This document shows positions 1 to 64,000 of a stretch of 64,000 bases of DNA, piece after piece. The stretch spans positions 1,860,001 to 1,924,000 of the forward strand of contig JAXQJY010000027.1 in assembly GCA_037042185.1 (NCBI GenBank), written 5' to 3'. This stretch comes from Sordariomycetes sp. S80-01Y (Eukaryota > Ascomycota > Sordariomycetes). How positions within the stretch are numbered: position 1 is the first letter of the stretch; every line of letters starts with the position of its first letter. The notes below the pieces were generated by a model. The model did no database searches, was not told the origin of the DNA, and was given only the letters and a program-made list of their open reading frames with translations. The translations under genes and the position numbers were made by a program.

Positions 1-2456
1 GCTGCCCGCAACATTGCAGAGCGGAACGAGACCAGGAACATTTGGCCAGTTCGACGTCTCCGATTCCCTGAAGTCAGTCCATTGACCACTGGCGACGGCA
101 AGCTACTCGACGTTCAATTCAGATCGAGCGGTGCTGTCGATGAGACTAACGACTCAACTCACGTTCAAACCCAGGTGGACAAGCTTCGTGCCGAAGGGTT
201 CACCGGGAAAGGTATCAAGGTTGGCATTGTTGACAGTGGCATTGATTACAAGAATCCGGCGTTAGGCGGCTGCTTCGGCGATGGTTGTGTCATATCGTTC
301 GGGTATGATCTTGCTGGTGATGAGCTTCCCGCGGAGGACGGGGAGCACATTCCTGACGACGACCCGTGGGAAGGTTGTTTCGGCCACGGTACTCACGTGG
401 CTGGCATTGTCGCAGCCCAACCGAACCCGTACGGCTTTACCGGGGTTGCCCCTGGAGCTGAAATCGGCATGTTTAAGTGCAGTGCCGGCTGCCAGGGCTA
501 CACGTCAACCGATATCTTGATCGCCGGGCTCAGCAAAGCATACGAGTCTGGCAGCGACATCATCTCCATCTCCGCTGGCAACACTGCCAACTGGGCTGAA
601 GACCCTTGGGCAGTCGTGGCTTCGCGGATTGTGGACAAAGGCGTTCCCGTGATTGTTGCAAACGGCAACGGAGGGGACTATGGTCTATTCCAAGCTAGTG
701 CCCCGGCAGTAGGCAAAGGCGTTGCTGCCGTTGGGTCAACAGACAACACCAAGGTCCCAATCCTCCTCTCCGAGAGCACTTTCCGTGTGGGCAACGGCAC
801 GGAAGAGAAGTTTGGATGGATCAGTGGCGAACCAGCTTTGCCCACAAACTCGAGCGTCAGTCTGCCCCTGTGGCCTGTACCTGGGGAAGACAATGCCTGT
901 AACCCTTTGCCTCAGGGTACTCCTGACCTCGCTGGAAAGATAGCCCTGGTGCACCTCCAGGGATCCTCGGCATGCAGCCCGAGAGATCAAACCCTGAACA
1001 TCGCCGAGGCGGGAGGAAAACACATTCTATTCTACACCTCGAGCAACGTGTGAGAGCTGAACCAGAGCGATCCTGAATATTGGCTAACCTCGACAGCACC
1101 ACGACAGGGGTATACGCTGGCGTCGCCGTGGTCAAGGCCGTCGGTATGGTGACGCCTCATCAAGCCGCAGCCTGGTTACACGCTATGTCACAAGACAAAG
1201 AGATCATTGTTGATATGCACCTTGGCAAATCGTACGTTGAGCAGACCAAGAATGACGAGTCTCCTGGAGTCTATTCCTTCTTCAGCAGTTGGGGTCCAAC
1301 CTGGGACATGTCTGATCTCAAGCCCACATTTGGAGCACCAGGTGGGTATTATCTCTCAACGTTCCCGATGAGTGAGGGGGGAGTCGCCGTCATGAGTGGA
1401 ACTTCTATGGCGGCACCACACATGGCTGGTGTGTACGCTCTACTTGCTGAGGCAAGGGGAACGAAGAATCCCAAAGAGCTGATGAGCATCCTTGCATCTA
1501 CGGCAGAACTGACAAAGTGGTACGACCGGGAGAAGATCGGGACTCAGCTGGCACCAGTGGTCCAACAAGGATCAGGCGAAGTCCGGGCGTATGATGCCGC
1601 CCATTTGAAGGTTTTCCCGGACAAGAACAGCGTCAGTCTTGGGGATAGCGACCACTTCGAAGGCAACCAGACTTTCAGCCTCAAGAACACCGGCGATGTG
1701 GATGCAACATTCTTCCTGGCGCACCGCAAAGCACCTACTGCGTATCACTTCCAGCCAGGCACGCGCCTAACACCCGTTCTCAGTCCCTCAATTGTCGACG
1801 ATGCCGCCGAGGTCGTTTTCGAGTCTGCAGAGATCGTGGTGCCAGCAGGTGGCAAGGCCAACGTGAGCTTCAGCGTCATTCCTCCATCAAACCTCGACGA
1901 GAAGATCTTACCCGTGTATGGAGGGTACATCAAGCTGACTAGCCCCGATGCACCGACCCTGACCGTCCCTTACTTCGGAATCCACGGCAGTCTAAGAGAC
2001 ACTCCAGTGCTCATCCGTGAGGATGTCAAGTACGTCGACTCGGGCGATTTGAACACAGAGATTCCTGCCAACGTCACATTCGAAATACCGCGCCCACAGA
2101 AAGGCGAAGATCCCGACAGCCTTTATGGAAGAGGGCCAACTGCCAACATACAGTTCATGATGGGCAGCCGCCTCCTGAGAGTCGATGTCGTGCCGCTTGG
2201 CAAAATTGGTTTGCCAACCAGGGAGTGGCTTGGATATCAGACGGTTGGACAAGTACCGTCGTACCCGCGTGAATGGGTAACGAGCGGCACCATTTTCCGC
2301 AACTTTGTTGGCATGACGGCTGAAGGTAACATTGTGCCAAACGGTTCGTACAAATTCGTGCTGAGCGCGGTGCGTGTGTATGGTGACAAAGACAATGAGG
2401 ATGACTGGGACGTTGTCGAGCTGCCGGCCTTTAACATCAAGTATAAGGGTGTGTGA
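1..2456 (+). CDS. Secreted subtilisin-like serine protease (S8A), 5' end missing
   Basis: The frame is open from base 1, so the N-terminus (signal peptide and I9-type propeptide expected) lies outside the window. There are two exons, 1-1049 and 1097-2456. A 47-base intron, GTGAGA..CAG with branch GCTAAC at 1083, removes the apparent stop at 1051 and restores frame. The visible protein is 802 residues. The catalytic triad is Asp about 78 (GIVDSGIDY), His about 132 (GHGTHVAG) and Ser about 453 (SGTSMAAPH); the oxyanion Asn is probably in VIVANGNGG. About 200 residues between His and Ser form a PA-like insert, and a Fn3-like/DUF1034-type region follows the catalytic domain. This layout matches fungal 'minor extracellular protease vpr' subtilases. 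The family degrades extracellular protein; secretion is inferred because the leader is not visible. It stands alone, followed by a same-strand gene 586 bases on. Confidence 0.93.
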
Positions 2457-3042
2457 GCCGTCTACAACTGAGACACCAAAGATTGTGAGATGGCATCTGA
2501 CCAGCAGGGGAATATTTCAGATGCATGAGTTTATAGACGATCTCGGGTCACGGGGACTTGGAAATCCATCAAGTTCAAAGCTTAGTTGCCAGTGCCAATG
2601 CCGATGCAGTGAAGGTGGAGGTGGAGAAGAAGGGGAGGAGAGTTGGAGAAGACGTGACGTTGATCTTGTCCCAATGCGGAGGCCGCCGCAGGTCCACAGG
2701 TGCTGACATAATCGCCACTGCTCGTTGAAAGCAGCAGCAGACCCCAGTCTTGGGAAAGCTTGGAAGTCTAAGGAATAAGTGCCCCGCCATCGCTTCGTTG
2801 CAGCCGAGACACCTTTTCTCGACGATAATTGTCTCCTTCGACCCAGCCGGACCCTCGGTTCTTGATCATATTGAGTCTCTTAGCACTTCTGCAACCTACA
2901 ACCTGATCGCCTGATCGCCCGCCAGAGTCGCCGTCTCCTCAGTCTTGGACCCTGAATATTGGACCCTTACTTTAGATCCGATAGCCGAGTCTTGGATGGC
3001 ACATCAACCCCACCAACATCATCACTCTGAACCTTTTCCGTC
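2457..3042. other. Intergenic: 3' region of protease and promoter of DUF255 gene
   Basis: 586 bases between two same-strand genes. I see no coding sequence. The part just upstream of 3043 is C/T-rich, as is usual for fungal promoters and leaders. Confidence 0.6.
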
Positions 3043-5348
3043 ATGGTCGCCTCTGAGCTCACGGCCTCAGCCAAGGCCATGGCCCTGGGCATGATACCTT
3101 CAGAGGGGGGAGAGTCGGTCGGCGCCGCCGTCGTACCGGGTCCTTTGCGCAATCGCGCTGTTGAGAGCTCCAATCCATTTGTCCAGGGTCTTGCGACCAG
3201 CCCGGTGGCGTGGCAGCCCTTGGACGATGCCACCATTGAGAGGGCCAAGAAGGAGCACAAACTCATCTTTATGCACATTGGATACAAGGCCTGTCATCGT
3301 CAGTGCCCATCTGAGTCGCTTCATAGGTTCCCTTGAGTTTGCTAACAAGATCAGATTGCCGTTTGATGGCCACAGAGTCATTTGCTAACACCGAATGCGC
3401 CGCGGTGCTCAATGAGCACTTCGTTCCAATTGCTTTGGACCGAGATGAGTGTCCCCACCTGGACACAATCTACATGAACTATGTCCAAGCTGTCAGTAAT
3501 TCAGGCGGCTGGCCCTTGAATCTATTCCTCACCCCTAACCTGGAACCTGTCTTTGGGGGGACCTACTGGCCATGCACCTCGACCACCCGGCGGGTTCCGG
3601 GAGACGGTGGGGAGGAGCAGCTAGATTTCCTCTCCATCGTAAAAAAGGTGCGCAACATTTGGCGAGACCAGGAGGCGCGTTGCAGAAAGGAAGCAACCGA
3701 AGTGGTGGCGCAGCTTAGAGACTTCGCTGCGGAGGGCACCTTGGGCACGAGGAGTTTGACGGCGACCCAAAGTATAGCCCCCATGAACACAACCACCTCC
3801 ACACCTGGGACTCCTTCGAGCACACGCAAGACGACAGTCCCCAGCGAGCTGGACCTGGACCAGCTGGAGGAAGCTTACACTCACATCGCTGGCACATTCG
3901 ACCCAGTCTACGGTGGCTTTGGCTTGGCTCCAAAGTTCGTCACATCACCCAAACTGGGCTTCTTGTTACGACTCTCATCTTTTCCCGGACCAGTACAAGA
4001 TGTTGTCGGCGAGACAGAGTGCCAACATGCCACCGAGATGGCATTGACAACCTTGCGTCGAATCCGTGACGGAGCTTTGCGCGACCACGTGGGCGGTACT
4101 GGATTCGCCCGCTTTGCCATCACTCCGGACTGGACAATACCCAATTTCGAAAAGATGGTGGTGGACAACGCCCTACTTCTATCTCTGTATGTCGAGGCGT
4201 GGCAGCGCAGCGGTGGGCAGGAGGATAGCGAGTTCTTCGACGTAGTGGTGGAGTTGGTCAATTACTTGACTGAATCGCCCATCGCTCTCCCAAGCGGCGG
4301 CTTTGCGTCAAGTGAGGCAGCCGACTCGTCCTACAAGAGAGGGGACGAGGACATACGCGAGGGAGCTTACCATTTATGGACGAGGCGCGAATTCGACTCC
4401 GCGGTAGACAGTGTCGATAAAGCCGCCACCAAAGTCGCTGCAGCATACTTTGGGGTTTTAGAAGACGGCAACGTGGATGAGGCTCATGACCCGAACGACG
4501 ATTTCATCAACCAGAACATCCTCGCCGTCCGAAGAAGTCCCGAGGACCTCAGTAAGCAGTTCAGCGTTCCGGTGCAGACGGTGAAGGAGTACATCAGGGT
4601 CGCCAGGGCGGCCTTGAAGCAGAAGAGAGACAAGGACCGTCCTCGACCGGAGGTTGATGAGAAGGTCATCACGGGATGGAATGGCCTTGTCATCTCGGCA
4701 CTGGCTCGCGCGGCAAGCTCTCTCAAGTCTCTGCGACCAGAACTGTCTTCGAAGGCTATCAGTGCCGCGAAAGGAGCTGTGGACTTCATCAAATCCACTA
4801 TGTGGGATGCGGAAAGGAACATTTTGTACAGGACTTACGCATCCCGCAGGATCAATGAAGGTTTCGCGGACGACTTTGCCTACATGGTTTTTGGCCTCCT
4901 CGATCTATTCGACACAACAGGCGATGAGAGCCTTCTCGAATTCGCCGATGTCCTTCAGAGTGAGTTTTAAAACCACGTATCTCGCCAATAAGACCACTAA
5001 CACCTGCCAGAAACTCAAATTGCCCTCTTCAACGATCCAGTCGCAGGCGGTTTGTTCTCCACCGTTGCCGACTCGCCGCACACCATCCTCCGTCTCAAAG
5101 ACGGCATGGACACAGCCCTGCCCTCGACGAACGCCATTTCCGTGTCGAACTTGTTCCAACTGGGCGACCTGCTGGCTGACGACAAATTCACGAGCCTGGC
5201 AAGGGAGACGATCGACGCGTTCGAGGCCGAGGTGTTGCAGCATCCTTGGCTGTTCCCTGGGCTGTTGGCCGGTGTTGTCGCTGCGAGGTTAGGGGTTCAA
5301 AAGACCGAGAAGGACGTCAAGTACAGAAGCTCGAGGGAGAAGGCATGA
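3043..5348 (+). CDS. DUF255 thioredoxin-fold protein, SSP411/SPATA20/YyaL family
   Basis: Three exons: 3043-3298, 3355-4959 and 5011-5348, coding for 732 residues. The first intron (56 bases, GTCAGT..CAG, branch GCTAAC) falls inside the redox motif; splicing gives KACHHCRLMATESF, a CxxC motif like the CHWCHVM of bacterial and animal members. N-terminal thioredoxin-like domain about residues 50-230, followed by the alpha/alpha-toroid region (GGFGLAPKF, HVGGTGFARF, NFEKMVVDNA, ITGWNGLVISALARA), which resembles N-acylglucosamine 2-epimerase folds. The C-terminal exon (GGLFSTVADSP, NAISVSNL) is also typical. The family's molecular role is unsettled; in mammals the member is linked to spermatogenesis. 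The residue between the two cysteines' histidines depends on the intron call. Start 3043 is the first ATG in frame. Confidence 0.9.
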
Positions 5349-5705
5349 TTCAACCTGGGCTGTGAGAATCACGGAATGCTGTACATGCGGGGCCATTTCT
5401 CCCGCGGCAAAGGCGGATTCAGGGGCCGCATGTCATAAGCTCGGTGTATATACTTCAGTGTGCAAGTAGAAGAAGTGTTTCCGGCTACAACTACATGCTC
5501 TGCTTCACAGCTTCATCGACTGCAAATTCACGCGCATATGTTTGCTCAAAGTTATTCGACTTGTCAGGGGGTATCTAATTTACAACAGCCACCCCTCCAG
5601 CTCCTTTTAAACCTATGGCTTACTCCTCGTACACCACAACATGCCTCTGTGAGGGTTGGCGCAATGGCCCTGGAACAAAAGAAAAATACAGTGCGCGCAT
5701 CCTTC
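5349..5705. other. Convergent intergenic region
   Basis: 357 bases between the ends of two converging genes; expected to hold both 3' UTRs. I saw no conserved ORF. Confidence 0.6.
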
Positions 5706-7488
5706 TCATTTCCGAATCAGGTTGGAGAAGAAGCTCTGTAGCTGCTCGGTGTCGTACTGCTGGGTGACCTGAGGCTCTGCCGGTTCGGTTTCCGTCTCCT
5801 GGGGTTCTGGCGATGCGTATGCGTTACGGTCCTGTCCTAGTGTCAGCAAGCCTTCCTGGGTGATCCGCTCTTCGGTGCTCACCTTCAGACGCTGCAGCAT
5901 GTCATCCGCATCGACATGGATACCGCCGACGTTGAACTGCACAGGGCCAATGTGCTCGCTGACATCATTCTCCATGCCCTTCGTCAAAGCATCCGTCTCT
6001 GGCATAGCGGTCTTGCCGTCCGTGCCAGCCTTTGCCTTGAAAGCCTCCAAGATCTTGAGTTGGGCTTCCAGGAAGTCCTGTGTATCATCGCTCTGCACCG
6101 TCACCTCTGTCTCGTTCATTGCATTTTCCACCACGGCGAGACCTCCGCTGTTGGGTTCCTGACACCACTCTTCGTACCGCGCGATCGCGCTCTCGGTCTG
6201 AAGAGGCTCATTCGTCTCGTTCGCGGCATGCTTATTCTGTTCCAACGTCTCGAGGTTGCATGGCTCCGTGCCGAAGCGTTCGTCGATGTCTTCCGCCCAG
6301 CCTTGTGATACGGCCTCGGCCTCGAAGGTTCCACCCAGCACACGAATCTTGCCCCAGGAATCCCAGTTCGGCGGCACGACGATCTTATCGCGGTCGATGA
6401 CGTTATGTTTCAGGGGCGAGCGCTTCAGCAGGGACGTTATTCCGAGAGTTGAGTGGATGAGCGACGGCAGTTGGGAGGTTGCGTTGGAGGAGGTGTAGAT
6501 GAGCGACGCGCCGTCTATCTCTGTCAGTTTGATCTTCTGGGCAGGAATGTGACATGACTTACGCCGCAAGAGTACCGTTCGCAGATATTGCAGGACTGTG
6601 TCAAAATCGGGTTCTTTCCAACCATGGTTCTTCTCCAGGAATTCCATCCTTTGGGCCTAAGAGATGTTAGTCGGTTTGGCTGGACTACGCGTAGGGGCGA
6701 TTTACATTTTGGCAGACAACAGACAGTGGCAAACCCAAAGGATCAGACCACTCGCCTGGTCCCAGAGGTAGTGAACCATCGCCGTCTCCAGACGCAGCCG
6801 TTGCCGAAGGTGTGCCGTCCAAATTTGTCGAGGCACCCCCTCGCCCCCTGTTCTTCCACGAGTCCATTATCTCCTCCATCTCACCGTGCTCTTCGTTACC
6901 AAGCTTCCCAGTAACCGATCGAAACAATAGAATCCATTGGCATATTTGTCGGACCCATAGATGCGGTGTTGCCCAGTCAAGTAAAATCACGAGCGCGGTA
7001 TTCGGGATCGCTGCGGGCGTGAGTAACGGCGCGACAAGATTTGCGAACTCGTCGGAGGGTTGTGAAAGAAGATAGAGCGAGACGCGAGCAAGGGTGTCTG
7101 GCTCCCGTCAGCATGTCAACGAGGTCCAGAATCGCTAGGCCTACCATCTTGGTCTGCGTCCAAAACGTCGTAGTATGTGTATCCAAGTGCGAAGTTGTTG
7201 GCAAGTGGTGGGATCTTAGAGACATCGAGGTTACGCTTCGATTCTCGGGCGGACAAGGAATCTAGGAACTCTCGTTGCGATTCAGGTGTACCTCCTGGAA
7301 CAAAATCAGCCCATATCATTGCCTAGAGGGTGGGGTCTCGTACCCAGCACGAGCAGGTTCTTCTCTGGTAGCCGCTTCCCGCTGGCCACCGACTCCAGCA
7401 TCGATGTCCAAAGGTTCTTCTTCTGCTCGACACCGCGGCCATCTGCTTCCCCTGAGGCGGTGGACTGCCGTGGTGTAGCGGCATCCAT
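5706..7488 (-). CDS. Cytoplasmic dynein 1 light intermediate chain
   Basis: Six exons on the minus strand: 7344-7488, 7145-7294, 6706-7097, 6563-6656, 5883-6514 and 5706-5831, totalling 512 residues. The first three introns are well marked (GTACGA, GTAGGC and GTAAAT donors). Intron 4 was placed at 6515-6562 because it yields LLRHGASLIYT, the conserved family motif; intron 5 (5832-5882) gives QRLKDRNAYASPEP. Family marks: NLWTSMLESV, RLPEKNLLVLGGTPES, WILLF, NWDSWGKIRVL, and a C-terminal LQSFFSNLIRK helix expected for adaptor binding. As in other fungi, the animal Walker A lysine is absent (GGTPESQ in its place), so nucleotide hydrolysis is unlikely. The protein binds the dynein heavy chain and links the motor to cargo adaptors. 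Its start is 674 bases from the divergent ist3 gene. Confidence 0.9.
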
Positions 7489-8162
7489 GTCCGCAAAATC
7501 TTCTAAGGCTCTACTATTGAGCTAATCCGGCTCGTCTCGAGGTGTTCGTTGGTCATGGATCGAATCAAAGGCTTGTCGTCGCGTCGGTACAGGCGAGGCG
7601 ACGCGCTCAATATCGTTTATTCGGCGGCTTAAAATGATCGCGGCAACATCTCGTCAGCCAGCTTCTCCACTGGCCGGTCGTCAAATCGTCGACCCGGCGG
7701 TTGAGGGCAACAAATCGTCTTGAGGGGTCAAGGTGGTCGTCGAAAAACGTGGGTGTTGTAGGGATCCGAGCATCTGGTCGTCCACCTCCTTGGGCAAATG
7801 AGACCTGGGTCGCGTCACGGGAAATTGGTCCGCACTGTGACGCAGGGGCCGACGAGCGCCCCTAAGCACAGTACGAGCCGCGGGCTTCTGCTTTAAATGA
7901 AATAAGTCGATGAGAACTCGCAACAGAAAGTGTCATGTGTGTGAAGGGAGACATATTTATCAAGAAGAAATATGTGCAAGGCCTGTACCTCTTTTGGCGA
8001 GCTTCAACTGCAAGTTTGGGTTCGTTGTGCAAGACGTTGGCGATCTTGAATTGGCGACCAATCACAGCAATCCCACCTCGGCAGCTCCAAATATCGTCAT
8101 CCCGTCGCGGTCAACTTTTTGGATATGCTTCAACACCGCGAGTTGCATTTCAGGTCAACAAT
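7489..8162. other. Divergent promoter region between dynein LIC and ist3
   Basis: 674 bases between two divergent start codons. No coding sequence was recognised; it should carry both promoters and 5' UTRs. Confidence 0.6.
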
Positions 8163-9172
8163 ATGAATCAAATACGAGCGATCCAAGCGCTCAACAAGAA
8201 GGAAATTGAAAATGGAATGTGAGTGCCAAAGTTGAAGCCAGACTACATCCCGAGCTAACAACAAGCAGTTCCCCAGAGGCGTCCTGGCACGTCGACTACC
8301 GCGACACGGCCTACATCTACTTCGGTGGCCTCCCTTTCGAACTCTCCGAAGGCGATATAATCACAATCTTCTCCCAATTTGGCGATCCAACCTTTCTGAA
8401 ACTTGCGCGCGACAAGGAAACAGGCAAGTCCAAGGGCTTCGGTTGGCTCAAGTACGAGGATCAACGCAGCACCGACCTTGCGGTTGACAATCTTGGTGGC
8501 GCGGAGATCTCGAAGAGGATCATACGAGTGGACCATGCGCGCTATAAGCCCAGAGACGATGAGGACCCGGACGAGTTCAAGGTCGGGTGGGAGGATATAC
8601 AAAGGAAAGAAGGGAAGGACGTCGACGAAGAGGAGAGCGAGGAGGAGGAAGAACGGAGGCCAGCTTTACCAGAAGAAAAGGAGCTGGCCATGCTGATGAG
8701 AGACCACGATGACGATGATCCGATGAAGGGATTCCTAATCGAGGAAAAGAAGAAGGAAGTGGAGGAAGCGCGGGAACGAGCAGACCGGAAGGAGAAGCGG
8801 CATCGTCACAGATCGCATCATTCACATAAATCCCGGAGAGAGGATGAGGCAGATGAGCATCGCAGGCCACACCGACATGGAGAGGATGGGCGCAGTTCGC
8901 GCAGGCATCGAGACCGTGATGACTCAAGGCCGCGAGAATCGCGGAGGCACAGAGACAGAGACGGTTCAAGAGATGGCGGAAGGGAAAGGAATCGGCACAG
9001 AGATGATGATGATCGAGAACGTCGAAAAGAGCGTGATCGTGACAGGAGACGCCATGAGCGCGAGGATTCGGACAGGCCACGGAGACGTCACAGAAGTGAT
9101 CACGACAAAGATGAGCATCGGGAAAAGTCTAGGCCAAGCAGAAGTCAATCGCCACGGCGGCGGGACGATTAG
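8163..9172 (+). CDS. ist3: U2 snRNP/RES-complex RNA-binding protein Ist3 (Cwf29, RBMX2)
   Basis: Exons 8163-8218 and 8269-9172, split by a 50-base intron (GTGAGT..CAG, branch GCTAAC), coding for 319 residues. The N-terminus MNQIRAIQALNKKE and the following SWHVDYRDTAY are the Ist3/RBMX2 signature. One RRM follows at about residues 33-111, with RNP2 (IYFGGL) and RNP1 (KGFGWLKY), then KRIIRVDHARYKPR. From about residue 140 the protein is acidic and then strongly Arg/Asp/Ser/His-rich, an RS/RD-like tail much longer than in yeast. In yeast Ist3 joins Bud13 and Pml1 in the RES complex, which helps splicing and nuclear retention of pre-mRNA; nuclear location is inferred from that. The start is fixed by the conserved N-terminus. 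Confidence 0.94.
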
Positions 9173-9276
9173 CGAGAGTCAACGGTAACTAATGATCACA
9201 ATACAAAACACCTCTGTGCTACCCATGCCCAATAACGCCATCCCTAGTTTCCCAAAGCGATACTACCGAAAACCCC

Positions 9277-10518
9277 TTAAGCATTGCGCAGATACCGTTT
9301 CCAACCTTCCCTTGCACAGAAGCGCTTCCCTTCGTCACCCTCGCCAATCACAAACTTCTCCCAGCGGGCATCAGTCCCTGCGCCAAGAACGATGAGAGAC
9401 TCCTCAGATATCCAGCCAATTAACCCCTTAGCCGGCTTTGTCGTCCCAAGCACTGTGTCGTGCGACAACGGCACCCCTCCCAAGGATCCATCGTCTCCCG
9501 ACTCGAAAGGCGCGGACGCAAAAGAGTAGACGTCAGAGAACATACGAGGCATCATAGGGATCTTGCTGAGGACACCCCATTTACCCTCCTGTGGTGACCC
9601 TGGTTGTCCTTGCTGGCTTCGACGGAACGCATTTGCCTTCCTGGGATGAGGGACGTCAAATATGTGCAAGGTTGATTTGTCCGACGTACATGCCAGCATC
9701 GTACCTGAGGGCGAGAAGCCAAGGGAATAGATCGTTGCCGGGTCAATGCCTCGCCGTAGCTCGGCGATCTTCGCACAGTTTCCTGTCGAGAAGATTCTGA
9801 TCAGGGTCCCGGTCTCGCTGGCGGTAGCCAATACCTCGCCGTCCGGACTGAGCTGCAGAGCACGGAGTGCTGAGCCGTGGGCTGGTACTATGCTGACACT
9901 ACCCGTGGCCAGTTCGACAACCTGCACCTGCCCAGTCGTACGGCCTGGGAAAACCACTTGCTTGTCTGAAATGCAGCACAACCCAAACAGATTGTCAGCA
10001 GTTTGGAAGACGTGAAGAAGGTTGGGCTGTTTGGCAAAGGAGTATATCCTGACTTGGTTCTGGAGCACCACGACTATGTGCGTTCGGCTGAGTTGAATAC
10101 CTCGGACTGGGGTAAGGGCTGCGATCTCGAGGGCGACCTTGCCTTTGACATCGTCCCATACCACGGCCTTGTTCATAGCGAACTTGGGGTTTTTGCCTCC
10201 GCCTACTAGGCCCAGAAAGTTGGTGTTTCCCATCATCTGGACCAGGCCAATGCCAGCGTTGAAATCTGACCTGAGGTCAGTAACTGTTGGTCTGCCAGGA
10301 AGGTCTGGATAGTGTACCTCGGGATGCTTTCAGCTGGCATGACTTTGTGTCGTAGACTAGAGCAGCGTCAACAGCGGCTGCCTCAAGGCTCACCAAGCCG
10401 GCGACTTACTGCAAATACCAGATTCAAGACCAATACTGAAGTGTTTACAGTCGCTGTTAAAAGATACTGAAAGAACAGACGTCGGAGTTGACGTCTCTAT
10501 TGGCTTTCTAACATTCAT
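9277..10518 (-). CDS. hsv2: PROPPIN WD-repeat protein, Hsv2/Atg18 family
   Basis: Three minus-strand exons, 10410-10518, 10318-10356 (39 bases only) and 9277-10265, giving 378 residues. Introns of 53 and 52 bases have GTAAGT and GTACAC donors. The N-terminus reads MNVRKPIETSTPTSVLSVSFN, and WD-like blades follow through NTNFLGLVGGGKNP, GLCCISDKQVVFPGR and ALQLSPDGEVLATASETGTLIR. The phosphoinositide-binding motif of PROPPINs appears as LRRG (IAELRRGIDPATIYSL) instead of FRRG, which favours Hsv2/WDR45-type over Atg18. These seven-bladed propellers bind PI3P and PI(3,5)P2 on endosomes and preautophagosomal membranes and act in autophagy, often in micronucleophagy. The assignment between Hsv2 and Atg18 paralogues would need a tree. 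Confidence 0.92.
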
Positions 10519-11498
10519 GATGGGAGTGTCTTGATCTGCTGAAGATCGGGACGATGTTGTCAGTGCTCACGTCCAGGGTAGTGATGACGACTAGGCGGGA
10601 AAGGGCGGGCTTCGACGTAGGTCGCAGGTCTGCCGCAGCCTGATTAGTGCATGCTGAGAAAAGTAATACTTCGACGCGCGGTTATGGTGCCACCGTAGAT
10701 GAAGCTGCGAAGTGAAGGTGACTCAACCTTCCTGGCTGCCTGATTGACGAAGGAAGGGAGCGTCGGGATGCGGTGATGGCGGGGCTCCGGTGATGAATGT
10801 GCCCCTGTGATCAAGAGGTGCTCGAGATGTTCAAAAGGGCAGCACAAGACAAGTGAAAGACAGAAATGGCGCTCTAAGAACTGTGGTCGACTCCAGTTAC
10901 GGGAACAAGTGAACTGGTTTCAACCCGCCTTCGCTCTAATAACTGTCATCAGGCATGAGGTAGAGCTCGGAGCTACGCGTGTGGCTTGCTGTGGCTACAG
11001 GTGAGCTCGCGCGTGGCTGCCACATAACTGGCACGTGCACGAGCTTGGTGCGGAAGAACTGCCGCCCCGTCGACCTCGCCCGTTGGAGCTTAACGTTGAA
11101 ATTTGGCCTTGGCGCTGTGCACGGACCCTTTCACCTCCCGTCTCTGGGGCAGTTGCGGTCAGGGCTCTTGAGGGTCTCCCTGCCGCTGGAGGCAGCCCCT
11201 AAAGGTCGGGAAGAGTTGGACCCCCCTGAGCGCGACGCAGGAGCCAATGAGGCCCATTGGCTCGCTCGAAATTGCTTGGACCTCACCCTGAACGTGCTGC
11301 ACCACTCCTGGGCAACCGCTTGTCTCTCTGGACATTTTCTCCTTTGCTGCTCTTTTGCACCATCTCGTATCCACGGTCCTCCCTCATACCTTTCTCTTCG
11401 AACAACAGGCTGCATCTCGACCATTGCGGTATCTCGACTCCGTTGTTTTCCCCTCGCCACAAGTCTTTGCCGCGACGAGCAGCAATCCACCAGCAAAC
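10519..11498. other. Divergent promoter region of hsv2 and cdc11
   Basis: 980 bases. The half nearest cdc11 is pyrimidine-rich, which fits a fungal housekeeping promoter and leader. Several open frames cross it but none resembles a protein. Confidence 0.55.
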
Positions 11499-13049
11499 AT
11501 GTCGTCCGCCGCTGTACGTTCTCCCTGAAATCGATACCCCGTAATAGCCCCAGCACCACGTCACCCATGAGGAAAGACTGGTTGCGCCTGTCAGAACTCG
11601 TTGAGAGGTGAAAAGCCACGTTTGCTGACTTTAATCTCCGTGTAGAAGATGATCCGCCGGAAGAAGAATGTCAAGAAGGGAATCCAATTCTGTCTGATGG
11701 TCTGCGGTGCCTCAGGAACTGGTACGAACCTCAGCCAACGCCAACGGCGCTTTCTATAGCGCATGTATCCGAACCGGAGCTCATGTCATGCGATAGGTCG
11801 AACGACGTTTGTCAACACTCTCTGTGGCAAGAGTGTTCTCCAGCACAAGGACACTGACGATGCTGCCGATGCCCACATCGAGGACGGCGTCAAGATCAAG
11901 CCCATCACCATTGGTGTGTAGCAAGCCTGCAGCTGCTTTCTGTGCGCATTTTCTGACGTGCAATAGAACTTGAGTTGGACGAGGAAGGCACCCGCATCTC
12001 CTTGACAATCGTCGATACCCCTGGATTCGGTGACCAGATCGACAACGATGCCAGGTAGGACATTTCAGAGCTGTTTGTCTTACGGTACTGACATCCTATG
12101 CAGCTCTTCAGAGATTGTCGGATACCTCGAGAACCAATACGACGATATTGTCGCCGAGGAGTCCCGCATCAAGCGTAACCCTCGCTTCAGGGACAACCGT
12201 GTGCACGCGATGCTCTACTTCATCACTCCTACCGGTCATGGGTCAGTTTTCTCTTCATCGACCCCTTGCCATTGCTGACAATTTGCTAGACTCCGTGAGC
12301 TCGACATTGAGCTGATGAAGCGTCTCGCTCCCCGTGTCAACGTCATCCCCGTCATCGGTCGCGCCGACTCCTTGACCCCCGCCGAACTCGCCGAGTCGAA
12401 GAAGCTTGTCATGGAGGACATCGAGCACTACCGCATCCCAGTCTACAACTTCCCTTACGACATCGAGGAGGACGACGAGGACACAGTTGAGGAGAACGCC
12501 GAATTGAGGGGTCTGATGCCGTTCGCTATTGTCGGCTCCGAGGACATCGTCGAGATCGACGGTCGCAAGGTCCGTGCTCGTCAGTACCCTTGGGGTGTTG
12601 TCGAGGTCGATAACCCTCGCCACTCCGACTTCCTCGCTCTCCGCTCTGCTCTCCTTCACAGCCACTTGGCTGATCTCAAGGAAATCACCCACGACTTCCT
12701 GTACGAGAACTACCGTACCGAGAAGCTGTCTAAGAGCGTGGACGGTACCTCTGGAGCGTACGTACACCTGCAAACCCTAGGCAACCACGCCTTGCTGACC
12801 CAAACTAGTGCTGATAGCTCAATGAACCCCGAGGACCTCGCCTCGCAGTCGGTCCGCCTGAAGGAGGAGCAGCTTCGCAGGGAAGAGGAGAAGCTGCGTG
12901 AGATCGAGCTCAAGGTTCAACGCGAGATTAACGAGAAGCGACAAGAGCTTTTGGCTCGCGAGTCCCAGCTCCGCGAGATCGAGGCTCGCATGCAGCGCGA
13001 GTCTGCTGCACAGGCCACGCCTGAGGCGAACGGCGAGGAGCACGCGTAA
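11499..13049 (+). CDS. cdc11: Septin, Cdc11/AspA group
   Basis: Seven exons: 11499-11513, 11646-11721, 11797-11913, 11967-12054, 12104-12241, 12290-12757 and 12809-13049, coding for 380 residues. The first exon holds only MSSAA. A basic stretch (KMIRRKKNVKKG) precedes the GTPase domain, as is usual for lipid-contacting septins. The P-loop reads GASGTGRTT, with Arg where canonical septins have Lys; this is a mark of Cdc11-type septins, which are thought not to hydrolyse GTP. G3 is DTPGFGD; G4 is weakly kept as GRADSL. The septin unique element follows (RARQYPWGVVEV). The C-terminus is a predicted coiled coil, about residues 300-365. Cdc11 sits at the ends of septin rods and lets them join into filaments at septa and hyphal tips. 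Confidence 0.95.
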
Positions 13050-13730
13050 TTGCCCTGGTGTCTCTCCCAGGGCACCCCTACAGAACGGGGAGACGGAGGG
13101 CCTTGGACTATCCTATTCTGCTGGCGTTGGTGTTTTCTCGCGACGAGAAAGACGAAAATATCCCTGTTGCAGAATCGAGTTGAATTTCTAACCTTAGCAT
13201 GCGATCCTCTGAAAATGTCGACGACTTGAGATGATGCTAGAAGCCGCTGGAGGGGAACCATATAAGGCACGAGGGAACGGTTGTCGGAACTATTGGAGTA
13301 TTCTCAAATAAGGGGGTATACGAGGGGGGGGCGGCACCTGACGAAGGACTCGCAAACAATTGCAGCAGTCAGGGCGCCTGGTGGCTTGTTGATCTTCAAC
13401 GCCTGGGCGGCCATCTGACTATGCCTGTGTTGGTATGCCATGTTTCGAATAGCCCCCTTATTTTCCTATTTTACTAGTGGACTTCTAATGCAAATATCAA
13501 TCAAGTTGTTTTGTTAACTTTGACGTATGCTGATTACTACAGGACTGTATACAACAAAATTGTGACTGACAAAACATGAATCGACGCAAACCCGCCAGAA
13601 CGCCCGTTCCTCAATCCAAATTGATAGCCCCCTGCGCGTCCTCACTGGCGACCACCACTTCACTGAAGGCATGCTGCATTTGTTGCGGGGAACTGGTCCC
13701 GCTGCAACAGCTCAACCTGCGCCCAGCAGC
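13050..13730. other. Convergent intergenic region with G-run
   Basis: 681 bases between converging genes. It contains a run of eight G at 13324-13331 and A/T-richer sequence near 13440-13570, as expected for 3' UTR and terminator sequence. No ORF was recognised. Confidence 0.55.
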
Positions 13731-14677
13731 TTAGTTATTGGACTGACTGTTAAGAATCCTCAGGATAGCGAGGAAGAGGTTGATGATGTCGAGGTAAAGG
13801 CTGATAGCCGCGGCAATCTCCTCCTCGACGTGATGCTTCCTCATGACCATTTGTGTGTCCACAAGGATATATCCGCTGAAGATCAGAGCAGCGAGACCAC
13901 CATAGATCAGCTCCATCGTACTGCTGTAGCTGAAGAACATGGCCATGAAGCCGAACAGCATCAACCCCCAAAGTGCTCCAAACAGATACGGCATCCAAGA
14001 GGTGAAGTCGTACTTGCTCTGACAAGCGAACAGTGTCAGGAAAACGAAGATGCCCGCCGTGAGGAAGACGGCGTTGAGGACGACGGAAGTCTTGTAGAAG
14101 GAAACTATAACGCTGATGGTGTAGGCTTCAGCGAGAGTGAAAAGGGAGAGGAACAGGAGGTTGGTCGGGTAGGATTTGCGTTTCCAGTAGGTCAGGCCCA
14201 TGAAGACCATGGCGCCGATGAGCTTAGTCCGTTGTTAGTCGGCATCATTGAGAAGAGGAACAGGGGAGACATACGGAAGCCCAGACGACAGCGACATGGC
14301 TCTGAATCCATGTCTTGTAGCCCTCACTCCAGAAGGTAAGGGCGCTGACACCGGCAGTCGCGATAAGTTGAACAGTAAGGATGGTGTAAACCTTGCGAAT
14401 GAACTGGTTGCGGATGTCGACGGTGGCCTCAGCGACCGATCCTCCGAACTGCGCCATCGTTAACTGGCTATGCTCCATCGACTAAGAGCGTACGCACCTT
14501 GAAATCATCCGGCAGGTTGTCCTCGCTGCTCCTGGGCGCCCCAAAAAGGCCCTGCTGCTCGTCGCGCGATGACGAGCCGTCGGCGTAGGCGGGTGGCGCG
14601 CTGGTGTAATCGTCGGCCTGGACGTCATCGTGGTAGTCCTCGGTCGCGGCGCGCTGGTATTTGGTTGAAGATGCCAT
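13731..14677 (-). CDS. bxi1: Bax inhibitor-1/LFG family membrane protein (Bxi1/Ybh3)
   Basis: Three exons, 14498-14677, 14275-14448 and 13731-14222, coding for 281 residues. Introns of 49 and 52 bases start GTGCGT and GTATGT. An acidic, Pro/Tyr-rich cytosolic N-terminus (about 60 residues, YTSAPPAYADG) is followed by VRNQFIRKVY-like sequence (DIRNQFIRKVYTILTVQL) and six or seven hydrophobic segments. Conserved BI-1 features are LTVQLIATA, TLAEAYTISVIVSFY and YILVDTQMVM, then EEEIAAAISLYLDIINLFL near the end. These proteins form calcium leak channels in ER, Golgi or vacuole membranes and dampen stress-induced cell death; in yeast Bxi1 takes part in the unfolded protein response. Localisation here is inferred from the family. 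Confidence 0.93.
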
Positions 14678-16685
14678 CGTGTCGGCTTGCGCGGTGGGCG
14701 GCGTTGCAATCGAGACTTGTTATGGCGATGGGGTGTAGATTCTAGGGTCGAGGACGGTTGGATCGGGAGGCGACGATGGAGTGAGGTCAACGATGTAGAT
14801 GCCTGCCCATGGTCATGTGGGGAGCCAGGCGCGTGCCAGTGGCGTTTGGAGGGGCTGTGCAGCGGAGAGTTTGAGACTGTGCGACTTGCGTCACAGGCTG
14901 CGGTGCGTCACAGTGCGAAAATGATGCTGTTCAATGGTCTAGGACATTCTGACGGCTTCGTGCCTCGTTAGGGAATTAACTCGCTTCACGGTTCAAGCTG
15001 AAGTCAGCTACGTGTCTCGTACAAATCTGGAAGCTTCGCGACTCTATCTGGTAATTCCAAAGCTGCCACATGCATGAATTTCTACGGCCTTCGCCTTGCA
15101 TTGTGTCAAATGCTGTGAAGCTCAAGCTTCATCTGACTGAATGTGATCAGAAGACAACAACGAGACGGAGGAAACCGACAACGCAAAGCTTGGTGCTTCC
15201 GTCTTAGCTGTTCTTTCTTCGTAAAGTCCATTCCCCTTGTTCCCCAACCCGTTCCAATTTCTGGATTGTGAGTACCCCCCGAGGACGGCGAAACAAGTCC
15301 GTGCCTCGACAATCTGTCATCCTTGCTCCAGACGCCTGGCCCTGTCCGGGAGCTAAACTCACAGAATCGACGCGGCGCAGGCTGAACCGTCACAAGAGCC
15401 ATCCGTGGAAGATGGAATGGTGAGCGACCATTCAGCCATTTCACCACTCAACGGAAGTACACCCCGGGCCCAATCCATCATGCTGGATTCCCTGATTTAA
15501 AACTCGTTGAGAAGAGTCTGCATGATTCGACAGCACGATGTTGTGCTGGCGATCATTCGACCCCCCCTCGAGATGGTTGGTCAATCCGAGGGTTCCTGCG
15601 ACAGAGGCGGCGGGGCCGGAGCGACTTGGATGATGAGGGGAGTCCCGTACTTAGCCAGCCGTGCGATAGCCTGGCAAGCCTGGGCTGGAGTGGTGCTTGG
15701 GCCAGATAGGCTTTTGGCGGCCTCAGGGGTATGAGCCAATGCCACGACGGTCCGGCGAACTCAATGCCACCGGGTTGTATCTTTATTCTACTTGGTAGGA
15801 TAGCTACGAAGTGCTCCGTACAAGCAGCATCGAGGTTATTAGAGTTGAAATTATCAGATCTCGGCATCGTTCGACGGCAGCGCAGTGCATTGACCCCGCC
15901 ACCACCCGTTGAGAGCTTGCAGGGCCCCAAAGTACGTTGAGCGCCTAAACGTCGCCAGAGGTCATGAGCATCCCCCTTTGTGGGCGGCTGTGATTGGTGG
16001 TGGCGGCGCTGGGCCTTTCCTCACCGCCTTGTGCAGAGGTGGGATTTGCTTCTGCTTCATGTCGCTTGGCTGCCGCGGTGTTGGGCCCCACTTCTTTCCC
16101 ACCACCGTGACCGACCCAATGCTCCCAGGACTGGGGGGGCAGGGGCTCGGGGTGGGGCTAATTGTAGCGACCGTTGCACCTGGTGGTCCGACTGCTGCTT
16201 CAAGGAGACGGGAACAACCTCGAAAATTGTCCTTCCACTCTCGCCATACCTTATCCAGACTTGGTCGCCTGCATCTCCTCCCCCCGACGGCCTCTGCTCT
16301 GCCACTGCGCTCCTCGGCTTCTCCTCACACTCGTTTGCACTTTGCGATCAAGTCCTGGACAAGGCTTTTGCAGCATCGTGGTTCCCTCGAGACCCCCTTT
16401 TCGCATAAACGCCGCTGCCAGACTTTAAGGTCGAAGCGGCAGTGTTTCTGGACCGTCACCTCTCGAATTGTTTGCCTACCCAGTCGTTGCAGCAAGGGCC
16501 GATTGAGCGTCTACAGCTTACAGGCTTGGGCTTCGCACCCCTCAAAATCCTCGCCAACCTAATTAGAAGTCTCAGCATTCTTTGAACAAGCGCTATCTGA
16601 GACCACGTCCGCTTGTCTCAAGCCCGCCCGCTTCGAAACATCCGACTCCGAGACCCCGCACATCTCAGTCCGACCGACACGAATC
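14678..16685. other. Long divergent intergenic region upstream of bxi1 and lag1
   Basis: 2,008 bases. Reading both strands I found no protein-like frame, RNA gene or repeat. The last few hundred bases before 16686 are C/T-rich and probably form the lag1 promoter and leader. Frames such as the one at 15909-16562 look like chance ORFs of GC-rich DNA. Confidence 0.5.
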
Positions 16686-18343
16686 ATGGCCGACTCCGAT
16701 ATACGCTCACCGTCGCCGGTCGACGAGAGCCTCGCTGTTGGCGCCGCCAAAGCTGCTGCCCGGCCGCAAATGCGCAGCGGCTCCAGCAACCCCAACATGA
16801 ACGGGCCCCTGTACATGCAGACATCCGGAAGCAATGTCGTACTTGTTAGGAAGCTCAAGCGCAAAGACGAGGGCACATGGAAGCACCTTACTAGTTGGCT
16901 GGTAGAGAACCAGATTGGTACGTTGAACTCAAGCCCTGCGCGCTCCTACAAACAGGTCCTGGTGACACAACATCCTCGCATTTTGTCTTCGCAAACAAAG
17001 CTGTAAAATACATTAGCTGACTCGGATGATGCAGGACTGTCATTCAACCTGATCGCACTTCTCTTCCTGGCACACGCCTTCCTACCCAAAGCGCGAGCCG
17101 TCACGCATAAGTTTTTCCACCTTTGCTATTACAATGCCGAGAGCGGTCGTTATGGCATCGGGTTTGATGACGCTTTCATCATCGGATTTTGTATCGTGCT
17201 GTTTACTGGCTTGAGAGCTTGGACCATGGAATATGTTCTCGCGCCATTGGCTAAGAGCACCGGCATTTCGAAGCGCAAGGACTTGACTCGTTTCAGCGAG
17301 CAGGCATGGCTGTTGGTTTACTATTGCTTCTTCTGGCCATTGGGTGTTGTGAGTTGTTTGAGCTTCGCTTGCCAAGGAGCAAATTGCTGACGTAGGCAGT
17401 ACATCTACGCTCACGGGCCTCATTACTTGAACCTGAGGGAGCTGTGGACAGGATGGCCTGACCGCGAACTTGACGGCCTCATGAAGGTATATATCCTGGC
17501 CCAATGGGCGTTCTGGTTGCAACAGATCATCGTCATCAACATTGAGGAGCGACGTAAGGATCACTGGCAAATGCTGAGCCATCACTTCATCACTTCGGGG
17601 CTCCTGTCATCTTGCTACTGCTATCGTCACACGCGCGTAGGCAATCTGATTCTCGTCATAATGGACGTCGTCGACATCTTCCTTCCCGTAAGTTCCGACG
17701 ACGCCAAGATGGGTTGGAAGTAGGCTAACAACCCCAGCTCGCCAAGTGCTTGAAGTACGCTGGCTTCACCAAAATCTGTGACTATATCTTCGGCCTGTTC
17801 ATGGTTTCATGGCTGTTGGCCCGTCATGTCACTTATTGCATGGTCTGTTGGTCTATCTACGCCCACACTCCTGATATCATGCCCAACGGCTGCTTCAGGG
17901 GTACCAACAGCAACATGATTGGCCCGGAGGCTCCTCCGCCTGGTTTCGGCTACCTCTTGGAGCCATTTTTCAACTCTGAAGGACGCGTCTGCTATAACGA
18001 GACTGTGAAGTGGGCCTTCCTCGCCCCGCTCATTGCATTGCAGATCATCACCATCTTCTGGTTTACTTTGATCTTGCGCGTCGCAATCAAGGTCATCCGT
18101 GGAGATGGCGCCGAGGACAACCGCAGCGACGAAGATGGCGAAGAGGAAGAGGACGAGTACATCTATGAAGAAGCCGAAGCCCTCAAGGAAGATGTCGGCG
18201 TCGAGTCCCTGGATCTCAAGAGCTGGGAACGCAGACACGGAGTGGCCAAGGTTCACTCCAGCAGCTCCGGCGTAAGCTTGCCCGGACACAGCGACCGCAA
18301 GGAGCTTCTGGGACGCATTGGCTGTGAAAAGCAAGTCGAGTAA
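16686..18343 (+). CDS. lag1: Ceramide synthase (sphingosine N-acyltransferase), Lag1 family
   Basis: Four exons, 16686-16917, 17035-17348, 17400-17687 and 17738-18343, coding for 479 residues. The TLC/Lag1 domain spans about residues 120-370, with several membrane segments. The Lag1 motif carries the His pair required for catalysis (WQMLSHHFITSGL), followed by RVGNLILVIMDVVDIFLP and AKCLKYAG. The C-terminal tail is acidic (EDGEEEEDEYIYEE) and lies on the cytosolic side in the family. The enzyme joins a very-long-chain fatty acyl-CoA to a sphingoid base in the ER membrane. Fungi usually carry two or three paralogues (Lag1, Lac1, BarA types); which one this is needs a tree. The N-terminal 70 residues are Ser/Pro-rich. 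Confidence 0.94.
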
Positions 18344-18716
18344 GGTGCTCGGGACGGCGTTGATGGCGTTTGGTTCTCTCCGGTTGGTTCTGTCTCCAGG
18401 GCGGATGCGCCAACCTTTCATGTTTGATTCCCCACCTTTGCCATGAGGTGAGCATAGATTGCAAGCGTTATAGAAAGAGAAGGGCTTCCGATGCCGGCTG
18501 TGTTAGGGTTGATTGCAGGGTCTGCGGGCGGAAGCCGGCCTCGGAGCACTCGTTGCACTGCTGTTAAAGTAGGGTGAAGTAGCCCGTGAATGAGACTTAA
18601 GTTTCTCAAATATTGATTCCACAGCTATGGCAAAGCTCCATACTGCCGTTCTACCCCTGAATATGTGAACCTTGTACAACCCAAAGCGAAAAAAAGCCCG
18701 AGCCACGATGATGACA
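18344..18716. other. Convergent intergenic region
   Basis: 373 bases between the ends of lag1 and the acyl-CoA synthetase; presumably 3' UTRs. Nothing else seen. Confidence 0.55.
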
Positions 18717-20694
18717 CTAGTTTCCCAACAGCTTCGTTGCCATCTCCCTCAGCTTGAACTTCTGGATCTTGCCACTCGCAGTCTTTGGATACTCGTCCAC
18801 CCAGAACACATGCTTGGGCACCAAGTGCCCGCTCAGCCGTGTCCTGACCCACTCCCTCACCTCGTCCTCGCCCAGATCACCGTCCTTCTTCCTTATCACG
18901 AACGCTGCAACCGCCTCACCCAGCCGCTCGTCCGGGACGCCCACGACGCTGACTTCCTGGACGCCGGGCATGAGGAAGAGGCAGTTCTCCACCTCCAGGG
19001 GGTGGATATTCTCGCCGGCGCGGATGATGAGATCCTTTATGCGCCCGGTGATCTCGACGAAGCCGTCCTGATCCATGCTCGCCTCGTCGCCGGAGTAAAC
19101 CCAAACGTTGCCGTCCGGCTCCTCGATGCGCACCTCGGCCGTCTTGACGGGGTCGTTGAAGTAGCCCTTCATGGTCAGGTAGCCTGATGCCGCGAGCTCA
19201 CCCCTCTCGCCTATGGGGACCAGCTTGCTTCGATCCGAGGGGTCGACGATCTTGACGGTCGTGTGGGGCATGACTTTGCCAACGGACGATGTGCGCTTCT
19301 CGAAGGGGTCGTCTGGCGCGGTCATGCAGGATACGGGGGATGTCTCGGTCATCCCGTAGCAGATAACCAGATCCTTCAAGCCGAGACGACTTTGAACCTT
19401 CTTCATGAGCTCCTCCGGCACCGAGCTCCCCGCCATGATGCCCTTCCGTAGAAATTTGGGTTGCGAGGGGACGACGCCGGCATCGAGGGCCTCGAGCACC
19501 GCCACGAGCATGGTCGATACGCCGTAGAGGCCAGTGGCAGAATGCTCGTAGCACATCCTCAGCGTTGCGACGGGGTCAAAGGCTGGGCTGGGGAACATAA
19601 TTGCCGCGCCGCTGGTCGCCGTGGCCATGTACCCCAACACGCTCCCGAAGCAGTGGAACAGGGGCGGTGGGACGACTATTCTGTCCGAGGGGTCGAGACC
19701 CATCCTATGGGCGATGAAGCGCCCATTGTTGAGAATCGAGGTATGGCTCAGCTGGGCGGCTTTGGGCATCGATGTTGTACCCGAAGTGAATTGGATGTTG
19801 ATCACGTCGGCTGGGTCAAGCGGAGAAGAGGGCGTTATGGGCGACGGCGAGCCGTCGAGAAGCTGAGAGTAAGGCGTGAGGCAGGAGTAGCGTTCGAGGG
19901 GGAATTTGACGTCTGGGTGCGAGGTCCTGTTGTCTAGGATGACAACCTCCTTGAGCGAAGGCACGTGCTCGCTCCGGATCTTCAGCGCCTCCAGGTCTCC
20001 AACCACCTCCCGCAGCAAGTCCTCGTTGCTTCTCCCCTTACCAGGTCGATAGGCCAAGTCCGTGACGGCGCCGATGATCAAGACCTCAGCCTCGAGGTGC
20101 CTCAGCGCGCTGCTGACCTGGTGCGCGCTGAAGGTTGGGTTCAGCGGCACCAGGACCGCGCCGAGCTTGAAGAGGGCGTATGTCAGGGCCGCGAAGGGCG
20201 CGCCGTTGCCCAGGGAGACGGCCACGCGATCTCCCTTGCGCACGCCGAGGGTCGTGAGGGACGAGGCCAGGCGGTTGGACAGCAGATCGAGGTCGTGGTA
20301 GGTCAGGGCCGTCGAGGGCGGTGAGATGGTTGAGTGAGAGGGCAGCGGGGAGTTGGCGATGACGGCAGGAGAGTCGCCGTGCTGGGAGACGGTCTGGGAA
20401 AAGTGCTCGGTGATGGTTCCGGGGAACAGATATGGCTAGTGAAATAGTCGTTAGCGATGAGTTTGTCATCCAGTTGAGGCTCAGCATGTAGGAAGAAGAA
20501 GAAGAAGAGACATCTTCCCTCACAGGCGAGGCGCGACATACTTCGCTTGGCCCGGTGCGCTTGCTCAGGCCTTGATCCGAGGACCATCGTTTGTGAGAGC
20601 CGTTGACGACGAGGCACGGCAGCAAGGCCGCGCTCAGCCGTCCTCGTCTGCCGAGGGCGGGACGAGCAGCCTCGCAACTGCGCGCGAGCAACAT
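18717..20694 (-). CDS. AMP-forming acyl-CoA synthetase (ACSF2-like)
   Basis: Exons 20542-20694 and 18717-20435 with an intron of 106 bases (GTATGT..TAG, branch GCTAAC), the longest placed in this window; 623 residues. The first exon is rich in Arg, Ala and Ser with no acids at its start (MLLARSCEAARPALGRRGRL), which looks like a mitochondrial presequence. ANL-superfamily motifs are complete: A3 FTSGTTSMPKAAQ, A5 YGMTETSPVS, A7/A8 YSGDEASMDQDGF and GRIKDLIIRAGENI, and the catalytic Lys motif PKTASGKIQKFK. The enzyme activates a carboxylic acid, probably a fatty acid, as an acyl-AMP and then an acyl-CoA. Substrate cannot be read from sequence alone. The C-terminus (KLLGN) is not a peroxisomal PTS1. 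Confidence 0.93.
20492..20508. repeat. GAA microsatellite inside the acyl-CoA synthetase intron
   Basis: About five GAA units on the plus strand. In the transcript, which is read from the minus strand, this is a pyrimidine (TTC) tract between donor and branch site, and it partly explains the intron's unusual length. Confidence 0.75.
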
Positions 20695-21436
20695 GGCGAT
20701 GGTGTGCGATGTGGCTGCGTTCTCACTCCCGGACGATGCAGCTGACAGCAGACAATGCCGCGGACAAAGGAGACAATTGGGAAGGGCAGCTGGAGGGGCA
20801 GAGACGGACGAGGCCGACGAGGGGGTCCTTGAGCCGAGATGCGCTGCCCCCATCCGAGCATATCCCATCCCCACACAACGGGGTGCCCATGTCGGCTGCT
20901 GAGCCAAGCTCCGTCCCGTCTTCCCCGCATTGAGGCCCCGTTCCCCACGATGCGTGCTCCAATTCCGAAATCCCCCTTTTCGGGGCATGACTGCGAGGCG
21001 CGTCGGGTACGCGTAACTTTTTTGATTTATTTCCATTAGAAGACGTTCAGGTCACTTGCAGTATTTTCGGGACGTGGGATTCTCAGACCACCAGTATTTT
21101 CAAAGCTTGAATTTCTCGTATTTGACTCCAAACTCCCGGGCCCAAACATGTCGCGTCTCGCACGGCAAAAGCTGAAGTGACAGCAGGAGTCCAGTATTCT
21201 ATCCCAAAAACAAAGCTCTATGGGCGCTACAAGGCCGGTGTATCGGTCTCAAATCAAAACCTAAACTCCTCAACATAATACGTCGAACAAGCCGAATCTG
21301 CGCCCAGATCGGCATAGGGGAATATACATGTCGGCAAAGGGGTGCTGCTGTGCTTCTCCGTGGCTCCTTTATAATCGGGCGTTACGGGCGGCGTTTCGGG
21401 GTCTTTTAATTTCATTTGGTTGAGCCCTCTGGCCAA
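20695..21436. other. Intergenic: promoter of acyl-CoA synthetase, 3' region of Och1-like gene
   Basis: 742 bases between two minus-strand genes. Frames overlap it but none is protein-like. Confidence 0.5.
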
Positions 21437-22629
21437 CTACTGCGCGGGGTTCCCCTCGGCGACGCCGTCGGTTTGTTGCTCGCCGATATGACGCTCGCTC
21501 TCTGGTTTCCAGGTACCTGTTCCCTGTTAGCAAGGCCTGCATAGTCTGGGGTTTGTCAAGACCTACCTTCGAAATCATGCTTGACGAAGGCCATGGGGTC
21601 GTCGGGCTCCTTGGCACCCATCTGTCCCACGCCTGGCGAGAAGCTGGTGATGGGAAGAACCACCACGTCGCCAACCCGCTTACTGGTCTCCATTCCGGTG
21701 AACTGGTGCCAGTCAATCTTCTCGCCGCTGTTCTTGGTATCGAAGTATCGCGGGTCGTTGAAGTAATCCATGATCGTATCAGTCCAGATTGCCGGTCCAG
21801 TCAAGTCCACAATGTTTTTGTCGAGGAAGCTGGCCAATTTGCCCGATTTCTTCATCTGGAGAACCTCGGTCGTGATGCGGGTGATGACTTCGCGCAGGAC
21901 AGGGTGTCCGGGCTTCGCCTGGATCGTCCACTGACAGAACTGGATTCTTCGACTGTACCAATCCGCCCAGTCAGGACGATCAGGGTCAGCCTCAATGCCA
22001 ATGACCAATCCGACCGTCTCACGAGGGATCTGAGCAGGCAGCCAGTCCACAGCGCTTTGGATCGCGTACGTATCGATGTCGGAGTAAATGCCACCGCGCG
22101 CATAGAGAATCAAGTAGCGGAAGAAGTCGGCCTTGAGCACCGGTCTGGGCAGGGCATGGTACGCCTCCAGCACCTCGGGCACCGTGGCGTAGAACAGCCT
22201 CAACACATTGACTGCCACATCATCCGTGATGACCTCGTGCACGAAGCCGGGATGTTGGTCTGTCCAAGACGCTTCCTGGTCTCGAAACATGAACTCGACG
22301 TCGGCTGGGGTGTACTTCCACGTCTGCCAGATATAGGCTGGGAAGCGGGACTCGACGTCGTACGGGTATGCGTATGCGAGTTTGTCGTACGTGGACATGT
22401 GCGACATGTCCATCATGGGCTTCTGCGGCGTGCGGACGGGCTGTTCCCTCGAGGCAGCCGCAGCAACGTGCGGTGCGCCGTCTTTGGAGGCCGCATCGTC
22501 GACAATGGCTTCAGCTTTCGCAGCGGCGTCGCTTTTCGATGTCGAGTCGGAGTTGTGCGTGCGGGTGACGAGGAAGAAGACGACGATGATGAAGAAGGCC
22601 GCGACCAGGGCGCGGCGCGAGTTGAGCAT
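21437..22629 (-). CDS. Och1-like alpha-1,6-mannosyltransferase (GT32)
   Basis: Exons 21567-22629 and 21437-21516, intron of 50 bases (GTAGGT..CAG, branch GCTAAC), 380 residues. A type II membrane protein: short basic N-terminus (MLNSRRA), membrane anchor about residues 8-21, and a luminal stem of about 60 residues. The catalytic domain has PAYIWQTWKYTPADV, then VLKADFFRYLILYARGG and the DXD metal site in YSDIDTYAI, followed by WTDTIMDYF and the closing HDFEGTWK. Och1 family members start or extend mannan outer chains on N-glycans in the Golgi; related GT32 enzymes mannosylate inositol phosphoceramide, so substrate is inferred. The short second exon is supported by the family-typical FEGTWK end. 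Confidence 0.92.
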
Positions 22630-24604
22630 CGTGGCTTGCAGAGAAGGGCTGAGCGCAGGGCGAGCGCTCGCCAGGTCGAAGGTGCGCGTGAGGAGGAGAA
22701 AAGAGCGGCTGGCTACGAGGGAGCGGACTGAGGCATGGGCGTGAGGAGGTGGAGGGAAAGGAAAAAGAATGCAATGTCGCGCAGAGTAGAATTAGGATCT
22801 TGGGTCGAGGAAGTCGGACGGGAACCAGGTCGGAATCCACTTTCTGATGTTCTGGGATTTTGGTTTCGGGCGCCTTGTGGGGGTCCTGAGGAATGACCTC
22901 AGTCAATGGACTCAGGGGCCAAGACGGGAGCGTCAGGAAAGATCTCGTGTTGAATATGACGGCGAAAAGGATGATGTGGACACGAAGAGGTTGAGTCTAT
23001 ATTGAGGAGCAGCCAGGAACTGAGTTTGACGATCAATGCCCAGCAAGGTTGATAACACGTTGAAGCGGTGGAAGGAGCGATTGATGGCTGACAGCTGGTA
23101 GTGCCAGTGCCAGTCCATGTCACGGTGGGGCCGCTCTAGGGGCTTCAAGCTGTTACAGGTCCCTGAAATTCGATCGTCCTCCCTCTGATCTCGCCGGCTG
23201 TTTCATAAATCTTGCACCTCGACCTCACCTCGCACGGCCTCCACGCAAGCCTAGACGTCTGCCATAAAGCGCGCAGTTGGAGCCTTCATGGTCTCTGTAC
23301 ACGCATCTTCACTAGTGCCCAGCAACCCAGATAACTCCTGCCAAGCGGCGATACGAGCACCTCATCTGACGCGCTGGACGCGCTGTTGAGACAATCCGCT
23401 ATCTGCTATCGCAAAAGGCCTTGGCTGTTCTCGTGGTCAGCAGCTCATATCCGAGTGCGTCAGCTTCAAGCCAACCCGTCAGCAGTGACCGCATCGCATC
23501 GGCTGCCCCTATTTCCCCTGTATGCCACCAAACGCCTTTCCCGCCAGCACGTTCCCGTTCCGTGCTGCTTCTAACGCCTGCTACTGGACTATCAGTGTCT
23601 TGCCTTCCGAAAGAGGCAAGCAGCCTACTCGACCAATGCCGGACGGGCGCATCTTCGCATTTCGACCGATTGTTTGAGCCATGCATGTTTTTCTTGCCCC
23701 AAAGATCATTGACATTTCGCCAGACCCCACGAAGAGCAGCTGTCAGGCGATGGCAGCAGCTTTGAGAGGGTCGACCGTGGCCCAAGCACACTGAGTACTT
23801 ACGGGCTGTAACAACACACCAAGAGACGCAAGTAACGATTCTGCACCGGCACGGCAGTGTGTCTTCAGTGTGTGCCGTTTCGCTGCAGAAACGCTACGCG
23901 TCATTGTGTCTGGAGGCAGCCCGTTGTCGAATGGAGTACTAAGTTAGGGCCCATTCTTGTCTCAGATTGCTCACGGCGTGGCAGCTGAAGCCGGAATGTT
24001 GGGGCGAGGAATGCGGCACATGTTTCCTCTCGTCCTCCATTCGTGGACGCTCGCGAAGTCGCGAAGACTGGCATGTGCACTTAAAGATTGATGCCACCAA
24101 AACCTCCACAGCTGCAGTCTGCCTTTAGTGAGGCGTCGATTGGCACTGGCCCGGCTGTGGTGTCACTTGTCTGCGCAGTCGCTTTGGCAAGTAGTCACAA
24201 CCCCCCCACCTGAGGATGGGATGTCCTTAGTGATGACCAGGCATTACCCCGCCGAAAGCTGGCGCGTATCTGCAGTGTATCAGCACCCGTTGGTGGTGAG
24301 GCTGCGAATGGGGCGATATGGTGCTTTCACGGGCTCTTCCGAACCCCCGCTCGACAGTCAGTCTAGCATCTTTCGACAGCCTGCCGTCCAACTGAAAATT
24401 ACCTTGGTCTACAGGACTACGAAGCCTCGATAAGAACTAGTCCATTCTTTTCTAGTGACGTGGACGGGCCGAGCGCTCCCTGACTCTCACTTTAGTATCA
24501 AGTGCTAGACTGGTCTCGCTATCCTCGTCATCCTACGCATCAGCAGACGCTGGCTATAGAATTCTTGACTCAAATCACATCTATAATTACTTAAGTTGCT
24601 GAGG
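22630..24604. other. Long divergent intergenic region
   Basis: 1,975 bases between the Och1-like gene and the amine oxidase. I found no credible gene. Open frames at 23399-23791 (minus) and 23421-23765 (plus) overlap each other and lack any domain-like pattern. An A/T-rich segment lies just before 24605. Confidence 0.5.
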
Positions 24605-27044
24605 ATGGAAGGCCCGCAGGTTCAGCATCCTCATCCTTTATCTCAGCTCTCGGCGACCGAGTTCACTCGAGCACGGGATATCATCAAAGAGCTTCATCCT
24701 TCAGATGCGACGCTCTTCTTCCGATCCATCTTCACCGCCGAGCCGAAGAAGGCAGAGTTGATCCCATACCTGGAGGCGGAGCATGCCAACAACCTGACCG
24801 ACTCCGTCCAGAGACCGCCGCGATGTGCTGCCGTCGAATATGACATCGTCGCCCCCGATGTGCACGAGCATATCCGAGCAGTCGTCAACGTTGAGACCAG
24901 CGAGCTGGTCAGCTCTGACTCGGCCAGTCGCACCTCGAAGCCATATTATACGCCGTAAGTGGTTACTCTTCACTGTGGACACGCAATACTGAGTTAGAAG
25001 GGGTGAATTTGCTATGTTCCAAGATCTCTGCTCAGAGTCACAGCTCTTCAAAGATGCCATGTCCCGGTTTACCCTGCCAGAGGGCTTCACCGTCACCATC
25101 GACCCTTGGCCGTACGGACCTGACGAAGAGGAGGGCACACCTCGAATTATGCAAGGCCTGGTCTTTGCGAGAGACTCCTCCAAGAACAACGAGGATACGA
25201 ACCATTATGCGTACCCAATTCCCATTGTCCCTGTCATGGACTGGGTCAGCAAAGAGATCATCCGCATAGACCGCCTAGCAACTGGGGGCAGAGGAGACAG
25301 CCTGGAAGCCGCCCCTGAAGCAGAGGGATCGAAGAAGCTGTTTCAGGAGAGCAAGCACGCCGAGTACGTTCCTGAGCTGCTTGACCAGCCCCTTCGTCAG
25401 GATATAAAGCCGCTGAGCGTTGTTCAGCCTGAGGGGACATCCTTCCAAGTCCATCCAGACGGTCTGGTGGAATGGCAGAAATGGCGGTTCCGTCTCAACT
25501 TCACCCCTCGCGAGGGGGCTGTCCTCCACGATGTCTGCTATGAGAACCGCCCCATCCTGTACCGTCTGAGCTATAGCGAGCTCACCGTCCCATATGGTGA
25601 CCCGCGGCCCCCTTACCACCGCAAGCAGGCTTTCGATCTGGGCGATGGTGGATTTGGCAGAGCTGCCAACAACCTTGAGCTGGGCTGCGACTGCTTAGGA
25701 GCCATCCACTACTTCGACTCCAACCTTGCTGCCTCTGATGGATCCCCGACACCGGCGAAGAATGTTGTCTGCCTGCACGAGCAAGACAATGGCATCCTGT
25801 GGAAGCACACCAACTTCCGCACGAATAGGGCCGTGGTGACGAGGATGAGAGAGCTGGTAGTCCAATGCATCGTCACGCTGGCCAACTATGAATACGTACT
25901 CCTGTACAAGCTGGATCTGGCTGGTGGCATTACGGTTGAGACTCGGGCAACCGGAGTTATGAGTGTCGTGGCCATCGACGAGAACAAGACCAGCGACTAC
26001 GGCAACGTGGTCGCTCCAGGCATCCTTGCTCAGAACCACCAACACATCTTCGCCGTCCGCATCGATCCAGCTATTGACTCTTACGCCGAGGGCGAGACTC
26101 GAATCACGATCGAAGAGAGCGTGCCGCAGAAAATCGATGCTGCTACCAACCCCCATGGGAACTACTACAAAGTCGAGCGGAAACCAGTCGACTACGCCTC
26201 GCACCTCGACGCGGAGCCAACACTCAACCGAACCGTCAAGCTCGAGAATGCACACAAGATCAACGAAATCTCTCAACGCCATGTCGGGTACAAGCTCATT
26301 TCGCCTGCCACGCAGACCATCCTGGCCGACCCAGACAGCATCAACGCCAAGCGGGCGCCATTCGCGCAGCATCACTTCTGGTTCACCGGCTACCGCGATG
26401 GCGAGCTCTGGGCTGCCGGGGAGTTTACGAATCAGAGCCGGGAAGAGCAAGGCGGCGTCAGCGCGATGGTGAAGCGAAGAGATTGGTTCACCGAGGGGGC
26501 TGAGAAAAACGGCGATTTCCCCAAACCTGAAGCCGACGACGGCAAGCAGAGTAGTCCCGTGGTGTGGAGTGTCTTCGGCCTGACGCATAACCCCCGAGTA
26601 GAGGACTGGCCCGTGATGTGAGTGTTCAGCTTGAACGAAGCTGTCTCCCCGTACTAACCCTACAGGCCTGTCGAGATTCACCAGATGCACCTCAAGCCAG
26701 CCGACTTCTTCACGATCAACCCCGCGCTCGACGTACCCTCGACCCGCAACCAGGCCAGTGTGCTGGTGCCGTGCTGCGGACAAAACCCAGGCGACCAGGC
26801 TCAGGACAGCCCCCCCGGGCTCAAGCACGATGTGAAGCCGGGTCAGCCTAACGAACCTGGGTCCAAGTCAGCGCAGGGAGAACCTTTCAGCCACCTCCAA
26901 AGCGGCGCGTCGGATATGGATGCAAAGCAAGCTGGGGCACACGTCGAAAATGACGAAGACAAGGGCGATCTCAAAAGACGGCTCAGCAAGGTTGCGCAGC
27001 GCTTCTTCGGGGGCAACGGCAACGACGCGGTTCGAAAGCATTAA
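24605..27044 (+). CDS. Copper amine oxidase
   Basis: Exons 24605-24954, 24998-26617 and 26666-27044, introns of 43 and 48 bases, 782 residues. N2/N3-like domains precede the catalytic domain. The catalytic-base Asp is probably in PYGDPRPPYHRKQAFDLGD. The Tyr that is converted to topaquinone is about residue 414, in LANYEYVL (family N-Y-D/E-Y). Copper ligands are the His-X-His pair about 464/466 (QNHQHIFAV) and a third His in LTHNPRVEDWPVM. All key residues are present. The enzyme oxidises primary amines to aldehydes, releasing ammonia and H2O2, often to use amines as nitrogen source. No signal peptide is visible and the C-terminus (AVRKH) is not a clear PTS1; the last 80 residues after the core are low-complexity and acidic/basic. 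Confidence 0.95.
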
Positions 27045-27452
27045 CTTGAACACCGGCAGGGCTAGATCGTGAATGAGCTGGAGTATTGTTACACTGAGCT
27101 GGGTCGAAACAAATCGACAAGCCGGACTGATTCAGTGAAGAGGCGCGACTGTTGTGTTTGTGTGGACTAGATGGTCATTAATGTAGTTCTCTATGTGAAC
27201 TGGGCGGCTCTCTTGCGGCGGGCTTGGATAAAAAGGGGCTGGCTGTGCGCTGCACCTGGCTCCTATTTCCCCGTCGACCTTGAACGCTCACTTGACAAGC
27301 GACAGACAACACAGATCAATACAGAGTGGCTACTGCGAGCGACTTGCAAGCAATAAATATACAGTCGATTTGACATCCATTTCCCGGGCTAGATAAAGTT
27401 CTCTGTCCCAAAACGCCGTCTTATCCGCCAAAATTTACATGAACGCCGCCGC
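27045..27452. other. Convergent intergenic region
   Basis: 408 bases between converging genes. 3' UTR sequence expected; nothing recognisable inside. Confidence 0.55.
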
Positions 27453-29033
27453 TCAGATTACACCACCAACCATATCCTTGCAAACAGTGTCCTTCCTCTC
27501 GTAGAAATCCTCGTAGAGCTTGTTCCAAATCTCCCGCTCCGTGCAGTCCTCCTTGCCGTCCTTGTCATGGCAGTCGGGCTGGCTCGTCACCCTCTCCTCG
27601 TCGTTCATCTTGGTCCAGGGCTTGGGCACTGGCCAGTCGCTGAAGTGCACAAACTTGGCCTCGTCGTAGACGGCGACGGGATCCCACGCCTCGTCGCTGC
27701 CGAGGTAGTCCGCGTGGTCGGCCCGGCGGAACTCGGCGGTGAGCAGGTCGTAGGGCCGGTGCGGCAGAACCATGGCGCTGTCGAGGTAGAGCTCGTTGAC
27801 GATCTCCATGTCGTACTCATTCTCGCCGGCCTTGTCGATGCGCTCCTTGAGGCGGGCGAACTCAGAGGCCGAGGGTTCGAGAAGGATGAGCTGGCTCGAA
27901 AGGATCTTCTTGGGGGGGTCATCGTTCAGGAGCCAGTAGGCGCGCGGCATGGCGACGGGGACGGGGGGCATGAGGAAGAGCTCGTCCATGGGACGAAGGA
28001 TGGTGGAGTCGGAGTCGAGGGAGAGCACGCGGTCGTACTGGGTTTGGTTGAAGGCCAGTAGCTTGGTGTAGGAATCGGCCCAGGTATCTGCCGCTCGTTA
28101 GCACATGTCGGGCTGGTTTCAAGGGTAAAGCTTACCATCCTGTCCGTCTCGGTGCTCGATCTGGATAGGCACCAGCTTGGCGCCGTATTCGTCTCTCGCC
28201 TTGATGATGAGCTGCGCATTGCCATTCTCCACGCTGCTAGCATCCGCGTCGGGGTCTGCTAGCATGTACTTTGGGTACATCATTACTCTGTCCGGCTTGC
28301 TCCCCAACCGGTGTAGGGCCTCGAAGATCATGACGCTGTTGCAGAGATAGTCCGAGTCGGTTACGTATTGCGTGTAGGCGAAGCGCGACCATTCAACGGG
28401 CAGCTCATCGCTCGTGGGGTCGAAGGCCGGGGCGACGGCCTCGTGCGTGGGAGCTTCGGAGAGTGAAGTCGGCGCTGGCTGCTCGGGGATGGCCGTGAAG
28501 GCCAAGGAGTCGGGTTCGGAATCGGGGGCCGTGTTGAGGTCGACGTCAGCGAAGGGGACGGGCTCTTCAGGCTGGGGGTCTTCGGGAGCCGGTGGCTGAG
28601 GATGAGGGTCTTCGGGATGGGGTTCAGCAGGGGCTGGCGCTTCTGGTTGAGGCTCTTCAGGGGTTGGCTCTTGAGGGGCTGGCTCGTCGGGTTGCGGCAG
28701 CTCATCGGGGCTCTGAGGATGCGCCTCCTCCGGGTCGACGCCGTCCTCTACCGGCACAATGACCTCGCCATCGGGCGCAACATCCTTCAGCCCGGCGATC
28801 TCGCCCTCAGGAGGCTCTGCGGGGGCTTGGAACTCGTCCTCCTTGAACTCTTCGTCTAGGACTCCCTCGACGGGCATCTCCACCACCTTCTGCTCATCAC
28901 CCTCACTGGCGGCCTTCTCGTACGAGGTGGGCATGCGCAGCTGCTGAGCGTCCCAGAGCGAGGAGCGGAAGAAGAAGAGCATGAGCGTCGCAAGCGCGAA
29001 GACGGCTGCGACGAGGCGCGTTTGGCGCGACAT
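27453..29033 (-). CDS. GT8 glycosyltransferase, Gnt1-like N-acetylglucosaminyltransferase
   Basis: Exons 28136-29033 and 27453-28087, intron of 48 bases (GTAAGC..CAG, branch GCTAAC), 510 residues. Type II membrane topology: MSRQTR, anchor about residues 7-24, then a stem of roughly 160 residues with Pro/Glu repeats of the form EEPQPEAPAPAEPHPED. The catalytic domain opens with FAYTQYVTDSDYLCNSV and carries the DXD motif in VLSLDSDST, with later HRPYDLLTAEFR and FVHFSDWPVPKPW, all typical of fungal Gnt1/glycogenin-like GT8 proteins. In Kluyveromyces Gnt1 caps mannan side chains with GlcNAc in the Golgi; the exact donor here is inferred. Together with the Och1-like gene it puts two Golgi glycosyltransferases either side of the amine oxidase. 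Confidence 0.88.
28570..28720 (-). repeat. Pro/Glu coding repeat in the GT8 stem
   Basis: Imperfect short repeats on the minus strand encode units such as PEEPQPEAP and PEDPHPQPP in the luminal stem. A degenerate tandem array; likely variable in length between strains. Confidence 0.7.
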
Positions 29034-30243
29034 GGCGGCGCGGTTTCAGCCCTTTGAGGGCGAGGCACAGTTTCGAGTCGCGAACAGTTGCATAGGTTGT
29101 GTCGTGGTCGTGGTCGTGGTAAGGAACGTCAGATGGTCGGGACCGGAAAGGGGCGAAAGGAGTGGAATGGAGGTCGGCAGTCAAAAGCACAGCGGAAGAG
29201 ACGAAAGGGGCTGATGGTTGGATGGTGGCACGGCTCGCGACGGAAGGAGTGCCGGCCGCTGACTGGACATTTTTCGTCGGCGACGGCGTGTTTGGGGCGC
29301 CCGAGTGAGAGAGGGGGGGCCAAGACTTCCTTAGATTTGGGTTCGAGGTACAACGCAGCATATTTAATAAGGTACTTATTGGTGAAGAGGCTGCAAAATG
29401 TCTCCTCACACATCGTCTGCAACTACTTGACCCTCGCGTATCGGATGCATTCGTTGGGCCCCTTTGCACGTTGTCAAAGATCTATATTCTGTCGCGGCTG
29501 TGTCGAGGTCCGAGGAAAGATTGGGGGCTTTGACGGGAAAGGGGCGGCGGATGGTTAGTGAAACGCCGCTTGTCTAAACTGAGCGCAGGGCCTGGACCGG
29601 CTTTCAGGGGTATCGATTCAGGGTCCTGGCCTCAATTATGTCATGGGCCATGGCAGTCAAGTGCGTCTGGGCTACGTATTATCTGGAAATTAAGACGATA
29701 ATGTTTGGTACCCTATCCGTCCGCCTCTCTCGGCACTTCAGTCCGTTCGATAATTGCAATCACCTTGTTGGTCTCCAATGTGTCCCAGCACAACCTCGCC
29801 TTCGCACAGGCTCTCGAAAGCGAAGGCGAGCGGAGGCCGGTTGAACCCCCTGTGTTGATCTCGCGACGGCCATTGACTTGCACGAGTACTCGTACCAATA
29901 GTCTGGACTCGATGCCTTCACATGGCAGAGGACTGTAACATCTTTATCACCATTTCACTGACCTTCATCTGTCGCCGGCATCGAGCTCGCTCCTCCAACC
30001 CCATCCTTCAGCGCTCGCTGCCGCTGTAAAAACGCCACAGGTTGGCTCTGGCGCTGAGCTTAATCCAACCACGGCGTACACCGCAATCTTCGGTGGATCA
30101 CGGACGCCCACAATGATGTAAAGTCTAAGACTCTTTTATCGGTGAGCAGTTGCTTCATCCAAGTGAAGAATCTTCCCTTGCTTTGCTTCCCAGCTCTGTA
30201 AACTTGTCATTTCACCCATACAAGCACCTTTCAAATCCCTGCA
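29034..30243. other. Divergent intergenic region
   Basis: 1,210 bases. A short tandem of GTGGTC units lies at about 29100-29119, just upstream of the GT8 start. No gene found. The end near 30243 is the promoter of the isomerase-like gene. Confidence 0.5.
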
Positions 30244-31236
30244 ATGGCTCCTATCGTGCTCCCATCGAACCAGCCCCCTGAGCGCTTCTACGTGGGAGGT
30301 CCCAAGATCTCAGCACTGCGAGGCGAACCAACAAGCGGACCTCGCCAGCCAGAGGACTGGGTGGCATCAACGACATGCTGCAATGGCTGCGAGTCCTCTA
30401 AGCTCGGCATGTCGACCCTCCCCGATGGACGACTACTCGCCGACGCCATTGCCGCAGACCCGGAGAAATGGCTGGGGGCTGATCACATCGCCCGTTACGG
30501 CGTGGACACCAAGATGTTGTTCAAGCTGCTGGATGCTGGCCAGCGACTGCCGGTCCATGCGCACCCTCACGTTGACTGGGCGAAGAAGCATGTTGGTGCG
30601 AAGCACGGCAAGGCTGAGGCCTGGTACATTCTGACACCGGGGGAGATTCACCTGGGACTGAAGGAGGACGTCGGTTCAGAGGAACTGCTGGAAATTGTCA
30701 ACACTCAAAACATTGACAAGATGCTGTCCAAGATGCACAAGCTCAAGGTGGAGCCTCATCAGATTGTGTACGTGCCTCCCGGTATGCTTCACGCTATCGG
30801 AGAGGGCATCTTGATTGTCGAGCTGCAAGAGCCTGAGGACTTGTCCGTTCTTGTCGAGTGGACTGGCTTTGCAATCGACGGCGCGAAGGATGGGCACCTC
30901 GGCTTGGGGTTCCCAACTGCTCTGACGGCAGTAGACCGGCAGGGCAGAAGTGACGGGGACATGGCAAAACTTATCACAAAGGCTGTGTCCGGTCCTTCGG
31001 CGGCGAAAGAATCTGAGGAATACTTCATCATCGAGAGATTCCAAGTCTCTGGAAGGCAGGAGTGTCAGCATGGCTTTGCCATCATGGTCGTTCTGGAGGG
31101 GAGACTCGCGCTCAAGACGTCTGCTGGTGCCTCGTTAGACCTGGAGAAGGGCAAGACGCTGATTGTCCCTTACGAAGACGGGGACTTCACGTTGGAAGGA
31201 TCAGGAGACGTGGTGATTGCCCGACCGCCCAAATAA
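30244..31236 (+). CDS. Class I mannose-6-phosphate isomerase-like cupin, bacterial type
   Basis: A single exon of 330 residues. The two-cupin core has a zinc-site region PVHAHPHVDWAKKH with HGKAEAWYIL (His, His and Glu ligands as in class I isomerases), then EPHQIVYVPPGMLHAIGEGI supplying the last His, and LQEPEDLSVLVEW. Its length and order match the short ManA/YvyI proteins of Bacillus and relatives; the housekeeping fungal enzyme is about 100 residues longer. The reaction would be aldose-ketose phosphate isomerisation, but the sugar may differ from mannose given the neighbours. Lack of introns and the bacterial layout suggest transfer from bacteria (inference). It converges on the SAF-domain dehydrogenase gene and starts cluster A. 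Confidence 0.85.
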   Translation: MAPIVLPSNQPPERFYVGGPKISALRGEPTSGPRQPEDWVASTTCCNGCESSKLGMSTLPDGRLLADAIAADPEKWLGADHIARYGVDTKMLFKLLDAGQRLPVHAHPHVDWAKKHVGAKHGKAEAWYILTPGEIHLGLKEDVGSEELLEIVNTQNIDKMLSKMHKLKVEPHQIVYVPPGMLHAIGEGILIVELQEPEDLSVLVEWTGFAIDGAKDGHLGLGFPTALTAVDRQGRSDGDMAKLITKAVSGPSAAKESEEYFIIERFQVSGRQECQHGFAIMVVLEGRLALKTSAGASLDLEKGKTLIVPYEDGDFTLEGSGDVVIARPPK

Positions 31237-31647
31237 TCCAAGAATAAATGGAAAACTTGATTATGCTAAGAACACTGTGTCCACTGTGTTTGGCAGCCAG
31301 CATCCTTATTACAGCTCAGATCTCGCGCACATTGCTCTTCACCCTCCACCTTGCGTGGTGAAATCGCTCCAAAATCTCCAATCAATAATGATTCGCCCGG
31401 ACAGTGCTTGTGTTGACGTGGAAACCAGTAAAGACATATGAGCTCTTCTTGCTTCGCGCGCATATGTATCCCGGCGACTCTTACTGGCACAATCATTTCT
31501 AATTTTAAATAGAAAGGTTGTTCATTATTCTATCATTCGTTGCCTAGGCGTTGCTACCCGTCCTGGGCTACTGTAGGCATTCCCTATGGTCTGGGGTGTG
31601 CTTCCGCTGTCCGTCCCAACTTGTTGCCCCTTCTTCTTTGATCCCTT
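31237..31647. other. Convergent intergenic region
   Basis: 411 bases between the isomerase-like and dehydrogenase genes; A/T-rich and gene-free. Confidence 0.55.
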
Positions 31648-33106
31648 TCAAGCATGAACGCCGTTAACGCCGTTGACCTTCTTCGACTTGAACTCGCCCT
31701 TGAACAGGGCCTCCATCTCCTTACGGACAGCGACCGCCTGTGCAGTCTCGGTGAACTCGATGTCATCCCAGCTCAGACGCTGGTCCTTCTTGACAGCTCT
31801 CTTGAGCACCCAGCCGTGAGCCAAGCCAATGGGCAGACCCGAGATGGCCATGGAGTCAGCGGCAGGCATCAACCTCCCGTAGACGGTGTAGCCACCTTCT
31901 CCATCAAGCTTCTCGCCAATCTCCAAGTCACGCTTCGCCGTCGCGACGACATCGCCTGACCATGTCTTGGTCTGGCCGGTGGGCTCGCCACGGACCATGA
32001 TGGAAGCAATCGAGATTCCGAGCTCGAGACCGATCAAGTGGTAAGGCTTGTACTGCGCGGCGTACCATCCACTCTCATCAGTCTTGAGACCATACTGTGC
32101 GAAGCATTCCTTCTGGTACTGATCAGGCGCTACATCCTATTAGTATTCGGCCAATGTCTACAATGGGCATTTAGGGCGGAATCGACTTACCCTTGATCAC
32201 GACGTACACTCCCCATCGAAGATGGTTAAACGTCCAGCGGCCGTCTTCCTCCATACACGACACAACCTCGACTGTGCCATTCTTCTCATTCTGGCCACCT
32301 TCGCTGATGGGCTTCAAGCGCTGAGGCAGATCCCAGACGCCGCATGGAGGGAAGTTGAGACCGTTTGTGGGAGGGTCCAAGTCGCATCCGTTGGCGACAG
32401 CAGCCATCTCGAGCGCCGACTTTGTGCCGTCCAGGAACGAGTTGAACATCTGCGGGTTGAAATCCCCCGAGTCGAGCTGCTCCTTGGTGAAACCGTAATA
32501 ATCCCACACCTTGGCCGGGGTCGAGTAGTGGTACTCAGGAAGGTGCTTGGTCCCCTTTCCTGCGCAGACAACCTCGAAGCCGGCGGTGCGTGCCCAGTCG
32601 ACGAGCTCTGCTATCAGGGCTGGCTGGTCACCGTACGCCATGGAATAGATAATGCCTGCCTCCTTGGCCTTCCTCGCCAATAAGGGACCGGCCAGGACAT
32701 CGGCCTCGACGTTGATCATAACAATGTGCTTCTTGTGCTCACAGCACAACAAGGCATGACGGATACCTGCCGAGGGATTCCCTGTCACTTCTAAGATGAC
32801 GTCTATCTCAGGGGTCGCGATCAGCGCAGCCGAGTCGGTGGTGATGATCGTCTTGTTCTCCTTGATGCCCTCTGCCACGGAGAGCTTGCATGTCTCATCG
32901 TACTGTCCCTCGGGGTACCCTGTCCTCTTCAAAGCAGCCAGGGCGCGCTCTGATGAGAGATCTGCGATGCCCGCCAGACGGATGCCCTTTGTGCGGAAAG
33001 ACTGAGAAATGTACATGGACCCAAACTTGCCAGCGCCAATGATACCGACCTGAACGGTCTTGCCGGCATCAGCCAGCTCGGCTAGTTTGGATGACAGACT
33101 GGTCAT
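31648..33106 (-). CDS. NAD(P)-binding homoserine-dehydrogenase-like protein with C-terminal SAF domain
   Basis: Exons 32191-33106 and 31648-32129, intron of 61 bases (GTAAGT..TAG), 465 residues. A Rossmann fold opens at about residue 18 with VGIIGAGKFGSMY and continues through IRLAGIADLSSERA and IDVILEVTGNPSAG. The C-terminal part carries a SAF-like domain (ATAKRDLEIGEKLDGEGG, VLKRAVKKDQRLSWDDI). This layout is that of the COG4091 'predicted homoserine dehydrogenase with SAF domain'. SAF domains also occur in sugar-acid dehydratases, and such proteins are mostly found in bacteria near sugar-acid genes. A true homoserine dehydrogenase role is unlikely; oxidation of a sugar acid or polyol is inferred from context. 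It is divergent from the MFS transporter across 1.3 kb. Confidence 0.85.
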
Positions 33107-34419
33107 GATGGTGATGTGTGCAGGGTGTTATGGTAGAAGGGTCATGTGTAAGTCGGATTGAAGTGATTTGAGGATGGTGACTGACGATTTCAACAACCGA
33201 ACATATCGCGTCCTGGACTTGCTTTTATCACATTCAAAGTCCGAAGTCGCATTACAAGAGCCCCATCTTTGCCTCATCAATGGTGGACATTCTCACGCTG
33301 GACAGCCGATCTGAAGCCGTCTTGTGACCATCGGTATAACGGGCAATGCGCCGATTCCCCGATTGATTGAGCAAGCTGGGCCACCTTGTCCAACTTATCC
33401 ACTGGGCTCCCCAAACTTGAGCTCTAAAAGCCTATGCCCTCGGTAAAGACTGCTTTCACACACTGGGTCTGCTTTCGACCTCTCATTTATGTATCGGCTT
33501 AACCGCTGCTTGGTGTATATCCACCTTAGTTCCTGGCGAGTCATTAGGCCTCATCACGAACTGCTTGCACCCATTGGAATTTCCCAGAAAAGACATAACG
33601 CAGCGGCTGGTGTGGATTATCCTCAGCTTTTGCTGCACAGGCAACCTCCACTACAGTCTCCGCCAATGTATTTGGGCACATTGGCTCATCTTCGAGCAGG
33701 GGCTAAGCCTTTCTCAAAGAACTCTCGATCCGCCTCGTACTTCAATCCTTATTTTCCACCTGCGCAAGGAAAAAAAAATTCAAAAGGCATGGCCACAAGT
33801 TGCCAAAGGGCTCTGCATATCTCCATGAGGCAGAATGAGCGGTGGGCTTATGCTTGGGGACAGCTGTTCCCAGCTCAGAGGCCTTAACAGTACATCCATC
33901 TCCACAATCAGTGTCTGAAAGCTTGGCGTTAGCTTGCTCTAGACCGGCTTAAGATGCTAGCCAGTGGAAATCCCGATTTCCCGGTCCCCGTTTGCCGGTA
34001 TCCCCCCTGACTCGCGTAACATACCAATACTCCACATGGTTGCGGCACCACGTGCCACTCGCATGACGGAGCCGAACGATGTGAATATTGGGACGGAAAA
34101 TCAGGTCGGGGAATCTGGGGTTCCCCGTACAGGCCAGGCATCATTGCAACATCTGCACCCCGGATGGGGGAGGAGATTGCGTTCCGAAGGTCCAGTCCTC
34201 GATTAACCAGCAGCGTAGGGAGCCTTTGTCCGGTTCCCTGGAAACACTGCCGAAGGATCAGTCAATGCTCGGCAGCATCTGATCTTGTATAAGACCCTCC
34301 ACAAAGTCGAATCCCACAACGCTCTTGAAGACCTACGCGCAGAGATTGCTGGTCTGACTATCTCATCCACTTCAGCTGCTTCTACAATTTTGCTTGCTCC
34401 GACCTTCTCCGCAACTATC
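33107..34419. promoter_or_regulatory. Divergent promoter of SAF-dehydrogenase and MFS transporter
   Basis: 1,313 bases without a gene. It holds an inverted pair of one 10-mer, GATTCCCCGA at 33353-33362 and TCGGGGAATC at 34106-34115, plus TCCCGATTTCCCGG at 33971-33984. Related words stand before the cluster A regulator and kinase genes. A short A-run is at about 33769. Candidate binding sites for the cluster's Zn2Cys6 factor; this is inference. Confidence 0.5.
33971..33984 (+). promoter_or_regulatory. 14-base word shared with regulator promoter
   Basis: TCCCGATTTCCCGG, about 440 bases before the MFS start. The same 14 bases occur on the same strand at 36493-36506, 59 bases before the Zn2Cys6 gene. 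Seen directly; function inferred. Confidence 0.45.
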
Positions 34420-36094
34420 ATGGCTGGTACAACGATTCAGCAAGCTGGCGTTGACCCGGTTGACTATGCTGCGATTGTGGCATCGTGGTCCCCCGAGCAA
34501 CGGAAGGAGAAGGAGAAGAAGTTTCTGAGGAAAATCGATGCACGACTCATCCCGATTTTGGTACGTTCTTGATTGTTGTTGTTATGACTGCGCAAGCTGA
34601 CCTCGAGCAGTTCGTCATGTACATCATGAACTACATCGATCGAAACGCCGTCCCGCACGCCCGTGTGCAAGGTCTCGAGGACGACCTTGGACTCCAGGGT
34701 GTTCAGTACAACGTTGTTCTGAGCTTGACATTTATTGGATACATCTTGATGCAAGGTAGGTGGCTTCAAAGCCCGGAACCACACAAGAACCCGAGTCACT
34801 AACGTCTTCTAGTTCCTAGCAACATGATTCTAAGTAAAGTCCGGCCCAGCTGGTATCTCTCCTGCTGCATGATTGCGTGGGGTATTGTCAGCGGTGCAAC
34901 TGGTGCAGTACAAGGCTTCAGCGGTCTAGCTGCTTGTCGCTTCTTCCTAGGAATCACGGAGGTTAGTCTATATCCTAGGTGGTCACTCTTCAACCCTAAC
35001 GAATCGTTCAGGCCCCCTTCTTCCCTGGTGTTGCGTACCTTTTCAGCGGATGGTACACGCGCAAGGAGCTCGGTCTACGGCTCGGAATCTTCTTCTGCGC
35101 GGCTATGCTTGCCGGTGCCTTCGGCGGTCTCTTCTCAGCCGGTATTGCTGCTGCTTTCGAGAATCACAGCATCCCTAGCTGGCGCTGGCTCTTCATCATC
35201 GAAGGCGTCGCTACCGTCGTTTTCGCCGTCGTGACCGGCTTCGTCATTCCTGACTGGCCATCCACCACCAAGTGGCTATCTGACGAGGAGAAGGCCCTCG
35301 GTGTGATTCGTCTTGTCGAGGATGCCGGCGATGAAGAAGAGGACATCAACACCTGGAGCGCCTTCAAGATGGCCTCCAAGGATTTCCGTGTTTGGCTCTG
35401 CATTCTGGGCCAGCTTTGTATCCAGGCAGTGGCGTCCTTGACCAACTTCTTGCCTACCCTCGTCAAAGACTTCGGCTACCCAACTATCGAGACTCTTCTT
35501 CTTACGGCTCCACCGTTTCTCTTTACCGCTATCTTCTGCCTGTTCAACACCTGGTACTCCGACCGTACGAGCAAGCGTTCGCCTCATATGATCTATCCTT
35601 CGCTCGCCGCGATCGCGGGTATCATCATCACCATGGCTACCACCAATACTGGCGCCCGTTACTTTGCTCTTTTCCCAATGTTGGCAGGTACCTACGGTTG
35701 CTTCCAGATCTCCAACGCCTGGATGGCCAACATTGCCGCCCGTCCCCAGAAGAAGCGCGCAATTGGTCTTGCGATGAACAACTCCATTGGCAACCTGGCT
35801 CTGGTGTGGACTCCTTACCTGTACCCCGAGTCTGATGGGCCTCGCTATATGACTGCCTGGTCAGTCAATCTTGCCTTGACGGTTGTCACAATTACCAGTG
35901 CTGCTGCTCTGAGCTTCTTCCTTAGACGGGACAACACGAAATTGGAACATATCGATTCTGCCATCTCGGTCGAACAGGGAGCGGCTGATATCAAGGATGT
36001 CAGCGAGCATCTTGAGAAGCACGGCGAACACACGACCGCAGGCAGGGCTCTCGGGGGCGCTAACGCCGGGGCGAAGGCCAAGTACGATGTCTAG
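34420..36094 (+). CDS. MFS transporter, anion:cation symporter (allantoate permease-like) family
   Basis: Four exons, 34420-34560, 34611-34755, 34813-34961 and 35012-36094, coding for 505 residues. All introns have good ends (GTACGT, GTAGGT, GTTAGT donors). A cytosolic N-terminus ends in RKIDARLIPIL, the usual lead to TM1, followed by MNYIDRNAVPHARVQGL. Family motifs include VPSNMIL, ACRFFLGITEAPFFPGV, LFSGWYTRKELGLRL and WRWLFIIEG; twelve membrane segments fit. Members import organic anions such as allantoate, nicotinate, tartrate or sugar acids. Beside a sugar-acid kinase and a dehydrogenase, a sugar acid is the likely cargo (inference). Divergent to the dehydrogenase, and followed by the regulator gene on the same strand. 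Confidence 0.93.
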
Positions 36095-36564
36095 ATAGCT
36101 TTCTAACCTTGTTAGTGTCATTGATCCAAGTACTATCATAAAATCCCCAATAAATGTTTATGTAACTATGCGCTGTACTTCGATTGAGTCTCATAGTCCT
36201 AAATGTCGTATTCCAATGTCCAGGGTTAGCATCGAGCCCTTCAAAAGGGGTAGAGAAAGAACTGACAAGCGCAATCCACTATAGCAACAACCGAACAAGA
36301 CCTCGGGCACTCGGCCAAATCTTCGTGACTCTGTATCCACCTTTTCGAAGCCATTGCCTTCTAATGTCCTGACTGTCGGGTTCGGACTTGTGCCCAGACC
36401 AAACGCCCCCCAGTCCTCCACACCTCCCACACTAGCATCCCCCGCATTCCCCACTAGCGAGATTGGAGAAACGCTCAAAAGAGGAGGGCATTTCCCGATT
36501 TCCCGGGCTCGAACACTCCCCATCTTAACACCATCATTCTGGGAGAGAGACAGAAAATTTCGAG
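36095..36564. other. Intergenic: MFS 3' region and regulator promoter
   Basis: 470 bases. The stretch before 36565 contains the shared word at 36493-36506. No ORF recognised. Confidence 0.5.
36493..36506 (+). promoter_or_regulatory. Second copy of the shared 14-base word
   Basis: TCCCGATTTCCCGG ends 59 bases before the ATG of the cluster A Zn2Cys6 gene, which would allow autoregulation. Identity with 33971-33984 is seen; the role is inferred. Confidence 0.45.
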
Positions 36565-38894
36565 ATGGACATGCAACCGGAATCGCAAAATGAAGAGTGC
36601 GCTGCGGGCTCGACGAAATCACCCAAGTTGCGGCGACAAAGCGAAGATGGCGAGACGAAGCCTAAGATGCTCAGGGGCGTCGGCTCCGGGCCGGGGAGGA
36701 AGTCTCGGGCTTGTAAGTGGTCCTCCTCTAATACACAGAAGAACTGAGAAACTGACAGTTGAGCTGCAGGCATGGAGTGCAAGAAACTGAAAATGAAGTG
36801 CGAAGTGTTTCCTGGAGATCGAAAATGCAAGCATTGTCTACGAAGGAAAGCCGAATGTGTTTTCAAGACAACGCAGGTGATCCAGGTCGATTCGGAAGAG
36901 GGCCTATTCGCATCTTCTGATCGCTATGAGTCTGTAACAATGCTCACGTTGAAGGTGTATTTATGCTGACGACACTGCAGAAGAAAGATGGATCTCATGA
37001 GGGAAGAGATGCGCCAAATGCGAGAGAGCCTCAACGGTCTTCTCGCGGAGAGACGTCCACAAAACACTCTGGAGCCCACCTTGACAGCACTCAACCTGCC
37101 AACTGGAACCCCGAGCAACACTCAAACGAGCCCTGCAGGGCTGTCGAGCACGAGAGAGGACAACACGCAGATGGCTATGACGAGGGAGAATTCCCTGGAG
37201 CCGGAGCACAAGCCTGATCATGCGGTCACAGTCGAAGAACCAATGAGTAGTCTTTACGAGGTCACTCGTCTGCGAAACATCAGGAGCAACAAGGCGAAGA
37301 CCGTGAGGCCGCATCCCGGCAGCCAGGGCGAGCTGAATGATTTTATCTCGAGGGGTGTGATATCGGAGCACGAAGCGGAGGAGCTCTATAAGATGTAAGC
37401 TCACCGCTGAACCTGTGGCGCACTCGCTGACATTGCAAAAGCTTCCACATGTCTCTCAACCATTACCTCTGGGTTGGCTTGGAACAAACGCATCCCTCCT
37501 TCTATTCAGTCCGCAAATCCTCTGAGCTCCTCACGGCAACTATCCTCGCAGTAACGGCTCTTCACATTCCCACCAGTGCCGAGACGTTCGACAAGTGCTA
37601 TCGCGAATTCCTAGGCCTGATCTCGTCATCAATGTTCTCCCGATACCACAGCATTGACGATGTACGAGGCCTTTGCATCGCCGCGTTCTGGCTATCCGAC
37701 GTCTCGTGGAAGTTGTCGGGGCATGCGATCCGGATCGCCACCGAGCTCAACATCCACCAGTCTTTCGCCAAGGCACTCGAGGGCGACAGGGAGCACTTTC
37801 AGCGAGCGAGGCTATGGTATATGCTCTATGTTTGCGACCACCACTTCAGCATTGCCTACGGCCGACCGCCCATGATCGCCGAGTCAATACAGATTCGGGA
37901 GCATGAGCTGTTCCTTTCTTCGCCGTTCTCTGATGCCATCGATGCGAGGATACTGTCGCAAGTCTCGCTGATGCAGATCCTAACGCGAGTATATGAACGC
38001 TTCGCAGAAAGACGACTTCCCTCGATCAACACGATCCGTAATGGACCGAATGGACCCATGACACCGTCGGATTCATCAGCAACGATGCTTACGGAGGAGG
38101 ATTTTGTAGATGTGCGCAACTTCAACCTGGAGATCGAGCAGTGGCGCATGCGGTGGTATTCTCGACAGAGAGCGAACAGCTTCATCGGAAAGTTCCCACC
38201 ACAGGGCATCATCCTGTACTCGTACTTCGCCAAGCTGCAGCTCAACATCCTGGCGGTTAGGGGTGTTAGCCTCAACTCCGGCAGACTGTCTACCGAGCGA
38301 AAGGAGCTGACCAACATGGCAATCTCGGCAGCTGCAAGTATTCTGACGTTTGTGCTGGAAGAGGAGGACATGCGGCGCGCCCTCGTCGGCACGCCACTTT
38401 ACGTCCACATGATGATCGCTTTCGCCTCCGTCTTCTTGATGAAGGTGGCGACGAAGTGGAACCGAATCATGGGCTTCAACATCGAGCACTCGTACGCCAA
38501 CGTCTCACGGCTGTTGGAGAAGATGATTGAACTCCTCAAAAACAGCGTCACGTCCGATCGCCATGTCCTGCACCACATCGCCGCCGGCTTGGAGAAGATG
38601 CTCGGTACAATGACCTCCGAAGCCAAGGACGAAGAACAAGGACAGCAAGAAGTAGCTGATCCGATGCGGCACAATATGGGATACGGGAGCTCGCCCATGA
38701 TTAGCTCTGGCTTTGGGGCGGCAGTTCAGGGGGCGCAGCTGATTGCCCCTGGATGGGATCCCACCTCGCACCCACCGACGGATGACTTCTTTGGAGACGG
38801 AAGCACTTTCATGAATGACGCTATGCTATACGAGGCTTTTGGAACGGAGAGCTCAAACGATGTTTACAACTTACTTAGCAGTCACTTTCAGTAG
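36565..38894 (+). CDS. Zn2Cys6 fungal transcription factor (cluster A)
   Basis: Four exons: 36565-36712, 36770-about 36929, 36981-37394 and 37442-38894, about 724 residues. The zinc cluster is split by intron 1 and reads C-x2-C-x6-C-x8-C-x2-C-x6-C (starting CMECKKLKMKC). A coiled-coil-like linker (MDLMREEMRQMRESL) follows. Intron 2 is the least certain: the frame requires a GTCTGT donor at 36930, a weak consensus. The fungal_trans domain lies in the last exon (FQRARLWYMLYVCDHHFSIAYGRPP). Such regulators bind CGG-type sites as dimers and usually act on nearby genes. Position between transporter and kinase makes it the probable cluster A activator. Its stop is 43 bases from the kinase stop on the other strand, so the 3' ends probably overlap. 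Confidence 0.88.
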
Positions 38895-38937
38895 TAGGTG
38901 AACACTTTGATATTTGTTTTTGCGGCTCCTAGATCAA

Positions 38938-40395
38938 TCAGCTCTTCTCGACCCTCCAGCCCTTCACCACATCGAAAAGAGTTTGCTCAGAGCCGACATT
39001 CCCCGGGAAGACCACGTATGGTAGACCTGGCCACTTGCTTTCCGGCTCGTCGCACCTCCACAGCGGCACTCCGGGCGCAGCCTGTCCCACAATCATAGCC
39101 CTCTTAAACCTCAAGCCCTTGGTCGCCATGTCTGAGCTTGTGATACCACCCTTCGCAATGACATATCGTGGCTTCTGCTCCAGTTGTTCCAAGAAAGACA
39201 CCAGAGCTTTCGCAACTATGGAGCCGATATCCAAGGACTTGGCTTCGTCGGCTCCAGTGATAAGCTCGCGAGATGTCATGATTAAAACGTCTTGACCTTT
39301 CTTGATCTCAGCGGATGCCGTTTCTAGAGCGCTCGAGATAGCCTTAGTTATGTTGTCCGGAGACTCGAGAAGCTTCCGCACGTCGAGCACGACAGTTGTC
39401 AGCTTGTCGCCGCTCTTGGACCGCAAAACCTCGAGTTGAGCAGTCGTCTTGGGCACGTAGCTTCCAGCAATGACCAAACCGCCGACATCCCCTGACAGCT
39501 TCAGCTGACCGGCGGATATAGGGTCAATACCTTCGATAGCCAGCCTTGCGGACACGAACGCTGCACCGGTCCGAAAGAGGAATCTCTTTCCGGAACTCGA
39601 GGCCTGGAGCAGAGCTTCAACCACAACATCCATGTCTTCCTCGGCAGCTGCATTGACAACAATGACTGGTTTCTTCACCTTCTCCGTCGTCTCGAGAAGC
39701 TGCTTCAGCACTGCGTCCGTGCCGCCATCGCGTATCGTGTCGATGCTCAGTGATGATACCTGCTCCGGCTTGATCGAGCCCTTGGCCTTCTCCACCACAT
39801 AGTCCTTCAAATTCGAGTTATTGTAGCCGAAAGTGGCGTCCTTGGCAAAAGGTGTGTGAGAAGCAGGCAAGAGTCTGTCGCCCTCGGCGACATAGTGGAC
39901 GTCATCAATCGTATAGCGCCCTCCTTGCAAGAAAAATGGACAGACAACCCAAGCGTCTGCCTCTCCCAAGACGGCCTCCGTAGCCTCCGCCTCGAGCGGG
40001 AAGTGCCCCCTCAAGGTCGAATCACTCCGCAGTACTACCTCGAACGGGGTGTCCGTTTGCTTACTAGCCGCCTGCAAATTTGTGCAGATTTCTGTGATGA
40101 GCGCACGAGCAGGCTCCGGATGGAGGGCGCGTGAGTTGGTGAGGATAAAGAAGCCTGAGCCAGAGGGTGTAGCCTTGAACTCGGACACAAGCTGCGGGAC
40201 GGACCAGGTCGTGAGGATGCTGATGTCGTGGCAGGTTTGGGTGCCGGTTGGGTCGTCGTCGAGGGTGACGAGAATTGGGGCTTTGGAGTTGGAGGATAGA
40301 GACGACTTTGTCTTTGCCCGGAGTCCTTGAGCCTTGATGGGAGGCAAGTCTGCGAGAGTTGACTTGAGGTCGCGGACCCCGTTCTGATCGACCAT
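38938..40395 (-). CDS. DUF1537 four-carbon acid sugar kinase
   Basis: One exon of 485 residues. The start at 40395 is the first ATG in frame; upstream frame extends but has no ATG. The N-terminal domain shows LVTLDDDPTGTQT and VVLRSDSTLRGHFP, and GGRYTIDDVHYV. The C-terminal nucleotide-binding domain has IAGSYVPKTTAQL, VIAKGGITSSD, KRAMIVGQAAPGVPLW and VFPGNVGSEQ. These are the marks of the DUF1537 kinases, shown in bacteria to phosphorylate D-threonate, D-erythronate, 3-oxo-tetronates and related branched acids before cleavage or decarboxylation. Substrate here is unknown. No partner aldolase or decarboxylase was found in the window. Likely cytosolic. Few introns in this and the isomerase gene fit a bacterial origin. 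Confidence 0.9.
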   Translation of the reverse strand: MVDQNGVRDLKSTLADLPPIKAQGLRAKTKSSLSSNSKAPILVTLDDDPTGTQTCHDISILTTWSVPQLVSEFKATPSGSGFFILTNSRALHPEPARALITEICTNLQAASKQTDTPFEVVLRSDSTLRGHFPLEAEATEAVLGEADAWVVCPFFLQGGRYTIDDVHYVAEGDRLLPASHTPFAKDATFGYNNSNLKDYVVEKAKGSIKPEQVSSLSIDTIRDGGTDAVLKQLLETTEKVKKPVIVVNAAAEEDMDVVVEALLQASSSGKRFLFRTGAAFVSARLAIEGIDPISAGQLKLSGDVGGLVIAGSYVPKTTAQLEVLRSKSGDKLTTVVLDVRKLLESPDNITKAISSALETASAEIKKGQDVLIMTSRELITGADEAKSLDIGSIVAKALVSFLEQLEQKPRYVIAKGGITSSDMATKGLRFKRAMIVGQAAPGVPLWRCDEPESKWPGLPYVVFPGNVGSEQTLFDVVKGWRVEKS

Positions 40396-40838
40396 CTTGG
40401 TGGTGGGTCGAGGAGGGGGTGCTGATGAGGGGCGCTGGTTTGCAAGTAATCCTTGCACTTTGTGTAATATGCTGGTGATAGAAGCGACCGAGGATTTGGT
40501 ATGGTGAATTGAAGTAGACAAGGATATCAAATGTAGTTATGAGTGGGTGTGAGAAGGTAGTGAAGAGGGAATCGGGACAAAGACCGATGCCGCCGGAGAC
40601 AGGTCCGAGCTGGCGGCTAACGCACCCACGCCGAGCGGCCTTTCGGGAAAAGCACTTTCATACAACATTTGGGAACTTACAGAAGTGCGAGCTCTAGCGA
40701 AAATGATAGATCCGAATATCATACAATGAAAAGTTCTATGTACTTGCAGATATATACGGGTCGGTGTGGGTATATGCAATCAATCAAACACGCAAGACAT
40801 CAAAGTCGTGTCTCATAAGCCGTTGTTTTCTCCCTCTC
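40396..40838. other. Intergenic: kinase promoter and lipase 3' region
   Basis: 443 bases. Contains the word TCCCGATTCCC on the minus strand at 40567-40577, a one-base-shorter version of the cluster A promoter word. No gene. Confidence 0.5.
40567..40577 (-). promoter_or_regulatory. Variant of cluster A promoter word upstream of kinase
   Basis: TCCCGATTCCC, 172 bases before the kinase ATG, differs from TCCCGATTTCCC by one T. Seen directly; regulatory meaning inferred. Confidence 0.35.
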
Positions 40839-41886
40839 TCATTCGCCGTTGACAAAAGCAATATCCTGCTCAACCCATCCATTGAGACGGTCCTCGAGCT
40901 CAGCATCATCAGCGTCGGACGCCCTCTTGACACCAAAGTCGCCGCTGCAGCCCGAGATCTCGCCAAAGTAGTTCAAGTGCGCATCGATGTTGAGACCGAA
41001 GGTGCCCGCGTTGCATTTGATGTTAGCGTTGCCGGGGCAGACCTTGATATCGCTGACAGGGTAGTCGGGGCCGCTGATTCCAGCGACGGACAGCCAGTAC
41101 TCGGGGGAAGTGTGGCGGTAGCCGAAGATGATGGGAGGCAGGCGAGGGACAGGGTCGTCGATGTGGGTGATGCGGTATTCGGGTCCATCCTGGGCGGAGA
41201 TGTAGTCGCTAACTACATCGTTGCCGACACGGGGGCTCCCGTACGAGTAAATGTCGACGGCGATTCCCTGGTTGCGGAGATCAGCAGCTCCGAGGGTAGC
41301 AACTGCAGCACCGAGGGAGTGGCCAGTGGCAATGACCTTGAAGCCGGGGTGAGCGCTCAGGGCTTCGGTGATGGTTGACGAGACGCCGGAAGCCATTTCG
41401 TTCCACGCAAAGTTGAACCCATCGTGGACCTTGGCGCCAGCCGTCAAGCTGCTGTCCTCGAAGTCGAAGTTAAGGTTGCTGATCCAGTTGCGGACATTGC
41501 TGCTGCCACGGACAGAAAGAACGATCTCACTACGAGACTCATCGAGAGCTACGTAGCCAGCGATGCCGGTCCAGAGGCCATCGAAGCTACCGAGAATAGT
41601 CGCACCATTGGCCTCAACAGTAGGGCAGTTGCCGCTACAGGTAATAGGGGTTCCAGCCGCTAGGCCAACATTGCAGTAAGAGGCACCAGCGTGCTCGGCA
41701 AAGAAGGCAAAGTTGTCGACCTCAGCGTCACCGACGGACTCTTCGCAAGGTTAGCCGAGAACTCACAACACGACGGATCTACTTACGCCTAGCTACGTGG
41801 CGAAGCGCTGTGGCATAGTCCTGGGCTGACCTTATGGGAGTGGCAATTGCCACAGCGGCCAAAGACAATATCGACAGGGCCAACAT
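40839..41886 (-). CDS. Secreted class 3 lipase
   Basis: Exons 41787-41886 and 40839-41740, intron of 46 bases (GTAAGT..AAG, branch GCTAAC), 333 residues. A signal peptide is clear (MLALSILSLAAVAIATPIRS), with a short propeptide. The alpha/beta-hydrolase core has VLSVRGSSNVRNWISNL (oxyanion region), the nucleophile elbow GHSLGAA with Ser about 175, an acid in HIDDPVPRLPP, and the closing His in DAHLNYFGEISGC. This is the Rhizomucor/Thermomyces lanuginosus lipase family (fungal class 3). The C-terminal extension after the His is about 40 residues and acidic. It cleaves acylglycerol or related esters outside the cell. Lies between the kinase and the GH105 gene; a role with the acid-sugar genes is not evident. 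Confidence 0.93.
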
Positions 41887-43409
41887 ATTGCTTGAGTATA
41901 GACCTTGGCGACTGGAAGGGACCTCGTGTAAACCACTTGGGAGCGAGCTGGTAACTAGCCAACATAGCCTTGGGTAGGTGCCGTCCCTTTTGTAACAAAG
42001 ACACAGCTTCGACTCAAGACTTTGACTAGCCCGCTTGGGATAGAATGCCGGGTGCACACGTCGTCTTGCAGAACGACGGTGAACTAGGTGGTCTCGCTGG
42101 GAACTATCGCGAAGCCACTATTCCGCCGACGGCAGGAAAAAGGAAGCCCACGCCCCTGCATGGCCCTTTTGCCCCGCCATTAAACCTGCGACAAAAACGA
42201 CATTGCCGTCAAAGACGAGAGGGAAGCCCATCTCCAGGCCGCCAAGCGATCCAAACGGTGCACTGGTCCGGCATGCTGAGCGGCCGTGCGGGTAAAGGGC
42301 CGGTTGAGGCATAGTATTGCTGGTCCCCAGAGAGGAGATGGGTCGTGGTTTCCCGGCAGACCTTCCCATCTAGGCATGAGGTTCCCGCACATGGGGACAA
42401 AAGGGTGCCACGTGAGGGGGAGAAGCTGAGATGTGATTGATTGAGAAAGGCTGGGCTTGGCTGGGGTCGACAAGGAAGATGTGCCGATCGTGAGGTCTGG
42501 TGGGGACTGGGTTGGGGTTGCCCCGTGCTTCGTATGCTTGCCATCGGCCATGCGGAGTTCGAGAAGTTCGGAATCCGGAAACTGTGTGAGATGACGAATC
42601 CCCCCTGCGCTGCGTGCTTTTGCTGGCAACTGACTCTGGTCGCACAGACGGCGTCGCTGATGGGACTGTCTTAACCGCAGCCGTTGGCGAGATCGTCAGG
42701 CCCATGACTATGTTGGCGTTTTGCGGCGCCCGAATATTGACATCTGCTCCGTCGCAGGAGGGAAGACATGATGCAAAGAGGCTGAGTCGGGATATGAGTC
42801 AGGATAATCAGTCAGTTTGATTGGCCTGTAAATCCAGTGTGAGCCGGCAGCCGGCGTCCCCAACAATGACTTGAGGGTCGACATTAAGATCATCAGAGCT
42901 TCAAGACATCGAGGTCAGGCCGATGGCGCCTTTTCTGTGACCATGACAGTATTGATGGCCGCCAGCGAAGGCAGTGCTTGCAAAGGCAGGGCTGAACTTG
43001 TGATCAATGGTCGTAATTGCAACCAGTTGTCAAAGTCCTGTGATTGAAAACTTGTGACCAGTTTTGGCGCTTGGAGTCAACAGGATACGTCGTACTCCGA
43101 CTTGAGAAGGGTGCATATCACCCAAGCGCGAGCTCACATGTCCGCTTTAGTGCGTGTTGATGGTTTCAACTGGCCTCACAAAGACGATTCATACGAGAAC
43201 AAACTCCAGTGTCGATGATGATCCCAACTAGACTTACTGCAACAAAGTGTTAAATGCGGGAGTGGGCAGGTAACTGGGAGTATACAAAAATGTTTATATA
43301 AAGTCAATGAAAACATCAGAAAACAATCTACTTTTGATGAAATTCGCCTGTTGCATATTGTCCCTATTGAAAGCTCTAAACCCCGCACCTGGGACATCGG
43401 TATAACACT
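41887..43409. other. Divergent intergenic region between lipase and GH105
   Basis: 1,523 bases. Minus-strand frames at 42180-42705 overlap in all phases and lack protein-like composition, so I call none. Sequence just before 43410 is A/T-rich with a TATA-like stretch (TATATAAAG) at about 43294-43302. Confidence 0.5.
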
Positions 43410-44570
43410 ATGCGCTCCCATGTCTTTGCCTTCATACTCGGCTTTACGCCCCAAGTGTGCCACTCTCTGCCCAGCCGCGTCAGTATGGATGCACGCAACG
43501 ACCATGTCGACTGGTCGGTGGGGATAGTGGACTCAACGTTGGAGCGGTATACTCCTTATACCTTTGAAGGATGGCAATACTTCACCGGGTTCTACCTCTT
43601 AGGCCAATACGAGGTCTACAAGCGGACAGGCGAAGAGCGCTATCTGGACTTCATACAACAGTGGGCGGATCGTTGGATCGACGACCAAGGCAACGTCAAC
43701 GTCGAGATTCACAGCCTTGACTTCATGCAGGCTGCGAACGTATTCCTGCTGCTGCATGAGGAAACAAAAGACTCAAAGTACCGCCAGGCTGCGTCGCATG
43801 TTCGCAACCTTCTCGATGACTACCCGCGCACTCAAGACGGAGGCTTCTGGCACGCTGAAGACTTGCCTCATCAGCTCTGGTCTGACGGCGTCTTCATGGT
43901 CAACCCCTTCCTCATCCGCTACGGAGCCATGTTTGACGAGTCCGACTACGCCAACGACGAAGCTGTGAGGCAACTCAAGGTTTATGGGAAGCATCTCCAG
44001 GTGGACAACGGACTATTGCAGCACGCATACGATGAGTCCCGGCAACAAGATTGGTCAGACCCGGAGACTGGTCGCTCGGAGGAGCAGTGGTGCCGGGCTA
44101 TGGGCTGGTACGGCCTGACGATGATGGACGTCTTGGATGTTCTCCCAGAAGAGCACCATGGCCGCGGGGATATCATCAAGAGACTTGAACGGTTTGCCAA
44201 AGGCGTAGTCAAATACCAAGACCACAGGAGCGGCCGCTGGTTTCAGGTGGTCAACAAGGGCTACGAAGAGGAGAACTGGACCGAGACGTCATGCTCAGCA
44301 ATGTTCACATATGTCCTCTCACGATCGCTTGAGAAGGGATACCTCAAAGACAGGGGCCTGAGTGCTGCGGTGGGCAGGGGGGCTTCAGGCGTTCTGGAAC
44401 GCATTGGGAAGAATGATGAAGGGCTCACGGATGTACAGGAGATCTGTATCGGGACGGGTGTTGGGAACCTGAGCTTCTATTTTAACCGACCTCGCGCGAC
44501 CAACGATCTACACGGTCTCGGTGCAGTCCTCTTGATGCTCGAGCAAGTCAACCACGGCAGAGACAAGTAG
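43410..44570 (+). CDS. GH105 unsaturated rhamnogalacturonyl hydrolase
   Basis: One exon, 386 residues. The (alpha/alpha)6 fold of GH105/GH88 is visible from repeated aromatic-rich helices (FEGWQYFTGFYLLGQYEV, DFMQAANVFLLLHEET). The catalytic Asp is probably residue 159 in HQLWSDGVFMVNPF, matching the general acid of Bacillus YteR. Further family motifs are EEQWCRAMGWYGL, WFQVVNKG, NWTETSCSAMFTY and VQEICIGTGVG. These enzymes hydrate and so remove unsaturated galacturonic acid from oligosaccharides left by pectate or rhamnogalacturonan lyases. The first 19 residues (MRSHVFAFILGFTPQVCHS) could be a signal peptide, though weak. It fits the island's carbohydrate theme by acting on pectin fragments. 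Confidence 0.93.
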   Translation: MRSHVFAFILGFTPQVCHSLPSRVSMDARNDHVDWSVGIVDSTLERYTPYTFEGWQYFTGFYLLGQYEVYKRTGEERYLDFIQQWADRWIDDQGNVNVEIHSLDFMQAANVFLLLHEETKDSKYRQAASHVRNLLDDYPRTQDGGFWHAEDLPHQLWSDGVFMVNPFLIRYGAMFDESDYANDEAVRQLKVYGKHLQVDNGLLQHAYDESRQQDWSDPETGRSEEQWCRAMGWYGLTMMDVLDVLPEEHHGRGDIIKRLERFAKGVVKYQDHRSGRWFQVVNKGYEEENWTETSCSAMFTYVLSRSLEKGYLKDRGLSAAVGRGASGVLERIGKNDEGLTDVQEICIGTGVGNLSFYFNRPRATNDLHGLGAVLLMLEQVNHGRDK

Positions 44571-45491
44571 ATGCAAAGGCCCTGGATTGTTCATTCTTTT
44601 AGATGGTATACCCCCTTCTGCGGATATGGGTCAGGAGGGAGCAGGCTGGCTCCATAGAAATGACCGCTGGTTGTGGGAGTTATGTGTCGAACCGCATGAT
44701 ACAATTAGACGCTTTCCTTGCTCATCTCCTTTTGTACGGGGATCTGTCGGCTGGACGCCCAGGCATAGCCTCCTACAATGCCAAGCAGTCCTGCATCGGC
44801 AGCATTGTATAGGTAGTAGAGGGCCGAGTAGCCGCAGGAGATGACGTGCAGACATCAAACCTCAAGGGGTGTACAGTGACGTCTCACTAGTCGCATGAAT
44901 AAATCGATCATCCGGCATCATTGAAGGAGCGAATATGGAAGACTCCTAGGGGTGCGTAGAGGTCCGCATCAGCCAGAACATTGGACTAGCAGCAGTACAT
45001 GGATTTGCGCCTAAGCTCAGTCAATGAGAAAACACGTAGAAATTCGATTGATCCGTTCGCAACGAGTTCGGCATTGCCCTGCCGGGAACTGAGGGCCGTT
45101 CATGGAGGGTGGTACTGATTTCGATAGCCTGACGGATGATGGAGATGCTTCTGGCCTGGCGTCGGTGCTCTTGGGGTATGCAGACATGCGGGGTGCAAGC
45201 TGGGCGTTGCGTGTGGTTGGGCATCGATTGGTTATTGGAACACGTGAAAGTGTCAAAGTAAGCCGGTGGTGACGCTGGATCTGGCGAAGAGTTCGTGATA
45301 CTCGTATCTAAGATCTGGCAGAAAGTGTGGACTGAGGTACCTGCAGAGCGGAGGGAAGCCATCCGTGTCTTCAGCGGCTCAGTGGGCACTGGCAGACGCC
45401 GCAGGGGCCGGGGCTGTTGCCGTTGTTGACCGCTGCCACTGTAGCGGCAGTGGACTAATTCAGTTCAAGGCCCCCAAAACCCCCCCAGAAA
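44571..45491. other. Intergenic, with an exon-like minus-strand remnant
   Basis: 921 bases between GH105 and the TPR gene. Apart from the frame at 44705-44848 listed separately, nothing was recognised. Confidence 0.5.
44705..44848 (-). pseudogene. Orphan coding-like segment, unidentified
   Basis: About 45 codons on the minus strand ending in TAA at 44705 read like real protein: SALYYLYNAADAG, then LLGIVGGYAWASSR and QKEMSKESV. Hydrophobic helix followed by a charged tail, as in a membrane protein C-terminus. No ATG or clear acceptor precedes it, and the upstream 500 bases show no matching exons. Either a gene remnant or the last exon of an unrecognised gene. Low confidence. Confidence 0.25.
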
Positions 45492-47285
45492 ATGGGTAGC
45501 GATCTGCCGAGGTCCACTCTCCAGTCTCACGTCCCGTCTCAAGCAACCTCAACCCTGCCAACCACGCGCGCACCATCGACCAAAGCAGAAGACATGCCCG
45601 TCGAGGACAGAGCCAAGGTCGCATTCGACAGCTACTACGATCTCGGCGGCTTTCATCGCTCTATTTCCACCGACGACGCCGCTGCCCAGACCTGGTTCGA
45701 CCGGGGCCTGATCTGGGGCTACGCCTTCAACCACGAGGAAGCCACGCAATGCTTCGAGCGAGCCATTGCCCATGATCCGAAGTGTGCCATGGCCTATTGG
45801 GGCTTGGCGTACGCTTTGGGTCCCAACTACAACAAGCCTTGGAAGCTTTTTGGCCGCAAAGAACGCCTGGATGTCGTAGAGCGAACCCAAAATGCAGTCG
45901 AGAAAGCCGTGGCCCATGCCTCCACCGCCACTCCTGTTGAGCGTGCTCTCGTCGGGGCTCTGTCACGTCGCTATCCCCAGCATCAGGAGCCCACCAAGAC
46001 AAATTGCTCCGAGTGGAATCGGGCATACGCCGATGCTATGGCACCTGTCTTTGCCCAGTTCCCTGAGGACCCCGATGTCGCTGCTCTGTACGCGGATGCC
46101 ATGATGAACTTGACTCCGTGGCAGCTGTGGGATATCAAGACTGGCGAGCCTGCTTCTGGAGCTCGAACGCTGGAGATTAAAAGGGTCCTGGAGAGTTCCA
46201 TGTCGACGGAAAGAGGCTACATGCATGCTGGAGTGCTGCATCTCTACATCCATCTCATGGAAATGTCCAAGGAGCCCGAGATCGCCGCCCCTGCTGGTGA
46301 CCGGTTGCGAGGTCTCATACCTGACGCAGGCCACCTCAACCACATGCCCAGTCACTTGGACATTCTGATGGGCTTATACGGAAAAGCTGTAGTCGCCAAC
46401 ACCGATGCCATCCGAGCTGACGAGATCTTTCTGGCTCGAGAGGGTCCCATGAACTTCTACACCCTCTACCGCTCACACGATTACCACTTCCGCCTTTATG
46501 CTGCCATGTTCTCTGGACAGTCGAAAATTGCCTTCGACACTGTCAACCGGCTAGAAGCGACCATCTCCGATGATCTGCTACGGATGGAGTCGCCTCCCAT
46601 GGCGGACTGGCTGGAGAGCTTTCTGGCCATGCGCGTTCACGCATTCATCCGCTTTGGCAAGTGGCGGGATGTCCTTGCCATAGCTCTCCCTGAGGACAAG
46701 GACCTGTACTGTGTCACCACAGCCCTCACATACTATGCGAAGGGCATGGCTTTCGCAGCCCTGGGCGAAGTGGCCGAGGCAGAGAAGCAGCGACTGTGTT
46801 TCCAAAAGGCGATTCCCAGGGTCAAGCCCAGCCGCACATTGTTCAACAACAGATGTGTTGACATCTTGCATGTCGCCGAGTCCATTTTGGATGGAGAGCT
46901 TGAATACCGCCGCGGAAACTACGAGATCGCATTTGCCCACTTGCGAGACTCGATCGATCGGTACGACAGTCTACCCTTCGACGAGCCCTGGGGCTGGATG
47001 CAGCCCACGCGACATGCTTACGGCGCCCTTCTACTTGAGCAAGGCCACGTCGAAGACGCTCTGTCAGTCTACAGCTCGGATCTGGGCTACGACAACTTGC
47101 TGCCGAGGACGCACCAACATCCGAACAACGTCTGGTCCCTGCATGGTTACCACGAGTGTCTAGTCAGACTCGGACGGGTCGGTGAAGCGAAGAAGATTAA
47201 GCCTGCTCTGGACGCCGCACTAGAGCTTGCCGATGTGCCAATCCGATCCTCGTGTTTCTGTCGGAATACTACGCATAAGTTGTGA
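45492..47285 (+). CDS. TPR-repeat protein, TTC38-like
   Basis: One exon of 597 residues. Helical repeats are visible throughout: FNHEEATQCFERAIAHDPKC with AMAYWGLAYALGPNYN, LYADAMMNLTPWQLWD, and HMPSHLDILMGLYGKAV followed by FAHLRDSIDRYDSL near the end. The HMPSHL and YNKPW blocks are typical of TTC38-like proteins of fungi and of similar bacterial TPR proteins. The biochemical role is unknown; TPRs bind partners. Residues 1-40 are Ser/Thr/Pro-rich and poorly conserved looking. Absence of introns in a 1.8 kb gene hints at bacterial descent (weak inference). It lies between GH105 and the NRPS-like gene and converges on the latter. Confidence 0.8.
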   Translation: MGSDLPRSTLQSHVPSQATSTLPTTRAPSTKAEDMPVEDRAKVAFDSYYDLGGFHRSISTDDAAAQTWFDRGLIWGYAFNHEEATQCFERAIAHDPKCAMAYWGLAYALGPNYNKPWKLFGRKERLDVVERTQNAVEKAVAHASTATPVERALVGALSRRYPQHQEPTKTNCSEWNRAYADAMAPVFAQFPEDPDVAALYADAMMNLTPWQLWDIKTGEPASGARTLEIKRVLESSMSTERGYMHAGVLHLYIHLMEMSKEPEIAAPAGDRLRGLIPDAGHLNHMPSHLDILMGLYGKAVVANTDAIRADEIFLAREGPMNFYTLYRSHDYHFRLYAAMFSGQSKIAFDTVNRLEATISDDLLRMESPPMADWLESFLAMRVHAFIRFGKWRDVLAIALPEDKDLYCVTTALTYYAKGMAFAALGEVAEAEKQRLCFQKAIPRVKPSRTLFNNRCVDILHVAESILDGELEYRRGNYEIAFAHLRDSIDRYDSLPFDEPWGWMQPTRHAYGALLLEQGHVEDALSVYSSDLGYDNLLPRTHQHPNNVWSLHGYHECLVRLGRVGEAKKIKPALDAALELADVPIRSSCFCRNTTHKL

Positions 47286-47847
47286 TGATATAGACGAGAA
47301 CGGTGTTAGGCCAGCGCATTTTGGGACTTTTACTGGCGTTGACTGTTCTTCACTACTTTAGAAGTACGCATTGCAACGGCGAAATTGATGACTGATGGCT
47401 ATAACATAGGCTTTACAGCAGGTATCAACCGTTGATAAACGGTGTAACAAATTGAATCTTAAGACCTTGGAATAACTGATCAATAAGTATGTGCCCTTGA
47501 CAACGTAGAAAGGGAAAGCTGATCTACGGTCACTTACCAAGGTCTGGCTGATGTACTAACATCGTTGGTGGCCTGTTCAGGCGGTGCTAATGGTCTCTTT
47601 GACTAAATTGCAGAGTGATCGCGATTCATGGCAGGCAATGGAGTATAACATGGAGTGAGTCGAGGAGGAAATTCTGTTTAGTATCATGACTGCTCGTTGG
47701 TCGCCGTCGATCACAATCACCGAGGTACCAAAGAGGAAATACAGTATAGGTAGTTTGGGACACTCATCACAAAGCTATGAACATCAAATAAGATGGTACA
47801 GACCCCAACGCCAGTTATTCTAACGAGGTTCTTGATAACCTGCGTAC
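47286..47847. other. Convergent intergenic region
   Basis: 562 bases, A/T-richer than the flanks, between the TPR and NRPS-like genes. No ORF of note. Confidence 0.5.
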
Positions 47848-50800
47848 TTACACCCATTCCTTCAGCCATGCTTCCACGCACCTCCTTAGGAGCCCACTGG
47901 TCACCACATCGTACCCTTTGCGCATGACCTGGCTCCTCGCCTCCGTCCGCGTAGTGTCAAATACGAGGCCACTCCTGCCGGGCCTGTCGTTGTCATACTT
48001 CTCGGCGAAGAAATCCAACAACTTGATGGTCGGGTTCAGCTTGGGGCCTTGCTCGCTCTCCCGCAGACGCCTCACCCACTCGCGTTGGCTGACAACCTCG
48101 AATTTGAGGCCAGCTTCCGCTAAGGCAGGAAGAACTTGATCCGTCCAAAGGACCGAGGCGGGGTTCTGGACATGGTAGACCACGTCTGCTCCATCTGGAA
48201 CCTGGAAGTAGGCTGCAGTCTGGTTGCTCACGGGTGCAAGACCGCCGAGCTCAATGATAGCCTCGGCGCAAAGATCGACTGGTAGCCACCACGGAGTCTC
48301 GTCCAGGGCCGGCAAGGCACCGAAAGCGTGAGCCGCGCGGAACATGAGCGGGATGGCCTCGGTCGAGTTCCAGATACCTTGCTTCGAGTCGCCGATGATT
48401 TGTCCTGACCGAAGGACCCGAGCCTCCATCCCCGTCATCTTGGCCGCTGCGGTGACGATGTGCTCAGCTACCCATTTGCTGCGTGCGTAGCCCATATTCT
48501 GCGCGTGTGCCGGATCTTCGACGACAGCCTCCGGTACCGTCGCCGGAGAGGGAGTGCCTGCCGCGGCTGAGATGGAGGAAATGAAGGCAAGGCGGGCCGG
48601 TCGTGCGAACGGGACCGAGAGACAGAGGTCTAGTAAGTTCTTGAGCCCGGCGATGTGCTGCGCTTCGAAACTTCGGACTCCAATATTAAAGTTGACGGCC
48701 CAGGCGGAGTGGATGACGGATGTGACGGTGGAGGAGAGAGCGGTGAAGACTGCCTGGCCTAGGCCAAGATCAGACTGTCCCAGGTCTGCAGGCAGAGCTG
48801 TGAACGTGGCTGAGTGGTGCAGAGATGAAAGCCCCTGTTCTCTGAGGCCGGCGAGGATGCGCTGGTGTGCGGAGCTGTGGTGTGGGGTGAGGCCTCTTGT
48901 ATGCAGTGACTCAAGAACACGTTGCTGAGCGGCTTCAGGTGTGGAAGCCCGTACCAGACAGTATACATGACGAACATGAGGTAGGGAAATAAGTTGAGAG
49001 AGAATATGCGCGCCCAGAGAGCCAGTCGCACCGGTGAGAAGCTGACGATCGTTAGCACAGCCCCTTTTTCCAAAAAGGGGTAGTGGGAAGAACAAGGTAA
49101 ACTCACAATAACCTCCCCGTCTGGTATTTCCGTGCCACCCACGAATGGCTTAAAATCAGAGTATTTGGACACCAACTCCCGCATGACATCTTCCTCCGAT
49201 TGCTGAACCAGGTCTGAACCTGTCCGCAGCGAGTTCAAGTAGGCAGCCAGGCTCTTCACAGTGGGGTAGTCGAAGAAGACCTGTTGGGGCACCGGCTTCT
49301 CTCCGAGATCCAACTCACGCATCAAGTACGCACGCGCTGTGATGGCTTGCAGGCTGTCCATCCCGGCTGCGAAGAAGTCCGTCTCGGCGCTGAGGCCTGC
49401 TGCAAGGCCGATTCGCTCTGTGAGCAGCTTCAGGAGGTACTCTTCCAGCTCCGGGACATCGAGGGCCAGCCTGTCTGCGTTCCCGGGGTTTTCGAATCTT
49501 TGGTACACGTCCTCGATCACTTCCTTGAAGTGCTCGTAGCTGGCGGCACGGATGACTGTGCCCTTGTCTGTGCGTGGGTATTCAGTGCCAGCAGGCATGA
49601 TCTGCACCATCTCCCGGGATACCCTGCCGAAGTGCTCCGCCCTTTGGTTTGCGTCTTCGATTGTCGGCCACAACAGGTCCAGGAGCTCCCCTGCGGAATA
49701 GCCCTTGTCTGCTGCGTGTTGACTAGGGATGATGAGAAGCCCGGGGAAAGCCCTGCCGACACCAAATACCAGACAGTCCTGGACCAGCTCGCTTTGGCGC
49801 ACCCTATGCTCATAAGGGACAGGGAGTACCTTCTCGCCGTTGAACAGGGTCACTCGGTCATCTAGACGACCTAAGTACTTCCACGCATCCGGGATGGTCG
49901 GGTGCTTAACGAAGGTGTCCCGCGTGCGAAAAGAATCTGGCGGGTCGTCGCAGTTGGACGTTGTCTTGGAGGGAAGCCCGCTCAGCACAATCAGCTCAAA
50001 GATACCGGCGGTAATCTCGTCGAATGCCAGGTAGGGTGCTGTGCTCTTTAGTGGACGGACGTAGTTCCAGGCTTTGTCCACGGCGTTGTCTCTTTGGGAA
50101 GTCATGAGCTGGCCCATTTCTGTTCTGCAAGATAGTCAGTTCTGGCTTGCACAGGTGGACATGGGCAATGAACCACTTACGCGCCGAAGTGAGAGACAAT
50201 GTTGACCCCGTGCTGCACCAGCAGATCGCCCAAGTCATCCGGGCAGCTACTTCCGCCGAACAAGACCAACTTGGCCTTTGCCAGCTCCGCAATCCCCTCC
50301 TCGGTCTCAGCCAGAACCTTCAGTGCGTAAGGTACACAGTGAAAGCTCTCAAATTCGATGGTCTTCATTGCCGAGACCAAGTGGCCGTTAGTCAACGGGA
50401 GGTTGGCGTTGTAGATCATGGTTCGCTTGCCCGCCAGAATGCCCCTGAAAGTTGTCGACAAGCCGTGGTTGTGAAAGAGTGGCAGCGTAACAAACGCTCG
50501 CATCCCACTGCCAACAGCATAGTTGCTGAGACATTGTCTGTGGGTCTGATAGATTGGCTTGGGAAGGCCAGTGCTTCCTGACGAGTGGACGATGAAAGCT
50601 ACTGTGTCCTCCTCGTTGGTGAGCTCAGTTTCGCGCTGGAATCGTGGGGCATACGCTGCCGGTGACCCCCAGATCGACTTGTCCGGAAGCCGAAAGCTTT
50701 GAACCGCGTACAGCTCTTGAACACCTTTAACAACAGTGTCAAACTTAGGAGCCGTCACAATGCGAGTGCAGTCTGTCTTGCTGAGCAGGGAAATGTATGC

Positions 50801-51245
50801 TTCCGTTGGCAGACGATTCGACAGGAACATAACAGAGAACCCCATGCGAGTGATGGCGAGGAGAGTAACAATGTAGTCGAGGTTCGATGGGCCTAGGATA
50901 CCGACAACCTCAGCCTTGTCGCTTTTTGATTGCTAGGAGCGTTAGATGTGGTCTGGATTGAAGTAGCAACGGTCTTACTGAAGGCCGCAGTCCCTGATTT
51001 GAAAGCCATCGCGCTGCCTCGTCTGCGAATGCATCCAGTTCCCTGGCTGTGTAGTCCACAAAATCCGAAGCCCCGTTCTCGGAGGCAGGATAGGCGATGA
51101 GTGGAGTGTCAGGAATGGTCTGAGCCTGATAAACCATGAAGTCGGTTATACTATTGATCTTTCCAGGCGTCTCAACAGCGCTCGTGGTAACAGCCGGACC
51201 CTTGCCAGGGTCCAAGCCAACGATAGGCCTGGTGAGGGTAGCCAT
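47848..51245 (-). CDS. NRPS-like carboxylic acid reductase (adenylation - carrier - thioester reductase)
   Basis: Four exons, 50979-51245, 50181-50932, 49107-50124 and 47848-49041, coding for 1,076 residues. Domain order: adenylation about 30-540, with A3 HSSGSTGLPKPI, A5 SHFGATEMG and A8 YLGRLDDRVTLFNGEK; peptidyl carrier about 560-640 with the phosphopantetheine Ser about 597 in FFAAGMDSLQ; reductase about 680-1076 with the NADPH-binding LLTGATGSLGAHIL and the catalytic Tyr-Lys in GYARSKWVAEH. No condensation domain. Such A-T-R proteins activate a free carboxylic acid, hold it as a thioester and release it as an aldehyde with NADPH. Substrate cannot be read by eye. A word pair shared with the dehydratase and aldo-keto reductase promoters lies about 180-203 bases upstream. 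It is the last of four minus-strand genes of cluster B. Confidence 0.93.
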
Positions 51246-51679
51246 GGTGGTTGATGGGGTCTTGCTGGCACAGACGGACAACTTGCGGATCGACTAAATA
51301 AGATCAATCAAGAAACATGGAATATCAACAAAGGCAGACCTGAAGATTGCCGCATATTTCTCCGGCGGATTAACGATGCTAGTGTTGTTTTCTCGATGTT
51401 CGAGTTCAATGGTCAATGGACGCCGGTTCGGATAAAGGGTCGGAAAAGGGGCAGTGGAGGGGGGAACGCGTAACCGAACCGGTCTCATCCCGCCGTCTCC
51501 CCACTACGGTACTATGTGTCGGCAGTACTCCCAACCCTCAGGCTTGTCAGGAAATTTGTTCCCTGCATTGGTCCCATGGCCAGATTTGTAGATAAGTGGA
51601 CTACATAGCGATGACCGGATCGAAGGTTCGGGCAGCTCTATTCCACGGAAATGGGGAATCGAGCTTGTTCGAGATCCGA
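51246..51679. promoter_or_regulatory. Promoter of NRPS-like gene, 3' region of second regulator
   Basis: 434 bases. Contains TATCCGAAC on the minus strand (51426-51434) and GTCGGAAAAG on the plus strand (51439-51448), both also found before the aldo-keto reductase. CGGATAAA at 51429-51436 matches the published AraR-type consensus CGGDTAAW, possibly by chance. Confidence 0.45.
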
Positions 51680-54206
51680 TCAGCCGTTCATACCATCCCC
51701 CATTCCCATGTTCCACGTATCCATGTTGCCATCCCCCAGAAACCCGTCGAGCCTTCCCATGCCACCAATGACCTTGTGCTCGTCAGCAATCTAATGATTT
51801 TGAAGAACAGTTGCGCGCAACTTACGAGTGAGTCGAACTGCCCCCATCCGGTCATCTGGATAATCGAGCTACCTGGGCTCCCGTCGACGAACCCCAGAGG
51901 ATCGTCCAGAGCCAGTTGGCTATTGGCGTCTCCAGCATTTTGGGCGATACCAATCAAGTCGCCACCATTAGACCCAAGCATGTCAAGATTCGTTAATGCA
52001 CCGAGGACGGCATCGTCACCCTCTAGCTTCATTGTCTCCTGATTGCCGTCCTGGGCATTCGCTGTCATCGCGAGGAGGTGACTGTTATGTCTAAGTAACT
52101 CCAATCTGAGCTCTTGCAGCACGACCCCGTATCTCTGCGCCAGCGATCCCGGTGTTGCGATCGTCGTGATGAGAGATTGGCACTTGGTTGCAGCTTGGAA
52201 AGCGGGAAGATATGTCTCCAGCGGCGCATGACGCTGCTGGATAGCGTAGACATAGAGCATCACAACGGCGCAGAATGCGAAGTAGTGAGAGAACTAGAGC
52301 ATGTCAGTAACGCAAACTCTATTCGTGCAGCGTACGCGATTACCCAGAAAGTGCCGTATAATTGCCCGCCCGAGTGAAGCTCGCCCAGCTTGCTGACAAT
52401 GTTCATCGCAGCATCCAGGCACTTCTGGACGTGTTCTGCGCTGACCTCGGCATTGGGTCCTAGTTTCCTTTGTCGAGTTGATCCGAGGTTTGCCAAGTTT
52501 GCGAAATTATTCAAGAGAAACGGGCGATGAACCAAGATCTGCGCGTGCCAGCAGGCAAGATTGAGGACGTTGCGCTGGCGGAGGAAGATGGGTTGAAACA
52601 TGGACGGGTCGACCCCGGCAGTGTCCACGAGATAGCCTAAGCTCGTGCGCCACGAATCAATCTGCTGAGAGTAATTCGAAGCCAGCACGTGCAATTTGTC
52701 TGATGAAGGTGGTCGAATCCCGTACAGGTCTCGAAGTATCTTCGCCACGATGCGGGATAGCCTGATGTGTGCCACAGAGCCCGACATGACTGAGTGTAAG
52801 CTTGCTTGTGGCGGTGGTATCGCATGGCCCTTGACAAGGCGAAAGTCATCCACGCAGAGCGGCAGCTCCTGGTCGATGTCTTCATCATGGAAGGTACGCG
52901 GTCTTCCCAGAGCAGCGCTCAAATATGTGTCGAGATTGTAAGCACACCAGAAAGTTCGCTTGCGACATTCGAGGTCAATGTAGTCGACATTCCCGCTGGT
53001 ATCAACCCTTGACTTTCTGTGTATGCCCAGTGCCAGCATTAGATGAGCGGTCGTTCCAAACAAACTCCAGCAGTGGTTTATGCGTGAGTGAGAGAGGAGA
53101 AACAAGCACTGCATGAGCCGTGCCTGTACGCTGGTGAGCCGGATAGACCCTTTCTCAGCCGAAAGCTGATCCTCAGCAGCGGAGAAGAATCGGGCACTAG
53201 CAGGATTAGAAGAAGTTCAAGTAACCACTGGTGGGGAATTACCTTGCTGTGGGATCTATTTGGCCAGCCCTCGACTTTGGGTAGTTCTCGGCCGAGGCAA
53301 ACACCATGAATAGCAAGGCTGTCTTGCTGCGCGCGGCGGCTTGCTCTCTCATGGCACCGTTCGTGTCGTACAGCTCCGAAAGCCACGTCTCAACGGTCTG
53401 CCGATGAACATAGCGGTGTGTTGCCGACGCAAAGTCAAAGTATCTGGCAACTAACCCTTCAGCTTCCGACCGAGGCGGCAAAATCAAGAAACGCGGGTCA
53501 AACTCCGGCAGTGGTAGGTCTCCAAAGGTGAAGATCGAGGTATCAGATGACAAAGCCGCCGACGGTTGTTGACCAAGCTTTCTCTGAATGCGGAGCAGAA
53601 ACGAGGCCCCAGATGCAGGTCCGACATAGTGACCCTGCTGATCTGTCTGCACCGGCTCAGGTGAGTTACGCGATGAGTGGGCCGCCGAGGCCTCATGGAG
53701 CCCATTCGTTTCTGGGGGTAGTAGACCATGATTTAGTGAGACAGGGCTTGGGATGTGGTCCTGGTTTGGGTGGAGCTTTTCGCTCCCAAAAGCCTCGGGC
53801 ATGGTGTTGCGACGACTGTGCCCTGGATGCTCAGTGTGCTCGCCGGTTTCTTCCATCTCGATGGACGGCAGACGGCCCCGGCGATATACTGCTGTGTACC
53901 TACACTCGAGCTTGTTCCTCGAGCAGACGGTGCAGGGATATTTCCCCGAACAGCGTGTCTTGCGACTGAGAGCACTCAGTCAGCTCTCAGATCCACCCTC
54001 TCCCAAACTCTGCCGCGAAAGAAATACCGTGGGAAGACTCACGCCTTGCAACGATCACAAGCCCGACTAGCCCTCACTCTCTCATGGGGCGGCTTCCGCT
54101 GCTTCCTGGCAGGCTCATCGTGACTGTCGAAATTGCCAGTGGAATCGTCTCGCCAGCCTTGGTCGATTTCGGAGCTCGCGGGCTCTTCGCTGCTGTGTAT
54201 CCCCAT
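51680..54206 (-). CDS. Zn2Cys6 fungal transcription factor (cluster B)
   Basis: Five exons, 54043-54206, 53243-53965, 52344-53196, 51826-52293 and 51680-51772, coding for 766 residues. The zinc cluster is cut by intron 1 and reads C-x2-C-x6-C-x5-C-x2-C-x6-C (CDRCKARKTRC onward), preceded by a basic arm. The fungal_trans domain falls in exon 3 (INHCWSLFGTTAHLMLALG, ECRKRTFWCAYNLDTYLS, ALGRPRTFHDEDID). The last intron (51773-51825, GTAAGT..AAG) is inferred; without it the frame also stays open for a different tail. Start 54206 is the ATG whose frame reaches the zinc cluster; a nearby upstream ATG runs to a stop. It sits between the NRPS-like and dehydratase genes and is the probable regulator of cluster B. 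Confidence 0.88.
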
Positions 54207-54515
54207 CGCTGTAGCTGGTTGGGCTGCTGTGTGAGACGTCGGTAAAGGACATTACTTGGGGGGGAAGCCGGAAAAGGAACGAGCTCGGGAAAGCGATTGT
54301 TTTTATACGAATAAGCGGGGAAATGCAGATGCGGGGGCGGAGAACTCGACGGGGGTCGACTCCAATCTCGACATGTGCGGGGAGAAGCGACGGGTTTCTT
54401 GGGGAACAGCATCACGAGTCACGACACGTTGTTATTGTGCTCGTTCACCCTCTTAGAGATCATTTGCTCCTTGCGCTGTCAAAGATCCATAGAAGCTCTC
54501 TCAACCCTCTAACCT
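54207..54515. other. Short intergenic: regulator promoter and dehydratase 3' end
   Basis: 309 bases; holds CCGGAAAAGG at 54268-54277, 62 bases upstream of the regulator start, identical to 57961-57970 upstream of the aldo-keto reductase. Confidence 0.45.
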
Positions 54516-55761
54516 CTACCACTCTCGCCACTCACCACCGGGGCCAACGAACCCAGGGCTCACCCAAGGTACGGCACCCTTGCTCAGCTCCCGAACCTTC
54601 TCCTCGTCGATCTCAATGCCCAATCCCGGTCCCCTCATCAATTCAATGTAGCCATCCTTGACGTCCCAGATCTCGGGGTTCTTGATGTATGACAGCAGAT
54701 CGTGCCCACCAGTGTTGTAGTGAATCCCCAAGCTCATCTCTTGGATCGCAAAGTTGGCCGTCGTCGCATCCACCTGGATATTCGCAGCCAACGCGATGGG
54801 TCCCAATGGACAGTGAGGCGCAATTGCAACGTCGTACGTCTCTGCCATGGCGGCAATGCGGCGTAGTTCCGAGATGCCTCCCACGTGGGAGATGTCAGGC
54901 TGGAGTACATCGACACAAGCAGCTTCGAGGAATGGCTTGACGTCCCAGCGGCTGTGCAGCCTCTCCCCGAGAGCAATAGGCAACGAGGTCATCTGTGACA
55001 GCGCCTTGATTCCTTCGATATGTTCTGACAGCAGAGGTTCTTCGATGAACATAGGCTTATGTGGGGCGAGGGCGGCGGCGAGCTGTTTCGCCATGGGTCG
55101 ATGGACGCGGCCGTGGAAATCAACGCCGGCGTCCATGCCGAGAGCCTTGACAGCTTTGACTCTTTCAATGCAAGAATCGAGAGCTGATGGGGAATCGAGC
55201 CAACCAAGATCCTCGGTACCGTTCATCTTGATCGCCGTGAAGCCTTGGGACTTTCGACTTTGCCTAGACTGAATTAACCTCGCGGATGGGCCTTGGGAAG
55301 GGCAGTGCTAACGCTTGTGCTTCTATATCTTGTGGCCGATCGCCTCCAATCCAGGCATAAACCTTCAGCTTGTCTCGGACTTTGCCGCCGAGGAGTTCGT
55401 AGATGGGTACGCCGAATTTCCGGGCCTTCAAATCCCAGAGGGCAATGTCGATACCGGCCAGCGCACTCATGAAGACAGGACCACCGCGGTAGAAGCCCAT
55501 GCGCCACGTCTTTTGCCAGATGTGCTCGATCTCACTGCGGTCATTAGTCGTCTAGATTCATCGTGTTGACAGTACCGTCACTTACTCAGCTTCCATTCCC
55601 GTGTACTGGTCGATCCAAGCATCGAGACATCCCTCGACGGCTTGTGTGTGGCCCTCAAGGGAAGCCTCGCCCCATCCCACGTTGCCTGCCTCATCCGTAA
55701 TCTTGACAAACAGCCATCTGGGCGGTACTCTGAAGTACTCGATCGCGGAAATCTTTCCCAT
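54516..55761 (-). CDS. D-galactonate dehydratase (DgoD) family enolase-superfamily enzyme
   Basis: Three exons, 55586-55761, 55313-55534 and 54516-55263, coding for 381 residues, the same length as bacterial DgoD. The start at 55761 is the first ATG in frame and gives the DgoD-like N-terminus [16 protein letters not shown]. Conserved blocks: [55 protein letters not shown] and [11 protein letters not shown]. Metal ligands fall at Asp181, Glu207 and Glu233, with His183, His283 and Glu308, exactly two residues before their Escherichia coli counterparts. The reaction is D-galactonate to 2-keto-3-deoxygalactonate. The match to a bacterial pathway enzyme, now carrying two fungal introns, suggests an old transfer (inference). 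The pathway's kinase and aldolase are not in the window. Confidence 0.92.
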
Positions 55762-56514
55762 GTTTGCAACGATCTTGGGATTCAAAGTCGACAGTCGCGC
55801 GATAGTGGGAAGTAGTGGGACAAGATCGGGATGCAGAGCAGTGAAGTCCAAACAAAGACCTCGCGAAAAGATGCGCCTAAATTTTGAGGGACTTGAGTAT
55901 GTATATGGAGGCTCTCGGGCTGGCTTGAACCGTCGGAAAGAGAATCAAGTGGGGAATGAGTATCCGAGTCCGGAGGTCAGGCCGGAGGGGAAGCGGGGAG
56001 AGGCGCCTCCGCAGTCCTCGGGGCCCTGACGTATCCTGGCTATAGCGGAGTCGGGATTTGCTCCTCTGGGCTGCAGTAGGTTAATGAATGCCACAAAGTG
56101 TCGGGAAAACTCCTTGGACAAGTTGTAACAGTCTGTGCGTCACGCTTGCGTGATTATGTCTTCGGTTGGGAGACGTCTCAGCCGCCACTTACACGGATAT
56201 CAGAGCCCCACTACTGCTGTGCTTCACTGCGCGCCGTCGGCGAGCCTCCGATGATGAATCGCCTGAGCCAACTGCCGCTTTTGCTCTGTGGGTTTTCAAG
56301 ATGCGATGGTGCGTTGTAGGATCAAAAGCTCATGTGCGTTCATGAGGAATCTTGTAATGAAGTGGACAGTGTAGTGATGCATAAGCTCCCTGGCCTACTT
56401 TTATGTTGACTCTCTGGGTGGTCACTGATCTAGTAGAAAATGCCCTCCCAATTCCGAGCCTTGTTGCTCTATTTAGCTCCTCTCTTTAGGGAAGTTGTCT
56501 CGGCTATCCGGTAC
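55762..56514. promoter_or_regulatory. Dehydratase promoter and AKR 3' region
   Basis: 753 bases. GTCGGAAAG at 55932-55940 and TATCCGAG at 55961-55968 resemble the word pair before the NRPS-like and aldo-keto reductase genes. No gene seen. Confidence 0.4.
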
Positions 56515-57598
56515 TTATGCCTTCTTTTGCGCAGCGATCCAGTCGTTGCGCCCCTTGAGCAGTTGCGCCTTATCCTTGACTTCCCCGAATACGTCAACGC
56601 CCAATCTAGCAGGGAAGTTATACCGCTTGTTCTTCTCCAGCGCCGAAATCTTGTCAAAGTATGGCTTCGGGATCTCGAAGTCTTCGAAGTTCTCGGAGAT
56701 GCGACTGGCAGTAACCGATTTTGGCAGCACCACAGTGCCACGCTGGACGGCCCACTGGATCAGGACCTGAGCGGGCGTCTTGCCGAGTTGCTTGGCAACT
56801 TCGACAACAACTGGGTCGTCCATCGCCTTGGGAAGGCCGTAAATGTTGTTTCCAGAAGGCGAGTAGGCCGTCACGACGATGCCTTGGTCTTTGCACCACT
56901 GGAGGAGGTCAGGCTGTTGGAGGTAGGGATGTGCTTCGATTTGGTTGACGGCGGGCTTGATCTTTGCGCTGTTCGCTGTTAACACACTGCAAAGTCTTCG
57001 TCTGGGAGCCTTGCAACATACAAGCTGAGGACTTCTTGAGTCTTCTCTTTGGTGAAGTTGCTCACGCCAATACTGCGAATCTTGCCAGCCTCAACCAGCT
57101 TCTCCATAGCCTGCCAGGTCTCCTTTACGGGGACGTCGATGACATGCACACCACCATCCTTGGGATCAATCGGGCTCCTGTCCTTCTTTTTCGAGGGCTT
57201 CTCAAATGCAACCGGCCAGTGAATCAGGTACAAGTCCAGGTAATCTGTCTGCAAGTCGGCGAGCGATTCCTCGACGGCCTCGACGACATCAGCGGCCTTG
57301 TGGTGGGTATTCCACAGCTTCGACGTTAGGAAGATCTCGCTGCGAGGAACTCCCGAGGCTTTGATGCCAGCACCGACTTCCTCCTCGTTATCGTAGGTCG
57401 CTGCGGCGTCGATGTGGCGGTAGCCGTTCTTGAGAGCGTACTCTACAGCTTTGGCGACCTCGTTCGGCTTTGATTGCTGCTTTGTGTCAGTTTCTAGGTC
57501 TCAGTGAAACTATCCTTGAGGTCACTTACCCAGGTACCGAGACCAACAGCCGGAATCTCATAGCCCGTGTTGAGCTTGAAAGTACGTCCAGACGACAT
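56515..57598 (-). CDS. Aldo-keto reductase (glycerol/glyceraldehyde reductase type)
   Basis: Three exons, 57530-57598, 57022-57476 and 56515-56968, coding for 325 residues, the usual AKR length. The catalytic tetrad is complete: Asp46 and Tyr51 (HIDAAATYDNEEEVG), Lys76 (LTSKLWNTHHK) and His109 (DLYLIHWPVAF). Other marks are GLGTW, IGVSNF and VNQIEAHPYL. The cofactor region VVLPKSVTASRISEN fits NADPH. Nearest types by eye are fungal Gcy1/GaaD-like glycerol and L-glyceraldehyde reductases, but the family is broad. Next to an acid reductase that releases aldehydes and to a sugar-acid dehydratase, reduction of a pathway aldehyde is a plausible job (inference). Intron 2 acceptor was chosen by frame and gives EVLSFAKIKPAVNQ. 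Confidence 0.93.
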
Positions 57599-59225
57599 GG
57601 TGATGGTCTACAATTCAGGTATCTCGAAGAGTGAAGGAGGAAAGTGGGGGTTAGAGAGAAGAAGAAAAAGCGAGGCGCGAGCCTCGACGGAGCGAGAGCT
57701 CACTCCGATAATATAGGGAAAGAACGCGGTACATCATGCCCATATCGCGTCGAGCGGTCCATCCAATTCACCCCGCGCGGGGCAAGCCGTGATGAGCGTC
57801 AAGTGAACCACGAGGTGAACCAGTGAGAGCAACGGATTGGTGGATAAAGTCGTATCCGAACGTTGGCTTTTCCGACTCGGGCATCCCGCCGACTCCCGAA
57901 TTTCGAAGGCTACAAGGCTTTGGCCGAACGCAGGCGATCCACCGTCAATCCACCACGGGGCCGGAAAAGGGTGACTGACGGATGTTGCAAGAGTTCGAGA
58001 TCCGGCTCCGAGTGAGTTTCGTGTCTCTTCCGGCCAGCATGTGTCCTTGGTACAGTGATCTGGACTCAACCCCTGGTAAATCAAGCACTGGTTGAGCTTC
58101 CTCCGCGATGTCCACGAGGTCAGCCAGATGCCGCAAATATCGTCTTTAACCCCAGATGAGCGAATTGGGTGTATGGCTCGGAGATTATTCAGGACGGGTA
58201 ACGAAGCTGCCATTTGCCCACTGTCATCAACCCCCTTGAAGAGTTCAAATAGGCGAAGACTGTGCTAACTGAAATTGGTCCAGTGTGGACCGAGGCCTTA
58301 AAAGCTGTGTTGCTCGGCCTTTCACGATAATGAGACGCCTTTGTAGCCTTCTTGATGACAACTTCCCCGGTCACTTACCCTACAGATGATAGCTCAATGC
58401 TACCACCTAAGCCATGGCGATAGTACGCAGTAATCGGCGTTGAGCGAACAAGGTGCTGATTGCTGTGCCTAGAATGGGAAACAGCCACAGGGTAGGTCGC
58501 ACGATGCTTGGCAATGTCGAAGATTCCAGAGGTGCGCCGCGTGGCTTTACGTCATGAGAGAGCTGCGCCTCGAGCTTCTTCAGATTATCGGACGATGTTT
58601 GGGCTGCCTAGAAGGCATCACCGGATTTTCACTTTGCAGAGGGGAAGCGCCGGTATCGCTCGACTGTAAGCTGTCTGGTGGGTTCGAGCTGAAAAAGGGA
58701 GCATCTTCAGTGAACATGCATGTCTCACGAATACCTTGAAATCGTCAACGATCCTGAGATGTGCCCTCTCAAACAATCATACCAAAGCATCACTCAATTG
58801 ATATACAACGATGCGCGACGTCTCATATGATTCAGAAGGGAACGCGAGATTAGGTCTAAAATGGTAGTCCAGAGGTTCCCATTCAGCTTGTGACTCCAGT
58901 GGTACAGTACTAAGGGACTCTCAAACAGCCCCTCTGACAACCAATCACGATCCGCCCTCCTGCCTAGCAACGTCAACCCCCAGCCTCAATCAAAATCCAC
59001 CTCGAAAATGATACGTGCCTCGTTTCAACGACCTCTTGCTTACTCCCCATCACGAACGCATCCGTACTCTTGTCACGACATCCGCAATATCCCAAAAGCG
59101 CAGCAGCAGCTGTCTTTTGCATCCTACCAACCCACCGATACCGCCGGGCAGCCACGACGGTGCGCGCGCAAAGTGCTGACGAGGCCTCCTAATCGAAATA
59201 CAGGAGACGTCAACAAGCCGCCAAC
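57599..59225. promoter_or_regulatory. Divergent region: AKR promoter and tvp18 promoter
   Basis: 1,627 bases. Near the AKR start are TATCCGAAC (57853-57861), CTTTTCCGAC (57867-57876) and CCGGAAAAGG (57961-57970), all shared with other cluster B promoters. A 159-codon frame at 57734-58213 covers these sites but has no protein-like features. Confidence 0.45.
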
Positions 59226-59916
59226 ATGTCTATCGCGGACGAGCTGCGGACTCGCAACTTCAGTATGTCCATATCCCCAAGAGGAACAGTGATTGAAGGT
59301 GTATTGACAGCTTGCCAGGTATCTACGGACAATGGTAAGCTTTGCGACGAGCCGCGCGGCGGAGCTCCATCCTCGACGGTCAATACGAACGATGCCATCT
59401 TGCTCGTCGACCACGATCTGCTACCGCGCAACACAGAATGGGAACCCCAAAGCTGACAAACATCTAGGCTCGGCCTCTTGTCTATGATCATCTGTCTTGC
59501 GACAGGTATCAGCTCTTTCTTTAGCTTCCGCCTGCTCCCAACCATCATGGGTGCCTTCGCCGTGTTCGCAATCCCGCCTCAGATTTGAAACCCCTCGCTG
59601 ACGTGCGCACAGCGCTTCCGCACTCTTGATATTGTTCATCGAAGTTCCCTTCCTCCTGCGCATCTGCCCGACCTCTGGCAAGTTCGACGCCTTCGTTCGC
59701 AAGATCTCGACCAACTACATGCGCGCCGCCGCCTATCTCGTCATGTCCATCATCCAATTCCTGAGCTGTATCCGACCCCCGCCAACGGCGCTCCTGGCAG
59801 CGGCCATCTTCTTGCTGTTCACTGCGATCTGCTATGCGTTGGCGGGTGTCAAGGGCCAGGCGTTCGTGGGTAGCAAGACCCTCGGTGGCCACGGTGTCGC
59901 GCAGATGATTGTCTAA
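59226..59916 (+). CDS. tvp18: Golgi membrane protein Tvp18
   Basis: Four exons, 59226-59262, 59319-59334 (16 bases), 59468-59563 and 59613-59916, coding for 150 residues, the family's usual size. The start MSIADELRTRNFS joins through the micro-exon to SIYGQW and then LGLLSMIICLATG; later blocks are LLILFIEVPFLLRICPTS, STNYMRAAAYLVMSIIQF and CYALAGVKGQAFVGSKTLGG, all Tvp18 hallmarks. Four membrane segments fit. In yeast Tvp18 is found in Tlg2-containing late Golgi membranes; its function is unclear. The last intron (59564-59612) uses a weak GTTCGC donor, chosen because it alone keeps the frame. The micro-exon is supported by the conserved IYGQW sequence it encodes. Confidence 0.88.
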
Positions 59917-62834
59917 GGGCCCTGATGCTGGCATCAACATGCCATCATATGAGTTCGATGGAGATCAGAGACGGGAAGGACCTAAGGGTGGCTCGCCAGA
60001 AGAGAGACTGAGACCGTGCAGGAGGTAGTGACACGATGACGCACCAGAAGACTGAATGGGGGGAGTGAGGAGGTAGTATGTGGTGTTGATCCTGGAGGAG
60101 AAGGCCTGAGCGGTGTCCACTAGGAAAAGCCTCACTGTTTGTTTGTATTATGATCCCAGGGTTTGTAACGACTACTCGAAGTACTAGAGCAACGACCCTC
60201 GGGCGTTGATGTTGGCGCATGAAATGAATATAGCTTTTGCTCTTTTCTTTGAAGAAGCTTGCGCAGACTTTGATGTTACTTCAATAGGTGCTACCTAGTT
60301 GCTACCTAGCATTGCCTCTTTATTCTGTCAGCCAAGAACTTCACGGCCAGCTGCTTCCCAAAACGTTGGAATCAAAGTAGCTGTCGGATGAAGTAGTGCC
60401 GGGAAGCTCGGAGCTAGTGAACATGGAGAGACGAAGCAGCGTTGTAGCTGGAGTTGCAACGGCGATCATCGCTTTCCGAGCAACAACGGGCATAGATTGG
60501 GATCAGTTTCAGGGCTTGGCACCACGACTACCTCTGGAGTTATCCGCCTGCCTTCGCAAGGCTTCAAGCTCAGGGTCTTGGGCGGCTGAGAAACTAATGA
60601 CGGGCCAGCTGACCTTTTAATTTATGCAAGACGCCGCTGGTACGGTGCCATTTGTGGCTAGCTGCTGGACGCGTCGGTAGCTCCGGCGCACATCAGGATG
60701 CGGACCGAAGCAGAGAAGGAATGCTTCCCACAATGAAGACGGCGGAGGATTGAATTTGAATTAGGTCTTATTTCCATGTAGCATTGTTGCAACCAGGCGA
60801 CCAGACTTTTCCTTTTCTCACAGCCGCAGCCAGGCTCTCAGAGTGTAATTCTCCGACTCAGACGCTTCGACGATGTTACGCGCTACTAGCACCACAGCAC
60901 AAGGCTCGACATGCCATGGGGCGATCTACAAGCGACAGCAACCTTCGTCCTGCCTGTACTCTGGAGGTTTTGCTCCTGTTCCTGACGCACATTCGTAGAT
61001 CCGGCCATCTCAATCGATCACTGGCAAGATCCGAAGGCTGGTTGGAGACTGTCACGTCATCCGACCCAGTTGTTACTGGGTCCCAACATCCCACTTGGCT
61101 TCTGATGGCTCTCAGCACCAAGTATGCTGCTTGCTGTACAAGAACACAGTGTCTGCTCGTGGTATGTAATGGTTTGTCAAGACGTTGACTATGCTTTTGT
61201 AGCGGGGGCCAACATACCAGTTTGGGGGTCCCTCTAGGGGGCAGCCAGGCCAGTTGGCGTCCGATCTCGATTTGTTGCACGGTGAAGTCGTACATGATGC
61301 TTCCCGTCATCGACGGCCAGTGGGGGGACCCTCCAGCTGGCCGTTGCCGCCACAATTGGCAGTGGCGTCAGGGCAAGCCAAGCATTTGATGACCCAGAGA
61401 TTATGACGAAGTTGCTTCCTTGCGTATAACTTCTTCCTACCTCTCGTCGTACCCCCTCCGACACGGCTGCAAAACCAACACGACCTCGAAAGGCCGATCC
61501 GACACGAATAGAGCGCGTCCAGACCGCTACGATCTTTAGGAGAACTTCAAGAGACACGCGCCCTGCAGGAGGCCAAGGCTGGGGCTTGGAGGTCACAATC
61601 CAGTCCGGCCGGTGGGGCGCGCGATGCGGGGGACTGCGCACTGTACGGTCACGGGCTGCCGCCAGGGACCGACGAAGTGGCAGGCCAATGCCAGGTGGCC
61701 GGATGGTCAGCTCACCCCTTGTTCCATCAGTGTCAGACTCAAAAAGCCACTGAAGATAGGCTCAATTCGTGTCGCGAAGCTCAGTATGGCTCTGCAGACG
61801 AGGATTGGAGTAGTTAGAATCTTTGGAATTGATACTTCTGTCACAGCCGTTGTCGCAGCATCAGACCTTGACAGACCGCTGGAACCGGCAATTGGCGGGG
61901 CATTGTTGCCAGCGCCACAGTGCGCCAGGCTTGGATCGCACACCCTAACCAAGCACCTGCTGCAAACCCCTGTTTCGCGCTCCAAATCGCCGTAGTGACG
62001 GTGACGAAGTGAGGCCGTCACCTGCGCAGCAAAGCTTTTCTCTGCGATTGGCATCGGCTTTGCACAGCTTTTGGCGTGGATCGTATAAGACTATCGTGCC
62101 GCGCCTCATCCGCGCTCTTGTGGTGTAATCAAGGAACCCCCCATTTATAGCCTGCAGTCCCCGTGTAGAAGCCATCGTGACCTGCTTCCATCACTGCATT
62201 TCCTGTTCTTCTCACTTACACGCTCGAGACGTCTTCTATGTCACAATAACGACTTCCGCCAGGTACTAGATACCGTTATCAAGAACCAATTACCAAAATT
62301 GTAAGTCACTATCAGCATTCTTTTTTGCGATCTTTCCTGCATGCACCAGTGGCTGTTGGGTGGCCTCCATTCCTTTGCTTTGCTGCGGGATGCAAGCTTA
62401 TCGCCCGCAACCGGGAGCTGTTTTCGCAAGCGGGCGAGACTGGCAATGATCGGTCGGCCGAGCCGTGATCTCGGGAGGTCCAGCCGACAGCTTCGAAATT
62501 GAGCTGAGGAACTGTGTTTGGCCCTTGGATCCGGCTTTGCTAGGGAGATTGTTATCTTGTCTGTGCTGATAAGACTGTTGGGCGGTGGCTGAGGCAATCT
62601 TGGTCCATTGGCAGATCTTGTGCCGCTGGGTGTCATCCAAAGCCGGACCGGTGTCCTGATGAGTCGTCATCCCCTTGCTTTCTGGAACCGCCCAAACTTT
62701 GTTTCCCAAAAGCTTTGCTCTCTGCATCCTGCATCCTGCGTCTGCCGCGCTCCCAAATCCTCAGTCTTCTGCGTCTGCGGTGTTGTTCGATTCTAATTTT
62801 GTCTTCTCAGCGTTAGCCCACACAAATCGCAGCC
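59917..62834. other. Gene-poor intergenic region of 2.9 kb
   Basis: The longest stretch without a supported gene. Frames up to 159 codons occur on both strands (for example 60876-61355 and 61234-61641, minus) but overlap one another and show no domain pattern. The last 500 bases should be promoter and leader of the next gene. Direct short repeats (CAGCCACCTAGTTG-like) near 60290-60310 read 'ctacctagttg' twice. Confidence 0.45.
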
Positions 62835-64000
62835 ATGACAGCCGCCGCAACGCAATCAACGCCCGCCATCCCTCCCTGTCCCTCTAGGGCCTCCGAGAAA
62901 GACAGCTCCAGCAGCTCCGGCCCCAAGATCCCACCGAGACCGATCAAGAGCCGCGCTGAGCGGTCCATATCACCCAATGCTCAACGCTTCGCGCAGTCGC
63001 CCTTCAACGAGGGCAGATTCCCCCGACCCGACAACAAGGCGCTCCTGAGCCCGAACCGCGGGCTGTATGAGCCCGTTGAGGACCCAATTGACCGTCCAGG
63101 TAGCGTTTCTATGCCTGGCGTCGGCGAGGAGGGCATGGAATACAACGCCATTGCCTCTGAGGCCGAGGACGACAAGGAAACTCGAGCTGTGTCGCCAGAA
63201 CAGACTAGAACTGTTGGCGAAGGTCTGGAGCTGCATGCGCCCAGGGCTACACTGCCTGCCAACAGCGCTAAGGCTCGTGTTCAAACCGTCACCCGGACCG
63301 ACTCAGACAGAGCTGCACAGTTTGGCATTGGTCGTCCTACTTCTGCTGGTGGCAGCGGACGTCCTACCTCTCGCCAATCCGTCGGTGACCGCGCAACCTC
63401 CCGTGAGGGTGTCAAGAACCGTCCCAGCACGAGTTTCTCCAACAATAGCGACCACGGCCACCAGGATGACGATGATCACGGCATCCCCGAGATTGGCCAG
63501 CGTGTGCCCATGAATCCCAACCTGGGCGATGTCCAGGCTCCTTCCCCTGGTCCCGAGAACAACAAGAGGAATCACGTCCGCAAGCACAGTGCCCGTGGCC
63601 TACCTCCTGGCAGCTACGGCCTCCACGGCCACGGTGTTGGACCTCAGGACAAATTGGAAAAGGCCTACTACCAGAAGCACCCTGAGCTTCTGCATAGGGA
63701 GGAACACACCCCTATTCACGATCGCCAGAACACCTTTGCCATGAGCAGGGAGGACTTGAACAGGCTTGTCCGTGACACGGCAAGCCGTGGCGCTGGCTTG
63801 GGTAAGCATGGTTGAAACTGATGCGTGAGTGGCTTTGCTAACATTGCATCCAGGTACTGCTCCTGAAATCCGTAGCACCCCTACCGATGAGGTCGCTTTC
63901 CAAGCTAGCGAAGAATATGTTCGCCAGACCTCTCCCCGGCCTGGCTCGGCCCAGCCAAAAGACGCCCATCGCAGGTCCTCTTCCCTCGCCAAGGTTCAAT
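62835..64000 (+). CDS. Ser/Pro-rich, largely disordered fungal protein, 3' end missing
   Basis: Exon 1 is 62835-63801; an intron of 52 bases (GTAAGC..CAG, branch GCTAAC) leads to exon 2 at 63854, which runs off the window. At least 371 residues are visible. The N-terminus is rich in Ser, Pro and Arg (SGPKIPPRPIKSRAE), with SP/TP sites and a repeat of RPTSxxGSGRPTSR type at about residues 170-200. A more ordered block follows: AYYQKHPELLHREEHTP and SREDLNRLVRDTASRGAG, then EVAFQASEEYV after the intron. I recognise the pattern as a conserved fungal protein but cannot name it. Possibly a phosphorylated scaffold. Start 62835 is the first in-frame ATG after the C/T-rich leader. Confidence 0.85.

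Follow-up and report, generated by a model that had tools for sequence, protein, structure and literature searches.

In the window analysed here, the whole stretch of 64,000 nucleotides of fungal DNA, profile searches identified five neighbouring intact genes with open frames at positions 30244-40395 that may together make up a module for the catabolism of a small sugar acid, likeliest one with four carbons, for instance threonate or erythronate, with the aldolase encoded at an unlinked site; we give this reading about an even chance of being right. The genes encode a mannose-6-phosphate isomerase-like (MPI-like) cupin, a Rossmann/SAF oxidoreductase, an MFS protein, a Zn2Cys6-type regulator and a DUF1537 kinase, and the five family names proposed in an earlier note on this DNA are supported. 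In the scheme that we infer, from the substrate and the reaction order to the last enzyme, the role of the cupin and direct control by the linked regulator, the MFS protein would import the sugar acid, the oxidoreductase, assigned below to the DLO group, would oxidize it to a keto-acid with NAD(P), and the DUF1537 kinase would phosphorylate this keto-acid; the resulting phosphate would then be split by an enzyme from elsewhere in the genome, a class II aldolase or decarboxylase, to a product at the level of triose phosphate, the cupin may isomerize or epimerize the substrate or the keto-acid, and the Zn2Cys6 protein would turn the cluster genes on.

The kinase and the oxidoreductase are both single-copy in the 30.9 Mb genome, in which the profile search for PF07005 retrieved one gene and PF21135 also matched one gene, as two exon pieces. 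The chance that two unrelated single-copy genes lie no more than about 7 kb apart in 30.9 Mb is about 5 in 10,000, an estimate obtained by simple arithmetic after the fact. The GC content of the cluster shows nothing unusual; a GH88/GH105-type gene is located 3 kb past the kinase.

The DUF1537 kinase (38938..40395, minus strand) is an intronless gene product of 485 aa, counted from the likely ATG, that matches PF07005 (5e-58, 197 bits, cut-off 25) and PF17042 (3.2e-41, 142 bits, cut-off 28.3), these scores being taken on the 530-aa frame 40530-38938. It keeps 65 of 71 near-invariant columns, defined by conservation in 94% or more of the 19 bacterial rows, including the DDDPTG, DSTLRGH, AKGGITS and GNVG stretches. 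Comparison with seven members of the AKGGITS...GNVG (2-oxo-tetronate-kinase-like) subgroup gave 244-304 bits, against at most 19 bits with other DUF1537 proteins; the 2-OtnK-like grouping is based on subgroup sequence and linkage, the assayed Arthrobacter 2-OtnK standing outside the comparison. The kinase falls under the NCBIfam cut-offs for OtnK (40 bits, cut-off 350), DtnK (64 bits, cut-off 450) and OiaK (26 bits, cut-off 700). At the bacterial loci of the subgroup, a GarR/LtnD-like dehydrogenase lies within 1 kb of the kinase in 14 of 19 cases and an F_bP class II aldolase is nearby in 6 of 19; the two dehydrogenases scored from such loci matched best the L-threonate dehydrogenase model (298 and 302 bits, cut-off 350). 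Since the kinase subgroup adjoins threonate-dehydrogenase-like genes and F_bP class II aldolases, its context suggests that the intermediate is a 2-oxo and not a 3-oxo acid. The subgroup and its bacterial neighbourhoods also support the involvement of the kinase in sugar-acid metabolism. Oxidation followed by phosphorylation, the scheme of the earlier note, is upheld as a plausible reading, whereas the 3-oxo intermediate that it had assumed would give way to a 2-oxo one, which fits the kinase subgroup.

As had been observed before, the cluster itself contains no aldolase or decarboxylase gene. F_bP_aldolase genes are present elsewhere in the genome (five match pieces that we interpret as four genes), two unlinked ones being located at C7:214695 and C9:535260. 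The two closest of them share 32-37% identity over longer stretches with the bacterial kinase-linked aldolases, which counts against the main reading. The genome also has Aldolase_II genes away from the cluster (nine pieces at about six places). Both kinds would suit the unlinked last step of the main scheme, and the Aldolase_II genes would also suit a 3-oxo route in which DLO, alone or together with the cupin, would generate 3-oxo-tetronate, the kinase would convert it to the 4-phosphate and an unlinked Aldolase_II-type decarboxylase would free DHAP. The MPI-like cupin could supply the 2-oxo/3-oxo isomerization of OtnI, but the score of the kinase against the 3-oxo-tetronate kinase model is far below its cut-off and its subgroup is the one linked to F_bP aldolases, which makes this route rather unlikely.

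The oxidoreductase gene (33106-31648, minus strand) encodes a protein of 465 aa and is interrupted by a single GT-AG intron (32130-32190). Exon 1 (32191..33106, minus strand) comprises the Rossmann domain together with the greater part of the DRL catalytic domain (PF21135, 8.7e-59; PF01408; PDB 3upl, 1.2e-57), and exon 2 (31648..32129, minus strand) the end of the catalytic domain, the SAF domain (PF08666, 1.2e-06) and the stop codon; the score against PF21135 DRL_cat is 199 bits. The NAD-binding/SAF family attributed earlier to this dehydrogenase stands, and its identity can be refined: judged from its sequence, it is a DLO within the DRL superfamily, a relative of DXR-II and not a true DXR-II. 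In particular, it is 65% identical to bacterial DLOs, retains 121 of the 132 columns that are near-invariant in DLO, of which Brucella DXR-II has 70, and clusters with the bacterial DLO rows in a tree with a support of 93/89, slightly below the tool's own mark of 95/80. The bacterial rows are referred to the DLO2 clade by way of Methylobacterium, which the available part of PMC3847144 lists under DLO2, an assignment by listing and not by sequence. Where DXR-II has Thr229 and Arg320 (Brucella numbering), described in that part as functional-divergence sites, the fungal protein has Ser230 and Lys333; the bacterial DLO rows have Ser at the first site in 69 of 73 cases and, at the second, Lys in 64 and Arg in 9 of 73.

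A functional DXR-II that produces MEP for isoprenoids would belong to the same superfamily and could account for the match to the Brucella DRL 3upl, but it is rejected on the signature residues, the grouping with DLO and the conserved columns, and its probability is close to nil. Fungi, as is generally known, synthesize isoprenoids by the mevalonate pathway instead. In addition, four DLO1/DLO2 proteins did not complement a DXR mutant when tested, and DLO is called uncharacterised, in the available text of PMC3847144. The literature searched yielded no substrate or function for the DLO branch. DRL-family oxidoreductases are common: of 399 genomes from the bacterial order of genome G009, 99 have matches. 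A role of DLO as the first catabolic step, if true, would provide the first substrate for DLO, a widespread bacterial family, and the five-gene cluster narrows the class of DLO substrates and makes the substrate testable.

In bacteria, gene calling located the DLO frame in 75 of 80 loci. The import of a ready-made bacterial operon is not supported because DUF1537 occurs within the fetched flanks of 4 of 77 DLO loci, two of which are from Herbaspirillum, and none is of the fungal subgroup (0 of 77 with the fungal kinase as query, the four loci being retrieved by broader queries). Likewise, neither DLO nor an MPI-like cupin was found at the 19 bacterial loci of the fungal-type kinase. DLO/DRL and DUF1537 are linked in 1 of 80 genomes from the order of G009, where the DRL homologue is distant, a count in which some pairs are possibly hidden by draft contigs. 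The rarity of this linkage weighs against the sugar-acid module. In its favour, a minority of the bacterial loci have DLO next to acid-sugar genes, among them L011 and L017, described below: locus L061 contains DLO, GntR, MFS, OtnK (382 bits, above the cut-off of 350) and Aldolase_II, and locus L031 has DLO near PdxA, a KdgT permease and a kinase closest to DtnK (175 bits, below the cut-off of 450). A GarR-like gene is present in 8 of 77 DLO loci, at no more than 0.4 kb from DLO in five; DLO, being found also beside GarR-like dehydrogenases, may therefore perform another step. Some plasmid DLO loci carry TRAP transporters, an IlvD-type dehydratase or an SMP-30 lactonase, and L072, which is among the closest DLO genes, has no evident acid-sugar genes nearby. 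The tally of neighbours at 23 DLO loci (MFS 8, GntR and FCD 5, LysR 4, DctP and Aldolase_II 3), based on 99 of 111 called frames, displays a weak pattern.

A tentative proposal is that a DUF1537-kinase pathway has DLO at its first catabolic step, either as a dehydrogenase or as an oxidoisomerase, and that the substrate may be a branched or otherwise unusual plant sugar acid; we consider this possible but on the doubtful side. A rival to the main reading, a branched sugar-acid route from pectin in which DLO would act as an oxidoisomerase like DXR-II, by hydride transfer and skeletal rearrangement, and feed the kinase with a keto-acid derived from a branched acid, is very unlikely. D-apionate oxidoisomerase is the comparison case for such an enzyme. 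The DRL catalytic domain and the 70 of 132 near-invariant DLO columns common to DLO and Brucella DXR-II would suit this chemistry, as would the GH88/GH105-type gene past the kinase and the two Herbaspirillum loci: in L011, DLO is near apionate-like genes with a 3-oxo-isoapionate-kinase-type DUF1537 (OiaK, 836 bits, above the cut-off of 700), the kinase of L017 is 86% identical to that of L011, and both loci have a RuBisCO-like protein closest to OiaX (439 bits, below the cut-off of 700). Nevertheless, Thr229 and Arg320 of DXR-II are not retained, the fungal kinase is distant from the OiaK model, and the apionate-like locus L011 already has its own PGDH_C-type dehydrogenase.

The MPI-like (class I mannose-6-phosphate isomerase-like) cupin (30244..31236, plus strand; 330 aa, intronless) matches PF21621 MPI_cupin_dom with 44 bits (cut-off 27) and TIGR00218 manA with 69 bits, under the cut-off of 116; in the PDB it matches 1qwr (5.7e-16). 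Its HAHP, GKAE and MLHA stretches align with KVHP, GKTE and TLHA of 1qwr, which may contain the His, Glu and His metal ligands of class I mannose-6-phosphate isomerase. In a search of its own genome the cupin matches itself only, and it is unlikely to be the main mannose-6-phosphate isomerase of the cell because the genome has two PMI_typeI_cat matches other than the cupin. The structure predicted from the single sequence had a mean pLDDT of 41 and was set aside; the protein is regarded as a candidate isomerase or epimerase.

The MFS transporter (34420..36094, plus strand; exons 34420-34560, 34611-34755, 34813-34961 and 35012-36094; 505 aa) matches PF07690 (1.5e-43, 149 bits), and the best NCBIfam model is that of the ACS-type TIGR00893 D-galactonate transporter (92 bits, 3.6e-26, cut-off 395), a score that covers the 329-aa frame in the last exon and not the full 505 aa. 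The Zn2Cys6-type transcription factor (36565..38894, plus strand; exons 36565-36712, 36770-36876, 36988-37394 and 37442-38894; 704 aa) matches PF04082 Fungal_trans with 23.4 bits (cut-off 23) and PF00172 Zn_clus with 19.8 bits (cut-off 21), and direct reading of the spliced model revealed the complete six-cysteine pattern.

Candidate sites for the regulator were found by pattern scan. In the divergent oxidoreductase/MFS intergenic region, CCGATTCCCCG (33351..33361, plus strand) lies on the oxidoreductase side and TCCCGATTTCCCGG (33971..33984, plus strand) on the MFS side, the latter being identical over 14 bases to TCCCGATTTCCCGG upstream of the regulator gene (36493..36506, plus strand); CCGATTCCC (40567..40575, minus strand), upstream of the kinase gene, is a core match only. 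The core CCGATTYCC occurs five times in the 64 kb, four times in intergenic DNA upstream of the DLO, MFS, regulator and kinase genes, is absent from the cupin promoter, and has 15 further matches with one mismatch elsewhere in the window. One of two unbiased tests failed: in the discovery of 10-base words, equally high scores came from 46 of 400 random sets and from 199 of 300 shuffles, so that the result is not significant. In the longest-shared-word test, 21 of 1000 random region sets equalled the length of the 14-base word. The shared motif weakly suggests co-regulation. The genes might otherwise be chance neighbours, or have only partly a common function, the cupin in particular being possibly unrelated; this is unlikely. 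It would agree with the cupin promoter devoid of the motif and with the kinase subgroup, DLO and cupin occurring together in no bacterial locus examined, but two single-copy bacterial-type carbohydrate enzymes no more than about 7 kb apart, with a transporter and a regulator in between, and the 14-base promoter word argue against it.

No description of fungal acid-sugar catabolism via a DUF1537 kinase appeared among the literature matches listed. The sugar-acid module would bring this catabolism into fungal metabolism and, if true, would be a fungal route made of parts not together in the bacterial loci examined. In the available part of PMC12540250, bacterial LtnD, 2-OtnK and 2-OtnC, an F_bP_aldolase, lead to DHAP, and the Arabidopsis LTD fusion protein is likened to this three-step L-threonate route. 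The fungal cluster resembles it in having a dehydrogenase and a DUF1537 kinase of the F_bP-aldolase-linked subgroup; in contrast, DLO replaces the GarR-type LtnD, the aldolase is unlinked, an MPI-like cupin is added and the genes are separate. The four-step acid-sugar operons, such as the Brucella erythronate operon in the available part of PMC10580937, comprise LtnD or DenD, OtnI, OtnK, OtnC and MFS. They share with the cluster the association of a DUF1537 kinase, an MFS and a dehydrogenase, and in the bacterial locus L061 DLO is beside OtnK; however, the fungal kinase is not an OtnK by its NCBIfam score and the cluster is devoid of OtnI and OtnC. With DXR-II and DLO1/DLO2, as presented in the available text of PMC3847144, the oxidoreductase has the Rossmann, DRL catalytic and SAF domains in common, whereas its pattern of conservation is that of DLO and not of DXR-II. 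We regard the cluster as a plausible novel variation on an established type of pathway, in which a known bacterial-type kinase is paired with DLO for a substrate that we infer to be a small sugar acid.

The genome harbouring the window comprises 30.9 Mb in 16 contigs and its gene structure is fungal. The interval 30244-40395 of the window is occupied, as the earlier note observed, by five complete genes, whose exon-intron boundaries were set manually at GT-AG sites; these encode an MPI-like cupin (330 aa), a Rossmann/DRL/SAF oxidoreductase (465 aa, one intron), an MFS transporter (505 aa, three introns), a Zn2Cys6-type regulator (704 aa, three introns), and a DUF1537 kinase (485 aa). In six-frame searches, the kinase is the single PF07005 gene of the genome and the oxidoreductase, split over two exon pieces, the single PF21135 gene; the cupin matches only itself in the genome, and the two PMI_typeI_cat matches both lie outside its gene. 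The interpretation in that note of an acid-sugar catabolic cluster is broadly reasonable, and the likeliest reading is that the five genes constitute a sugar-acid catabolic module in which an oxidoreductase of the DLO branch takes the place of the usual dehydrogenase. Among the literature matches listed, from a search with most subscription journals outside its reach, no fungal pathway of this kind is described and no function is reported for DLO.

The best solved relative of the fungal oxidoreductase is Brucella DRL (3upl, E 1.2e-57), while in the non-fungal collections searched its nearest relatives are proteins of Methylobacterium, Herbaspirillum, Caballeronia, and Comamonadaceae, with about 63-66% identity. 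In a maximum-likelihood tree of 75 rows it groups with 51 rows including Methylobacterium and Herbaspirillum (support 93/89), on a long branch whose exact position the tree leaves unsettled. Of 132 columns with at least 97% conservation over 73 bacterial DLO rows, the fungal protein retains 121 and Brucella DXR-II, over its aligned stretch, 70. Thr229 and Arg320 of DXR-II are replaced by Ser and Lys; bacterial DLO rows have Ser at the first site in 69 of 73 cases and Lys at the second in 64, with Arg retained in nine. According to PMC3847144, both residues are among the functional-divergence sites of DXR-II, DLO2 includes Methylobacterium species, and four DLO1/DLO2 proteins could not stand in for DXR.

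The 77 bacterial DLO loci comprise 70 taken from genomes, some of them short, and seven from plasmids; four of the 77 carry DUF1537 inside the fetched flanks. In the Herbaspirillum locus L011 the kinase is OiaK by score and is adjoined by RuBisCO-like and PGDH_C proteins, close relatives of all three genes being found in L017 of the same genus; in L031, from Methylobacterium, the kinase is closest to DtnK, below the cut-off, and PdxA is also present. The clearest link of a DLO to a DUF1537 pathway among the loci examined is L061 (9998-16231, labelled Arcanobacterium), where DLO, a GntR regulator, an MFS transporter, OtnK (3-oxo-tetronate kinase), and an Aldolase_II gene run in the same direction. 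In the order of G009, a genome labelled Burkholderia, a DRL-family gene occurs in 99 of 399 genomes and DUF1537 in 51 of the 80 DRL-bearing genomes searched; by their coordinates the two lie less than 10 kb apart in one of the 80, G009 itself, whose DRL homologue is distant (C17:74999-77070, about 1 kb from an opposite-strand DUF1537 gene). On these counts (4/77 and 1/80) the linkage exists but is rare, and some links may be hidden because many genomes of this order are drafts with short contigs. A GarR-like gene is present in eight of the 77 loci, within 0.4 kb of DLO in L048, L049, L056, L075, and L076 and further off in L045, L062, and L077; around the plasmid locus L072, whose DLO is among the closest (65%), no acid-sugar neighbours were found.

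Within the cluster, the promoters on the MFS side and of the regulator share an exact 14-base word, TCCCGATTTCCCGG. Of the five copies in the window of the motif CCGATTYCC, initially spotted by eye, two lie between the divergently transcribed DLO and MFS genes, one upstream of the regulator, one upstream of the kinase, and one at a distant position. None is in the cupin promoter, and at one mismatch the core has 15 further occurrences elsewhere in the window. The longer CCGATTYCCCG is found 27 times genome-wide versus 20 for the reversed control, and three of the 27 lie in the cluster region within 3.2 kb. An unbiased longest-word test reached the observed value in 21 of 1000 random region sets; 10-base motif discovery was not significant (46/400 random sets and 199/300 shuffles as high). 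As a sign of co-regulation, the shared motif is suggestive only.

About 3 kb past the kinase lies a GH88/GH105-family gene (43410-44570, +) whose closest solved relative is yteR (1nc5, 1.1e-77). YteR acts on unsaturated rhamnogalacturonan, and the gene may link the cluster to pectin. Between it and the kinase sits a class 3 lipase gene (40839-41447, -, coordinates without upstream exons), whose nearest solved relative is 3ngm, an extracellular lipase (8.1e-66); feruloyl esterase A is more distant. At 47848-50117 (-), consecutive AMP-binding C-terminal, PP-binding, and NAD_binding_4 domains have the layout of a reductase of carboxylic-acid or NRPS-like type.

In phmmer comparisons with the DUF1537 proteins of 26 loci, seven members of one subgroup, with the motifs AKGGITS and GNVG, give 244 to 304 bits with the fungal kinase, and the remaining proteins no more than 19 bits. 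Neither the fungal kinase nor any of the five bacterial subgroup members scored reaches the cut-off of the OtnK, DtnK, or OiaK model. Among 296 genomes of Actinomycetota, the phylum of the genome G018, 18 have a match to the fungal kinase, with a top identity of 44%. Nineteen subgroup loci were considered, from 13 of these 18 genomes (the five weakest omitted) and six of seven plasmid matches; neither DLO nor the MPI-like cupin is near the kinase in any of them.

The cluster itself encodes no aldolase or decarboxylase, in agreement with the earlier claim of their absence. The genome contains five F_bP_aldolase match pieces, read as four genes, and nine Aldolase_II pieces at about six places, none linked to the cluster; compared with the aldolases adjoining bacterial subgroup kinases, two of the F_bP_aldolases have 32-37% identity and another 43% over 84 residues. 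Fourteen of the 19 bacterial loci have a GarR/LtnD-like dehydrogenase no more than 1 kb from the kinase, and six have an F_bP class II aldolase close by. Against the L-threonate dehydrogenase model (cut-off 350), the dehydrogenases of L142 and L145 score 298 and 302 bits. Kinase, GarR/LtnD-like dehydrogenase, and F_bP aldolase are together the genes of the three-step threonate pathway that PMC12540250 describes, citing Guo et al. 2024.
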